The translations under genes were made by a program, and so were the position numbers. From positions 18,910,001 to 18,974,000 of the forward strand of contig OZ017797.1 of NCBI GenBank assembly GCA_963969395.1: DNA of 64,000 bases, read 5' to 3'. The stretch is from Pseudoscleropodium purum. Its lineage: Eukaryota; Streptophyta; Bryopsida; Hypnales; Brachytheciaceae. The notes under the pieces were generated by a model. That model was not told the origin of the DNA, did not search any database, and worked only from the letters and a program-made list of their open reading frames with translations. This document shows, one piece after another, positions 1 through 64,000 of the stretch. Numbering within the stretch: the stretch's first letter is position 1; the number at the start of each line of letters is the position of its first letter.

Positions 1-974
1 TGCAACTTCCTAGCCAGCCAATGGGTCTCTATAAATTATACTAAATTCACTCCCAGAGATCTAGGGAGGGATTATCTCAATCTTCAAGGGGAAATGGTTT
101 AGGTTGGTTCCCCCTAGATGGAAGGATTAGTCACTATAGAAATTGTCCTTTTGAATACTGTGTAAATCATTTGCTAAATCTCTGAATGTCAAAGCGCCTT
201 TTAGAAGTTAAAAACATCATTATTTTTCAAGTATTATAGGTCTAAATGTCTCCAAGGTGTAGAAATCTAAATTGTAGAATCTTAGTGTGTACGTGTTGCA
301 AATGTCATGAATCAAGCTTGGAGTCATTTGGCCTCATAGATTGTAAGATTATAATGTTTTAGTGTTGAAAAAGGATGTTGAGGTTTTCCTAGCAATACAT
401 TTGGAGGTGAAATTCAATTTCACCTAACCCTAAATCTACTCAAATGAAAAAACTTTAAACTATAAAGTATTTCAAAACCAACATATGGAGATGTTGGTGA
501 AAAAAATATCATTTGATTGACTCGTGTTTGCAAAATGACTTTGAAATGTCAATATATAACCAAAAAAGTTGCCAAAAACAAATCTAAACCTAAACTTCTT
601 TCTACTAAAATGCTTGTTAATCATTCATATCTTTTTTGATATGAAATTTTAATTATACAAATTACACCAGTATGTGCAACTTTTTCAAGAACAAATATTA
701 GAAATGGATACCGTATGAAGAAGAAACAAGTTGCCAAAGTCCATTGTAATCTAAAATGACTAAATTTTGAACTTCGAATGACTCTCACAAAGTTAGTACA
801 TCTTGGGTTGATATGAACATTTTACAACACAAACTAGAAGAGAGAGCATATTTTTCCAATAAATTTTATCAAAATTCGGACATTGGTTGCAAATGACACA
901 ACACTTCAAATTAGACTTGCAAATTATGTAGGGACACTTTTGGTCCTTTAGGGTACTAAGGGGTAAAAAAAACC
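1..974. other. AT-rich intergenic DNA, no gene seen
   Basis: I see no credible coding region in this stretch. A short segment near 127-163 resembles 1144-1179 (both read roughly TTAGTSACYATRGAAAT then a CCTTTKGATACTGTG-like run), so it is part of the local direct-repeat structure described next. The rest is low-complexity AT-rich sequence with no recognised motif. Confidence 0.5.
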
Positions 975-1320
975 AAAAACACTCATTGGAGGTCAAACTA
1001 CTTTGCAAAACCTCCCTTCAATTTCACACAAAATTTTCAAAAATGAACATATCTACTTCTATCGTACATAAAAGGCTTCTCTATCATCGACCGGTTACTT
1101 AGTGCCCGCAAGAATGATAGAGGGTTAATCCTTAAAGGACAAATTAGTGACCATGGAAATCATCCCTTTGGATACTGTGAAAATTAGTGGCTTTAAAAAA
1201 TGCAAAAACACTCATTAGAAGTCAAACTACTGTAGAAGACCTCCCCTTTTAACATCAAAATTCCAAGGATGAATAGTTGTACTTTTGTCCTACATAGAAG
1301 GTTTCTTTGTCATTTATTGG
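975..1320. repeat. diverged direct repeat pair, about 225 bp apart
   Basis: The segment at about 975-1095 (ACACTCATTGGAGGTCAAAC, then a CTACTTCTATCGTACAT-like run) reappears at about 1200-1320 (ACACTCATTAGAAGTCAAAC, then CTTTTGTCCTACATAGAAGG). A third partial copy lies at about 1727-1780. Copies differ at many positions, so the duplication is old. Nothing in it reads as a gene. Confidence 0.6.
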
Positions 1321-1357
1321 ATATAAAATGTCTATGCCATTGTTTATGGGTTACATT

Positions 1358-1545
1358 CCATCTTGCTCAAGATTTCTTGAGGCATTATTTTATTGTCTTT
1401 CTATCTTATCCAAGACTTCTTGAGGCATTATTTTATTGGCTTTCCATCTTGCCCACGACTTCTTGAGGCATTATTTTATTACCTTTCCATCTTGCCCAAG
1501 ACTTCTTAAAACATTATTTTATTGTCTTTCCATTTCATCCAACAT
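1358..1545. repeat. tandem repeat, 43-bp unit, about 4 copies
   Basis: A unit of about 43 bp containing GACTTCTTGAGGCATTATTT followed by TATTGNCTTTCCATCTTGCC is repeated head to tail about four times, with decay towards the right end (one copy reads TTAAAACATTATTT). One frame stays open across it, but the resulting peptide is just the repeat translated, so I treat it as a minisatellite and not as a gene. Confidence 0.8.
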
Positions 1546-3689
1546 TCCACTGGATGCCTCAAATAACCATATCTCAGCCAAGATCTCTTGATTGACCGGT
1601 GCACTTCTCCACTGTAGTGTAAAGTAGCCCTTATTTGGGTACAAAGGGAGTTGAAAAAAACTTAGCCATATCATGTTCCAGTGGGGTACAGTGTTCAAGT
1701 AAAAACCAGTCTTCTTCTCATTCTTCAAAAATTGCACTTTTGTCGTACATAGAAGGATTTGTTGTCAATTCATCAGACACAAAACATTCCACCAGCATCA
1801 TTTAAGGGTTGCCATTTACCAATATTTTGCAAGTGGACCTTGACTGTGAGTGGCACACTCCGTCATACTGATGCAACCTCCTGCCAGCAATATGATGATG
1901 AGAGCTCCACTACCGTTCACCATTGTTGTCTGATACCACATTCTGAGCTTTGGTTGGAGTTGACCTTTCGTCTATTTTTGAGTTATTGATTCTGCGTGTG
2001 GCTCCTGCACTACAGTACAAGGGCAATGTGACAATGTCCAGGTGTGACAATGCCTGAGTTTTGCTGGAAACAAAACGGTGGCATCCATGGGTAGATTCAT
2101 GTGGGAATGTTTTTTTAAAGATCTTAAGGTTGGAGCAAAATGAAAACAAGTGAAATGCATCCGAGTATATTGAGTATGGTCCAAAACCGACCATTTAAGG
2201 GTTGGAACTGTTTTGGGGGAGGTGTAACTTCTTGAAATAAATTTTCCCGGATAGACAAGTGAAATTGGCATCTAATCCAAGTTGTTTCATATTTTTTGGA
2301 GCTTTGTAGAATTAGTTATGAAATTTTGAAGTGGATATGACATAGGCCTCTAAAAGTGTCCACCTCCTAAAATGTACACTATTTGTACAATGCTGAAGGC
2401 TAATAAAAACAACATGTACATGCAATGTACATTTGTAGAGGTGGGCGCTTTTAAAGCATGAACGTTGTTTGAACCTCCTACCTTATGTTGAAAAAGCAAA
2501 TTTTGTTCATTTTTAGCAATGCGACTAGCATGGTTATTTGGAGATTACAAATTATTGAATAAAGTTTTGAATGAATTCACATAGAAATAGAAACAGGGAA
2601 AAAAAACTAGAAAAATGAAGGTTTGATTAATGTCAAGATTCTACTCAAGCCATAATTTTATTTTTCTAATAATTAAAGCTCAAAGCCTACATCTCTCTTC
2701 TTCCCATGGATTCTTAGGGTTTAATTATATTGTTTGTAGTGAGGTTGGTTCTTCGTTGAAGGTGACTAAATAATTATTTATTTGGATGAAAGCTTTTTGT
2801 TACATCCATTTTGGAATTTATCATGCATTCTATTTTTCAGTAAGTTAATATTGTAGAATTTCATCACTTTGTGAATAATGAAGCAAAGTAGACAACTTTG
2901 TGACAGAAATGGGTACACTGATTAAGTTTAGTACCAAGAAAATAATGTGTTATGAACTTACTCAATTTCATTAGTGCAAGGTAAGTTAGCTCATGATGGA
3001 AACCTAGGGAATGACTCCAATATGTTTCTTTTAGTTTGTGAGATTTTGGCTTTTAATGCATGTCTTACATATCTTACAATAAAGGAATGATTAGTGACTT
3101 CATTAGAAACTTCTAATTTTTTACTGAGAAATCATTGTAAGAATTAGCTTTTTAGTTCTTCCATGTTAAAAAATACCATGATTGTTTTAGGTGAGCAAAT
3201 TGAGCATGATGAATTCAGATTTTGTTGGTTCTAAGGTAATCTACAAACTCTTTTGGGGCAAAAATGTATTGAACACTTAAAAATTCATAGAAAATTCATA
3301 TTTTGTCAAAAAAGCATAATTTCAATTGCTCTCATTGATTCTCATACTTGCACTACTATAGAAAAAAATTGAAAAATTTCAGCAACGACATGAGGTCATT
3401 CTCCATAGACTATTTTACCTTAAGTAGGATGGTTATAGAAACTTTTTACTATATACTCAAGAAGTACTTGTAACATTTACTTATTTTATTTTAGAATGGA
3501 GAAGTTGATTGAAATGTGAATTAATGTGAACCGATTGACTTTGAATTTATTTTTATATTCACTTGAAGCATATGTATGTGTTGAAGTTGTTGTGTGGGTT
3601 TCATTAGTAGAAAAGATATATTTGAGCACCAAGGAGTAGTATAAGAGCATTGTATCCAAAGCCTATATGGGCCTTTAGAAGGGTTGTTA
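1546..3689. other. AT-rich intergenic DNA, no gene seen
   Basis: No coding region, RNA gene or clear repeat boundary is visible. Short open frames around 1519-2271 on both strands lack family motifs and coding-like codon use. Confidence 0.5.
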
Positions 3690-5243
3690 AAGTAGGAGCA
3701 AGGAGCAAGGAGCGTTGAACATTGAGCAACAAGTGATGAATGTTGAACAGTGACCATTTTTAAAAGATCTTGTGAAAAATTTAAAACTTTTCATTATAAG
3801 ATGCTTATGTCTGTGGTTTAGGGTAAACATTTAAAGTTGTAAATGAGTCTAAAGAAGATAAATGGGAATGAATGGGGATAAATGGATTTAGATTAATTTT
3901 TTGTAGTTAACTTTGTTGGATGAAATACATATGTTGTTCATTGCATTGGATGATGAATGTTTATTGAATGAAATTTAAAACTCAATTGTTTAAGATAAGG
4001 ATTGATGTTGAAGTGTCTTTAATTAAAAATAAAGAAGTTACTTAAGGACCTTCCCTTTATTAATTTGGGAGTTTATTTAAATTGCAATCAAATTTTCAAA
4101 ATTTCAAAATTATTTCTTCAAAAGATTAAAATTGAAAAATAATAATAATATAAATAATAACATATGTATTTTTTAAATTTAGTAAATGGCTTCTTGAATT
4201 CAAGGAGCAATTTCTTGTTGCTAAAGGCATCTTTCCTATATTAATTTGTTGAGAATTTAAACTACTATAAAAAAAAAGAATTCAATAATTTTGAAAAAAA
4301 AATTAATATATATTTTTTAATTAAGGCTCCTTAGATTCCAAGGAGCCCTTCTTTGCCAATGCCAACTACCAAGAGAAGCCTATTTGATTTTGGGGAGCCC
4401 TTTTTTGGTGCTAGAAAAAGTTGTTTGGAGTTATTTAAAGGTATGAAGTTCTTTGTAAATGTCTTTTTGCGCTAATGGAAGGCTATTCAGAGCCCAAGAA
4501 AGGCTTTTTAGATTTTGAAGAGCCTTGAGCTAAATAATTTAATTTTTTTTTAAATACTTTTTTTGAAAAAAAATAAATTTAATTGCAATTCAAATATTCT
4601 CTATAGTTAATAGAAGTAGGTGCCTTTGGCAACAAGAAATCACTCCTCGGATCCAAGGAGCCATTTGCTGATTAAAAAATTAAATTAAAATTTGACAAAA
4701 AAATTTAATTAAAAAAATATTCAATTAATATTTTTTAATTTAAAGAAATTCGTTTGATTTTTTTTCTTTTAAATTACAATTCAAACAACCCTCCAAATTA
4801 ATAGAAAGAGGGTCCCTTGGCAACAAAAAATGTCTCTTTTGGATCCGATGAGTTGTTTGCTACATAATAGAATATATATTTTTCTGTTTATAGATTCTTA
4901 CAGTATTTGGAATTTTTTTAATTATTTCAAAAATGAATGGATGACATGGATGAAATTCATTTGATCATTACTTCAATGGTAGTACTTTTTATGTTGTGGG
5001 AGACGCTAGACTATCATTCTTGACCCTACTTATAGCATTTGAGTCCAAAATAACTACCTTAAATGAGGCTTCTTTTAATAATAAATTAATATTTTGAAAT
5101 TTTTATTTTGATAATTTTGACATTACTATTTTTAATTTTGACACTTCTATTTATGATTGACATATTTATTTTTAATAAAAATAATCTTAATGAGTGTTCA
5201 AGTCTAAACACTCATTGCTCATTACTCCTTGCTCATACTCTAG
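3690..5243. repeat. nested palindromic / foldback element (candidate non-autonomous DNA transposon)
   Basis: The left boundary carries GGAGCAAGGAGCAAGGAGCG and the right boundary (about 5205-5243) carries the inverted form CATTGCTCATTACTCCTTGC, so a large inverted repeat may bound the region. Inside, a module reading CTATTAATTTGG plus GAATTTAAATTGCAATT occurs forward near 4045 and 4225 and inverted near 4590 and 4780. A CAAGGAGCAATTTCTTGTTG-type module near 4200 has inverted relatives near 4620 and 4810. No transposase-like frame is present. Boundaries are approximate and no clean target-site duplication was found. Confidence 0.45.
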
Positions 5244-7994
5244 TGTCGTTGGTCCTTTAGGGGTTAATTATTTATTAGGTTGCGTATGCTGCTAACATGG
5301 TATGCCCTTGCAAAAAGCAGATTCAATCTTTTTTTTTCATTTTTTTTCAAAGTAACGGTAGCATTAGAAGGAAAAAGAAGATATCCAATTTTTTTAGTGC
5401 ACTTATTCTGAACCCAGAACAAAAGTGTGACTATAACTATGAAGACTATACAGTTCTATATAAATGTACCCTATATTGAATGAAGAGTTTGTTGGGATTG
5501 TCTGGATCATAATATAAGTTAAGTACTTCACCGTCAAAAGTATGAGCAAAGCCCAAAGAAGTCAGGCTTTTTTGCTTTCTTTTTGGACCACTCACTGAGT
5601 GCCACCTACTTGCCCGTTTCAATAAATGTTAGGTGTCTCTTTTTGATTGCCAATTTTTTGAGTTTATGGTATCTTGGACTGAATAGATTCCTTGCGACTG
5701 ACTTAGAAAAGGATGTTATGTTTCTAGAACAAAGGTTCAACTTTTTGTTTGAAACAATTAAAAGTGCCTGTTGCCCTTTGAATGCACAGAAAGTTCTCAC
5801 TCAATGTAGGAAATATTGAGACAAGAAACAAGTGTCTGATCTACAGAAACTCAGATTTATTCTTTCTAACCTATCCGTAGGGAGTGTGATATGGTAGCTT
5901 TTTCATATTCTACCCATGTTCTAATAAGTTGGGAATTGCTCCTTGTACTATTGATCCATGAATTGCTATTATAAGAATGCAAAATAGTGTAATGATGAAT
6001 TGGTACCAATTTGGGATTTATTGTTGCATTCTTTTCTAAGTGATTGAGGCCTAAGTTTTGATTTGGAAGTAGACAAAATTTTAGTGTAAATATAATGTGG
6101 AGTTATGAGTGGTGGGACATTTTGTGCCATCATAGGCAATGACATGCACCATGTTGTTCAAGTTCAAGGTTTGTACGCCTTCATTTTTCAATGAGAGTCC
6201 ATTAGTACTAGTGCTAGACAATTACTTGGCATTTAATGGCAATACATAAGGCCTTCAATAGGACCCTATTATTGTGAGGTTTAGAAAATCATAATTTATT
6301 TATTTTAAGCCCTAAAAACTGCGAATCAAGTTGTGATAGATGTATCCCTGTCTTTTTTTCCCTTGAAAATTTGTTAGAAAATGCTTTGATATATATTAAA
6401 GAGATTTTAAGTCAATATGCTCTCACATGGACAATTTATGTACTTTATTACTTTAGCAATGATGGGAAATGGTTAAAAAGTTAAAAAGGTACTCAACATG
6501 CCACTATTGCTTTCAACACATGTTCATTTTTCATTTGCCTATATAAGGTGAAAATACCCAAAATTGAAGTTTGTATACTCATTTATGACAAGTAGACTTC
6601 TATTGAAGGTATCTCCCAAAATGTAATTAAACCATCCCCGATTAACTTAGATTGGTGGATTGCTAATTCAATAGATTTTGGTTTTATGACCAAGCTATGT
6701 AATGGTTCCCATTGCCTAAGAAACTTCCATTTTGAAATTTCATAGTGATTACATGTCTCATTCAAATGTTTTATTTTTATAATTCACAATTTTCAATAGA
6801 TAATACTACAAAAATGCATTTTGTTAAAAAAATTCCTTTCAACTATGTTGAATTGTTTATTTTGACATTTTGTATGTTTTCACTTTACGTTGGCAAATGA
6901 AATATAGACAAGTGTTGAAAACAATAGTAATATGTTGGGCCCCATCATTCTTAAAGATACATTTAACTAGTCTAATTCTTTTGTGAAGATATACAGATAT
7001 TAACTAATGTGTGCAAAGAACCTCGAGTTAGTTCATTGTCAATTGATGCCTTTGGAAAATTGATAACTAATTGGAGTGTGAAATTGGAGGATTGAAAATT
7101 GGACGAAACAACAATAGGATTGGCAACCAATTGGTGTGCAAAAATAAATGGGACTATTTACTTGTTAATTTTATGAAATTGTTAGCTTTTAGCGGCTTGC
7201 AATTTAGAATCCAAGGCCAATACTTGATTTACTAGAGGTGGATATCTTCTTGGACAAGGTGGGGATCACTTCTTCCCTTGTTAGAGTAGGAGTACTACAT
7301 AGTTTTTGGAGTAAAATGAAGAAGTTGTCAAGTTTTTTGTAGGAGCTAAAATTCTTGAAGATGAAGATTTTCATTGATTCTATGTGGTATTACAAATTGT
7401 TGCCTATTTGTGCCCATTACTTAAGATTGTCATAGTTATCTAGCTGGATTTAGTGTTGCTTTGCACTAGTGCTAGTTTTTTGCTTACCATACTACAATTA
7501 GTGATGATGTTTGAGTGTTGATGTCAAAGTTGGGTTTTGGCACTATGACAAATAACATCAATGATATGCAAGTTGTACAAGTAGTCTTTGCAAACTTGCA
7601 TATCAATGTTCAAGCTATGTCAAACCAAATTATTGTAGCAACCAAAAAATCTTGTTTATTGACATCAAGTTGCAAGTGCTTTGATTACACAAGAGTTGAT
7701 AAATGGAAACATGTGGCATGTGGAAACCTTTCATACTTAAATAACAACTACAATAGTTTTGAACCTAACTGCCATGAAAAATGGGTTATTTGTAGTTTAT
7801 ATGGAGGATGTATTGCAACCTTTATAAATTTGAAGTTGAAGGAAATTGGCCAATGAGAATTTTATATTAGAGGAAATGAACCAAGAGATTTTGATAAGGA
7901 GAGGATGCAACTAGTGTTTTTAGAGAAAAAAATGGTCCCTTCTACAAAGAGGAGGAAAATTACCAATGCAACTCAAAAAAATTTCCCAAAAGTT
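5244..7994. other. intergenic DNA with a possible transposon remnant
   Basis: Mostly unrecognised AT-rich sequence. A 113-codon open frame at 7515-7856 (+) contains a stretch around KWKHVACGNLSYLNNNYN and continues after stops as fragments such as FYIRGNEPRDF and KKMVPSTKRRKITNATQ. Its immediate downstream flank is shared with an inverted copy near 17505-17670, so this is more likely a decayed mobile-element gene than a host gene. I cannot name the family; a hAT-type transposon is one possibility. Confidence 0.3.
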
Positions 7995-8165
7995 GGTACT
8001 AACTTCCTTAGATTTTCTCAATAGGAATTTTGTATTTTCAATTAAAAAAACCCTATAGAAGATTGTATTAAATGTCATATGAAAAGAGAGGTGCAAAACT
8101 AATATATATTTATTTAGGTAGAGATACTTGCAATTAGCTATTGTTTAAGTTGTTTGAAGGTATAA
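7995..8165 (+). repeat. dispersed repeat, inverted partner at 17505-17670
   Basis: Shared blocks include AATAGGAATTT, AGATTGTATT, a CATATGAAAAGAG-like run and GGTAGAGATACTTGCAATTA followed by a TTGTTTAGRTTGTTT-like run. The partner lies on the opposite strand about 9.5 kb away, on the far side of the ABCB gene. This is a diverged copy of a mobile element. Confidence 0.65.
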
Positions 8166-9209
8166 GAGTACAAAATTTATTTGTGGCTATTTTCCACTCA
8201 ATGCCAATTCTATGAAAAAATTGGAATATTTTGTTCTATTTTGTTCTATTTTGAATGGATGAAATCAATAGGATATACCCAAAAACATTCAAATACTATA
8301 ATGGTATCATCACATTTAGATACTTGAACCCAAATTTGGATGAATAAATGATGTTTCATCTATAATCCAAATATTTTAAAATATAAATAGTTTTTTCACA
8401 CTTGTTAAAATCATGGATTACATTACCTTGAAAATTTGAGTTTAAAATCATTGCTAAAGATACAAAGACTAATTTTTATACACTAAATGACTTCATGGGG
8501 CCTTGTTGAATGGACAACTAAAGGCAATTCTTCTATCTAGCTTATTTGGAGGAGTTGTTCAAACTTTGGAAATTTGTAGTAAATGGTGTTGGAAACTCTT
8601 TACTTGAGATACTATCAACTTTTCTACAATTGGAAGAATATATTGAATCCATGGATCAAACTCTAGTGGTAGAAAAGGAGGTTTGGAGTGTCAAGCTAGG
8701 TAGTATTATGAATTGATCCCAAATGCCAATATGAAGACTAAGCTAGTGCCCATATAAGTTGTTGAGTCCACCAAGCTTTGATGATGTAGCTTAGTAGTTG
8801 AAGACCTTTCATTCTACAAATGTACTATAATAATTTTAAGTGTCTTGCTCTTGATTTGAATTTTAGCCATATAATTGATCTTCTTTGAATTCGAGCTCTC
8901 TACTAAGAAATGGTTCTTATCGAATCTAGTTTTACCCTAATTTTGGAATTGAATTTTTAATTGCAATTTTAATCTTTAAAATTTCTTTTACTGTAGAATG
9001 ACACAAAAATTGGGTTTACACCATGTGTGTTCTACACCCTAATAAACACCTTACGCTGAAAATTTCAGATTTCTTTAAGAGTAATTACGTTTGACATATA
9101 ATTTTCTTCACTCACTTTCATTTCCCCTCAAAATTTCACTTCAATTTCTGATGATTTCACGGTTAAAAATCTTGAAAATTTACTTTTAATGTCATTTTCA
9201 AGACATGTG
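8166..9209. other. AT-rich intergenic DNA, no gene seen
   Basis: Nothing recognisable. Base composition shifts to higher GC from about 9240 onward, marking the approach to the ABCB gene. Confidence 0.5.
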
Positions 9210-10093
9210 CCCCACATAAATGAATTCTGAACTCCAGGTATGGTCCACTTATTGCACGGAAAAAAGAGACCTGACTCATCAGTAACTAAAAGCCTGTCAG
9301 CTCTTCATGGCTCATGATTCATTTCCATTGGGGCCGCTAATCGGCCCTGCACGGTAAAGTTCCCCGCGATTTCCGCGCACCCCCTTCGTCCGGAACCAAG
9401 AGTAATGGTCGCACGAAGAATAGTACTACAAACATGCAGGCAGTTCGAGGGGCCGACTTCAAGCGCACAAGTCCGGATTTTCTTCCAATTTTATTTCGGT
9501 TTAGACACAGTTTCCAGTTGGAGTTGTGTCAATTTCATGAAACTGTGCGGATTCAAACATACCCACGATTTGAATACCCAAACTCCATCGGAAACTACAG
9601 ATTGAGCTTAACTTCAGCTGATGAGTTCTCTTCAAAATTCCTCCGATTGCTTGCTTCTGCCACCTGCGCCACCGGAATAATATTCATAGGCGACGGCAAA
9701 CATTGTGAGTACAGATTTCAGGTTTACGGAATCTGAAATCTGCTGGAAGCGCTCGAAAACTCTCAATGCGGGGTCTGATGAGATTGCACAAAATCCTTGC
9801 GATTTTTGTGAGTTGCAGTTTCAGAGTTTAGACTTGTTGGACTTCGATGTCTGGTGTAACGTACTGACGGATTTGTTAGGCGATTGTCGATGTGACCGCA
9901 GTCTTCGATTGTACTTGCTCACAAACATCGTTCACAGAAAGTGTATCCTGACTGATCATTGTAGGACGACTTACGCTGCACTGAGACCAGTACGGATTGT
10001 TCCTTTGCATAGCTTCGGAAAGGTTTTGAAAAGAGATTAGACATACAAGCTAGATTGGAGCTGCGAGGTTTGAGGTACAGTAAACAAGCCACA
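9210..10093 (+). promoter_or_regulatory. GC-richer upstream region and probable 5' leader of the ABCB gene
   Basis: Composition rises sharply compared with the preceding DNA (for example CCCCGCGATTTCCGCGCACC near 9362). Several short overlapping open frames (9405-10040) have no family motifs and stop before the transporter start, so they are best seen as leader or promoter sequence. No certain TATA box or transcription start was identified. A GTGAGTAC at about 9705 could be a 5'UTR donor, but this is unproven. Confidence 0.45.
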
Positions 10094-13000
10094 ATGGGCA
10101 GAAGTAATGACGACGACGACCCTGAGATTCTTCGGAGTCGGAAGACTGATCTTCCGATGGTGGACGCCGAGAGTTTGCAGCATGAGGATTTAGCCAAGGT
10201 CATGGAATCCAAGCCAGCAAGCAATGGCGTCGACAATGAGACTGGGGGGAAAGGTGGAAAAGGAAAGGGAAAAAACAAATCGTCTGAAGGCTCCGTGCCG
10301 CTCTTTCGGCTCTTTGCATTTGCGGATAGTTTCGATTACTTGCTGTTGTCGATTGGCGTGCTGGGGTCTATTGTGCATGGCGCCTCCTTGCCGATATTTA
10401 TCCACTTCTTCGGAAGCCTAATCAACGGTTTCGGTGCCAACATGGATGACCTCAACAAGACCGCCGAAGATGTCAACAAGGTAAGTCATATATACATATA
10501 TATCAACCACCTGAGCTTGAAATATCTGACTCTACTGTTGAAGATCGAAAGCTTGACAATGCTCTGTTTTCTTGGACAGTATGCGCTGTATATGGTCTAC
10601 CTCGGGTTCGTGGTGTGCTTCGCATCATGGGCAGGTACGATTAATTTTCGTCGCACATAACCCTCGCTGGTGATAAAAGTAATTTGTAGTTAACAGGAAA
10701 TTGATGAAGTTGAAAAGAACGATCAAGTCATTCATTATAAGATTAGCAAGCGATGGATATGATTTCTGGTGTGCGACTGCAGAGGTGGCTGCGTGGATGC
10801 AAACGGGAGAGCGGCAAGCTGCTCGTATCCGAGTGCTTTACCTCAAGGCTATGCTGAAGCAAGACATCAGCTACTTCGATGTGGATGCGCGCACTGGCGA
10901 GGTGGTGAATAGCATCTCCTCCGACACACTCCTCATTCAAGATGCGATCAGCGAAAAGGTATGTACACTGACGTACAATTAATACCCTTGTAGGGAAACT
11001 CCATCGATCTCGAGATCAGATGGAACCGTCACGTGCCGCGTGTGATGATATACTACTATTTGTATCGCAGATGGGACAATTTATTCACTACGTTAGCACG
11101 TTCCTCACCGGCTTTGCAGTCGCATTTTCCATGGTTTGGAAACTGGCGTTAGTCACTCTGGCGGTGATTCCCGTCATGGCCTCGGCTGGCGGAGTCTACG
11201 CCTACTTTCTCACAGGCTACGCTTCCAAGAACCGGGATGCTTACGAAGAAGCGGGCAATTTCGCAGAACAGGTATGAACCTAAACCACTGTTCAACCAAG
11301 AAAATGCTTATCACAAAAGATTAGTATATATTATTGTTTGTCAACTAAATCCAGACATTCCCCAGCAGGTCAAATTCCGACCGCTGCAACAGGGTGGTAT
11401 AATAGACATGACTGTCTAATATATAGTATTATATACAGACTGTCACATAGTATATTATATTATATGTAGTCTATTATATACAACAGGGTTGACCGTAGGT
11501 CCTTCCGTATAACAGCTGTTGGTGATCGCGGTCGTTTTTTGGTGAATTTATATGCTTAGAATGTTATGAGAGATGTATACGTTAGTCCCACAGGGTGTCT
11601 CTTAATGGATAATAGTTTAAACGTTGAATTAGAACTCCGAGTCGTTCTTTAGACCGATTTTTCAGCTGTTAGAAATGCCAGTTCCTGAAGAAGTCGGCGG
11701 ACTCGGCGACACTTTTCTATGCACAGTTGCTTGATCTCATGAGGAAAATGGAGGTGGCTCCCCATGCATAGCTGCTTAGAACAAGCACTCTGCACGCACT
11801 TCCTAATCACGATGAGGGGACTAAGTTAGGTGCACTTATTTAACAAAATAGTGCAGAATTGGTTGAAACACAGTTGTAATGGACTCTCAAAGATAGTGCG
11901 TTCACTTGCGGCAAGTGCAGAACCTTGCGAATGTGAGGACCGTTTACTCCTTTGTTGGCGAGCAGAAAGCCGTGCAATGGTACGCCAGCACGCTCCACAG
12001 GACATTGCGTCTCGGCTACCAGAGCGCCTTGGCGAAGGGCACTGGCATCGGCGTGGTGTACTTCTTTATAAACCTTTGCTACGCGTTGTTGGTGTGGTAT
12101 GGAGGAGTTCTCGTTCGCGACGGTGTCGCCAATGGCGCCATGGCCATCGCCACCATCTTTGCCGTCATCGTGGGCGGGATGTGAGCACTCAACCCTACTT
12201 TGAATTCAAAATCCCTGTCAATTCCAGCAATGGGTGGGGGTTTCCACAGGAGAAAAATTTAAAATTTAAATTGGACAAATGTTTTTTGTGTCCAAATTCC
12301 ATTCTTTTAGTATCCTAGTGTATCCTATGCTATCATCATTAGACATTGTCTATGAAACTCTTCAAAATTTCCATCGATGGATATTTTGGATTTCTTCTGG
12401 GTTCGAACCTTGAGAGAGATTTCTTGCTATGCTCGTGTGTATAATTCTTTTGCTTGCGGGTGCAGATCTTTGGGTCAGGCCTTGCCGACCATCAGTGCGT
12501 TTGCGAGAGCGAGGGCCGGCGCCTTTCGAATTTTCCAGATGCTTGATTTGCAGCCCCCGGCGCACATTGAGAATTCCGAAGCGACGCATCTTGAGTCTGT
12601 GCAGGGGCGAATTGAGCTCAAGCACGTTGCATTCTGTTACCCCTCACGTCCCAATATGTCCATCTTCCAAGATTTGTCACTCATCATTCCCGCAGGCACG
12701 ACGGTGGCCCTCGTTGGAGGCTCTGGGTCGGGGAAGAGCACGGTCATCTCTTTGATCGAGCGGTTTTACGATCCTAGCGGAGGTAAGAATTCTCTCGCAA
12801 GAACCACGAGGGATGAAGTTTTGTTACCCTGATTCTGTTTTTGGAATTTTAAGAGTTTTTGGTGTTTCAGGGGAAGTTTGTTTGGATGGGGTGAACATCA
12901 AGAAACTGGACCTCAAGTGGCTCCGCGATCAAATTGGGCTCGTAAATCAAGAGCCCGTACTCTTTGCCACAAGCATCAAGGAGAATATACTGTATGGCAA

Positions 13001-16000
13001 GCCAGACGCGACTGATAAGGAGATCGAGGAAGCTTGCAAAGCGGCTAATGCACACTCTTTCATCTCACTCTTTCCAGAGGGCTACAACACGCAGGTTACT
13101 AACTGCTGAGCGTAAACAATTGAGCTGCTTCGCTTCTAATCCCTCCGTTCCGAAATAAGTGTCTGCAACGTTGTTGAAAACTTTTGATACCAATTTCATT
13201 GATCATATTGTGAAAAACATAAATTCAGAAAGGTCCAAATTTTTTACCACCAGAATCAATGAAGAGCATTGCATGTGTTCATTGCAATCTAAATATAATC
13301 GAACAGAAAAGAGTCTCCATATGACCTACTCAAAACATCCTTAAAAAGCATGAGGTTCAATTAGGACTCTTATTTCGGATATTTGCACTTAAGAGAGATC
13401 GTGATGCTCTAGTTTGGCTCCCGGTTGGGCTGAATCGCTCGTATTTTGATGTCCAGGTTGGTGAGCATGGCGTGCAAATGTCCGGTGGACAAAAGCAAAG
13501 AATAGCCATCGCAAGAGCCAATCTCAAGAACCCTAAGATCCTGCTCCTTGACGAGGCCACGAGCGCTCTAGACGCAAGCTCGGAGCAGATAGTGCAAGAG
13601 GCTCTCGACAATGCGATGGTGGGGCGAACCACAGTGGTGGTGGCGCACAGGCTTTCCACAATTCGAAACGCAAACACCATTGCTGTTATTCAGAATGGCA
13701 CCATTGTCGAAATGGGAAACCACGACAAACTGATGGCGTTCGGTAACGGTGCCTACGTTGATCTTGTTCGTCATCAGGAAATGGCTCGTTCGGATGAGCG
13801 AAGCGCTTTGTTGCGATCCAGGTCTGCCCATGACAAGTCTGACAGGCATTCGATGAGGTCAAGCAGGAGACTGAGCCGGCAGCCTAGCTTTGCATCTGAT
13901 GGTGAGAGGGGCTCTTTCAGGAGCTCTATCATGGGCTCTTTCAGAGGATCTTTCAGAGGCTCCTTCAGGAGAATCGAAGCTGGTCCTCCGCAAGCTGCCA
14001 CAATGTGGCGGTTGCTAAAGATTAACAAGCCCGAATGGGGCTATGGCGTCGTGGGCGCTTGTGGTTCCGCTCTCCAAGGGCTTGTGAACCCCGGGATTTC
14101 CTATATTCTCAGCAGTGTCCTGTATCAGTACTATGATCCCAGGAAAGGCCACATGACGAGGGAGATCGCGAGGTATGCATTGCTCTGTATTGGGCTGGGA
14201 ACCGCCGGTCTGATTGGAAGCTTCTTCCAGCACACGTTTTTCGGTATCATGGGCGAGAATTTGGTGAAGCGCGTCCGAGAATTGATGTTTGCTAGTAAGC
14301 TCTCATCGACTTCTATTCTTCTAATGAGCAATTTCGTTTTTCGAATGTTTTTTTTTGAGTTTCTGTGTGTAGACATGCTGTGGTGGGAATCAATAAATCT
14401 CAGTTTTACATGGGGTTTATTTTTGGTTTTAAATTGAATCAAGTGAGGTGAGCATTCAGGTATGCTGAAAAACGAGGTGAGCTGGTTCGATGCTGACGAG
14501 AACAACAGCTCGCAGGTGTCTGCTCGCTTAGCAGCGGATGCCACCACAGTGAAGGGTGCCATTAGTGAGCGCATTTCCATCATTGTGCAAAATGTCACCC
14601 TCATAGTGACTGTTTGTGCCATCACGATTTCGCTGCAGTGGAAAATGGCCTTTGTTATTCTTTGCACGTTCCCGCTTCAAGTATGCGCTACAGTTGTGGA
14701 GGTAATCACTTCAGATCCATCACTTCGCTGTATGCAACTGCCTGGTCAGATGGCAGGGGGGGTGAGTAAAGGTTGGACTAGTCACGTTTTGGATTACAAT
14801 CTCGTTTTATTATTGTCTCGACTTCTGATGACCAGATTGGGTGGATTGTGCAGCAAATGTTTCTGCGGGGGTTCTCAGGAGACGTTGCGTCTGCTCAAGC
14901 TCGGGCCAGCATGGTAGCTGGGGAGGGTGTAACCAACATCCGCACTATTGCTGCCTTCAATGCCGAGGATAGAGTTATTAAGCTTTTTGAACACGAACTT
15001 GAGGCCCCCATGAAGAGGGGATTTCTGCGTGGCCAGGTATGACACTGAAGTTTGATGTTGTCCAGGTTCTTTCCAAGTTTACGTTTGCTCAACAAACTAA
15101 GAACTAATTTCATCCTCTGTTGAAGATTGTCCCAGATGCTCTATGGAACAATCTAAGTTCACAGACGTGCTTGAGGGTCTTTGTGTTTAGAAGCTCCAAG
15201 CATCGGCAAATGCGATAATAGCAAATTTCATTAAAACGGCATATGAAATCCGCCACTTTTAGAACGGTTGGTCTCAACATCTAGGACAGGTATAGATATA
15301 AAACCGCCAAATTTCAAGAATGCCGCCATTTTAACGAAATTCACTATGATAGAAATCTGAAACTCGAGTGGAGGCTCAGATATGAATTTAGATTGTTGTG
15401 TCTCTTTACGTATTTAATAAAGAGTTTCTTGTTATCAGGTTGCAGGAATTGGGTACGGTGTTTCACAACTCGTCCTGTTTTTTTCCTACGCAATGGGATT
15501 ATGGTACGGTGCTGTGTTGGTGAAGAGAGGTGAATCCGATTTCCCAAACGTCATCAAAGTGTTCATGATTCTCATCATAGCTGCATTTGCCGTAGCCGAA
15601 ACGCTTTCGCTAGCACCAGATCTGATCAAAGGACGTCAAGCACTGCTATCAGTGTTCCACGTCCTCGATCGCGTCACCACAATCAATGCCGACGACCCTG
15701 ACGCTGAAGTCGTCAACACTATAAAAGGGGACATCGAACTGAAGCATGTGGCATTTGCATACCCAACGCGTCCAGATGCCTTGATCTTCAAGGACTTGAA
15801 CCTCAAAGTGAGGGCAGGGCGTTCGCTGGCGCTAGTGGGCTCTAGTGGGTCCGGTAAGAGCTCCGTCATTGCACTCTTGGAGAGATTCTACGATCCTTTG
15901 TCGGGACGCATCCTCATGGACGGGAAAGACATTCGGATGATCAACTTGAGGAGCTTGCGCAGGAGAATCGCGCTTGTCTCACAGGAACCCGCTCTCTTCG

Positions 16001-16716
16001 CCACCACAATCTACGAAAACATCTTGTATGGACGAGAGGGTGCCACTGAACAGGAAGTGCATTCAGCAGCCATGGCGGCCAATGCGCACACTTTCATCAG
16101 CGCACTTCCTGACAGTTACAACACCCAAGTGGGTGAGCGAGGAGTGCAACTCTCGGGGGGTCAGAAGCAACGAGTTGCCATTGCTCGAGCTGTGTTGAAA
16201 AACCCGGCTGTGCTGCTGCTAGACGAAGCCACAAGCGCCCTTGATTCCGAGTCTGAAAAGATTGTTCAAGAAGCTCTAGATCGGCTCATGCAAGTACGTT
16301 CATCTCCTTTCCAATTCCCAGATTTCTCTGTCAATTCTCAGCTTGATATATGTTTTTTTGCCTGTGCCTAGATAACCCTTTAAGGCTTGAATACTTTTTG
16401 GAACTTTTGTACATTTTCGCTTATATCTTTGTATGAGCATACTGTTTCCATCAAATGGATCAAAAGATTCCAATATCAGTTTTGGTGAATGAAACATTAT
16501 CACACACTATTATCACTGACTGGTGCTGGTGATTCCGTTTAGGGCCGGACATCTGTGGTAGTGGCACATCGACTTTCGACCATTAGGAATGCAAACAGTA
16601 TAGCAGTAATCCAAGAAGGCACAGTTATTGAGGAGGGTTCACACGACAAACTCCTTCAGATACCCGATGGCGCTTATTCACTCTTGGTTCGCTTACAGCA
16701 ACATGACTCACAGTAA
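10094..16716 (+). CDS. ABCB: full-size ABC transporter, B subfamily (MDR/P-glycoprotein, ABCB1/ABCB19-like)
   Basis: Twelve exons: 10094-10480, 10580-10634, 10783-10958, 11071-11271, 11921-12180, 12466-12782, 12871-13094, 13457-14294, 14460-14701, 14854-15036, 15439-16293, 16543-16716. All introns are GT-AG and phases agree, giving 1303 residues, the normal full-size ABCB length. Order is TMD1, NBD1, linker, TMD2, NBD2. NBD1 has Walker [10 protein letters not shown] (about 444-452), signature MSGGQ (548-552) and Walker B ILLLDE (Asp572, Glu573). NBD2 has GSSGSGKSS (1095-1103), LSGGQ (1199-1203) and LLLDE (Asp1223, Glu1224), so both ATP sites look intact. The family exports organic substrates by ATP hydrolysis, usually at the plasma membrane; in plants the ABCB1/19 group moves auxin, but the substrate here is not shown. 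The linker (about 650-715) is Arg/Ser-rich with RRLSRQPS and four GSFR units. An in-frame ATG at 10055 is an alternative start; I prefer 10094 (MGRSNDDDD). Confidence 0.93.
13141..13379. mobile_element. Stowaway-like MITE in ABCB intron 7
   Basis: Starts CCCTCCGTTCCGAAATAAGT and ends with the inverse core (CTTATTTCGGA), a terminal pattern typical of plant Stowaway-type MITEs derived from Tc1/mariner elements. Internal blocks TTGATCATATTG, a GARGARCATTRCATG-like run and CTCAAAACAWCCTTAAAAA recur at 46803-47050. It sits wholly inside the 13095-13456 intron and leaves the splice sites untouched. The outermost bases of the right terminus seem lost. Confidence 0.75.
15208..15352. repeat. small imperfect inverted repeat in ABCB intron 10
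   Basis: The left arm (GATAATAGCAAATTTCATTA then AAACGGCAT) pairs with the right arm (ATGCCGCCATTTTAACGAAA then TTCACTATGAT). The arms are about 36-40 bp with several mismatches around a short spacer that is itself partly palindromic. It looks like a tiny MITE or foldback insertion. Splice signals at 15037 and 15438 are outside it. Confidence 0.6.
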
Positions 16717-17504
16717 GATGTGAATTATTATAAGAACCTCAAGAGTTTCCCAGGAATCGTGTTGATCTGAACCATCAGTCGAGGATCCAAGTTCTTTGAG
16801 AAAATGTGCCCAAGCACAAGAAGAGCCAACATAATTCTGCGGTAATTTCACAACATAATTCTTTTGATAGACTGAACAGGTTGAACGTCACTTGGTTTGA
16901 AAATCCAAGGGAACCTGGATTAGCTGGACTAGGTCTACATTTGTATGAAACTCAACACTGTTGGGGCGAGATTGATCTCTTCTTTACTAGTGTGGGAGGA
17001 AATTTTGTAGAGAAATTGCAAATTGGTTGTAGCATGATGCCGTCATGGAGGAACTGGGTAGCTTTATTACTGTTTCCACAAGGAAAATTCAGAATGCTCA
17101 TAGATTTGATATCCACGTATGGAAATTCTAGTTTTAGTACGGAGTTTTAAAGAATGCCATTGTTGGTGTAGAGATAGAATTTCAAGTGAGCAAATTGCAA
17201 TACTCAGCCTTGAACGTAGTTTCATTCCAAACTATTGAAACAGCATATTGAAACAGCGTAATGAAAAACAATATATAAAACTATAAAAGAACAACATTGG
17301 GACGTTGAAGCAACCTCTGTTGTTGGAACATCCCAATGTATTCTTTTGATGATTTTTTGTGTCAACTTCCCTATTGCTGGAAACATCTCAAAGTTTTTTT
17401 TTTGACGTTTTTTTGTTTCAGCATGTTGTTGTAGTGTTGACACAGAATTTGTCTTTGGATTCCATAGGAATCATGGGAAAAATCTGTATGATTTTGTCTA
17501 ATTG
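16717..17504. other. 3' flank of the ABCB gene, no further gene seen
   Basis: Probable 3'UTR and intergenic DNA. A 114-codon open frame at 16806-17150 shows no family motif and no coding-like codon use, so I do not call it. Confidence 0.45.
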
Positions 17505-17670
17505 TTCCTAAAACAATCTAAACAATTAATTGCAAGTATCTCTACCCAACTAAGAATGTGAAACTTTTGTATGGCTCTTTTCATGTGATCTTCAATACAA
17601 TATCTTTTTAATCTTTAAAGACCAAATTTTGTAAATTCCTATTTGACAACCAAGAATGCTATTATTTGTA
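17505..17670 (-). repeat. dispersed repeat, inverted copy of 7995-8165
   Basis: Read on the minus strand this segment carries AAATAGGAATTT, AGATATTGTATTGAAGATCA, an ACATGAAAAGAG run and GGTAGAGATACTTGCAATTA, matching 7995-8165 in the same order. It is a diverged mobile-element copy. Confidence 0.65.
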
Positions 17671-18842
17671 TAAATTCACTCCATATTATTTTTTATTAAA
17701 CATGAAAAGGTAATTTCCATAAATAATGGGCTTGAATATGCTACTATTGATTTTAATGAGTGTCATTATTTTTGGCCTTGCAACTTTTTGTAATCATAAG
17801 TCTTTATTACTACATAGTTACAACTCTACTAGATATGGAGTATAAGGAAGAAAACATGCAAGCAATTGAATCCAACCTCCCACTATATGTCATGGGAAGG
17901 GATATTCCTTTGGGGGGGGACCTTAAGTGTTAGAAGAAGCTCATGAGGTATTTTTCACTATTTGTAAACTCCATGCAGATTTGGGTGCAAAGTTTAATGT
18001 AGAGTTTTCAATCTCACACTTTCCTCCTATCATATCTACATTACTTATGGTAGAACCACCCATTGTCAACCACTTCAAGGATTCTACATATGTTCTAGAG
18101 CACTATAAGGCAATGTAAATTACCATGACTTGATTAGTCCCAACTTTGAAAAGAAGGAAAAACACATTCTACACTTTGTTTGGAAATTTGTTTTGGCCTT
18201 GGTTGCATCTATTTTCAGCCCTACAAGTTGGGAATGGGTCCATGGTCGACAATGGGATGGTTCTACCATAATGGATGCCTCTAATATAATGTTGCGTTCC
18301 AAAGTAACATCTAGACTCCTCTTGCGTAAAATCTTGAGCTTAAAATACAAAGCTTTGCTAAAATCTACAGTTGATTGAATCTCCAAACCCAATGGAAATT
18401 CGATCAACTGCAAGCATACCGTACAAGCAAAATGCATCGTTTTCTTCGACGAGCACAGAAAATCCATGAGCTCGTCCCATCAATTCAACCCACCGACTCC
18501 AAGGACGTTCGCAGTTGCAGTGCAAACATATAACATCACGATTTTTCATGCTATTCCATAATTTTCAGCAAAACATTCATTCCAGAACAGCACTTGGAAT
18601 GAATGTGCTACACCTTATAGAGATGAAAGTGAACACAGAACCCTGGAATTATGTTTGAATCGCATCAGAGAGAAATAACCAAGCAGTACGTCACACAAAA
18701 AAGATTGCTGCAAAACCAAAGGTGCCGATGATTGATACGAGACCAAGCAGGCCTCATTAACGTTAACATTCAACCTGCACAGGAATTTACAATACAAGTA
18801 GCATCAACGAGACATAGTGAATCATCAGCAACTGGTCAAAGT
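17671..18842. other. intergenic DNA with short unrecognised open frames
   Basis: Open frames at 17927-18118 and 18130-18378 (+), 18120-18467 and 18358-18549 (-) are short, overlap each other and match no family I know. Because they adjoin a dispersed repeat they may be transposon debris. No gene is called. Confidence 0.35.
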
Positions 18843-19070
18843 ACTAGAAGAATCATGTGCTTATTTAGATATGGAATGTCTAACTTGATGTTGTTTACTT
18901 ACGCATTCAATGTAGCAACACCATGTTTTTTTGGTCAATATTGACGTCTACTGACATTCATTGCAACATCTTCAATGACAAAAAAAACATGGTGTTGCTA
19001 CATTGAACGTGCAAGTAAACAACATCAAGTTAGACATTCCATATCTAAATAAACACGAGATTCTTCTAGT
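18843..19070. repeat. long near-perfect hairpin (228 bp), MITE or MIRNA-like foldback
   Basis: The left arm (18843 to about 18932) runs ACTAGAAGAATC, TTATTTAGATATGGAATGTC, TAACTTGATGTTGTTTACTT, then CATTCAATGTAGCAACACCA and TGTTTTTTT. The right arm (about 18980-19070) is its reverse complement with only a few mismatches. About 48 bases lie between the arms and include the small palindrome GTCAATATTGAC. Pairing over about 90 bp is too extensive for chance. The product would be a long foldback RNA if transcribed. Confidence 0.85.
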
Positions 19071-21225
19071 GAAGGCACAAAAGAGGGTCTTAAAATAAAG
19101 CCCTTGTTACAAAAAGCATAGTTGCAATCATTAACACTAGATACAAACTCATTAAGTGGGTTCCAATCAGCCACTTCCATTGTTGGAGGTACTCATCGTT
19201 GGATAGATCTTGCTGTGTAGCACACTTGCGTCCTTCAACCACTTATCCAATGTTGAAAGTCCACTCATTGAAAACTCTCCTCTCCAACCTTGTGATTAGA
19301 GACTCATCTTCATGATTAGAGACTCGCTTAAAAAACTGAGAGATGAATGATGGAGCTTTAAAGTACCTCTCATTTTTGCAAATTTATGAATAATTTCCAA
19401 ATTGACCCTCAAATTTTTGCTTCCAAAGTACGGAGTACAATTTTTTTCCGGCTGAACTTCTCTGAAATCCACTACTGATGTAGCAGTAATCCCAAGACCA
19501 GCTTCTTGTGGCAAACACCCTCTCTTCATGGAAGTGCTACCTCTCCGTCATCTTTGACGAGCTCTGTGCAACATGTGAAACAAGCTAATAAGAACATCCC
19601 TGTGACTGCTAATAATCAACGGCATTTATTCTCACAGGCAACAAAACGTAGAAGTGGAACCAAGTGGTGCTCCTCTGGTAAGTTATACCAGCATGAAATT
19701 CGAAGAAAAATATTCCACACTAATAAATATATGGATTTCTGTATGCTCAAATTCTGGTATAATTATTGCGCAAGTCCTCTATCTGAGATAAACAAAACAG
19801 GGTACACATTAAGAGAAGAACTGTAATGCGCAGCACCTTAACTTCCAAGATTGTTGAATGCATTTTAAATCCCCGAATGAGTCAGAGATATTGCACAGGT
19901 TCTAGGGATGAGTTCCCGTTTTTCTATCTCAAATCTCAACCGATATCTACAAAGAATTTCGACAACCATAATCAAATCATCTCAAAGATCGACCCAAATC
20001 ATACCCAAGTTGTTATTCCCCCTTCCAGAACAATTTAGACGCAATTCTGGTGAACTGATATTATTGAACCCAAATTGACCGACATGATTCATATCCAAGC
20101 CCTACCACAAGCCAACCCATCAATACCAGAGCAGTTTATGAAGCCATGAATATAGATCCTAAAATTGAAGTACCAAAAGAAGTGGAAATGTACCCTCGGG
20201 GCACCAAGAGTCTCCAGCAGCCACCATCACATTCTTGATTAGGCGATTAGCTTGCCATCCCTTCAGAACCCAAACTCCACTTTAATGCTCAGTAACACTT
20301 CAATACTCAGCAAATCTATGATGCAATCTGGATTAGCCAAACTGAAGCATGCGGTCAACCACAGCAGTACTGCTTTAGGTAATCAAATCTCTGAGCACCA
20401 ACTGGAGTCTTGGTCAACCTGTCCTTCAAGATCCCAATCAAATGTACACGAAAATCTTGCAGTACAGATATGGAGTTCGGAGTAAATCCAAACCCTAATT
20501 TTGATCCTAAACTAGACAGAGCTTGGTGAATGCAGATTCCAGAGGTTTTCTTGGAATATTATTTTCGCAGAACAAGCGGCGATGATTATGTCTTCATCGA
20601 TGAGCCCAATTCCAGCATGTGAACCTTCGAAAGCTGCAACACACGGGTTCAAAGTAGAAGATTGGCCAGGAAGCAAACTTCATAAGATTTGATCCCCGAG
20701 ATTTGCAAGCACCGAATGCCAACTGCACATCCACAAGTACAAGAGCAACCCCCACGTCTCTGCACCATCTGTGTCTGAATGCCCAAGGAGGACGACTTCA
20801 ACTCTATCAGCACCACAAGCTTCCATTACACCATCAATGTCCCAAATCTAGTCCACAATTAGGACAATTGCGGCATAGCAGAACTCGTGCAGGATCCATA
20901 GATTCTATCAGATAGAGTCTCACCTACTTTCGAAGGGTCTGGTAAGCGGTACTTGGCGATCTGGTTGACACAAGCACATGTATGTGCATCCACCTACACA
21001 CATCCGCGACTCCTCTTATACATAATCCCTGTCTGTCTCCCCATTCCGCCAAATCTTCGCAATCTCGGAACTCAACCCTGGCCATAGCCATTGCTCGAAA
21101 CCCAGAGATGGTAAAATCGTAAGAATTTGCTCTCCCAAAGATAGCGTTGTAGTTACATCCACAAACCACGTCGAATATCAAATTCAGCTCTCTAAATGGA
21201 AGGCGCAGGAAGTAGGTAAGCAGTG
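19071..21225. other. intergenic DNA, no gene seen
   Basis: Composition becomes less AT-rich from about 20200 towards the secreted-protein frame at 21226, so its right part probably includes that gene's upstream region. Short open frames (19506-19826, 20252-20485, 20703-20915) carry no domains or consistent codon bias. Confidence 0.4.
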
Positions 21226-21774
21226 ATGATACTCCTGGTGCTCGCCATATCCGCCGCGAGCATGCAACAACTGCTTGGTGTGAAATTCAACGTCCCGATC
21301 TTCGTGGAATTCAACAATTACCGCGAATCCCAATCGAATGTGACTTTCTTCTGCATGAACGAGATCACGGGAGGTCGCACCCCGGAGAAATCCATCATGC
21401 CGTTCGCGCGTCTGACGTTCACCGTGACGCCGGACTTGCATTACAACGTGTACGCCGAGATGACGTGCTACTTCTACAACACGACCTCGGATGGAAATTA
21501 CTTGGTGGCCATGGATCCATGGGCAGGCATGGGGCCGAATGTCGACTCGGCCGTGCTCACGTACGAGTGGAACATCTGGGATGCGTGCTTCGACCTCAAT
21601 CGACACTACGTCAATGGCACCAAGCTCACGCCATGTCTCTACTTTTGGCCTACCCTCAACCGTGAATGTCAAAATTCCTCCAGAACTTCTCAAGATTTTG
21701 GTTCTACTAGGTTGTTGCGTCATAAATGCGGCAATTTGCGTGCAAGTAAGACTCAAACAAATGCGAAAATGTAA
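21226..21774 (+). CDS. putative secreted four-cysteine protein, possibly S-protein-homologue (SPH)-like; 3' end possibly frameshifted
   Basis: The open frame encodes 182 residues with strongly GC-biased third codon positions over roughly the first 145, unlike the surrounding DNA. It begins with a hydrophobic leader (MILLVLAISAASM), consistent with a signal peptide or anchor. The body has four spaced cysteines (TFFCMN, MTCYFY, DACFDL, TPCLYF) and three N-glycosylation sequons (NVT, NTT, NGT), all fitting an extracellular fold. Cysteine spacing and the pattern beta-strand-C-x(37)-C are reminiscent of plant self-incompatibility protein S1 homologues, but typical SPH signature residues are not clear. 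After about residue 147 the frame loses coding character, while the neighbouring frame at 21671-21748 gives a hydrophobic helix (PPELLKILVLLGCCVINAAI). A one-base frameshift, pseudogene or missed exon is possible. It may be a decaying gene. Confidence 0.45.
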   Translation: MILLVLAISAASMQQLLGVKFNVPIFVEFNNYRESQSNVTFFCMNEITGGRTPEKSIMPFARLTFTVTPDLHYNVYAEMTCYFYNTTSDGNYLVAMDPWAGMGPNVDSAVLTYEWNIWDACFDLNRHYVNGTKLTPCLYFWPTLNRECQNSSRTSQDFGSTRLLRHKCGNLRASKTQTNAKM

Positions 21775-23928
21775 CGACCACCCATTTGTGATTGCGCCGA
21801 AGGGCCTGGCGAGAAGACAACGTCTGCGGGATCCGTCTCCAGGGAAGAACATGAAGTAGATTTGAGCCAAGTGGTAGACTCGTTCGCAGTGGTAATTTTG
21901 TGCAAAACTTAGATTTCCGAGAGGCAGTAGATTCGTGAAAACCATCAGATTTGGTGTGCCGAGCATGTCTCTGGCAGGGAGTGAATTTAGTTGATTATAA
22001 GGCTATAATTCTGGATTATCTGAAGTTTTTAGGCATGTTCAGAATCTCGGTTCATTTCAAGCAATTTATTGTAGATGGGTATTGCTCCCAAGAAGCTAAA
22101 ACATTGAAGAGAATTCTATTTTTCTTGTGATGACTAATTTTTCAACAATTTTTTGAGATTCAATTCTAGGTATGTCCCTCCAAAATTCAATAGGCCGCCT
22201 CACACAATTTACAAGCAAATTATCTAATAATTACGTTATGAGTTCTGATGGGATCTTGGTATGACTGCATCACAGCTATAGCTTCGATGCAGCTTCAACT
22301 CTTGCAAGATCGAAAATTTCATCGGAAAAGGCGAGGATTGTTTCAAGGTATGCAACCCTATAAAAATCTGCGTCAGTGAGTACGTTAGAAGCATGATACT
22401 CTTCGAGAACACCCCATCTTATCAATATCTTTACTTCGATGTTTCATAGCATTTTCTAGTCCACAGATTTCACCGTTTTCAACAAGGGTTGCCACCAAAA
22501 AAAAAAGCTTCGATCTGACTTGATCACGTGCATTCAGACTGTGCGTGATGAGTTAAAATCACTTCAAGGAGCAGACAATCACAGACTTCAAGGAGCAGCC
22601 AGCAGGCAATCACTCCGGCTTCAGGCCCGCTTCAGGTATTTCTTCAACTTTTGATTCACGTAAGTTACTGAAGTTGTGCTGGTGCATTGTGGCAGTGTCT
22701 TGTGCCAGAATCTTCAATGCCGCAAAGTTATTGGAGCAGAAGACTTAATGGCAATTTGAAATTTTTATGAATACACGATGAATTTTTAAGTCTGAATTAC
22801 ATGCACACAAGTTGTCCATTTTGCACTACTTGTATGTGTGTATCTCTCTCTATACAAAATTGATTCAAGAGACAAAGTTGGGAATGGGTACCTTGTTCAT
22901 TTTGGTATAATTGAAGGACAACAAAAACTGGTCAATCTTCAATTTGTACATTCTAAGAGACAACTAATTCTAACCACTCTAAGCACTTGGTGTACTTGGG
23001 AAGCTTGTTTGTTTAGGGTCCTACATTGGATTCAAAAAAGCTAGTTCAAGTGACTTCTAAACTACATAATTTTGTAAGAAGGGAGATTGTACATTAAATT
23101 ATTTTTTAAAGAAGGAAAGGAAGATTGGAAATTTGTTAGGCATGGTATAGAGTCTACCTCTAAAGGGTGTATTAGTATTTTTGAGGGGATAGTGTGACAT
23201 ACATTTTCGTTTTAAAATTTAGTTTTGGGATTCATTTCATATGTAAATTGTATGCCGCATGAACCCCCTTTCAGAGGTTCCACATATACACTTATAAAAA
23301 CTAACAATGTTTGCTACTCCAAACATCTTCAATCTCAAAGCCAAATTATCCAACATCAACACTATTAGCTTGTAACACTGTACACAATTATACACAAATT
23401 GCCCTATTCTTTACAAAACATGGAAAACAAAGTAAGCATATCTCTTTAGAAAACATATTTATTTATTTTAAATCAAATACATTATGAATGAGAAGAAGAA
23501 TGCAACATAAGGAAGGCTGCTAGTTCTCAAACAACAAGAAACATTGGTTGAAACCATTGGAAAAAAAATTGAAGAAAAACATCATCAAATTGGAAGGCTT
23601 GAATTGCACATGACAATTTAATTTTAAAATTAATTAATTATTTATTTAAATAAAAAAATCCTCAATGTTAAAATGAATCCAAAATTACAAAGATCTGAAA
23701 TCTAACATGGCCAAAGACCTACAATGTCAAATAATATTATTTACTTGATTTTTTAAATATTTTAAATAAAATTTAATTACTTTATATTTTGGCTTGTACT
23801 ACGCTAGTTTGTAGCCTTGAAACAACCTTCCCATGACCTCATTTTTCTCCTAATGCATAGAAGATCATTAGAATTGTATTGGAATGAAAGCAGTACTATT
23901 CAAATGTGTACATTTTTGTATACTAAAT
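21775..23928. other. intergenic DNA, no gene seen
   Basis: No supported gene. A short direct duplication of CTTCAAGGAGCAG occurs near 22560-22600. From about 22800 the sequence is AT-rich and merges into the region that received the retrotransposon. Confidence 0.45.
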
Positions 23929-24108
23929 TGTTAGTGCAGTAACAAACTATAGATCCAATCATTATGCTAGATACAAAGTCACATTGTTTTGTTAACTCAA
24001 ACGGTGTCTTCTCCTTCTATAAGAAAGTTGTCTTTGTTGTATACATTATCATTATTAATATATTGACATCTTTTGTCTCCTTGTGATCCTTTTACTTTAT
24101 TCTTTACA
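23929..24108 (+). repeat. 5' LTR of the copia element
   Basis: This 180-bp repeat starts TGTTAGTGCAGTAACAAACT and ends TCTTTACA. It aligns end to end with 29673-29852 at about 80 percent identity (roughly 37 differences counted by eye). Primer-binding site TGGTATCAGAGC follows at 24109-24120. Confidence 0.9.
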
Positions 24109-25715
24109 TGGTATCAGAGCAAGTGTGATTCAATATTAGCAAGGTTCAATATAAACTAAATTGCAACATGTGCTTTGCTTTGACTCCTCAAGCAAAGTAT
24201 TCCAGCAAAGATGTGTATAACTTGTTCATAGTTGAAGAAGAGAGAATTGAGATTGAGAATCATTTATGGATTATAAATAGATTCTTCTAGTTGAGTCTAA
24301 ATTCATTTAAGAGCATCATTAGTCACTTGAACAACAAGTAGAATTAGAAAACATTACATATAGAATGCAAAGGGCACCTACAAGTTTTATTAACGCAATA
24401 GCAGAGTTTGACAAACTCAACCCTTAGTTTTTTGTTGAAGAAGATTCCTTTGCTAAGTCTTCCACTATTTATCAAGAACTTTGAATAATAAAATGGTATC
24501 ATGGCATCGTCCACATTGAGCTCAACAAATCGAACTTACAATACTCCACCTTTAATTGCCTCTAGTTATATATTCTGAAGTATAAAAATGGAGATGTTTT
24601 TAATCCGATAGGAACTTGGGTCTATAAATGATGGTATAGAAGTTGCTCTTGCTTCCTCTAATGTTGTAGGTCTCATAGCTTGGTGATTGAAAGACTCAAA
24701 AGCTTGCTTAGATATTTTCTTCATTGTGCGGAAAAACAATTAACTACTTTGCAACCACTAGCAACTTCAAAGTTGGTTTGTAATTGCATTAAGCAAATTT
24801 ATAAGAAGTCTAATAAGGCCTCACAAGTTCACTTGCACAAACAAATATGTTATATGAAAATGTCTAATAATGATGATGTTATTGTCTTCTTGGAATCTTG
24901 GCAAGCTATACTACAAGAAGTTGCTTTTTCCTATTGCACTATCATTGATGCTCAATAAGTTAATTTCCTTCTTGGAGCTTTGCCTAAATTGTGGAGTACA
25001 TTTATAGTTATAATACAAGGAGGATTGTTTGATCTTACATTTGTTGGCTTACTTTCCAATATATTGTAGCAAAATTCAATCAATCTATCATAAATGGAGA
25101 TCCAAAACAAGTACTAAGCCTTTTATATTAAAGGAAAATTTATTTAACCAACATCAAATAAATCTTTTTTAGTTGGCCAATATTCCAAAAATAACAAACA
25201 AAATTTTTATTCATAGAATGGATTGAGCATATAGAGTCAAAAATTCTCTAATCACAATTTATCCTTTTTAATTTACTCAGAATCTATTCAACTAGTTATT
25301 ATTTATCACAATTGTGGCATCTTTTGTCACAAGTTCCCAAATTGTAGGAAAAAGAAACGTAACCAAGTCAAACCCACTAAGCATCAACTCCACAATTATA
25401 GCAATGAAGAACCTTATTATTTATTTTTGGCAATTGTGGTTCCTTCCGACCTTCCTTCTTTTTGGTATATTGATTCAAAAGCAATTCAATACATATTACC
25501 TATTAAAAACCTATTTCATGATTATAAAGATTTGGATACTCCTTGATTGATTCTACTTGGCGATAATAGTTCTCAACTTGGATCCAAGCCTAGCCAAAAA
25601 TCTTATTTTAGTATCTTGAATTATAAATAGAGGGAATAAGACCCTAATCTTTAATCAAACCCAATGTATTATTAAAACAAGATCATCTTATTCAAGGGAA
25701 AATAATTAGTTTCAT

Positions 25716-26220
25716 TTGCCTAAAGATGAGATTCTATTTATTCTTGGTGTTGGCATCAAACCATTCAATTCTACTAGCACAATAGAGACTTTACAACATA
25801 CAAATAATGATACGCTCAAGTGGCATTATAGACTTGGGCACATTAATATCCGTTTCCTGAATCTTATGAACTCACAGAATTTGGTAATATGTTTGCCAAA
25901 TCTTAAATTGACTTTACCATTTTGTGATGGTTGTTTATTCAACAAAAAAACATAACAATCTTATTCAATTGATGGTCCTACACGAGTTAGTGTGCCGCTT
26001 GCCTTGATCCACATAAATTTGTGTGGACCCATACACACACTATCACTCAATGGCTTTGTTTATTTTTTCCTATTTATTGATGACTTCATTAGATTCACCA
26101 CTATGTATTTTTTTTTTAAAATCAAAAGCTTTCTTGTATTTTCAGAATTACAAGAAACTTGTGGAATATCACTTCACAAATAACAAAATCCTTATTCAAA
26201 TATCAAATAATGGGGGATAA
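25716..26220 (+). pseudogene. copia GAG-pre-integrase and integrase core remnant
   Basis: The frame at 25716-25955 contains LKWHYRLGHIN followed by a CDGC zinc-binding-like end, typical of the GAG-pre-integrase domain. After a stop, 25992-26183 carries an integrase-core-like block (HINLCGPIHTLSLNG, then FLFIDDF). Frameshifts and stops separate the pieces. It belongs to the element at 23929-29852. Confidence 0.85.
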
Positions 26221-27829
26221 TTTATGTCAAAAGACTTTAATAAATATTGTTTTGATCATGGCATCCAAAGCCAACACACCAATCCTTACAATCCTATACA
26301 AAATGAAATTTCTAAACATAAAAATCAGACCTTAGCTGAAGAGGCTCGTAGTATGCTTCATTTGGCTTGACTGCCAATTTTTTTCTAGGTTGAAGCTATC
26401 ACCATTGCTTGTTATTTACAGAATTACTCTTATACTTCAACTTTAAATAATGTAACACCTTACAAACTTTGGACCGGCCTTAAACCTGACTTAAGCAATC
26501 TTTGTATTTTTGGTTGCTTCGCTTATGCTCATATTCTTGATCATCAAAGAACAAAACTGGATGTTGAAATTGTTAAATGCATATTTCTTGGCTATGGTAT
26601 TTCTAATGGTATCAAAGGATATTGATTATATAACCATGATATTCAACGACTCTTTATTAGTCACAATGTTTTTGTTTTTTTTAAGATTATTTGTTATTTG
26701 GTGGTAGTTCGCCTTCCCTCGTCAACAATAGCTCATCCACTTGATCGGATGATCATGGTACTTATATACTATTCTTGAAATTTCTTGAAAGCAACCAACA
26801 CTTAACAACAACTTGCCAATAGTACAAATTGTCAACAACTTGAAGCAAGGCCTACCAATGATCCCACCTCATCTCGATCTTCTAGACTCATGACCAAACA
26901 CTCCACCTTCTTGTAGACATTACAATTATATAGTAAGTGTCTAATTTGATAAATTTAGCTAAAATGTTTTGAATTACCAATTTGAATTGGACTTAGCAGT
27001 GTGAATGGGTTGTAGTTTTATTTGGTAAATAATAGTAGTTGAGGTTCTAATGGATGTGAAACAAATAGTTGGAAACTTCCAACTATTTGTCTAGCTATAT
27101 GAACTTAAAGGATGCCAATTTGAATTTAGTTTTTCCATGCAAATGATGCTGGAAGAAGGAAGTAAATTTTAGTATAGGACTGGAGTGTTGGAGTGTTGGA
27201 GTGAATGTGGATGTATAAGACAATTGGAATTAATGGAATCTATATACTATAAATTTTGAAATTGATGTTGATTGATGTGTGGTGTGACTTGATTGGAGTG
27301 TATAATTTGAAGTGAGATAATCCATTAAGAAAGACATATCTAGAGATAAAAATTAAGAATATTAGACTTAAGTATAAACAAAACATATACAAAATACATA
27401 AAAACAATATAAATAAATAAATAATAAATAAAAAAGGAGTGTCGTTGTAGTAGACAATTGGAATTATGAAATCAAAATGACATAGAAATAATGATGTACA
27501 TGAGTGAAAAGAAACCAATAGGTTATTATAAATGGATAGGTGACAACCTAATACAACAAACCTAGCAAATTGCCTCCCTAGTGCTCAAACTCTATCTCTT
27601 TTGGTATTTTTTCAATTAGGTAAAATCTACAATCTACACTTCTCTTTCTACACATCAACACTTTTTAAGTGACAAGATCAATCCGATCAATCTCCTCCAT
27701 GACCGAGCTCCCAATGTCCCAATAAAGGACAATGGACTAGTCCAAGATTCCATGATAAAATTTATACAATTTTGGATTATTGGTGCAACTTGCTAAATCC
27801 CTCACAATTATTGAAGTCCTTTTGAGTAA

Positions 27830-28300
27830 GGATGCTTGAGATTGGAAACTAGCCATGGATAAAGAATATAATTCTCTGACTGCAAATAAAACTTGGGAAT
27901 TTGGGAAGCCTCTATTGCATCATTCCATTATTAGCACCAAATGGCTTTTTTGGCACAAGTATAATTTTGATGGCTCATTAGCCAAATATAAAGCTTGATT
28001 TGTCACTAGGGATTTTTCATAGCAATTAGGCCTTGATTTTTATGACATTTTTTTTCTATTGTTAGAATGGCTTCTTTGAGACTTTTATTAGCTTTTACTA
28101 CACTATATAACTATCACATCCATTTGATGGATGTGATAACTGTGTTCTTGCATGGAATTTTACTAGAAGATACGTCAAACTAGGATCAAAATACAAAGTT
28201 TATCAACTTATTAAATCTCTATGCAAACTTAAGCAAGTATCGTGTGTTTGATATAATCTATTTGATATTTTTTTTTGGCCCAAAGATTCCTCAAATGTAG
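27830..28300 (+). pseudogene. copia reverse transcriptase remnant
   Basis: In shifting frames this segment gives fragments of the copia-type RT start: a KTWEF-like piece, a STKWLFWHKYNFDGS-like piece, a LDFYDIFF-like piece, and later LIKSLCKLKQ. Multiple stops and frame changes break the reading, so no protein is possible. Assignment rests on the order and spacing of these fragments inside the element. Confidence 0.7.
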
Positions 28301-29282
28301 TACAAATCCTAATGTCTATTTTAAAAGATATCACTCTTTTACACTATTACTCAACTTATGTATTGATGATCTTGTATTGATTTCTAATAATCTTTGATCA
28401 ATATCTTTCAGTTAAGAAAGCCTTGTTTTCTCAATTTTTTTCTATAACTGACAATAATGAGATAGAATATAATCAATATATACTTGACATTTAGATTAGT
28501 CTTGATTGCTTTAATAAGACACTTATATTATCCCAATCCAAATATAATGTGAACATCTTAACAAAATTTAATATGTCCACTTGTAATTTAATTAGCACAC
28601 CTTTTGAAATTGGAGTTTACTATTCACAAGATTAAAGTGTCGATCTCATCTAAGATGAAATCATTGCTATAAAAATTGTACTATATAAGCAAGTTCTTGG
28701 AACATTAGAATATTTGGATACTTACATCCGGTGGGACCTTGGTTTTCTTGTCAACCATCTGTCTTAGTTTATAATCAATCCCGCCCTAGTTCATTGGTTT
28801 GGTGTTAAATGACTTCTACATTACTTAAAAGGAATAATGTAATTGATCTTTCTTATCACGGTGCTCACTTTGACCCTTCTACTTCTACTTCTCATATTGT
28901 TATAGGATGGAATGATGTCGGTTGGGCTCATGATCTTGCTTCATAGTGTTCTACTTGTGGCTACATTTTCCAACTTCATTCTTCATGCATAATTTTTCTT
29001 GACAAAGTAGAAAACAATCAATTATTGTTCTTTCTTCCAATAAGGCCAAATACATAGTAGCAACTACAATTGTCAAGGAACTGTCAATTATGACTTCAAG
29101 TGATAATATATATCTGAGTTACAATATCTTCTTTAGTTTCTAAGTATTCTATACTTTGAAAATCAATCCTACATTGCTCTCAAAGAAAATTTGAAGTATC
29201 AAAACCATTCCAACATATTGACCCTTGTTATCGTTTTTTACAAGAAAAAGTACAATCACACATTCTCAAACTTATATTTTAC

Positions 29283-29461
29283 TCCCACAGTTACTAAGGT
29301 AAACTATCCCATTCCAAATTAAATAGGAGCAAGCCTGTTGTAGGATGAATTCTATTAGTAATGTACATTTCAAAACTTGAATGTATACTTCTAACAAAAT
29401 TTAGCCCACAATGGATTCATTCCCATGTAGTCTAGAATGGGATAGTTTACCTTGTGTGGGC
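29283..29461. repeat. inverted repeat nested in the copia 3' region
   Basis: AAGGTAAACTATCCCATTC at 29296-29314 is repeated exactly in reverse complement at 29435-29453, extended outward by CCCACA / TGTGGG. About 120 bp lie between. The segment follows RNase H-like sequence and precedes the 3' LTR. It resembles a small MITE that inserted into the retrotransposon, or a structural feature of its 3' untranslated region. Confidence 0.75.
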
Positions 29462-29672
29462 TAATATATTAACAAAGTCACTCTCCAAAGTCAAGAACCA
29501 TGCTTGCCTCCACAACTTTAACCTAAAAACTTCCTTTGGTTTGTAGCAAGGAGGTGTAACCTATTGTACTTTTATTTCTTAAGCTTAAAAGCCTAATTTC
29601 AACTTTTATAGTATCTCAAGGCTTCAAGTTCAAGCTTTATAAATTAGTTCAACTATGTAGTTGAAAAGGGTG

Positions 29673-29852
29673 TGTTAGTATAATAGCAAACTGTAAATCC
29701 AATCTTTATCCTAGACATAGAGTCATAACATTATATTAACTCAAATAGTGTCTTTTCTTTCTATAAGAAGGTTGTCCTTATTGTATACATTATCACTATT
29801 AATATATTTATATCTTTCGTCTGTATGTGATCCTTGCATCTTGTTCTATACA
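29673..29852 (+). repeat. 3' LTR of the copia element
   Basis: This 180-bp partner of 23929-24108 begins TGTTAGTATAATAGCAAACT and ends TTCTATACA. It is preceded by the purine-rich GTTGAAAAGGGTG and followed by TAAAC, which resembles the TAAAT in front of the 5' LTR. Confidence 0.9.
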
Positions 29853-32184
29853 TAAACTAATATGTCATATTCAATAAATAGAATTTCATCTTCTTAACCA
29901 ATTGAAATGAGGCTAGAAGTAAGAGTGGTGCTCCAAGTATTGATTTTACTCAAAACATACCTAACACATATATTTACATCTCAATTTTAAAAGTGTTGAT
30001 GATTATAAGAACAAAAATTTCTCCATAAGAAGCAAGTTTCTACACCAAACTAGAAATAACAAACTGTGATCTTTACAAATGAGTGATTGCAAGAAACACC
30101 TATTGATTTTGTTGTGTTTTTATAAAATGTATGTTTAGTTTTTCAGGGTATTTTAAAATTTAAAAAAAAATTTAAAATTTAAATCGATACCCAATGTATA
30201 CACCTTTAAAAAGATAAAGTATAGAAAAATTCTCTAAGAAGGAGAACTAAGAAAGTCCAAAATCTCAAGAAAATAGATACTTGGAAGTTTTGATTTGTAA
30301 AATGTAGGATTTAAATCTCCCTCATAAAAACTAGCCATTTGTATCATCTCCATAGAGATGGTCATTCACCAAAACAATCACTAAAATAACATTTTATATG
30401 TTTCAAAATACAAGTAGAAAGAAGCTTAATTTGTAGACTTTCATACAATATATAATTAACTATTTTCAGATTCTTTTCAACAATAGGTTCTAGTCTACTA
30501 GAAGACCATCCCCTTCAAATTTTAGCTCCAACTTTGTTTTTTGGGACCAAAAATAGTACTATCCCCTCTAATTGACAAATGTGTCAAAATTTGGAGACTA
30601 TTTTTGGACAACAAAACATTTTGAATATGAAAAATTAGACAATGTGTATAATAGTTATGAGTACTTCACCTACAAGTCTTGAATATTTTGAAGCTAAAAT
30701 GCAAAAGTTATGACCAAAAAACAAATCAACACACAAACTATAACATAAAATAGTACAAATGGCAATCATCCAATTCAAAATCCCTAAAGCAACAATATTC
30801 AACACAAAATGCAAGTGCGCACAATCTTTGTACTCACTTCTCTTGTTTCTTAAGCAATATAAGGTGGGAACAAACATAACAAATAGAGGAGCAAATACAA
30901 CAAATGCAATAAACTCACTACTCTAAAGAGTGAGGAACATGAGGAGAGAGATAATGCCCTATGCTCAAATCCTAATATCAACATCAGTAATTGGTTTACT
31001 AAATTTTTTTTATCTCATCTCCAAGCCTATTTAGACCCTTTATACATTTATTAAAATTCTCAATTCTTGGCCACAAATAGAAGAATGATAGCTAGTGTTT
31101 TTGAGGGGATAATGTAGAGTCTACCTTTCCAACAAAATAACCTTAATCTTGTGCTATCTCCCTAGTCATGTGCATTGCTACATGAAGGATTGAATAAACA
31201 AAATTTTGATTCATGCTAGCACCAAAAAGAAAAATGCTTTTTATTCTTTTAATATGTATGGAAAAAGTTAACTAGTTTAGTAATAATGTCTACCAAATTA
31301 TAGTATAACTTCAATTTAGATGTAGTTACAATTACAATTCAATGTTATTATAAGTAACATTCACATGATGACATTTGAATATGGACCAATTGATTTGTTG
31401 AAAATAAGCCCAAGCTATTGATGTTCAATGTGCATAGATTAATGTGTTGAATGGAAAGTTAACTTGTCAAAGTTTTATATGTTTACCTTGCTTTGTACTT
31501 GGATACTTTAAAAATAAAATTATAAAATCTATGACAATTGAATAATGCCAATATAAAAAAATAAATTACAAATCATAAAAAAAAAGTGAATGAAATCCAT
31601 TCATTCATTTTCTTATTTGAAAATTCAATACTAAATCTCTCATAAAAATTCATAATTATTTGAATGTCATATTGATGATATAAATTAGAAGATAACAACA
31701 AATAGTCTATAATTCATTAATTATCCTTTCGATCCATCATACTATGTATACATCAAATTAGACCACTTTCATATTTTACTTTTTAATTGGTTATTACAAG
31801 TAAATGTTTGTTTAGAAGCCCATTTATCACCTATGGCAAAGTCATTAGGGAAGATTGAATATAAAGTAATCATACCTAATTTTGATTATGTTACTAAAAC
31901 CATCTTAGATTTCTTACCTATAATGTAATCCTTTGAACATGTGCATATGATCAATATCAAATATACCAATAATTAGAATATTGAAAATTAATAATTTATT
32001 CATATAAAATTCAAAAAATATAAACTCATTGAATCTAAAATCTTCTTTAAATTGCCAAAAAAAAATCCATCTACATAAAGAGAGTCTAATAATAAAAACC
32101 ATACTCACATGTATGTATGGACAATTTTGAGTATAGTTACCATTTAGATAGTAAATGTTAGAGGAGTAGACCCATTTCTAATCA
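29853..32184. other. AT-rich intergenic DNA, no gene seen
   Basis: No gene or RNA recognised. A phrase TTTTTGAGGGGATA with a nearby AGAGTCTACC occurs near 31098-31130 and also near 23150-23200 on the other side of the retrotransposon, hinting at older repeated DNA into which the element landed. An AT palindrome lies near 30155-30185. Confidence 0.45.
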
Positions 32185-32495
32185 CCTCTATTTCCAATCT
32201 ATAGACTATTTTCTTTTTGTGAAGTTGTGGTGCAGTTTTTGAAGTAACTATGGCACATTGTGATTCGTTGCTAGACTCACAATATTGCAACCAACCCTTG
32301 GTTGATTTTGCAACTAGCCCATGGTTGAAAATAGAAAGATCTATACAACTAGTACATGTCATACAATATGGTTCAACTACAAAATGAATGATAATTATAT
32401 TTTGAGTTAAAAAATTTTGAAATTTTATATGATCTTTTCAAACTCTATTTCTACATCAGGAAAATTTTCTACAGGAAATTCGCACTCTACACACC
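32185..32495 (-). repeat. dispersed repeat, inverted partner at 50935-51221
   Basis: Shared blocks, in reverse order and complement relative to the partner, include a CTATAGACT run, GTGAAGTTGTGGTG, CAATATTGCAACCAACCC, CCATGGTTGAAAATAGAAA, AACTCTATTTCTACA and the terminal AGGAAAATTTTCTACA. The copies lie 18 kb apart. The sequence has no coding capacity; it is a decayed mobile-element copy. Confidence 0.75.
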
Positions 32496-32540
32496 CGTAA
32501 CTCCTTAACTCCTTAAGTGGTTGGAAACGGATCCACTCCT

Positions 32541-32650
32541 CCTCCCTCTTTCCATCCCTCCCTCCGTCCGCCGTCACTCTGTCCATCCTCTGTCCATCCC
32601 TCCCTCCGTCTGTCCGTCCGTCCGTCCGTCCGTCCCTCCGTCCGTCTTAG
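32541..32650. repeat. TCCG/TCCC microsatellite-like tract
   Basis: Runs of TCCATCCCTCCCTCCGTC and an uninterrupted TCCGTCCGTCCGTCCGTCCG core form a tetranucleotide repeat. Related CATC repeats lie at 32748-32766 and GACT repeats at about 32921-32941. Open frames across it on both strands are translations of the repeat. Confidence 0.9.
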
Positions 32651-33681
32651 CTCAGCAGTCAGCACCCGTAAGCTCCCATCATGTGAGCACCTCACACTCC
32701 AGGTACAGGCAGACCCCAGACGGACAGACCTCACGAGCAGTCCGTCCACATCCATCCATCCATCCAGAACTCATCCGTCTAATCTAGTGTACCCCTCTGT
32801 GGCCTGCACCAATTATTGTAACAAGCTAGCACTGATAATGAAGCTATAATGATGAAGGATTTTATGGCTTTTCAATTTCAGTTAGCAATGGCCTCCGTCC
32901 GTCCAGCCAGAGTGAGGGGACTGACTGACTGACTGACTGACCTGGCCAGCAGGTGTGACACCCTGTAATTGAATTATTTCATATATTTCTGGGCTTTCTG
33001 CCCCCGGCTGGACGGAAATGGCAAAACTGCAACGTTCAAAAAGTGGGAAAACACCCAACTGAAAAAGTATAAAGGTTCGTTCAAATTAGCAAGCTTTTAG
33101 TCATTCAGTCCTGAGTGTGTTCGATCAGTCAGTCCTTGGGATGATTTAAAGTGATTTGCACTCTTTCCTACGATAAGTTAAGCCTTTTCTGTTGGATTCC
33201 ATTGGACCTTTTCCTACCTATTGCAGAGCAGAAAGTTCAACCCAGACAGGCAATAGAGCCAAAAGAACTGGAAGGCTCACTCAACTTGGATATCTTCGAG
33301 ATCCAATTTTAAGGAATTAAAGAATTGTAGACCAATAGCAAAGGGTAACTTACTCTGGGTTACTTCTGAACCAAGAGTGTGCATTCAAGACATTCGGCAA
33401 AATATCAATTGATTTTATTTCATGATATATAATTAATTAATTATACTGGTGAAACTTTACTCTTACTAAACTACATATTTGCTCTACTGGATTTATTGTC
33501 TCATCCGAAATACTGGGCAGATCCTAGAAAAAATTTAAAAAAAAAGAAGAAATATAACAAGAAATTGCTTTACATGACGTACTGCATCACCGCACGAATT
33601 TGTGGCTGTCCTCCGGGAACAATCATGTAATCCAACACGTTCCCAAAGGGTCGAAAGGGTCCAGTGTTCGTTCCCAGTACG
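32651..33681. other. mixed intergenic DNA with small tetranucleotide repeats
   Basis: Contains CATCCATCCATCCATCC near 32750, GACTGACTGACTGACTGAC near 32922, and a TATAAAG at 33068 that could be a TATA box for a transcript starting around 33100. No coding region follows it convincingly. Confidence 0.4.
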
Positions 33682-34003
33682 CCACCGGCGAGTTCGGTCA
33701 TTTGGTCGACACAGCTGGCCGCACCCTCGACATTCGGTACAGCCAAACTTAGAAACTAAGTTTACGGCTTGCATGGGAGGGTTACAGGCTTGATTAGTGG
33801 GTTGGCAAGTAACTAATCGTTCGAAGCGGTCAGTTAGTCGGTCTACTTGGCCACCGGCGTGTCCGGTTACATGGCCGACACAGCTGGCTGACCGCACGCT
33901 CGATCAAGGGTGAGGGGTTAAAAAGCCTAATCAAGATTAGAACCGAATTTAATCAAGGTTAGAGTGGCGATTAGTGAGCTGGCGCGGCAACTAATCGTGA
34001 GAA
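33682..34003. repeat. tandem duplication (about 170-bp unit) upstream of the EF-hand/TPR gene
   Basis: CCACCGGCG at 33682 and 33851 starts two copies that share GACACAGCTGGC, CGCACSCTCGA and, near their ends, GATTAGTG with GGCAACTAATCG-like sequence (33792 and 33969). The copies differ by substitutions and small indels. They lie in the GC-rich segment leading into the 35782 gene. Confidence 0.7.
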
Positions 34004-35781
34004 GGGGTCTTCTGGCAGCAGGCTCCGTCGTCGTGCCTTGGTATAGGGCTTTCCCTTCCCTTCTGCGGGTTTTGCTGTCGGAGTTCGCCCCGTCCTGCGG
34101 ATTTCGTCTCGGTTTGCGTGCGCGAGCTTACGATTTTCAGACTCCGGTGAGCGATTCTGTCATTTCTGGACGTTTTGTGACCGTTTTTGGTTGCGGAATG
34201 GGGGAAAAGCTCATTTCGTTGGCGCTGAGCTGGAGTGAGATATGGCGATTGATCTGTGTCGTCTGTGAGTAGTGTGTGTCTGTTTCCGTTTCGTGACGTT
34301 CCTTTTGCGAAGTATCTTCTCTTGTGTAGGGTTAGTGTTGGAGTGAGCTTTCTCCTCTGCTCGCTTGCTCTTCAGTGATATTTATTTAGAGGGGCAAGAA
34401 TGCCGTTGTGGTCAGTAGCGAATTGAGAAGGAAGGAGGTTGCATTCGCGAGACCGTGTCGGTGTTGGACGTGACTGAGAGAGGTGATTATTTGCATTGCA
34501 CGTCAGTGTGCTATTATTCGACACGTTTTGGTGTAGCGAATGCGCGAGTGACTCGTCCGTAAGCTCTGTTCTGCTGTCCGTCGTGACTCGTTCCGCTGTG
34601 CGTCGATATATCGGCAGCATGCTGCTCGTGCGGAGGTGACGAGTAGGTGAGGTTTACAGAGATTGTCAGCGTGGAAGGATTTTTTCTCGAAACATTTTGT
34701 TTCTACAACGGCCCTTGAGTAACTTGTATTGACGAGGTTTTCTGTAGTGTTTTTGTTACGAGACGCAGCTGAGTTGGAAGATGTAGAGCTCGCTTGCTGC
34801 AGCGCGTGTTTTAGTTCCCGCTTGTTCTGGACCCTTTGGTAGGACTTGAGAGAATCCAAGTTTGGTTTATGTAACAGCGCATGAGTTTTTGTGAGTGTTA
34901 ATTTGTTCCCTTTGTTGGGTGTGTTTATTTTATCAACGAGGTATGGAACTGAAGCTCTTGTTGTATCGGATTCGGGTCGGTTTTGCTTTGTCCAACCATA
35001 TCCCTTTATATTGTTTGAGTATTTGTAGATTACTACTATTTTGTCTTGGTTATTTTGGAACTGGATGCTCCACATGAGGTGTCTTAGTCGTTACCATATG
35101 TACTTGTCTTTGTACTTGTCTTATCCATTTAACGTCGTTCGTCTCCTTTTCTCATTTCATAGTGCTTGTGTTCTTGTCAAATTATCGAAGATTTACATCG
35201 CAGGCAATCTTTTACAGTAGTAATCAATGCACCGTGAGTAACTATTCATTGTCAGATTTCACGTGCAAGGCTATCTAGGCCCTGCATGCTGTTCGGGTCG
35301 ATGTCCTATCATTTCGCGTGGTAGACGTCCTTTCTTCCGATTGTTTTTAAATTGTTGTGGAAGGTTGGATTTCCAATTTTTAGTTTGTTTAGTTTGTTTT
35401 CCTTGTATGTTGATCAAATGGTTTGTCGTCTGTGATTGCTTGCATTGACACATTGACTTGCCTTCTGGAATCGCACAGCAGCAATTTAGAGATTTTCCGA
35501 CATGTATGATTCCATATGTATTTATAGTCTTATGTATGTGTGCGCAGGATTAATTGGGTGCAATCACGAGGCCACAGCTACGGACGTGCACAGGACGATT
35601 ATCTGTCTAAGCGTTTGTTGATGAAATTTCTCTTTCTGACTTTTCCAACGAGTGACCCTTTATCCTGTCTGGAAGAAATTCTGGTTAATACCGGATACAA
35701 CTTTGGATTTGGTCCTTGAAGCACCACTCCAATTTCTTCTCGTATGCATCGGTAGTAGTTCGTACAGAAGCTAAATTAAGG
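34004..35781 (+). promoter_or_regulatory. probable promoter, 5' leader and leader intron of the EF-hand/TPR gene
   Basis: A GC-rich block (34004-34146) ends in a consensus-like donor (ACTCCG then GTGAGC, GT at 34147). T-rich DNA with little coding character follows to an acceptor-like TGTGCGCAG at 35539-35547. That would make a leader intron of about 1.4 kb, a common arrangement in plants, but no transcript is available. Short open frames in this stretch show no domains. Confidence 0.4.
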
Positions 35782-38700
35782 ATGGAAAACGGTCAGGAGA
35801 CAAGTGTCAGGTCTCTGAAGGTTCGAGGCATTTTCAACCAATTTGACCGAAATGAAGATGGCCACCTTAACAGGAACGAAATGGCGCACTTGGTGATTGC
35901 TGTCAATCCCCGGGTCAAGTTCAGTAAAGAGCAGATCGAGGCCATTCTTGACGAAGTGTTCAGAACTTATGGCGAATTTATCGATGGGGTGAAAGGTTTG
36001 AGCTTTGAGGGCTTGTTACGGACTTATGATGATGGAGCTGGTGATGTGGACAGGGATTTCGATGCCCTGGGATTGCAGTTACAAACACCTGTTAAGCAAG
36101 CCGTGGAAGAATCACCTACATTGCCTGCAGAAACTCCTACTGCTGAACCTAGTCCTCGGCCGAAGGCATCACCTACGGTTGAGCCTTCTGCATCGGTGGT
36201 GAAACCCCCGTCGTCGATTGCAAATGAAAGTACGGGTCCGGGGAGCAGGAGGATATCGAGGATTCCTGAATGGGCCAAGGCTCCAAACAATGGAATCGAA
36301 TTTGAGAATACCTTTCAGTTGTTAGAGGACTTGGAGATAACGCTGAAGAAGCAAGACATGAAAATCGAAGGTAAGCGAAAGCAGCGAGAGGACAAGAAGG
36401 GGGCTGGATTGAATGGGCTGGATTCAACAAACTGGGAAGACAGCACGGAGCAAGGTGAAGGGACTAGGGGACCACGTGGGGAGGGAGTGTTGGGGGCAGA
36501 TTTTGGCGTTTTTAAAAAGGAACTTACGGATTTGCGTGAGAAAGCGGGGAAAGCGCATACTCCAGATGAGGCATTTGATGGTCACATGGCCATGGGGAAA
36601 AGTTTATTTGAACGTCGCTGGCACGAAGAAGCTCTGATCAGCTTTAGACTTGCAGTTCAGCTGAAGCCACAAGATGTGCGGTCTCATTTCTTAGTGGGCA
36701 ATGCACTTTATTCTCTTGGTCAGTACAAGGACGCCTGGATGTCGTATCAGAAGGCACTTGAGGCAGGAGAAGAGAACGCTCAGGCGTGGGAGGGTATTCT
36801 TCCACAGGTAAAGAAATATTCTTCTGGCCTGCCATCTTTCTGCGCGGAGGTCGCACTCTTCTCTAATGCGCAAGTAGATTAGACAATTCCATATTATCAT
36901 AGTAACATGTTCTACTATCTGGTTTTGTAATTGGTGATCAGCAACTTGAGTAGTTTATTCCTCCCCGACTTCTGAAAGTTGGTGATAATGATACTGTTAA
37001 ATGTCAAGTTTCATTTTTATCTTCCCTTGGTGAGTTTTAGTGGAATTGTGGAGTTCCTGTAGTATTTCTGAATGATGCCATCTCTGCCTTTGCCAGGTAC
37101 ATGTCAACCTAGGAATTGCCCTCGAGGGGGAGGGTATGCTGATGTGTGCCTGTGATCATTATCGAGAGGCAGCTATACTCAACCCTCGTCACTATCGTGC
37201 GTTGAAACTGTTGGGAAGTGCCCTGTTTGGATTGGGTGAATACCGAGCAGCTCAAAAATGTCTTGAAGAAGCATTGGTGTTAGAACCGAATTATCCAGAT
37301 GCTCATTGTGACCTTGGTTCGGCTCTACATGCTGTACACGAAGATGAGATGGCCATTTCGGAGTACCAAAAGGCTATTGATTTGAAGCCCAACCATGTGG
37401 ATGCACTCTACAACCTGGGTGGATTATTGAAAGATTCTGAAAGGTTTGAACTCTGAGCATAATCTGGAAATGCAATCAGCAGGCTGCTTTAGGTTCATCG
37501 TGAGAACCTGTAATTGTGACACTTTTTTCAACTCGTTAGGACCTACTTGATGCAGGTACAAGAGGGCTGCTGAAATGTATGCAAATGTGCTTCAGCTAAG
37601 GCCCCGTGACTGGAGAGCGCAGCTGAACCGCGCAGTCTGCTTGTTGGGAGATGGAGAGCAAGAGGAGGCTAAGAAGGCGTTTAAGGAGGCTTTCAGAATG
37701 ACTAATCGCTTGGATATTTATGATGCCGTCAAGCACTTGAAGCAGAGCGAGAAACGGCCAAAGAATCTAAACGCAGTGGTAGCAAGTGCTGAGCAGAGTG
37801 CCACTGGTCGGCGCACCCTTACACATGGTATGCATTCCCTTCATAGCTGATGTTGTCAGGTATTAAAAACTTGGTTTTGCAGCAGAGATGTCAAGTTGTT
37901 CCAAGCGGCTCAACAAATTCTCAATCCTGCATTTTCAATACTTGTGAGTCAGTCATAACCAGTTGGAAAAGCTCACGTCGTGGCTTATAACATCCTGGCT
38001 GTGTTCTCTTGTTGGATGCATATGTCAGGCTTACGATTCGTGTTCAAGCTTTGCCTCTTGATTTATTGCGGTTCAAATGCATGATCAAGTTCTGTGAACA
38101 ATATCACTGATTTGTTGTTTTTGACCCTTCGCACCCTCAGATCCGAGCTTTATTCAGGTGGATAGGACCCGATTCAGGCAGGCAAGCAATAACACAACAC
38201 CACGGGAGTATTTGGGTTGCGCACTCAACATCCGCAAATTTCAGAAACACACAAGACTCAACACTTGTGACATAAATACATTATCAGCGGAGATAGATAA
38301 GAGTGGGTATCTTCCTGTAGAGAAAACTGGTGCCCCACCCTCTCAAAATGAAAAAGTGGTTCGCAAGGCTGAGCTGGAGAAAATTTTACCTCGTCTCATC
38401 CAAAACCTCAATCCAGAAACCTTTCAGGTCTGCTAATCCTACCCTGGTAAAGTTGTTGACTTATGTACTTGATGTAAAGTAGTGCACTTCTTGATGGGTT
38501 ATTAATTTCTGTACATTCCAAGGTCTTGCATATTTCAGGATTATGCCTCTTGCAATCTGTTAGTGCTATGTCGGTTGAGCACTTATTGAGGGTGTAATTT
38601 GGCTGCAGAGTGCTGTAAGAGCTATAAACGAGCGCATCTTGTCTGTTCTAGACCGAAGTGGGTCAGGCAGAGTCGACGTTGGTATGTTCTTTGCAGTGTT

Positions 38701-39434
38701 GGCTCCTCTCTGTGTAGGTCCAGAGGACAAGAGGAAGCGGCTGGTCTTCGATATCCTCAGGAGACGAGTATCGTTTCCTAAGGAGGGTGTTGCTCCCAAT
38801 GCTGATGTAAAGCACTACATGAAATTCCTGCGTGCAATCTACCTTCCTACTCAGGTACAATTTCCAGATCTCATTGGAAGTATCATGAACAACTATGTTC
38901 TTTTAATCTACTTATTTTTCCGACTTGCTATTGTAGTGTCTTCCGCATGTTTTGAATTAGACAAGTTTGATTTCTCCGTTTTGATACTGTTGGATATGTT
39001 GACCTAGATAGCAATCTTCTCATTCTATGCTGAGCTGTTTTCTCTCTCAGGGCACAAGTGAGCTGGCAGAGATGCACGGTGAGGACGACAAGGTGCAGGT
39101 TTCATACCCAGAGTTCAGGGGCATGTTTGATGATCCCGGCTGGGGTTTTGGCATCCTGAGCACTTTGGTGAAACTTGAACACGGTGACCGTGTACGTCAC
39201 GATGGGGTCCATTGCGCGGCCTGTGACTATGTCATAATCGGACCAAGATTTAAAGAAACGACCAAGAAGTTCAGCTTGTGTTCCATTTGCTACAGTGAGG
39301 GGAATATTCCAACGAATATGAAACTGGATGAGTATGTATTTAAGGAGTATGGTACTGAGGCCGAAGCGGCCTGGGATCGATTCAACATCTTTGGTAGCAG
39401 GAAGCAACTCAACTCACAACCTCAGGCTGTGTAG
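35782..39434 (+). CDS. calcium-binding EF-hand / TPR-repeat protein with C-terminal ZZ-type zinc finger
   Basis: Six exons: 35782-36807, 37097-37443, 37556-37827, 38141-38427, 38609-38854, 39051-39434; GT-AG introns with agreeing phases; 853 residues. An EF-hand lies at the N-terminus (loop DRNEDGHLNRNE, 22-33, with canonical ligand positions), followed by VNPRVKFS, LDEVFRTY and TYDDGAGDVDRDFD. A Pro/Ser/Thr-rich linker comes next, then a run of TPRs from about 280 to 540. The C-terminus has Cys781, Cys784, Cys803 and Cys806 in CAAC/CSIC pairs after HGDRVRHDG, which fits a ZZ-type finger. This combination matches the plant 'calcium-binding tetratricopeptide family' (Arabidopsis At1g05150/At2g32450 type), whose biochemical role is poorly known; TPRs suggest a protein-binding scaffold controlled by calcium (inference). 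An in-frame ATG at 35716 would add 22 residues. I choose 35782 because family members start close to the EF-hand. Confidence 0.92.
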
Positions 39435-42400
39435 ACTGTAGCAGCTAAACCTATTCAGTCTCTTAGTATTAATCCACGCTACTCACGCATACATGAGCTA
39501 TAAGTGAACAGCAAATTTTCAGTATATTGTACCTCTCTACGATCAACGACGGACTTTTGTAGACTGCTTGTTCCGCAGCACCTACAAACTCAAGAGCGTT
39601 TGGACGGCAAGAACTGTGGAGAGGAGAACGCCTTGGGGATCCTACGAGGTAGTTCGCTTGGCAGTTGACGTTGGAGCCTGCTTGTTCTCTAATGTTTTTG
39701 ACCCTTTGGTAGCTTAGTGTGAAGGATAATTGGCTTTTGCTAGTGCGCTAGCGTCATGTAGATGAAACTGTTCTCCCTCAATCATATGTATAGTTGGCTT
39801 GTCGATAGGATTGTCCTGCAAAATTCTTTGCGTTAATTTTAGACTTTGAGTTAGAATTACCTTTCTGTAGAGGTCCGCGCCTGTACTAGTATTTTTCATA
39901 CTTAGACTTCAACACTTTTGACAGTACTTATTTCTGGCACGAGTTGGTATAATAGTGTGGTTGTGTCTATGACTCCGCAGTTAATCAATATTTATCGCCT
40001 CTGGCCTCATATGCTGGGAAGACGGAATTGTTTTGCAGTTCTCATGTAATTTGCTTTCTGCTCAGTTTGAACTGTAACCGCGTCAAGCCGCTGTGGACAG
40101 GAAGTGTTTTTATAAGAGAATTCTTCTATGTAAGACAGGTGCAGATGTTCATCCTTGGAATTTTGTGTGAAAAGGGGTGATCTTGCCCAGTAATTTGATG
40201 ACCACCAATGAGTGCTCTGGAGTTTTCTAAAGCAAATGATTCACAGGGTACCGAAAAGCCGCAGTGACCAGCCCGGCGTTCCAGGGTTATGTGAGTGTGT
40301 TCTGTTTGTTAATATTCTCCTTCTCTGTCAAGTTATTATGTGCACATGGATACTGCTACTGTAGTGTACAGTACTACTCAACAGCATGATGATGTCCCAT
40401 CTCAGTGTTTGGTTTGTTGTTGGTGTAACACGTCTGGTCCATAATGATCTGGATGCTTGGCTCTATGCTCGGTTCATGCTTTCGAGAGCAAGGAATATTT
40501 TGGGGCACGTAACCCGTACAGTCCGAAGACCTTGTTTCCATCTAAATCCATTCAAAAATGTCATTCTATTGCAAAGAGCAAAAAACTTTAAAAATTGTGT
40601 TTTTTGGCATACCAAATTGTAGGATGTAGATTGAGGTAGTATAAGAATCTGTGAAAGAAATTGCAGAAACTTTGATTGGGTAGGTTGCAAGATATTGATT
40701 GAGTGGTTGCAAGATATTAATCTGCATTTAGAGTGAAGAAAATAACTTTTTTGCATTGTTGATTTTTAATTCTGAAAAAATTGAATTGCTATTCTAAGGT
40801 GAAAAATTAAAAACAAACATACTTCATTTTCACTCATTAAAATAAATCAATAGAAGATATTTAGTTGCTTTGGTGGGTTGTAAGTTCCTTGAGGCTTTCA
40901 GACTCTGAGAATGCATTGCACTTGCTACCTGATGTGGCACAATGACTACCATATCATTAAAAAAAATTCAACTTCTTTTTTCATTTTTTCATTTTTTCAA
41001 GAAAAATTTGATAGTGGTTGTTTTCTAGTTGCTGAAGAAACAACGATGCGAACGGCCCTAAAATGGCCTTCTCAACCTTCCAAAAATCCTCTAATGTGTT
41101 GCTAGTATGAGATCTTAGGAATTTGAATCCATGAATCTAGGAGCTTAGGCACCTATGTTATTGACACCTTTTGTAGTTATGTGGTACGTATAGTGTAAGT
41201 GCATATCATTACAAAAGTTTTGAGGCTTCCAGAAGGTGGACAATTTTTTATTTTTGGCACCTCCACAGTCTAGTTATAGCAAACATAAAAAATAAAAATA
41301 AAATTTAAATAATTTTTTTTGGAAAAATATTTTAAAAATATTAAAAAATAGTCAATTTGACTTGGTGTTGACAAGGCACCAATAGTACTACGTTACATTT
41401 CAATTTTTACAATTTTTCTCCCCTAATTGCAATGCAGCAATGCAAAACTAGCAACCTTTCGGAGGCCTTAGAACTTTTGTAATGGTTATAGGTACCTATA
41501 TTATATGCACCTTCTATGGTTATATAATACCTTTTTATTACTAGATTCAAGATTGTCCATAATTTTCACTTTAGAAGTCCAAATGGAATGAATCAAAGCT
41601 TCTCATGTAGATAAAAATAAAATCTATGAGAAACAAATCTTAATAAAAATTATTTAGATTTTGTTCTTTTGCTTGCCAAACTAAAATTTAGGCCTATTAT
41701 GCTATAACTTTTACTCCTAGGCATTGGTTGAAATAAAAATTATTTTTTCAGAAAGCTAATGTATTTTTCTATATTCCCAAAAGTTTTTGAAAATCATGAC
41801 AAATATTGAGATTATAGGAACTTGTCCAAATTCCATTTGCCCCTTATAAAGACAATCAGACTATAGGAGTTAAGATATCTTTGTGACCCTAGTAAGTTCT
41901 CTATTCTTTTTTAACTACTTGATTGTTTCACCTTCTTTCAACTATTTTTTATATTGCTCCCATAGCTCTACATACTCTCAAAAATTAGATCTTCTGATAA
42001 AGATGATCCTGCAAGTCATTACAATCTTAGATAATACTTAACCTCTGGAAGACCAAGGCAAATTTTGGATAGAAATTGTGAAAAATTGCCACTTTATTTT
42101 GGCATTACGAAAAAAATGAAAAAAAAATCTTTCAAAATTCCATCATACATATTTGTACCAGAATAATAAAGGAATGAGGGAAAAAAATTTCAAAACTTTG
42201 ATTGCTTAGATTGAAAGATTATAACTTTTGAAATTAAAAAAGAAATTCTTTTACCTTATTCAATAAGATCAACAATTTTTTTCCCTAGGGCAAGATTTTT
42301 ATACTATACATAATTAGTTGTTATTGTTTTTTTTAAATTTGCATCTTGTATCAGGTAAGTTACAGAAGTACCGAATTTTAGAATTAGAAGAGGAATTTGT

Positions 42401-43291
42401 ACATATTGCCCAAAGCTATCTAGGTTGCCCATCAAGTTTGACACAACATAACTTTTGATTCAGACATCTGATTGAAAAAAAAATTATATTCTTACTAAAG
42501 GGGTATATATTTATACCTTATATTAAAATTTTATAAACACCTAATCCAAATTAACCTCATGTGTAACTACTTGAGGTCTCTTGCATATATTGAATGGTCA
42601 CTTGGTCTTCCAGGGCATAAACAATGAAACTAAGATCAAACTTTGTTTTTTTGTATTAAACTTGCAAAAATGTTGTAGCAAGAAAGTAGCGGATAGATGA
42701 CTTTCTAAATTACTATAGAAATAAAAATGCTTCCATTAAAGTTTCTTGGTAATAGGTCTTGTTCTCATAGGGTTAAACCTTGATACCAACATCAATTGAC
42801 ATATTCACAAAATGGATTGGACTTATCAATGTTGTAAGTGTTGTAAGTACAACTTTATTAACTACTAAAAGACCAGTCTTGTGTTTTTGGCAACATAATT
42901 TTTTGAGGTAGGTGCATGTGAGTGAAGATTTGACTTATTTAAGTTGAATATTTTTTAGAATTTAGAAGATGCGGACAAGAAATATCTTGCATAAGTACTA
43001 AATTTCATTTCATTTGAGTAAATAAGTGAAAAGTTACAATACAAAATGTTGTTTGTTTCTCAACTTGGGCAATTCAAGCAAATTAGAAAAAATCACTTTT
43101 TTGAGAAATAAAAATTTAAAATTAGTTTTCTAGTTTTATATATACATGAAAAGCTTTGAATCATTCCATTTTGTGATTTTGATCATTGAGATGAAAGTTA
43201 TGAGGAGTTTTAGATTGTAGAAAGTTATGAATTGTCTACTCTAAAATAAACTTTGAAGTCCTTTATTTAACTCCATTTTTAATATTCATTT
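39435..43291. other. 3' flank of the EF-hand/TPR gene, then AT-rich intergenic DNA
   Basis: The first few hundred bases are probably 3'UTR. From about 40550 the DNA becomes strongly AT-rich with no credible frame. No RNA gene was recognised. Confidence 0.45.
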
Positions 43292-43800
43292 GATGTAGAT
43301 TGATTATTACAACATTGCAACCATTGGGATTGGCATTTTTCAATTTCATATCTAAATTATTAAGAATTTAGAATTGTGATTCATTCTCTATTTTCTTCTA
43401 CTTATTGTTTTTTCCTATATGTTAAACAATTCTAAATGATCTAAAAATTTTCAAGCATGTTGCCAACTTGCCTTGAAGAATGATTCCAAAGTATTGTAGC
43501 CATTTTGGACATTTTTTCATACAAATGTGGCCTTGTGAATTGTAGCTGCCCAATTTTTTGCAGGGTCTAGAAAAGGCTTTTTGTCAATTCAAACACTAAT
43601 ATCTTGAAATCTACACAAGTTGAAATTCCTGAATTTTTTTTCATATCTTATAAATTTAACATACTATAAGATCCTACAGTTGGAAGTGTTCAATTTTTAT
43701 TTTTTACTTTATTTTTATTTTTATTTTTTAAACTTATATTAGAAATGGCAGTTTTGGAGCAATTTTAGGTGAAAATATAGTCAAGGAACTTTAGGGGTTA
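43292..43800 (+). repeat. dispersed repeat, direct partner at 55158-55680
   Basis: Colinear shared blocks include ACAACCATTGGRATT-like starts, TTCCTATATGTT, AATTTTCAAGCATGT then GCCAACTTGCCT, ATTTTTTCATACAAAT, TACTAYAAGATC and AGAAATGGCARTTTTGGAGC. Identity is well below 90 percent with indels. Neither copy has a coding frame. Confidence 0.75.
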
Positions 43801-44977
43801 ATTTTGAAAGGACAAGACCTATCACCAATTGAAAAAACTTTGCCAAACATGATCTACTTTTTGAACCAATAGATGTGCCCATCATTTCTATCAAACACTT
43901 ATTGCCTTATAAGATTAATCCCTAAAGGACTAGGATACTTTTCATAGTAAAACATAATTGTTTGAAAAATTGCCATATTGTTGTGAGTTGAGTAACTTTA
44001 AATTTAAATTTAAAAAAATTCAATTAAAGCATAGATGCAATCTATGCTGACAATGAGTGGAAACAAAATTTATCACTTTCATTATGTAGATTGTGAGGTC
44101 TTAGTCCTTGAACACCAATGTGGCCGAAAAATGGTTGAGACTGAAATGTCCTTTGGACATATAGAAAATGTGTTTGTACATGAAAAATAAGAAGAATTCA
44201 TCTATTTTGACACAATTACAAGTCACAATTGTCAACATTGTGAAGGTGGGAGATCATCCCCAAAGTATCTAAAATTTTAGAAATATAGTAACCAAGCATG
44301 CTTATCCATACCTTAAGTTAGGTTGTTTGTTTGTTACTTTGAGATTTCTTGAACCATGCATCCCCAATCTCATTTTTAGAACCGTTGAAAAGCTCTCAAC
44401 AAGAAGGGGTGCACAATCTTTGTTTTGTAGCATTCCGACCTGTGGCATAAAAGTTATTGAATTTTGAAGTTCTTATGAATTAAAAAATTAGAAAATTACA
44501 TTTACTCTTATTTTGATCATGGCAATGACATGGGGTATACTAGTGGACATTGATAGTGAAGAAGTAATATTAGAAGGCCTAAAATTTCAAATCTTTGGCT
44601 ATTGTAACTATGGTTGAAGTACCTATTTCAAATAGGCACCTTGCAATGGCTTTATAGGCTAGCCTATTGTGGACAACAATTAATTGAATGCACTATTCAT
44701 TGTAAGAGATTCATTGTGTATATATTCTCATCCACTCATCTCTCTTCTTGATTTGGGAGAAGTGCCAAAACTAACCATAATAAATGAGTCGATGAGACCA
44801 AAATGGATCCTGATGAAAAATCCACATTTATATTGAATAATGTATTCATTCTTGAAGAAAAAAATTTGATTCTTTTTAGCATTCTTCTTCATCCTTATTT
44901 TTGCACACATTGAACTTAGTTTCTCTACAACTTTCCCACATCATACAGGTGGAAATAGGTGCTTAAGTTATCCGAAA
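43801..44977. other. AT-rich intergenic DNA, no gene seen
   Basis: No gene recognised. The open frame at 44728-44910 (-) is low-complexity Lys/Asn/Phe-rich sequence. Confidence 0.45.
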
Positions 44978-45272
44978 TAAGGTAGGTACATCCAAATGTG
45001 CCAATGACCTTAAACTGTCATCTACATTGTATATACATCTCCAAAGCCAGTTCCATACCTATGTGGAAGAAATGCTTTTAAAACCAAACTTTGTTTCTTA
45101 ATAACTTTTGCATGTAGTAACTTTTGCATGTAGTATCCAAATGCCACGTTCTCTGATGTGTTGGACTTCCTCTCACTTGCCAACAAGAACAGTCTAAGAA
45201 AATCTGACTAGTCTAAGAATAGCAAATAGGCTTAGTAGCAAAAAGCGACGGTTTGGAGAGTACCCACCTTAG
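44978..45272. mobile_element. MITE with TAAGGTRGGTAC termini (copy A)
   Basis: Begins TAAGGTAGGTAC and ends GTACCCACCTTA, a 12-bp imperfect terminal inverted repeat. A second copy lies inverted at 55726-56001. The 295-bp length exceeds the partner by 19 bp because TAACTTTTGCATGTAG is duplicated in tandem here. There is no coding capacity, as expected for a non-autonomous DNA transposon. Confidence 0.8.
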
Positions 45273-45524
45273 GTACTTCTACCTTATGCAATTATTTTAT
45301 CCTTTTGCGTACTCCCCATTCCATGTAGAGTTCTGGACGTGGGCAGCCTTGAGTTGTTGGCAACTGTTACAGTTGTGTCGGGCAATCAATCTCCGGGCTA
45401 CAGTGTTGCTGCCACTTGAAGGCAAACTGCTACAATTGAGAAAGCTAGACCATTTTCAGAAAATTCAACTCCCTTTTCATCAGTCCAGGACAACAATTGA
45501 AGCTCTTGGTTGTCATATTGCCTT
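45273..45524. other. unassigned DNA between MITE-like elements
   Basis: A 93-codon open frame (45253-45534, +) overlaps the end of the MITE and shows no known domain (contains LSCWQLLQLCRAINLRATVL). I do not call it a gene. Confidence 0.35.
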
Positions 45525-45928
45525 CACAAAATAGTGAAATAAGGTTGCCTCACACTAATTACTTAATAGCTCACACTATATAAATATTCATTGCTAATGT
45601 ATAATGATGCATTCAATCTAGAGCCATATGTATGGCATAGATTAGTGCACTAGTTCATGGCCCAGTTCATAAAGTTGCATGCACCTCTATGTGTATAAGC
45701 ATTGATCTATGAGGTAATTCATTTGAGGTAAAGCAAACTAATTGGGAAGACAACCTAAAGTAAACCAGTCTATGAGAGTCCAAATGCCAGCCAACCCATC
45801 ACAAGCAAAAAATTTCTAGTGATGCATATTTTAAGAACTGGAATGTACACCATAAGGATAATTTTGCCTGTGATAAGCTGGCTCCCATACTGTCATAGGC
45901 AAAAATAGCTTAATTTCACTATTTTGTG
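45525..45928. repeat. 404-bp segment bounded by a perfect 16-bp inverted repeat
   Basis: CACAAAATAGTGAAAT at 45525-45540 is exactly inverted at 45913-45928, with looser pairing continuing inward (AAGGTTGCC against GGCAAAAATAGCTT). Size and structure fit another MITE. No second copy was found in this window. Confidence 0.65.
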
Positions 45929-46802
45929 TTGTGATCTCATTCATTCATACATTGTGAGATCCGTGTACACATCTGCCTCCTCCTTATTTTTTAGTTTCAG
46001 CACCTGCCCAGGAAATCTGCAAGAGAGAGTACTTCCCAATCTGCCTTTGCCATCTCACAAGTTGCTGCCATCTGAACTGTGCCACCTTTCACGTGAATTA
46101 CACAGCACAACATCTCAATTAAAGTACTACTTGCGATTTGTACCTCAGAAAATCTTCTGCCTTGGCCACAGGACTACAATACGAACTTTCTCATGAGAAA
46201 GCGACCAACTTAGTGAAGAATTTGCAAATTGCATTAGAAAACTCTAAGTTAGATAGAGAAGAAAATGCAATTTTTCTCCATTTGCTTGGCATGATGCCAT
46301 AGAAGATGCTTGCAAGAAGAGGTGTGAGAAGGTCATTGTTCAACCAGGTGGTAGCAAGAGTGACCAAGATGCTATTGATTGTTGTAACTAATGAGTATGG
46401 AGTTGCTATGTTTGTTTTTTAATTGAAGCATTGCACTTCCTACACTAATGAAAAAATTGTTGTCAATTGTTAACCGTTCAAACAATGTGACATGCACAAA
46501 TTCTAGGATAACATTCCCTTGCTTTGTAAGGCGTTTTTGGCTACAGTGTAGCTACCCATTTGGGGTCTTCATGAATTGCATGGCTATGCATATTGTCCAT
46601 TTAACAAGACTGTTATCCTTGAAACATGTGCATATTTAAATGAATTCTAAAAAAGATAGTTTTCGTGGTCAGACACTGTCTTACATTGCTTGGAGTCTTG
46701 GACTATAGAAGACTGTCAAAATCTGTACTATACACATGTAAAAGAACTAATACAAGAATTTGAAAATATTCACATAATTGAAAAGAATAAGGTTCTGGGA
46801 GC
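45929..46802. other. intergenic DNA, no gene seen
   Basis: Short open frames at 45924-46196 and 46448-46639 carry no motifs. Nothing else recognised. Confidence 0.4.
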
Positions 46803-47050
46803 TTGGGACATGTTTCGTTGAAAACGTTTGGTACCAAATTCGTTGATCATATTGATGAAAGAGTAAATAATTCATAAATACCCCGAATTTTATATCAACA
46901 AAGTTCACGAAGAACATTACATGCGTTCAGTGCAACCTTAGTAAATAAAATTGGACACAAGCAAGCCTTATCGTGAAGTCATGACCTGTACTCAAAACAA
47001 CCTTAAAAACATGGATCCAAAGTGGACACCTACTCAGTCTAGACGGAGGG
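46803..47050. mobile_element. Stowaway-like MITE, second copy of the family in ABCB intron 7
   Basis: Shares with 13141-13379, in the same order, CGTTGAAAAC, TTGATCATATTG, a GAAGAACATTACATG-like run, TCAGTGCAACCT, ATGACCTGTACTCAAAACAA and CCTTAAAAA. It ends TCTAGACGGAGGG, the reverse of the CCCTCCGT start of the intronic copy, so the two copies together show both family termini. The left terminus is degraded. Confidence 0.7.
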
Positions 47051-47494
47051 AAGTGCTAGCTACCTGGTTCAAGAGCAACCAATGAGACCCCTTATGATGA
47101 ACTTGCAACGAATCAAACCAATTTTAGAATCACAGGAATTGCAACTGTGGCAAGCATCACAAGTCTGTATAGTAGATTGGAGCTAGGCATATATTCATTG
47201 AGTGCTAACTGACTTGTTGAAATTTTTGTACAAATACTTCCAGTTAGATGGATCTAGCGCGGCTGCCATTGTTCGGCCAAAATCTCCAGGAGATATAATT
47301 TGAATTTGCTATCTAGAGTGCGGTTTACATAGTTCGGCAAGCATTGCCACCGTACCAGCCATGCTCAATACATGTTTCTATCTCATCACGACTGGGCTAG
47401 ACTTCTAATCTGGGTTTTAGGGTTTAGGGTTCTCTCTAGCCATGAACTCTGGACACTCACCGATTCAGGCATCTGGTTGGGGGATCTTGGATCC
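47051..47494. other. 3' flank of the F-box gene, with telomere-like hexamers
   Basis: GGGTTTTAGGGTTTAGGGTT near 47412-47431 contains consecutive plant telomere-type (TTTAGGG) units. In short form these act as telo-box promoter elements; here the tract lies just past the stop of the minus-strand F-box gene. No gene seen. Confidence 0.45.
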
Positions 47495-48673
47495 TCAGGT
47501 TGGACACAGGTTAATTTGAGGTTGGAAAAACAAGCCGTCGTTGAAAAATGTTCCATGATTCTCAGCCACAACGTCATGGCGACTCCAACGCCGTTTACTC
47601 AAGTCATACAGCATCCCAACCCAGATTTTGCGGTATGTGGCTGACAACAAGAGATCCTTCCCACACTCGTGGATGACCAATTGACTCTGTAGTAGAGAAG
47701 CATTGCTTATTTCTTCGACCTCCAGATAGTAGCACAACACATTCAATGGAACTTCTGCGACCAGTTCCCAAGAGATTTGACTTTTTTCCTTCTTGTACAT
47801 GCGAACGAAAGTAATGGGATCCACAGCATTGTAGTCCACTGCATAGAGGCTAGATTCTCCAAGAGTAGGGTATCCCCTTATGGTGTGCTCATGAGGCATT
47901 AGGTTGGGATTGCTGGACGCAATCACGCCAGTCCTCAAGGCCAGACTATCGCAATCAACCAGCTTCCCCTGGTTCAGGTCAAACACAGTCGATTCATTTT
48001 CATCCAAGCGTACCAAACTGCGACAGAATATGATTTCATTGCTTGAATCGGCGTAAGCTATCAGCTCCCTTGGCACTGACACAATGGACCATTCCTCGGA
48101 ACCTGAGTCGAGTATTTGCACCAAATCGGAGTTCTTCCAGTGCACTACCACCTTGTACGTCTTGGAATCCACGTTCACTTTCAGTCCCACGTGCACATAG
48201 CAATAAAAATCCCGATCCCCTGTGTCTTCTGTTGGAATATCCAACGGCCCGAGAGGCATAAAAGTACCCCGGTGTGTGACGATGTTGACGACTGCCAGAG
48301 GCAAGTTTGGAGCAAAGAGAAGTGAATCGTGGGGCCTGCCTGCACCACTGAGCAGAATAAGCCCACCGCTGGCACTCACTGGTCTCCAGTATTGAACTGA
48401 AGTTGGTAGATGGACTTGGATCCATTTCTGCATGGAAAACGCATAGAACCAGGGATAGGGTTCATGAGGAGACTCGCGGAGGAAGAAAGGCTCTCCTTCA
48501 AGAACTCTGGAGTCGGTGTAGGCTCTCGTTGCCTTGGAGCACCCGTAGCGAAAGCGGACAAAGTCTAGGAGAGATAGTTTTTCCAAAATCGCTTGGATAA
48601 CTTTAACTTCTAATTCTAGAAATCTCGGAAAGATGATTGGTGGCATGAAAGGGTGTCTGCTAACGATATCCAT
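47495..48673 (-). CDS. F-box protein (Kelch/beta-propeller-like C-terminal region)
   Basis: This single uninterrupted exon encodes 392 residues. The N-terminus (about 17-58) has the F-box pattern (LELEVKVIQAILEKLSLLDF followed by VRFRYGCSKATRAYT), where the Leu/Ile/Val positions and the C-terminal basic/Cys segment fit Skp1-binding F-boxes. The following region (WRPVSASGGLILLSGAG, then repeats of hydrophobic strands ending in W or Y) resembles the degenerate Kelch-type propeller found in many plant F-box proteins. Such proteins recruit targets to SCF ubiquitin ligases; the target is unknown. The intronless structure and length are typical of plant F-box genes. ATG at 48673 is the first in frame and leaves a complete F-box. 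Confidence 0.8.
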   Translation of the reverse strand: MDIVSRHPFMPPIIFPRFLELEVKVIQAILEKLSLLDFVRFRYGCSKATRAYTDSRVLEGEPFFLRESPHEPYPWFYAFSMQKWIQVHLPTSVQYWRPVSASGGLILLSGAGRPHDSLLFAPNLPLAVVNIVTHRGTFMPLGPLDIPTEDTGDRDFYCYVHVGLKVNVDSKTYKVVVHWKNSDLVQILDSGSEEWSIVSVPRELIAYADSSNEIIFCRSLVRLDENESTVFDLNQGKLVDCDSLALRTGVIASSNPNLMPHEHTIRGYPTLGESSLYAVDYNAVDPITFVRMYKKEKSQISWELVAEVPLNVLCYYLEVEEISNASLLQSQLVIHECGKDLLLSATYRKIWVGMLYDLSKRRWSRHDVVAENHGTFFNDGLFFQPQINLCPT

Positions 48674-50934
48674 TTGTCAGGCGGGACTCGATCTTGACCG
48701 ATCGATGAGCTTGACTCCTTATAAAGTTTTTTGGCAGAATCTCGTGTACTATCAGGTCAGTCAAGTACGTGAATCGTCTCGGTTCTGGGTGGTCACTCGA
48801 GATAAGATATCGAGATATGTGGTGGATCGATCGTTGTCCACTGTAGAAGAAATCTTGTGACTCCCAGAGAGGGCAAAGCCTCAACAAAATCTGTGAAGGA
48901 AAGTGAAATCAGCACATCAATTAGTCAATATCGATCATGACCACGAGTAGCTGCCGAAGCGGAGAATCCAAAGTCGAGAAACCAATCAAGATTAAAATCT
49001 GAGTCTTATTTACAGGCACGAATCTTAATTAATCCGTCGATCGAACAAATTTCTTGGCCACTGAAGTCGATTGTGAGCATCAAGAACAACTGGGTACTGG
49101 AAATTTGAAACCCAATCAATTTCAATCTAATCAAATTTCAATTCGTTGCAAAGAGGTTTGTAAGGATGGATATCACTCACCTCAGGGTCGAAATATGGAA
49201 GAAGTAACCAAATTAAACTGCAGATACTCTCAAGAAAAACATGCTCATGCGCAAGATTCTTCCGAAAAGGTATTCACTCTGACACTACGTAGTGCGTACA
49301 CAGAAACGCTAGATTGTGAAATCGTCAGAGAAATCTCAAGCATCCGGGATTCAATGTCGCAGGCCGGGAATTGACTCCGTCGGGAGCACTGCACTGAAGG
49401 ATTTTCAGACACTAAAATTCGAGCACCGTATGAGTTGCATCAGTCTGCGTGGCTGCAAATTGCAAGTGGGATTGAATGAGGTGGGCGGGGGGATTCAAAA
49501 ACAACGAAGAACGAAGAAGACGTAGACTATCGATTTGAATTCAAATTGAATAAGGCGCGCATGTTCCTTCACTAAAATTTTGAATTCAAAGCTTGGCCGA
49601 AAATGAATGAGCAATCATTTCTCATCCATTCTATTCCGGTTTCCATCCACGGGCCTGAAAATATGCAACTGATTATAAGGCTACCTCCTAAGTGTAATTT
49701 CATATGTATTAAAGAAGTATTAAAAAAAATTATATAATAGAGATACTTCCTTAGTTCATCTCAAAGATTTGAAATTGTATTTTTTCTTTCACCTCTAATA
49801 ATAAATAAGTATAATTATTATTCAACTAATATTCATAAACTAGTTTTTAGATTGTTTAGCTCTAAAGTAGGGTGTTTTAAATGTAACCCCGCTCTAAAAG
49901 CAACCTCTCATATAGAGGTACATTTTTCTTTCCTCAATGTACCAGAAGTGCACATTTCAAAAAGAGATTGCTTCTAATGACCATTGATTTTCAACTTCAA
50001 AATTTTGTAACTAATTCCAAGAAGGTTCAAAAAATGTGAAATGACTTGGGTTAAGATGCCAATTCCATTTTTCTTCCTATAAAAATTTACTAAAAAATTG
50101 TTTCAATGAATTTAACTTCCCCCAAAATGCAATCAGTTTTTAAAAGATTGCTTTAAGAGCACACTATGTTACATATTAAAGACATAAATTTTGATGCTTT
50201 GCAACACTCCATTTAAATGAACTTGGACATTCAATGTGCATATTAGTACATTAAATAAAATCCACTTCCTTTACAAGTGAATTAATATCTAGATAAAAAA
50301 TCAATTTACAAATAATGTATAATATTTCTTACACAAATGTTATCAATGTTGTTAAATGGATGGTGTTATAAAGGGACATATTTTAAAGTAAAAGGGCCTT
50401 TATTCCATTTCGTAAATGGTGCACTCAAACTTAGTTTGTTCCTTTCTTATTCCAAATCCAAATCCATAGACCAAATTCCTATCCTTAAATCATGTTTAGA
50501 CATGTTGTAAGGTTGGTCTAAAAGGTTGGTTACAAATATTTGTTCAAATTTCATTTGTTGTTTTTATGTTTGGAAATATATTTACAATGATTTAAAAAAG
50601 AAAATTCGGATAGGTTCAATCATTCTAACTTCATTCTATGTGTTGCTTAACCCTACAAGGATGTTGAAGACTAAAAAATATGATGAACAACTTTAAAAGA
50701 AATTGTAAAAATATCCTTACTCATCCATGAATCTAATCATTTTGGGTTGTTATTAACCTTGACAATAAATAAAGTGGCCATGCATTTCCCTAATAACATT
50801 TTTTTCATTAGTATTCATAGGAATTCAATAAGTCTACCTTAATGAAAGGTATACTTATTCCAAAGTGCTACAATATTTAAAGAGGAGTTAAAAGAAGTTG
50901 ACCCATTTTCAACCACTTGAGCAATTATAGGCAT
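48674..50934. other. F-box gene upstream region, then AT-rich intergenic DNA
   Basis: 48674 to about 49650 is moderately GC-rich and probably holds the F-box promoter and leader on the minus strand. A 106-codon frame at 49054-49374 (+) has no recognised domain and starts only at a non-ATG codon. The rest is AT-rich with no gene. Confidence 0.4.
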
Positions 50935-51221
50935 GTGGAGTGTAGATTTCTTGAGTGTAGAAATTTTTCCTAGTGTAGAAATAGAGTTTGGAAGGATTAT
51001 AATAAATTTCAAAATTTTTTAACTTAAAATATAATTAGCATCAATTTTTTAGCTGAGCTATATTGTATAACCTATGCTAGTCATGTAGACTTTTCTATTT
51101 CCAACCATGGGTTGGTTGCAATATTGAGAGTCTAACAACCAATGGTAATGCACCGCAACTACTTTGGGAACCTCACCACAACTTCACAGAGAAAGATCAG
51201 TCTATAGGTTGGAAATGGGGT
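50935..51221 (+). repeat. dispersed repeat, inverted partner at 32185-32495
   Basis: Carries TGTAGAAATAGAGTTTGGAA, CTTTTCTATTTCCAACCATG, GGGTTGGTTGCAATATTGAG, CACCACAACTTCACAGAGAA and AGTCTATAGGTTGGAAATGG in the inverse order and strand of the partner. It is non-coding. Confidence 0.75.
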
Positions 51222-51297
51222 ATTGTGATAACAAATGGATTGGTTCTTATGAAATGGCCTTTTAGGCAACAATGGATTTAAAAGATAATCTAATGAC

Positions 51298-51455
51298 ATC
51301 ATTAGCTACCCTATGCTATCAATTTTGAAAACTCATAGAATATTGTATGGGTTAAAAAATAATGAAATCTACTAATATCATTAGCTACCCTAAGTTGTCA
51401 TTTTTGAAAATTTGTAGAATATTGTATGAGTGTCAAAAAATAATGAAATAAATAG
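51298..51455. repeat. two-copy tandem duplication, 79-bp unit
   Basis: ATCATTAGCTACCCTA begins both copies (51298 and 51377). Each continues with a TTTTGAAAAYTYRTAGAATA-like run, TTGTATGRG and AAAAAATAATGAAAT. The copies differ by several substitutions. Confidence 0.8.
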
Positions 51456-51908
51456 GGGTGTTTTTTCCTATATGAGACAAAGAGTGCCCTACAAAAGTCA
51501 TCATTTACTTCTCAATAGGACCAAAATGCTGAATGTGCCAAATTAAATTTAAAAAAAAAATCATCATTCGGATCACCGACGTAGAGACTTGAGAGTTTGC
51601 CATCTCCATCGCCATCCACAGAAGATGCGTCATCGACGCGACCATTAATCTCTCTATCGCCATTACCGTTGTGCCAGCGCCAAACCCTAATTCCCTTTGC
51701 CACAAGAACCTCTCTCGACGCCCTCTCATCGCCCGTGGTCTCCCATTGTTTGCTTCCCCACTCTCTCTCTCGTTTCCCATTCCACTTCTCCGCTTTCTCT
51801 TTCATACAGTGCTTGCTAGAATGCGCTTGCAGCGGAAACCTCCGCGGTCATTTTTGGATTCACGATGAGGTTTGCACTCGATTAGACCGCTCGCTGCACT
51901 TGTCCGCC
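51456..51908 (+). promoter_or_regulatory. upstream region and probable 5' leader of the BRC-motif gene
   Basis: Composition turns C/T-rich (TCTCTCTATCGCC, CTCTCTCTCTCGTTTCCC), typical of plant leaders near transcription starts. AAACCCTAA near 51681 is a telo-box, an element common upstream of plant genes active in dividing cells. The open frame continues upstream to 51597 but is low-complexity Ser/Pro/Leu and lacks coding character. Confidence 0.5.
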
Positions 51909-52820
51909 ATGAGCGTGTTCGGAGGTTCGGGCGTGGACGCCGTGGGTGCGATGCTTCCTTCCGCGCAGCCGGTGGAGGTCGGTACGCTCCCTTCGTATCC
52001 TGCTGTAGATCCCGTCTCCTCGTATATTGTGTCTCCCGTCTCTCCGTACCCGACGATAGTCGACCCGTTCAAACGGAGGACTGCGCTCCGGGAGTATTTC
52101 CGAGGGCTTCGCGGGGGGGAGAACAAGGAGAACGAGAGAGGGAGTGAAGGGGATGTGAAGTCGCCACCTTCGAGTTTGCCGAAACAGAAAACCCTAGGTC
52201 TGTGTCGGAGACACCCTACCATTGCGGTGTCCGGCGAGGGGATGTTGCGTGATAAGAGGAAATTCAATGCTCCAAGACAGACGCCTGAGAAGCGGCAACG
52301 ACCTGTGGAATCGGACTTCGGGACGGAGCTTCCAAGGAGGCTGGATGTCGGGGACCTGATGGGTTTTGAGGATATAAGTGAGGACGATGTGAACCAGTCA
52401 CTCCTTCAATTTGCGTCGCGGGAGCGTGTGGAATTGGAGAGCCAGGTTCAGGTTAGGGACGAAGCGGAGATTCGGAGGTCGCAGATGGTGTATGCTAGAG
52501 CTAAAGTTGTTTCTCCTTCTGTCAATCGTCAGGCACAAGACTCACAGTCTCTTTCATTCAAGCCACAGACTCCAAATATTCGGAAGCCTCTGACACCAGT
52601 AAATACGAATCGACAAGAGGCAATTCAAGTACATTCTTCCCCAATGCTATTGAATCCTAATTTCTCAGAAGGTATGGAACGCGAAGGTGGCGTTTCGAGT
52701 GAGAGCCTCTTCCAATTAGCCTCTGGGAAACGCTATCAGCCGTCTGCGGCAGCGAAAGCAAGGGCAGCTTCATTGTTCGAATCGGATGCCGAATTTGCAG
52801 ATCTCCTAGGTTTCGAATGA
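51909..52820 (+). CDS. protein of unknown family with a C-terminal BRC-like RAD51-binding motif and a KEN box
   Basis: A single exon of 303 residues. The ATG at 51909 sits in GTCCGCCATGAG, a good plant start context, and the sequence upstream reads like a leader. I do not recognise the family. The protein is polar and probably largely disordered. Near the end (268-293) is FQLASGK, SAAAKARAASLF, then ESD. FxxA at 268-271, ASGK, and Leu289-Phe290 followed by an acid reproduce the two RAD51-contact tetrads of a BRCA2 BRC repeat (FxxA and LFDE) with the same F-to-LF spacing as BRC4. The N-terminal part has RTAL (57-60, D-box-like) and KEN (73-75) in ENKEN, possible APC/C degrons, and basic patches (RDKRKF, PEKRQR) that could direct nuclear import. 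RAD51 binding and cell-cycle turnover are inferences from motifs. Confidence 0.75.
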   Translation: MSVFGGSGVDAVGAMLPSAQPVEVGTLPSYPAVDPVSSYIVSPVSPYPTIVDPFKRRTALREYFRGLRGGENKENERGSEGDVKSPPSSLPKQKTLGLCRRHPTIAVSGEGMLRDKRKFNAPRQTPEKRQRPVESDFGTELPRRLDVGDLMGFEDISEDDVNQSLLQFASRERVELESQVQVRDEAEIRRSQMVYARAKVVSPSVNRQAQDSQSLSFKPQTPNIRKPLTPVNTNRQEAIQVHSSPMLLNPNFSEGMEREGGVSSESLFQLASGKRYQPSAAAKARAASLFESDAEFADLLGFE

Positions 52821-55157
52821 TAGAGACTTGGGAATAGGTTAGGACCTGCTCTGTTGTGGAGCTGCACTCTTCGATTTTGTTGCAGATGAATGGTAAATGA
52901 CAATCAGCCTCTGGTTTTTATGCTGTACATGATATTGGTAGTGTTTATGGGTGTGGTGATGGAGAATTAAGCATTACCAATTCAGACTCCATGCTCATCC
53001 TGTCTGTTTAACCTGCTCAATTTGATATCGTCTTGGAATCTACAGCAAATTGGTCTCGTACTTGAAGGATTCAAGAATTGGTGAGGAAACCTAATTATTT
53101 TGTTTGAACTCATCGTAGGTGCAATGGGCATCTAGTGTTGGAGAGATTAACCTCTCAGTTCCTCTTGTGCTGTTGGTTAGACCTCTCTTATCATTTGAAA
53201 AAATGACTGTGGACGCATTAAGTGGTTCCTGCCTTCTACATGACATAAATCCTTGTTCATTAGCGATTTTGTAGAGAGCATCTGCTGTGCAGGTAGAGAA
53301 CGTAAACCCTAATTAGGTAGATGTGCTTCCGCCTAAGGGTATTCCCTATCGCTGCCTAAATTGCAGGAATCACTATTTACTGCTGGGCTCTTTTGCATCA
53401 ACGAATTGGGCTTGTTATTCGAGCACACTCTTGTCCTTAGTCTCAGTCAATTCTTTTTCTATCTGCCCTACTGCCAGTAAGCGGCTTGTTTTTACCTTTT
53501 GCATATCTTGTAACAACATGGACATGTACTCTTCTTGGGAAGGTGTGTTTTCAATATGCCTGAGACATTATGATGGTGCTGGATCCTTAAACCAACTTTG
53601 CTTCATTCGTTGTTGTTGGTCGAAGACTGGTTCTCTTTGCAGTGATTGTGAGGATCTTCTGTGCAGTACAGTAAAGGCTTCATGTGTCTCTTTTTTTCGA
53701 AAATCTATATCCAGTTGACTCGCTGTCTGGATATTCTTAGGACACAGGAGAAGGGAAATGAAAGATATCTTTTCAAGTACTAGTGTAGCACAATGAGTTT
53801 CATGCGCTGTTTTCCACCAACCGTGCATTCTGAGCACAATGAGCAGAGTTTGGTGAAGAATTTTGAATCTCATACCTCTTTGCACTATGTTTGCATTACT
53901 TTGCATTACTTAACTCTTAAAGGACTAAAAAACCAATTTTGGTTTTATTGAGCCTCTATTGAGTTCATAATTTGGAAATTTTGCATGCATGATAATCATC
54001 CTCATCTATCGGTGAAGCTTTGTTTCAAGTCATTAAAAAATTAGGTCATTGTTTCAAGCTAATTTTTTTTATGTCAAAGATGCTAGTAAGGTGTAATAAT
54101 TAATTTTATTTGATTGTATAGATTCATATCTATTCTAAAACATTTGAACCATTTAGAATCATATTTTTTCCGTAAAGTAATTGAATATTTTAATATTGAT
54201 AGACAAAAAATGTAGTCTTGTGATGTAATAATATAAGATTGATCTTTTTATATACATAAAAAAAAGGCAAATTTGAGTTTTAAAATGATATTTAAATATA
54301 TATTTTTTCCAAAAGTTTTTTATGGAAAAAAAATGTAAATTACAAAACAATTGCTTTTGAAAAAGAGTTAGAAATATAATGGAAAATGTAAACAATAGAA
54401 AACAAAGCAAAAAGTAGAAATTTGAGTTTATGTAATTTAAAATGTACATTTATCATCACTCAACTTTATTTTGTATGCTATGAGATTTTGAAATCATGAT
54501 AAATTACAAGATTGTATTTTTTACATCAAATGTAGATGTACAACATTCATATATTATAAAATGATAAAGTTTTGTTCATTTCTATTGCACAAAGATTATA
54601 ACATAGATTATTTTAGCTATACATATTGGTTATTATATTATATGGAGTTTTAAAATCAAAACATAGTTGTTAGAGTTCTCTTGATTTATCTAGAATTTAT
54701 CCTTGAAGCCATGCATATAACTTATATGTTTTCTACATTTTCTAGAGTTTATCTTTTTAACACACATAACAAAATAAATGGTTCTTGACTCAATTGGGCC
54801 ACCTATTATAATGAAGAATAGTAAACACTAAGATGTTTTATATTAAAAATAGTATGCCTTGTTGTCACAAACTTTAGTATATCATTTGTAGTTGCTATAA
54901 AAATGATGGCTAAACCCTCCTTATTTTTTTTTATACCCATTTTTTAATCCTTTAAATACAACAAATCATATGTGGCATAGATATTAACATCATATATTCT
55001 ATCAATTTTTTTGTATTATATTTAATTAAAACAAAATATTTAGACCTATGGAAATAGAAAAAGTATTGGCAAAAGAATTTTAAAATTAAAATTAAAAGCA
55101 AAGTAAAGGTAAAAGTATTGTATCAACAAATATATTTAAAAATAAAAATAAAAATAG
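52821..55157. other. 3' flank of the BRC-motif gene, then AT-rich intergenic DNA
   Basis: About 52821-53800 is moderately GC-rich and may include 3'UTR; a 131-codon frame at 53323-53718 has no motif. From about 53900 the DNA is extremely AT-rich with no credible gene. Confidence 0.4.
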
Positions 55158-55680
55158 GATGTACATAGTCTATTACAACTTACAACTTTACAACCATTGG
55201 AATTGAAAAATGCCAATTCCTTAACAAAACACTTCATAACTAAATTCTTAACAATTTATTATTTTAAATCATTCTCTACTTCTTTCTATTTACTTTTTTT
55301 TCCTATATGTTGTACAATACCAAATGATTTGAAAATTTTCAAGCATGTAGCCAACTTGCCTCGATCAAAGAATGAACCCAAAGAAGCACCACCATTTTAG
55401 ATATTTTTTCATACAAATATAACTTTGTGAAGTGAAACTGCCCATTTTTTCGCAAGGCCCAAAAAAGAATTTTTGTCACTTTGAACGCTAATATTTTGCA
55501 ATCCACACAATGAAAATTTTCGAAATTTTTTCCACATCTTTTCAAACTAGTATACTACAAGATCTTATAGTTACATATGTCTTGTAACGTTGTTTTTTCT
55601 AAAATTTAGAACTAGTACTAGAAATGGCAATTTTGGAGCATTTTTGGTGAAAACATAGTCAAAGAACTTTAAAGATTAAT
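55158..55680 (+). repeat. dispersed repeat, direct partner at 43292-43800
   Basis: Same colinear blocks as the partner (TTCCTATATGTT, AATTTTCAAGCATGTAGCCA then ACTTGCCT, ATTTTTTCATACAAAT, TACTACAAGATC, AGAAATGGCAATTTTGGAGC). It ends 45 bp before MITE copy B; the partner lies about 1.2 kb before MITE copy A. Confidence 0.75.
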
Positions 55681-55725
55681 AAATCATAGTCATCAATCCT
55701 TTGGAGATATTAGTATAGATAGATA

Positions 55726-56001
55726 TAAGGTGGGTACTCCCAAAACCACCACTTTTTGCTATTGAGCCTATTTGTTATTCTTAGACTAGTCAGATTTTCA
55801 TATAGTCTTGTTGGCAAGTAAAAGGAAGTTCTAACACACTAGAGAACGTGGCATTTGGATATTGTATGCAAAAGTTATTAAGGAACAAAGTTTGGTTCTA
55901 AAAGTGTTTCTTCCACATAGGTACAGAACTGACTTTGGAGATGTTCACATAATGTAGATGGCAATTTAAGGTCACTGGCACATTTGGGTGTACCTACCTT
56001 A
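55726..56001. mobile_element. MITE with TAAGGTRGGTAC termini (copy B)
   Basis: Begins TAAGGTGGGTAC and ends GTACCTACCTTA (12-bp terminal inverted repeat, one mismatch). Its reverse complement matches 44978-45272 along its whole length except for a 19-bp tandem duplication present only in copy A. It has no coding frame. Confidence 0.8.
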
Positions 56002-56917
56002 GAACAATGTTTTTGAGTGGATAGTGAACCAATCCTGGACACAATATTTTTTTTTTATTGGGGGCCAACAAGTCCTGACTCTTGGACTTCATGGAGAAGG
56101 GCACGGGTGCTCTTCAAATTTAAGGTTTGAGCAGGAGAGGAGAGACTTCACAGGTTAGGCAATGTTAAGGTATGCAATTCAGAATCAGCACAAGTTAATT
56201 AGTGTAGCCAAAAAGAGACACGCCAACTTGTGGTTGGATGTAACCTCTTGGAATATGACATGGAAATTGAGTTTCGACAACAAAACATTGAATTTGACCC
56301 AAAAGTACTGTGATTTCAAACCGACGTCACTTACCATCAATTGTATGATATTCATGTAGGATTGCTCCATAAAAAAATGTCGACAGCCCACAAATACTTA
56401 GCAATTTACCTCAGCACTTGGACTTCTCAGCAACACTATGCTACTGCAAGTGAGATAAACAAAAATGCAATCCACCAAAGAATCGGAACATTGGAACTGA
56501 TATAAAAACGAAGAAGCAACGTCACAGCTGGGACTAACTAATTCAAGTTTACTACGGTGAAATTCCAATTAGACTCAGTGACAAAGAAAAATTCTGAACT
56601 CCCATGCAAGAAATTCAGAGGCCGATAGTAACTAGTACTCCGTATCAATGAACTTGCAGCGTCTATCTTCACAACCACCTCAAGAATATACACTTAAAAC
56701 ATGGATTTGTTCAGAATCGCGTTATTAATTATCTACTTTGAATTGTAACACAATTTAAAGTTAATTCATTTGGAACACAACTAACATATCTCCAATGAAA
56801 GCGGGGGAAATTGTATGAAAGGAAGGAAAATTTATCACAAAAAATCATAACTAAATAAAAAGAAAATACATTACCCTTGCATGTTTCTCTTCGAGAAAGG
56901 TGGCACTCTACGGGTAC
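56002..56917. other. intergenic DNA downstream of OHP2
   Basis: No gene seen. The right-hand part presumably includes the OHP2 3'UTR on the minus strand. Confidence 0.45.
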
Positions 56918-58722
56918 TTAGTCAAGTTCAGCAATGCCCAAATTGGAAATTATGATTTTTAACTGGTCCACAAAGTTGGATCCTGTGGCGTATTCAGTGA
57001 GCAATCCTACAGCGATACCAAACATAGACCACCTGCACCAGCAACACAGAAAAAACATGAGACATATTGGTCCAGCACAGTGCGTCCTAGAGTATCAGAT
57101 TAGCATACTCAACAAACAAAAAGCAGCAAAAAGGGCACTGAAATGTAAGACTCCTGAGGCAAATGAGGCAAATGGCGTAAGAAACCTAACTTCGCTGTCC
57201 ACGGATGAAACTGCCGAAGAGCATCCAAAGCCCAATACCAGAAATGATCCATTATTGTGGATAGCCAACAAAAAGACAACAAGTACCACACTTCCATGTG
57301 ACGACTCTGAACTGTCATTCCGCGAGCTTGAACCCAAACGACAGCCCAAAGCACCGAGTAATAAATCAAACAGACTACCACAAAACTGGCGTAATCCAGC
57401 CATTCAATTCAACAGAACACAAATGACTCTAAGAGCCTTGACAGAGCTCACACAAAGGCAAATCACTTCATAAGCGGCACCGTTGACAATTCCATTATCC
57501 AAACACATGACAATGTGTATCTCCAATGATGATTACCGTTTCTCCTAAGCTACTGCACTTCCAGAAAAAGAGAAGTCGACCATCGCGAAATCAAATTCCA
57601 CAAAATGCTTCTCAAGCTGAGTTTTGGGAAGGGAGAGTTCAAGAAATGAAAATGACGGCAATGAGTACAGAACGACCATTTTTTGCAAAATTACCAGAAA
57701 AAAAGATGAAGACCACCGTGAAATCAAACTCCACAAAATGCACCTCAAGCTGAGTTTCGAGAAGAGAGTTCAAGAGATGACACTGACGACAACGAGTACA
57801 GAAAGACCATAATCAGCTAAATTTGGTAAAGCTATGTTTCCAGGAAATGAGACACACAAAACCACCATGCAATCGAACTCCACAAACAGCACCTCAGATT
57901 CCAGGGAACCATTTCCATTACCTGCCATTGGTGATCTCATTCTTCCTCGTCCACCCAAAGATACGGTCGGCCCGCAACTGCTCCTCGTACTTCTTGTCCA
58001 GGAAATACTCCTGAAGCTCCTTGGCCCGCTGCCTCTGGTACTCGATGCTCACGGTGGTGGACTTCGACGGCGTCACTTTCGCTGCAGGAGCCGAAGAGCT
58101 AGACTCGGGGGACGGTGACGGTGACGGGGAGGGTTCCGAAGTGGGAGGAGTGGGAGGAGCAGGCGAGGTGGCGATGGATGGCGTAGCGCCGGGGGCACTG
58201 GGCCGTCTCAAGGGTCCCTCGGCATTGCCAGCTCGCACCATAACCCGCTGCTGCTTCACACTTCCTTTAAATCCCACACGATTCAAATTCGGTAACGACA
58301 GCGACGGCATCGCTCCTCCAAATTGATGACAACACTGCAGCAGAAAATTCACAAATTCGCAAAATCTCGTAAAATTAAGAAACAAAATCCGCTCACGCCA
58401 TTTCCTAGGGTTTGCTTCTATGATGCTAACCCCCGATTGTCCTTCTTGTCAAATCCCAGAAGTGCATTGGAATTAGGTTGCAGTTTTTCCATCTAAAACT
58501 AGAAGCAAAAATCCTTGTACACAAGAGACCATCTTCTCATCAATGATGGCCATCACGTCATTCTCCTCCCTCACAGTACACAACATTTAAGAGAAGAAAG
58601 TTGAAGGACATTGATCCGACTTTCTTCTGGGAAAATTCGTACGCAATTGACCTTACCTGATCTCCCAAGACTGCACACCCGCCGACAACAGCGGATCCCG
58701 ACATGGCCACCGTCGCTGCCAT
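56918..58722 (-). CDS. OHP2: one-helix protein 2 (LHC-like, chloroplast thylakoid)
   Basis: Three exons on the minus strand: 58722-58657, 58334-57922, 57032-56918; 197 residues. Exon 1 encodes MAATVAMSGSAVVGGCAVLG, a typical moss-like chloroplast transit start; it ends in CAG followed by GTAAGG, and the next acceptor (CTGCTGCAG) keeps the frame. The mature part begins near RVMVRAG, then EGPLRRPSAP, a Pro/Ser-rich stretch, and VSIEYQRQRAKELQEYFLDK. The single LHC-type helix spans exons 2-3: NEITNGRWSMFGIAVGLLTE (Glu155, Asn158 and Arg160 are chlorophyll-ligand positions), then YATGSNFVDQ. In plants OHP2 works with OHP1 and HCF244 at thylakoids to supply chlorophyll during D1 synthesis for photosystem II. 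The 889-bp second intron holds a tandem repeat. A shorter start (ATG at 58310) is possible but would lose the transit start. The gene is divergent with eS4. Confidence 0.88.
57570..57900. repeat. irregular tandem duplication inside OHP2 intron 2
   Basis: A unit of about 137-149 bp recurs two and a half times: GAARNCSACC, then a TGAAATCAAAYTCCACAAAA-like run, CTCAAGCTGAGTTT, GAGAGTTCAAGARATGA and AGTACAGAAMGACCAT. The third copy is partial (AATCGAACTCCACAAA). It stays 22 bp or more away from the intron's 5' splice site (minus strand). Confidence 0.7.
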
Positions 58723-59274
58723 CACGCCTTCACAGTCCGAGAATTTCAAATTCGCACGAAATTCTTCGAGATTTCGAAAGGAAAGACGTTGAGGGAGATC
58801 TGCGTGTAGAAGATTGATATTATTTTGTGCGGAAAACACAGATTTGGTTCTGGGCCTCACAGTGGAACACGCAACATGGATAAGGGGAAAACACAAAAGT
58901 GCAGCACTCACGAGAGGAGAGAGACGGAGGCCACGGGCAAACAGGTGGCCCAGGAGCGGCCACCCCTCGACGAACGAAGTTGAATTAGTCCGACGAAATA
59001 TCACCTTCATCCGAGTAGATGCACTCTTCGTTTGACGAAGGCGACGATATATATTGTTCGTTCGACGGCCAAAATAATGGGGTCTGCGTCGAAGTGATTT
59101 CATTCATCCATTTATGGGGACTGAATCGCGTCGAGGTCTTCATTCATCCATATCGGGGTTTACTAGGGCAAGGAGCCGCCCCCTTTCTGACCCTCTTTCA
59201 AGCTCGCCAGCCTCGCGCCGGAGCTGTGCTTGCTGTTCTTCCGCTGCTGATCGCGTCGCGCTTCGGCAGTAATC
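58723..59274. promoter_or_regulatory. shared divergent upstream region between OHP2 (-) and eS4 (+)
   Basis: The two start codons face away from each other, 552 bases apart, so both leaders and core promoters must fit here. No clear TATA box is visible. A pyrimidine-rich run (CCCCCTTTCTGACCCTCTTT) about 100 bases before the eS4 ATG fits the leader of a ribosomal protein gene. Telo-box forms (TAGGGTTT) lie nearby at 58406-58413 (OHP2 intron 1) and at about 59371 and 59868 (eS4 introns). Confidence 0.5.
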
Positions 59275-61183
<1,909 letters not shown>

Positions 61184-61509
61184 GCTTAGATGTGTCACGG
61201 ATTGACTTTTCTGTGATTTTAGTGTTTTCATTACATGGCCATGTACTGATCTTTGGAAAGAAATTCACTTTTCACAGCCCGCTCATGTCTTTGAAGTACC
61301 CCATATTTCTTTTCTTTTTTAACAATTCTGAATTGATGTTCATTCATTTCATCGCATGAATCGTAATGAAGTGCATCACTGTAACTCTACTATCGAATTC
61401 ATACTGACCCAAAACCGCCACTTTTTCTGCCCCAAATAGCACGGGGTCCAAATGATAAAATTTTGATGTGAAATTGTTGAAATCGTCGAGAGAAACCCAT
61501 CCGAAGTCG
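61184..61509. other. 3' flank of eS4
   Basis: Probably 3'UTR followed by intergenic DNA. No separate feature recognised. Open frames on the minus strand (61376-61821) have no motif. Confidence 0.5.
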
Positions 61510-61606
61510 TTTTGTAGTGTTCTTGTACTCCTACAATAGACCCTATGACTTCACGAAGTGCAATTTGCAATGACTTCTGTTGTGGGAGTACAAGAAAACT
61601 ACAAAA
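61510..61606. ncRNA. 97-base hairpin, miRNA-precursor-like (candidate only)
   Basis: TTTTGTAGTGTTCTTGTACT continuing to CCTACAA (61510-61536) pairs with TTGTGGGAGTACAAGAAAAC continuing to TACAAAA (61580-61606): 25 of 27 Watson-Crick pairs and one G-U, with a 43-base loop. Size and pairing fit a plant pre-miRNA, but a small foldback element is equally possible. No expression evidence exists here. Confidence 0.4.
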
Positions 61607-62510
61607 GTAGGGTTTATGATTTCTCAAAGTGCAAATTGCAGGTTCACCCCTGTAGATTGCCTTCCAATGAAACAATCCATCGAAGTTTTTAGTATTTGTG
61701 AACTTTGAAACGTAGTGCTGCCGAAACTCACAAGTAAGAACCATGAGTTGGGAGAACCATGGCTCACAACTTGGGAAAGTGATGGATAGATCTTGGAAGT
61801 GATTCCAGTAGGAACTTCCACCTTTTGAGTGTAAATTTTTCGCAGGAAGAGACTTCTTTAGGCCTTCATGTTGTAGCTATGTTAGGAGATATTGTGATTG
61901 CTTTAGGTGAGTAAGATGATCATTATGGAAACACTTTTGATTAGTTTGGGAGTAGTCTAAAAACTCTTTTGGACCATGATGGAGAGCATACTTCAAAAAC
62001 CTGTATCAAATTCATACATTGTTGAAAAATTAGAATTTCAATTGTTCTTACAAAATTAGGGAAGGTACAAAAACTGAGCTAAATATTAGCTATAGTAGTT
62101 TTGCAGGAACTAGTACTCTATAATATTTTTATTTACTTTTATCATTGTTTGGCCACTTCAAAACCTCCAAACCGTTCAATGCCTACTACTTGTGTTTTTG
62201 TTTTTTCATTACAGAGTTGAATTGGAACCTGAACTTAGTTGACAAGCCAAGGAATGAAAAATACATAACCAATATCTTGGGTAGTGAAATCTAAACTCCA
62301 AGAGAACAAACACAATTGCAATACAATGAGATGGATGCACATGGATTTTTCAATCCAATGCCAAAACACTCATTCATATTTTTTCTCTAATGAATGGAAC
62401 TATTTGTGCATGGAATAGTACTATAGTAATTAGTTTTACCATGTGAGAAAATTTCTACTATCCCATTACACAAGTATGCTAAAAATTTTTACAATTGGTA
62501 TTCTATAACA
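61607..62510. other. AT-rich intergenic DNA, no gene seen
   Basis: A short direct repeat of the loop region just upstream (CACGAAGTGCAATTTGCA and CTCAAAGTGCAAATTGCA) occurs at its left end. Nothing else recognised. Confidence 0.45.
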
Positions 62511-62685
62511 CTAGTTGATGGTAGATATCTAGCTAGTGGTAGATACTTTAGTTGGCATTTAGTATAACATGTGTTTTTATACTGACAATAATGTCTGCTA
62601 TAATATTTTGATGCTATGGTGGATGTTATTGTTGACATAAAAACACAAGTTGTTATATTGAATACCACCTAAAAACCATCAACTA
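62511..62685. repeat. foldback element with CTAGTTGATGGT-like termini
   Basis: Begins CTAGTTGATGG and ends CCATCAACTAAG. Inner arms also pair: TATAACATGTGTTTTTATAC with GACATAAAAACACAAGTTGT (then TATA), and GACAATAATGTC-like with GATGTTATTGTTGAC. Length and structure fit a MITE. No second copy was noticed. Confidence 0.65.
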
Positions 62686-64000
62686 AGACAAGAATTTCTT
62701 ATAATGTCCACATTTTATTAGGAAGGGGACATCTTTACAAGTTAGTGACAATTTAGTTTAGAGGATGGAAATATCAAATGAGATATACATGAAGAGAGAA
62801 GACACCACCAAAAAATGTAGGGTGTCAATGAAATAGTACATTCAAAATTGTAAGAAATTGAAAGAGTACACAATTTTAGGTATTTCTACAATATAAACTT
62901 TCATGAGTTAAAACGTGGTCTATTTGAAATCCTTACTATTTTTGCTCTATAAAAAATGTACAAACATTCTAAAAGATTTTTTTCTTGTCAAAAGAAAGTG
63001 ATGGAAAAACTTTAGCAAATTATGAGGGACATGGAAACAAAGACTTGAGATCATGATAGCAGCAAGTCACGAACGTCTTCATTCTTGATGATGTCATATA
63101 CAAGGCAAGAAGAATTTGCAAATTTCTAAAATGTAATGCTTACCTATCGTGGAATTTGGTTTGTTGGAATACTATGAGAATTCTAACGGTTCACTTGTTG
63201 ATGTCGTTGTCCTTGATTTTGAAGTTATAGATTTGTACAGTTTCCTTTGTTTTCTCTAGCATAGTTCTAGTTAGATTATTAGGTTTCCGAGTTTCACCTT
63301 TCCAAGTACAATTCTGGCATGCTGTTGGAGGTTACCATAGGATAGCGTTAGAAAGGACATTTAATTTGATTGATATTGTTTTTGGAATCAGATAGTGAGA
63401 AGTGTGCAATAAGAAACAATAATTTAAGACGAACATCTATAGTATTCTCAACTTAATTGTGCATTTATAATCTTGCCTTGCCTTTTGTAGCTTTCATCTA
63501 GAATTGACAACACATAATGGCAACACTTTGAGCAATAATATAGGTTCCATCAATAGAGTGCATAGCAATTCTTAAATATGTTAGTGCACCAAAGAGTATT
63601 TTGTTTGGATATCACTTGTGAAGGTTGTACATGTTCAAAGTATCATTGGTTGATGAATCTCACTCTCACTTATGAATCTCACTTCACTTCTCTTGATTCC
63701 TCAATATCCATGTAAATTGTATTCAATGTGTATTGGTTTTCTTATTTTTTGCATTGCTTGTTGATTTGTAGTTCCTTGAACATTTTTATTGCATGACAAA
63801 TTGTTTTTTAGAAACTTCATTGTATAGGCTGCATTATGTAGCTAGAAATTGTGCTTGCCAAATATATATTTTCAAATTTAAAAGGTACTATTTTTTTTTG
63901 TATTAGAAGGTGTGGTCAATCAAAAGAAAGTTGGAAGTTGGAACATGGCCTTTTAAATGTAATGGATTGGTATATAGTATGGTCTTAGTAGGAGGAATTA
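62686..64000. other. AT-rich intergenic DNA to the window end, no gene seen
   Basis: No coding region, RNA gene or clear repeat was recognised. Confidence 0.45.

Follow-up and report, generated by a model that had tools for sequence, protein, structure and literature searches.

A gene of the moss Pseudoscleropodium purum encodes a short protein that ends in a sequence resembling one BRC repeat, the RAD51-binding element of BRCA2. This raises two questions: whether the motif is a genuine BRC repeat and, if so, what kind of protein carries it. The gene lies at 51909-52820 on the forward strand of the stretch of 64,000 nucleotides that was analysed here (the window) and codes for 303 residues. 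It runs in one uninterrupted frame, stop included, from the ATG at 51909 to the TGA at 52818-52820. This ATG is the first in-frame one; none was found further upstream in the open frame. The frame is unbroken over the whole alignment described below, so that no intron is needed and the gene seems to consist of a single exon. The N-terminal region is basic: residues 1-138 contain 21 Lys or Arg residues and have a net charge of +6. A Pfam scan found no domain in the protein. In the AlphaFold2 model, calculated from the alignment of 15 sequences, the mean pLDDT value was 50.1, with just three residues at 70 or higher; at this low confidence the model contained no folded domain, and helices were seen only at residues 53-68, 267-272, and 280-288. 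In other words, neither Pfam nor AlphaFold2 showed a helical/OB DNA-binding domain in the 303 residues, and in this respect the protein does not conform to canonical plant BRCA2. The preliminary description of the locus, a single BRC repeat at the end of a small plant protein, was borne out, and the protein is probably disordered.

The translation of 52710-52787 on the forward strand is FQLASGKRYQPSAAAKARAASLFESD, which corresponds to residues 268-293; the core of the repeat occupies residues 267-291 (52707-52781). The FxxA tetrad is FQLA (residues 268-271; 52710-52721). The Leu at its third position is also found in BRC1, BRC2, and BRC4 of Physcomitrium patens, according to PMC12412785. The dihydrophobic pair L289-F290 (52773-52778) follows at the same spacing from F268 as in human BRC4 (PDB 1n0w_B). 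This means that FQLASGK followed by LF at the BRC4 distance, as pointed out in the preliminary description, is indeed present, and the ASGK stretch between the tetrads is matched as well. The further claim that both tetrads are matched holds for FxxA, whereas LFDE is present only as LF plus nearby acidic residues. The second tetrad reads L-F-E-S: S292 occupies the position of a Glu in BRC4, with acidic residues at 291 and 293. A pattern of two hydrophobic residues, any residue, and Glu or Asp therefore fails at its fourth residue, where Ser is found in 11 of 14 sequences, whereas the hydrophobic pair is there. A BRC repeat defined by FxxA and a dihydrophobic pair is present in the window protein.

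Several other coding regions were observed in the window. An exon of an ABC transporter lies at 15421-16371 on the forward strand (PF00005 at 121 bits; PF00664 below its cut-off), and the frames upstream of it, from about 10013 on the same strand, seem by eye to belong to the same gene. A TPR protein is encoded at 35689-36882 on the forward strand, with PF13414 and PF07719 above and EF-hand matches below their cut-offs; by eye, the frames up to 39434 may be part of this gene. A single-exon frame of 393 residues at 47495-48676 on the reverse strand looked F-box/kelch-like by eye and was negative in the Pfam scan.

A search of 5.8 billion proteins with the window protein gave 14 relatives, with E values from 2.1e-166 to 1.9e-32 and lengths of 241-364 residues. 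Repeated searches, in which the alignment or one of the relatives (P0015) served as the query, returned the same 14 and added none; in these two, scoring was confined to the 7999 and 7994 candidates, respectively, that had most words in common with the query, and proteins longer than 1.75 times the query lay outside the reach of the protein searches. The labels contained no P. patens, Sphagnum, Takakia, or Polytrichum, one of the 14 bearing an organism name. It should be mentioned that the 15 aligned entries are sequences and not species: P0008 and P0009 are near-identical, and so are P0010 and P0012. In the repeat, F268, A271, S272, G273, K274, and E291 are invariant in all 15. Position 289 is Leu in 14 sequences and Met in one, and position 290 is Phe in 13 and Leu in two. 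The four positions proposed at the outset as a check on conservation, F268, A271, L289, and F290, are thus kept in 15, 15, 14, and 13 of the 15 sequences, respectively.

The relative that bears a name, P0014, carries the label Ceratodon purpureus KC19_9G141900. It was found at E 5.7e-57, and its identity to the window protein is 49% across 98% of the latter. A noncanonical BRCA2 without a DNA-binding domain has been described in P. patens (PpBRCA2, Pp6C10_10830) by PMC12412785 (2025), the only title on moss BRCA2 among the matches listed in the literature search. In that paper, homologs are named in Ceratodon (CepurR40.9G141900, CpBRCA2) and in Funaria. The number 9G141900 is common to KC19_9G141900 and CepurR40.9G141900, and P0014 was therefore equated with CpBRCA2. 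Orthology of the window protein to CpBRCA2/PpBRCA2 was established via P0014, that is, by comparison with the Ceratodon sequence alone. The two proteins share one C-terminal BRC repeat, the same conserved blocks, and the lack of a DNA-binding domain. They differ at the start of the repeat (FQTASGKPF in CpBRCA2 and FQLASGKRY in the window protein), and CpBRCA2 has an extra upstream FxxAS-like stretch, FSFASRE. PpBRCA2 is described as a protein of 391 residues encoded by a single exon, disordered by NMR, with a nuclear localization signal (NLS) and four BRC repeats (PMC12412785). By this description it resembles the window protein in its single exon, the lack of a DNA-binding domain, and the C-terminal position of BRC, and probably also in its disorder and in the NLS of the N-terminal region; it is unlike the window protein in having four tandem repeats instead of one.

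It is therefore highly probable (about 0.93) that the window gene is the noncanonical BRCA2 of this moss: a RAD51 mediator that is short and disordered, does not have the canonical DNA-binding domain, and is the ortholog of CpBRCA2 and PpBRCA2. The preliminary description had taken the protein family as unknown and suggested that such a protein would be a different kind of RAD51 regulator. Neither idea was borne out: the family is that of the moss BRCA2 of PMC12412785, which lacks the large DNA-binding domain and whose Ceratodon locus number is found among the relatives, and the window protein is a further member of it. PpBRCA2 binds both RAD51 and single-stranded DNA (ssDNA), and RAD51 foci depend on it (PMC12412785). 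Binding of the window protein to RAD51 is supported by orthology, and its function would be the same as that of its orthologs, including binding of RAD51 and ssDNA and formation of foci.

The genome also contains the putative partner. The assembly that holds the window comprises 313 Mb in 52 contigs, and PF08423 detected in it a RAD51 with an uninterrupted frame (C1:22447053-22447778) as well as another member of the family, split into four pieces, which is probably DMC1. The moss RAD51 was aligned with human RAD51, and the residues were counted by hand. E154, G155, D184, and D187 of the human protein are retained, and Gln occupies the position of E91. The two BRC pockets of RAD51, the FxxA pocket and the second pocket, were compared at seven positions each. 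At these positions, six of the seven residues of the FxxA pocket are the same in the moss and human proteins, with M158L as the difference, whereas five of the seven differ in the second pocket (Y205V, S208A, M251G, R254K, and L255M).

A mechanism can be proposed on this basis. The basic N-terminal half would provide the nuclear signal and, by orthology, hold ssDNA. The single C-terminal BRC repeat would capture RAD51 by mimicking the FxxA contact that RAD51 protomers make with one another, with LF placed in the second pocket. The two parts together would deliver RAD51 to resected DNA ends. Yeast two-hybrid analysis showed that PpBRCA2 self-associates (PMC12412785), and self-association might supply the multivalency that tandem repeats give to other mosses.

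The window protein might instead be a dedicated RAD51 inhibitor or a sequestering decoy with one BRC repeat, in which case the moss would have its true BRCA2 in another protein. Such an activity would be in keeping with the P. patens data: at high concentration, RAD51 filament formation was blocked by PpBRC4 on its own and by the C-terminal part of PpBRCA2 that bears the BRC repeats (PMC12412785). However, CpBRCA2, which has a single BRC repeat as read in P0014, largely restored growth when placed at the P. patens locus of the brca2 mutant, and RAD51 foci were formed in more than 90% of cells (same source). In addition, searches with the protein and with PF09169, PF09103, and PF09104 found no other BRCA2-like gene in the genome. 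The window protein gave one full match, which means one clear gene copy. A second match, on C48 (E 0.026; 25% identity; one internal stop), was taken as chance; the first 400 bases of its locus were read. The best score in the genome for the BRCA2 helical domain (PF09169) was 16 bits against a cut-off of 25, OB1 (PF09103) gave no match, and the best score for OB3 (PF09104) was 18.4 bits against a cut-off of 24. The weak helical and OB3 matches were rejected by eye, the stretches holding short open frames only. This search covered only these three parts of the BRCA2 DNA-binding domain. Its sole control was one of the method, within the same genome, where RPA-type OB folds (PF08646) were found in pieces at two places. 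An inhibitor or decoy is thus very improbable.

The number of repeats bears on a second alternative, in which the protein would be a shortened BRCA2 that has lost repeats and works poorly. Four repeats in P. patens, three in P0015, and one in the window protein could be read as such a loss. However, a single BRC repeat is found in 14 of the 15 sequences, among them Ceratodon P0014, and the window gene has an intact frame and conserved blocks. P0015 contains three tandem BRC units in residues 260-355, spaced by 34 residues, the third of which has Ala for Gly after FxxA. Between its units 1 and 2, 23 of 28 residues are the same in the core and 4 of 6 in the linker, as would result from a tandem duplication, whereas unit 3 shares 20-21 core residues and no linker residues with them. 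BRC cores of different sequences are equally alike (19-25 of 28). In P. patens, PpBRC3 does not bind RAD51, which was ascribed to a Gly-to-Ala change (PMC12412785); since the third unit of P0015 shares this change, P0015 might come from a relative of P. patens. P0015 has three repeats and P. patens four, against a single one in the other 14 sequences; this distribution suggests that the tandem array arose in one lineage of mosses and is derived and not needed. A poorly working remnant is accordingly rated lower still than a decoy.

An FxxAS-like stretch, F[QS]FAS[RM]E, was observed upstream of the repeat in P0008, P0009, P0011, P0013, P0014, and P0016. The corresponding stretch of the window protein is QFASRE (residues 167-172; 52407-52424, forward strand); the FxxAS form is present in these six of the 15 sequences only and not in the window protein. 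It was not counted as a second BRC repeat: by eye, LF is missing in all six sequences at the distance typical of BRC, P0011 having VV in its place. The stretch is possibly a decayed BRC repeat.

The repeat was further examined by scores and profiles. The best ungapped matches of human BRC4 (7 of 28 identities) and BRC8 (8c3n_B; 10 of 25 identities) to the 303-residue protein both fall on this site, which ranks first among 30109 (BRC4) and 34589 (BRC8) stop-free window positions in six frames. The Pfam BRCA2 repeat profile (PF00634), recommended as a check in the preliminary description, failed to match either the whole protein or its C-terminus at E values up to 10. Among the 15 family members it gave three weak matches, the best at E 0.2; when five members were scanned separately, P0008 alone was matched, at 9.6 bits, which is below the cut-off of 20.3, and none was found in the three-unit P0015. 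No match was found across the whole genome either, although the BRC repeat of this gene is present there, and PF00634 is therefore blind to it. P. patens BRCA2 was likewise reached by HHpred and not by PSI-BLAST (PMC12412785). The failure of the profile is a detection limit rather than the absence of a defining residue. A PDB sequence search with the C-terminus found only a bacterial regulator at E 0.65 and worse, and a PDB search with a profile of the moss BRC repeats found no chain. That the motif is a chance look-alike in an unrelated disordered protein is the least probable of the alternatives: 234 of 20000 shuffled proteins attained the BRC4 score and Pfam misses the motif, but the BRC8 score was attained by only 1 of 20000, and the motif forms a conserved unit at the C-terminus of all 15 sequences, triplicated in one, of a family that includes the Ceratodon gene with the CpBRCA2 number. 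The motif at residues 268-293 is real: it is a BRC repeat.

Identification of the gene as the moss BRCA2 is favored by the 14 relatives, the one frame, the conserved BRC residues, the one gene copy, and the presence of RAD51 in the genome. Against it are the lack of Pfam BRC and PDB matches, the Ser at the fourth tetrad residue, and the five differences in the second RAD51 pocket. The affinities reported for P. patens also count against it: single PpBRC peptides bind RAD51 at 0.4-0.8 μM, far more weakly than the four-repeat array at 4.3 nM, and the 100-fold gain through cooperation of the four repeats is stressed in PMC12412785.

Conservation is not limited to the repeat. The most conserved 15 residues are 116-130, KRKFNAPRQTPEKRQ (52254-52298; forward strand, as are the segments below), in which 14 of 15 columns are invariant in all 15 sequences and E127 is kept in 14. 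Its conservation is 3.99 bits against 2.72 for the protein, followed by residues 89-103 (3.67), 50-64 (3.60), and the start of the BRC repeat at 267-281 (3.56). The N-terminal segment 53-68, PFKRRTALREYFRGLR (52065-52112), is conserved and predicted as a helix at low confidence. A KEN-box-like tripeptide at residues 73-75 (52125-52133) is present in all 14 sequences that cover the position. The conserved basic segment KQKTLGLCRRH (residues 92-102; 52182-52214) possibly contacts ssDNA, and IRKPLTPVN (residues 224-232; 52578-52604) is also conserved in the alignment. By its letters, KRKFNAPRQTPEKRQ seems to combine a bipartite NLS-like arrangement, a CDK-type TPxK site, and, loosely, a TR2-like RKFNAPR. 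A bipartite NLS would account for its two clusters of basic residues, whereas the invariant spacer FNAPRQTP would be left without an explanation. TPxK at residue 125 is present in all 15 sequences. The KEN tripeptide as a degron and T125 as a CDK site are guesses; a word search of the accessible text of PMC12412785 found no mention of either.

In the human TR2 core KAFQPPR, K3296, F3298, Q3299, P3301, and R3302 bind the acidic patch groove of RAD51 (PMC10622577). RKFNAPR has R, F, N, P, and R at those places and scores higher against TR2 than any other heptamer of the protein. The TR2 likeness of residues 117-123 was nevertheless within chance: its score was attained in 3891 of 20000 shuffles of the whole protein and in 2227 of 20000 shuffles of the block. 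When the exon-14 motif KVFVPPF was used for comparison, RKFNAPR came only 8th, with 19990 of 20000 shuffles attaining its score. Both prolines of that motif sit in a pocket of DMC1, and the pair sets the shape of the peptide backbone; RAD51 is predicted to behave alike (PMC11436757). The KxFxPP core of TR2 and PhePP is incomplete in the moss protein: RKFNAPR has the Phe and the second Pro without the first. The moss protein has no counterpart of the S/T-P at the place of human S3291 or of the N-terminal part of TR2, and the Gln at the E91 place of moss RAD51 counts against the likeness. In the accessible text of PMC12412785, CTRB and PhePP motifs are mentioned for human BRCA2 only, and the literature search found no other moss paper on FxPP with RAD51. 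It is doubtful that KRKFNAPRQTPEKRQ goes beyond a nuclear signal and forms a reduced TR2-type brace that holds assembled RAD51 by its acidic patch (D184/D187), with CDK acting as the switch at T125 and the KEN box setting the protein level. If this were true, 303 residues would hold a complete minimal BRCA2 cycle: ssDNA holding, RAD51 delivery by one BRC repeat, and filament stabilization.

Drosophila BRCA2 is much larger than the window protein. The two are alike in having BRC without a recognizable OB fold and unlike in the three BRC repeats of the fly protein (PMC8121103). A single BRC repeat is also found in C. elegans BRC-2 and Ustilago Brh2; however, these retain one and two OB folds, respectively, and the window protein none (same source).

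These results suggest that the moss sequences compared here usually have one BRC repeat. As RAD51 foci are rescued by CpBRCA2, one repeat seems to be enough in vivo. With 303 residues, fewer than the 394 of C. elegans BRC-2 (PMC8121103), the protein would be a handy minimal BRCA2, and attention is drawn to its conserved blocks outside the BRC repeat.
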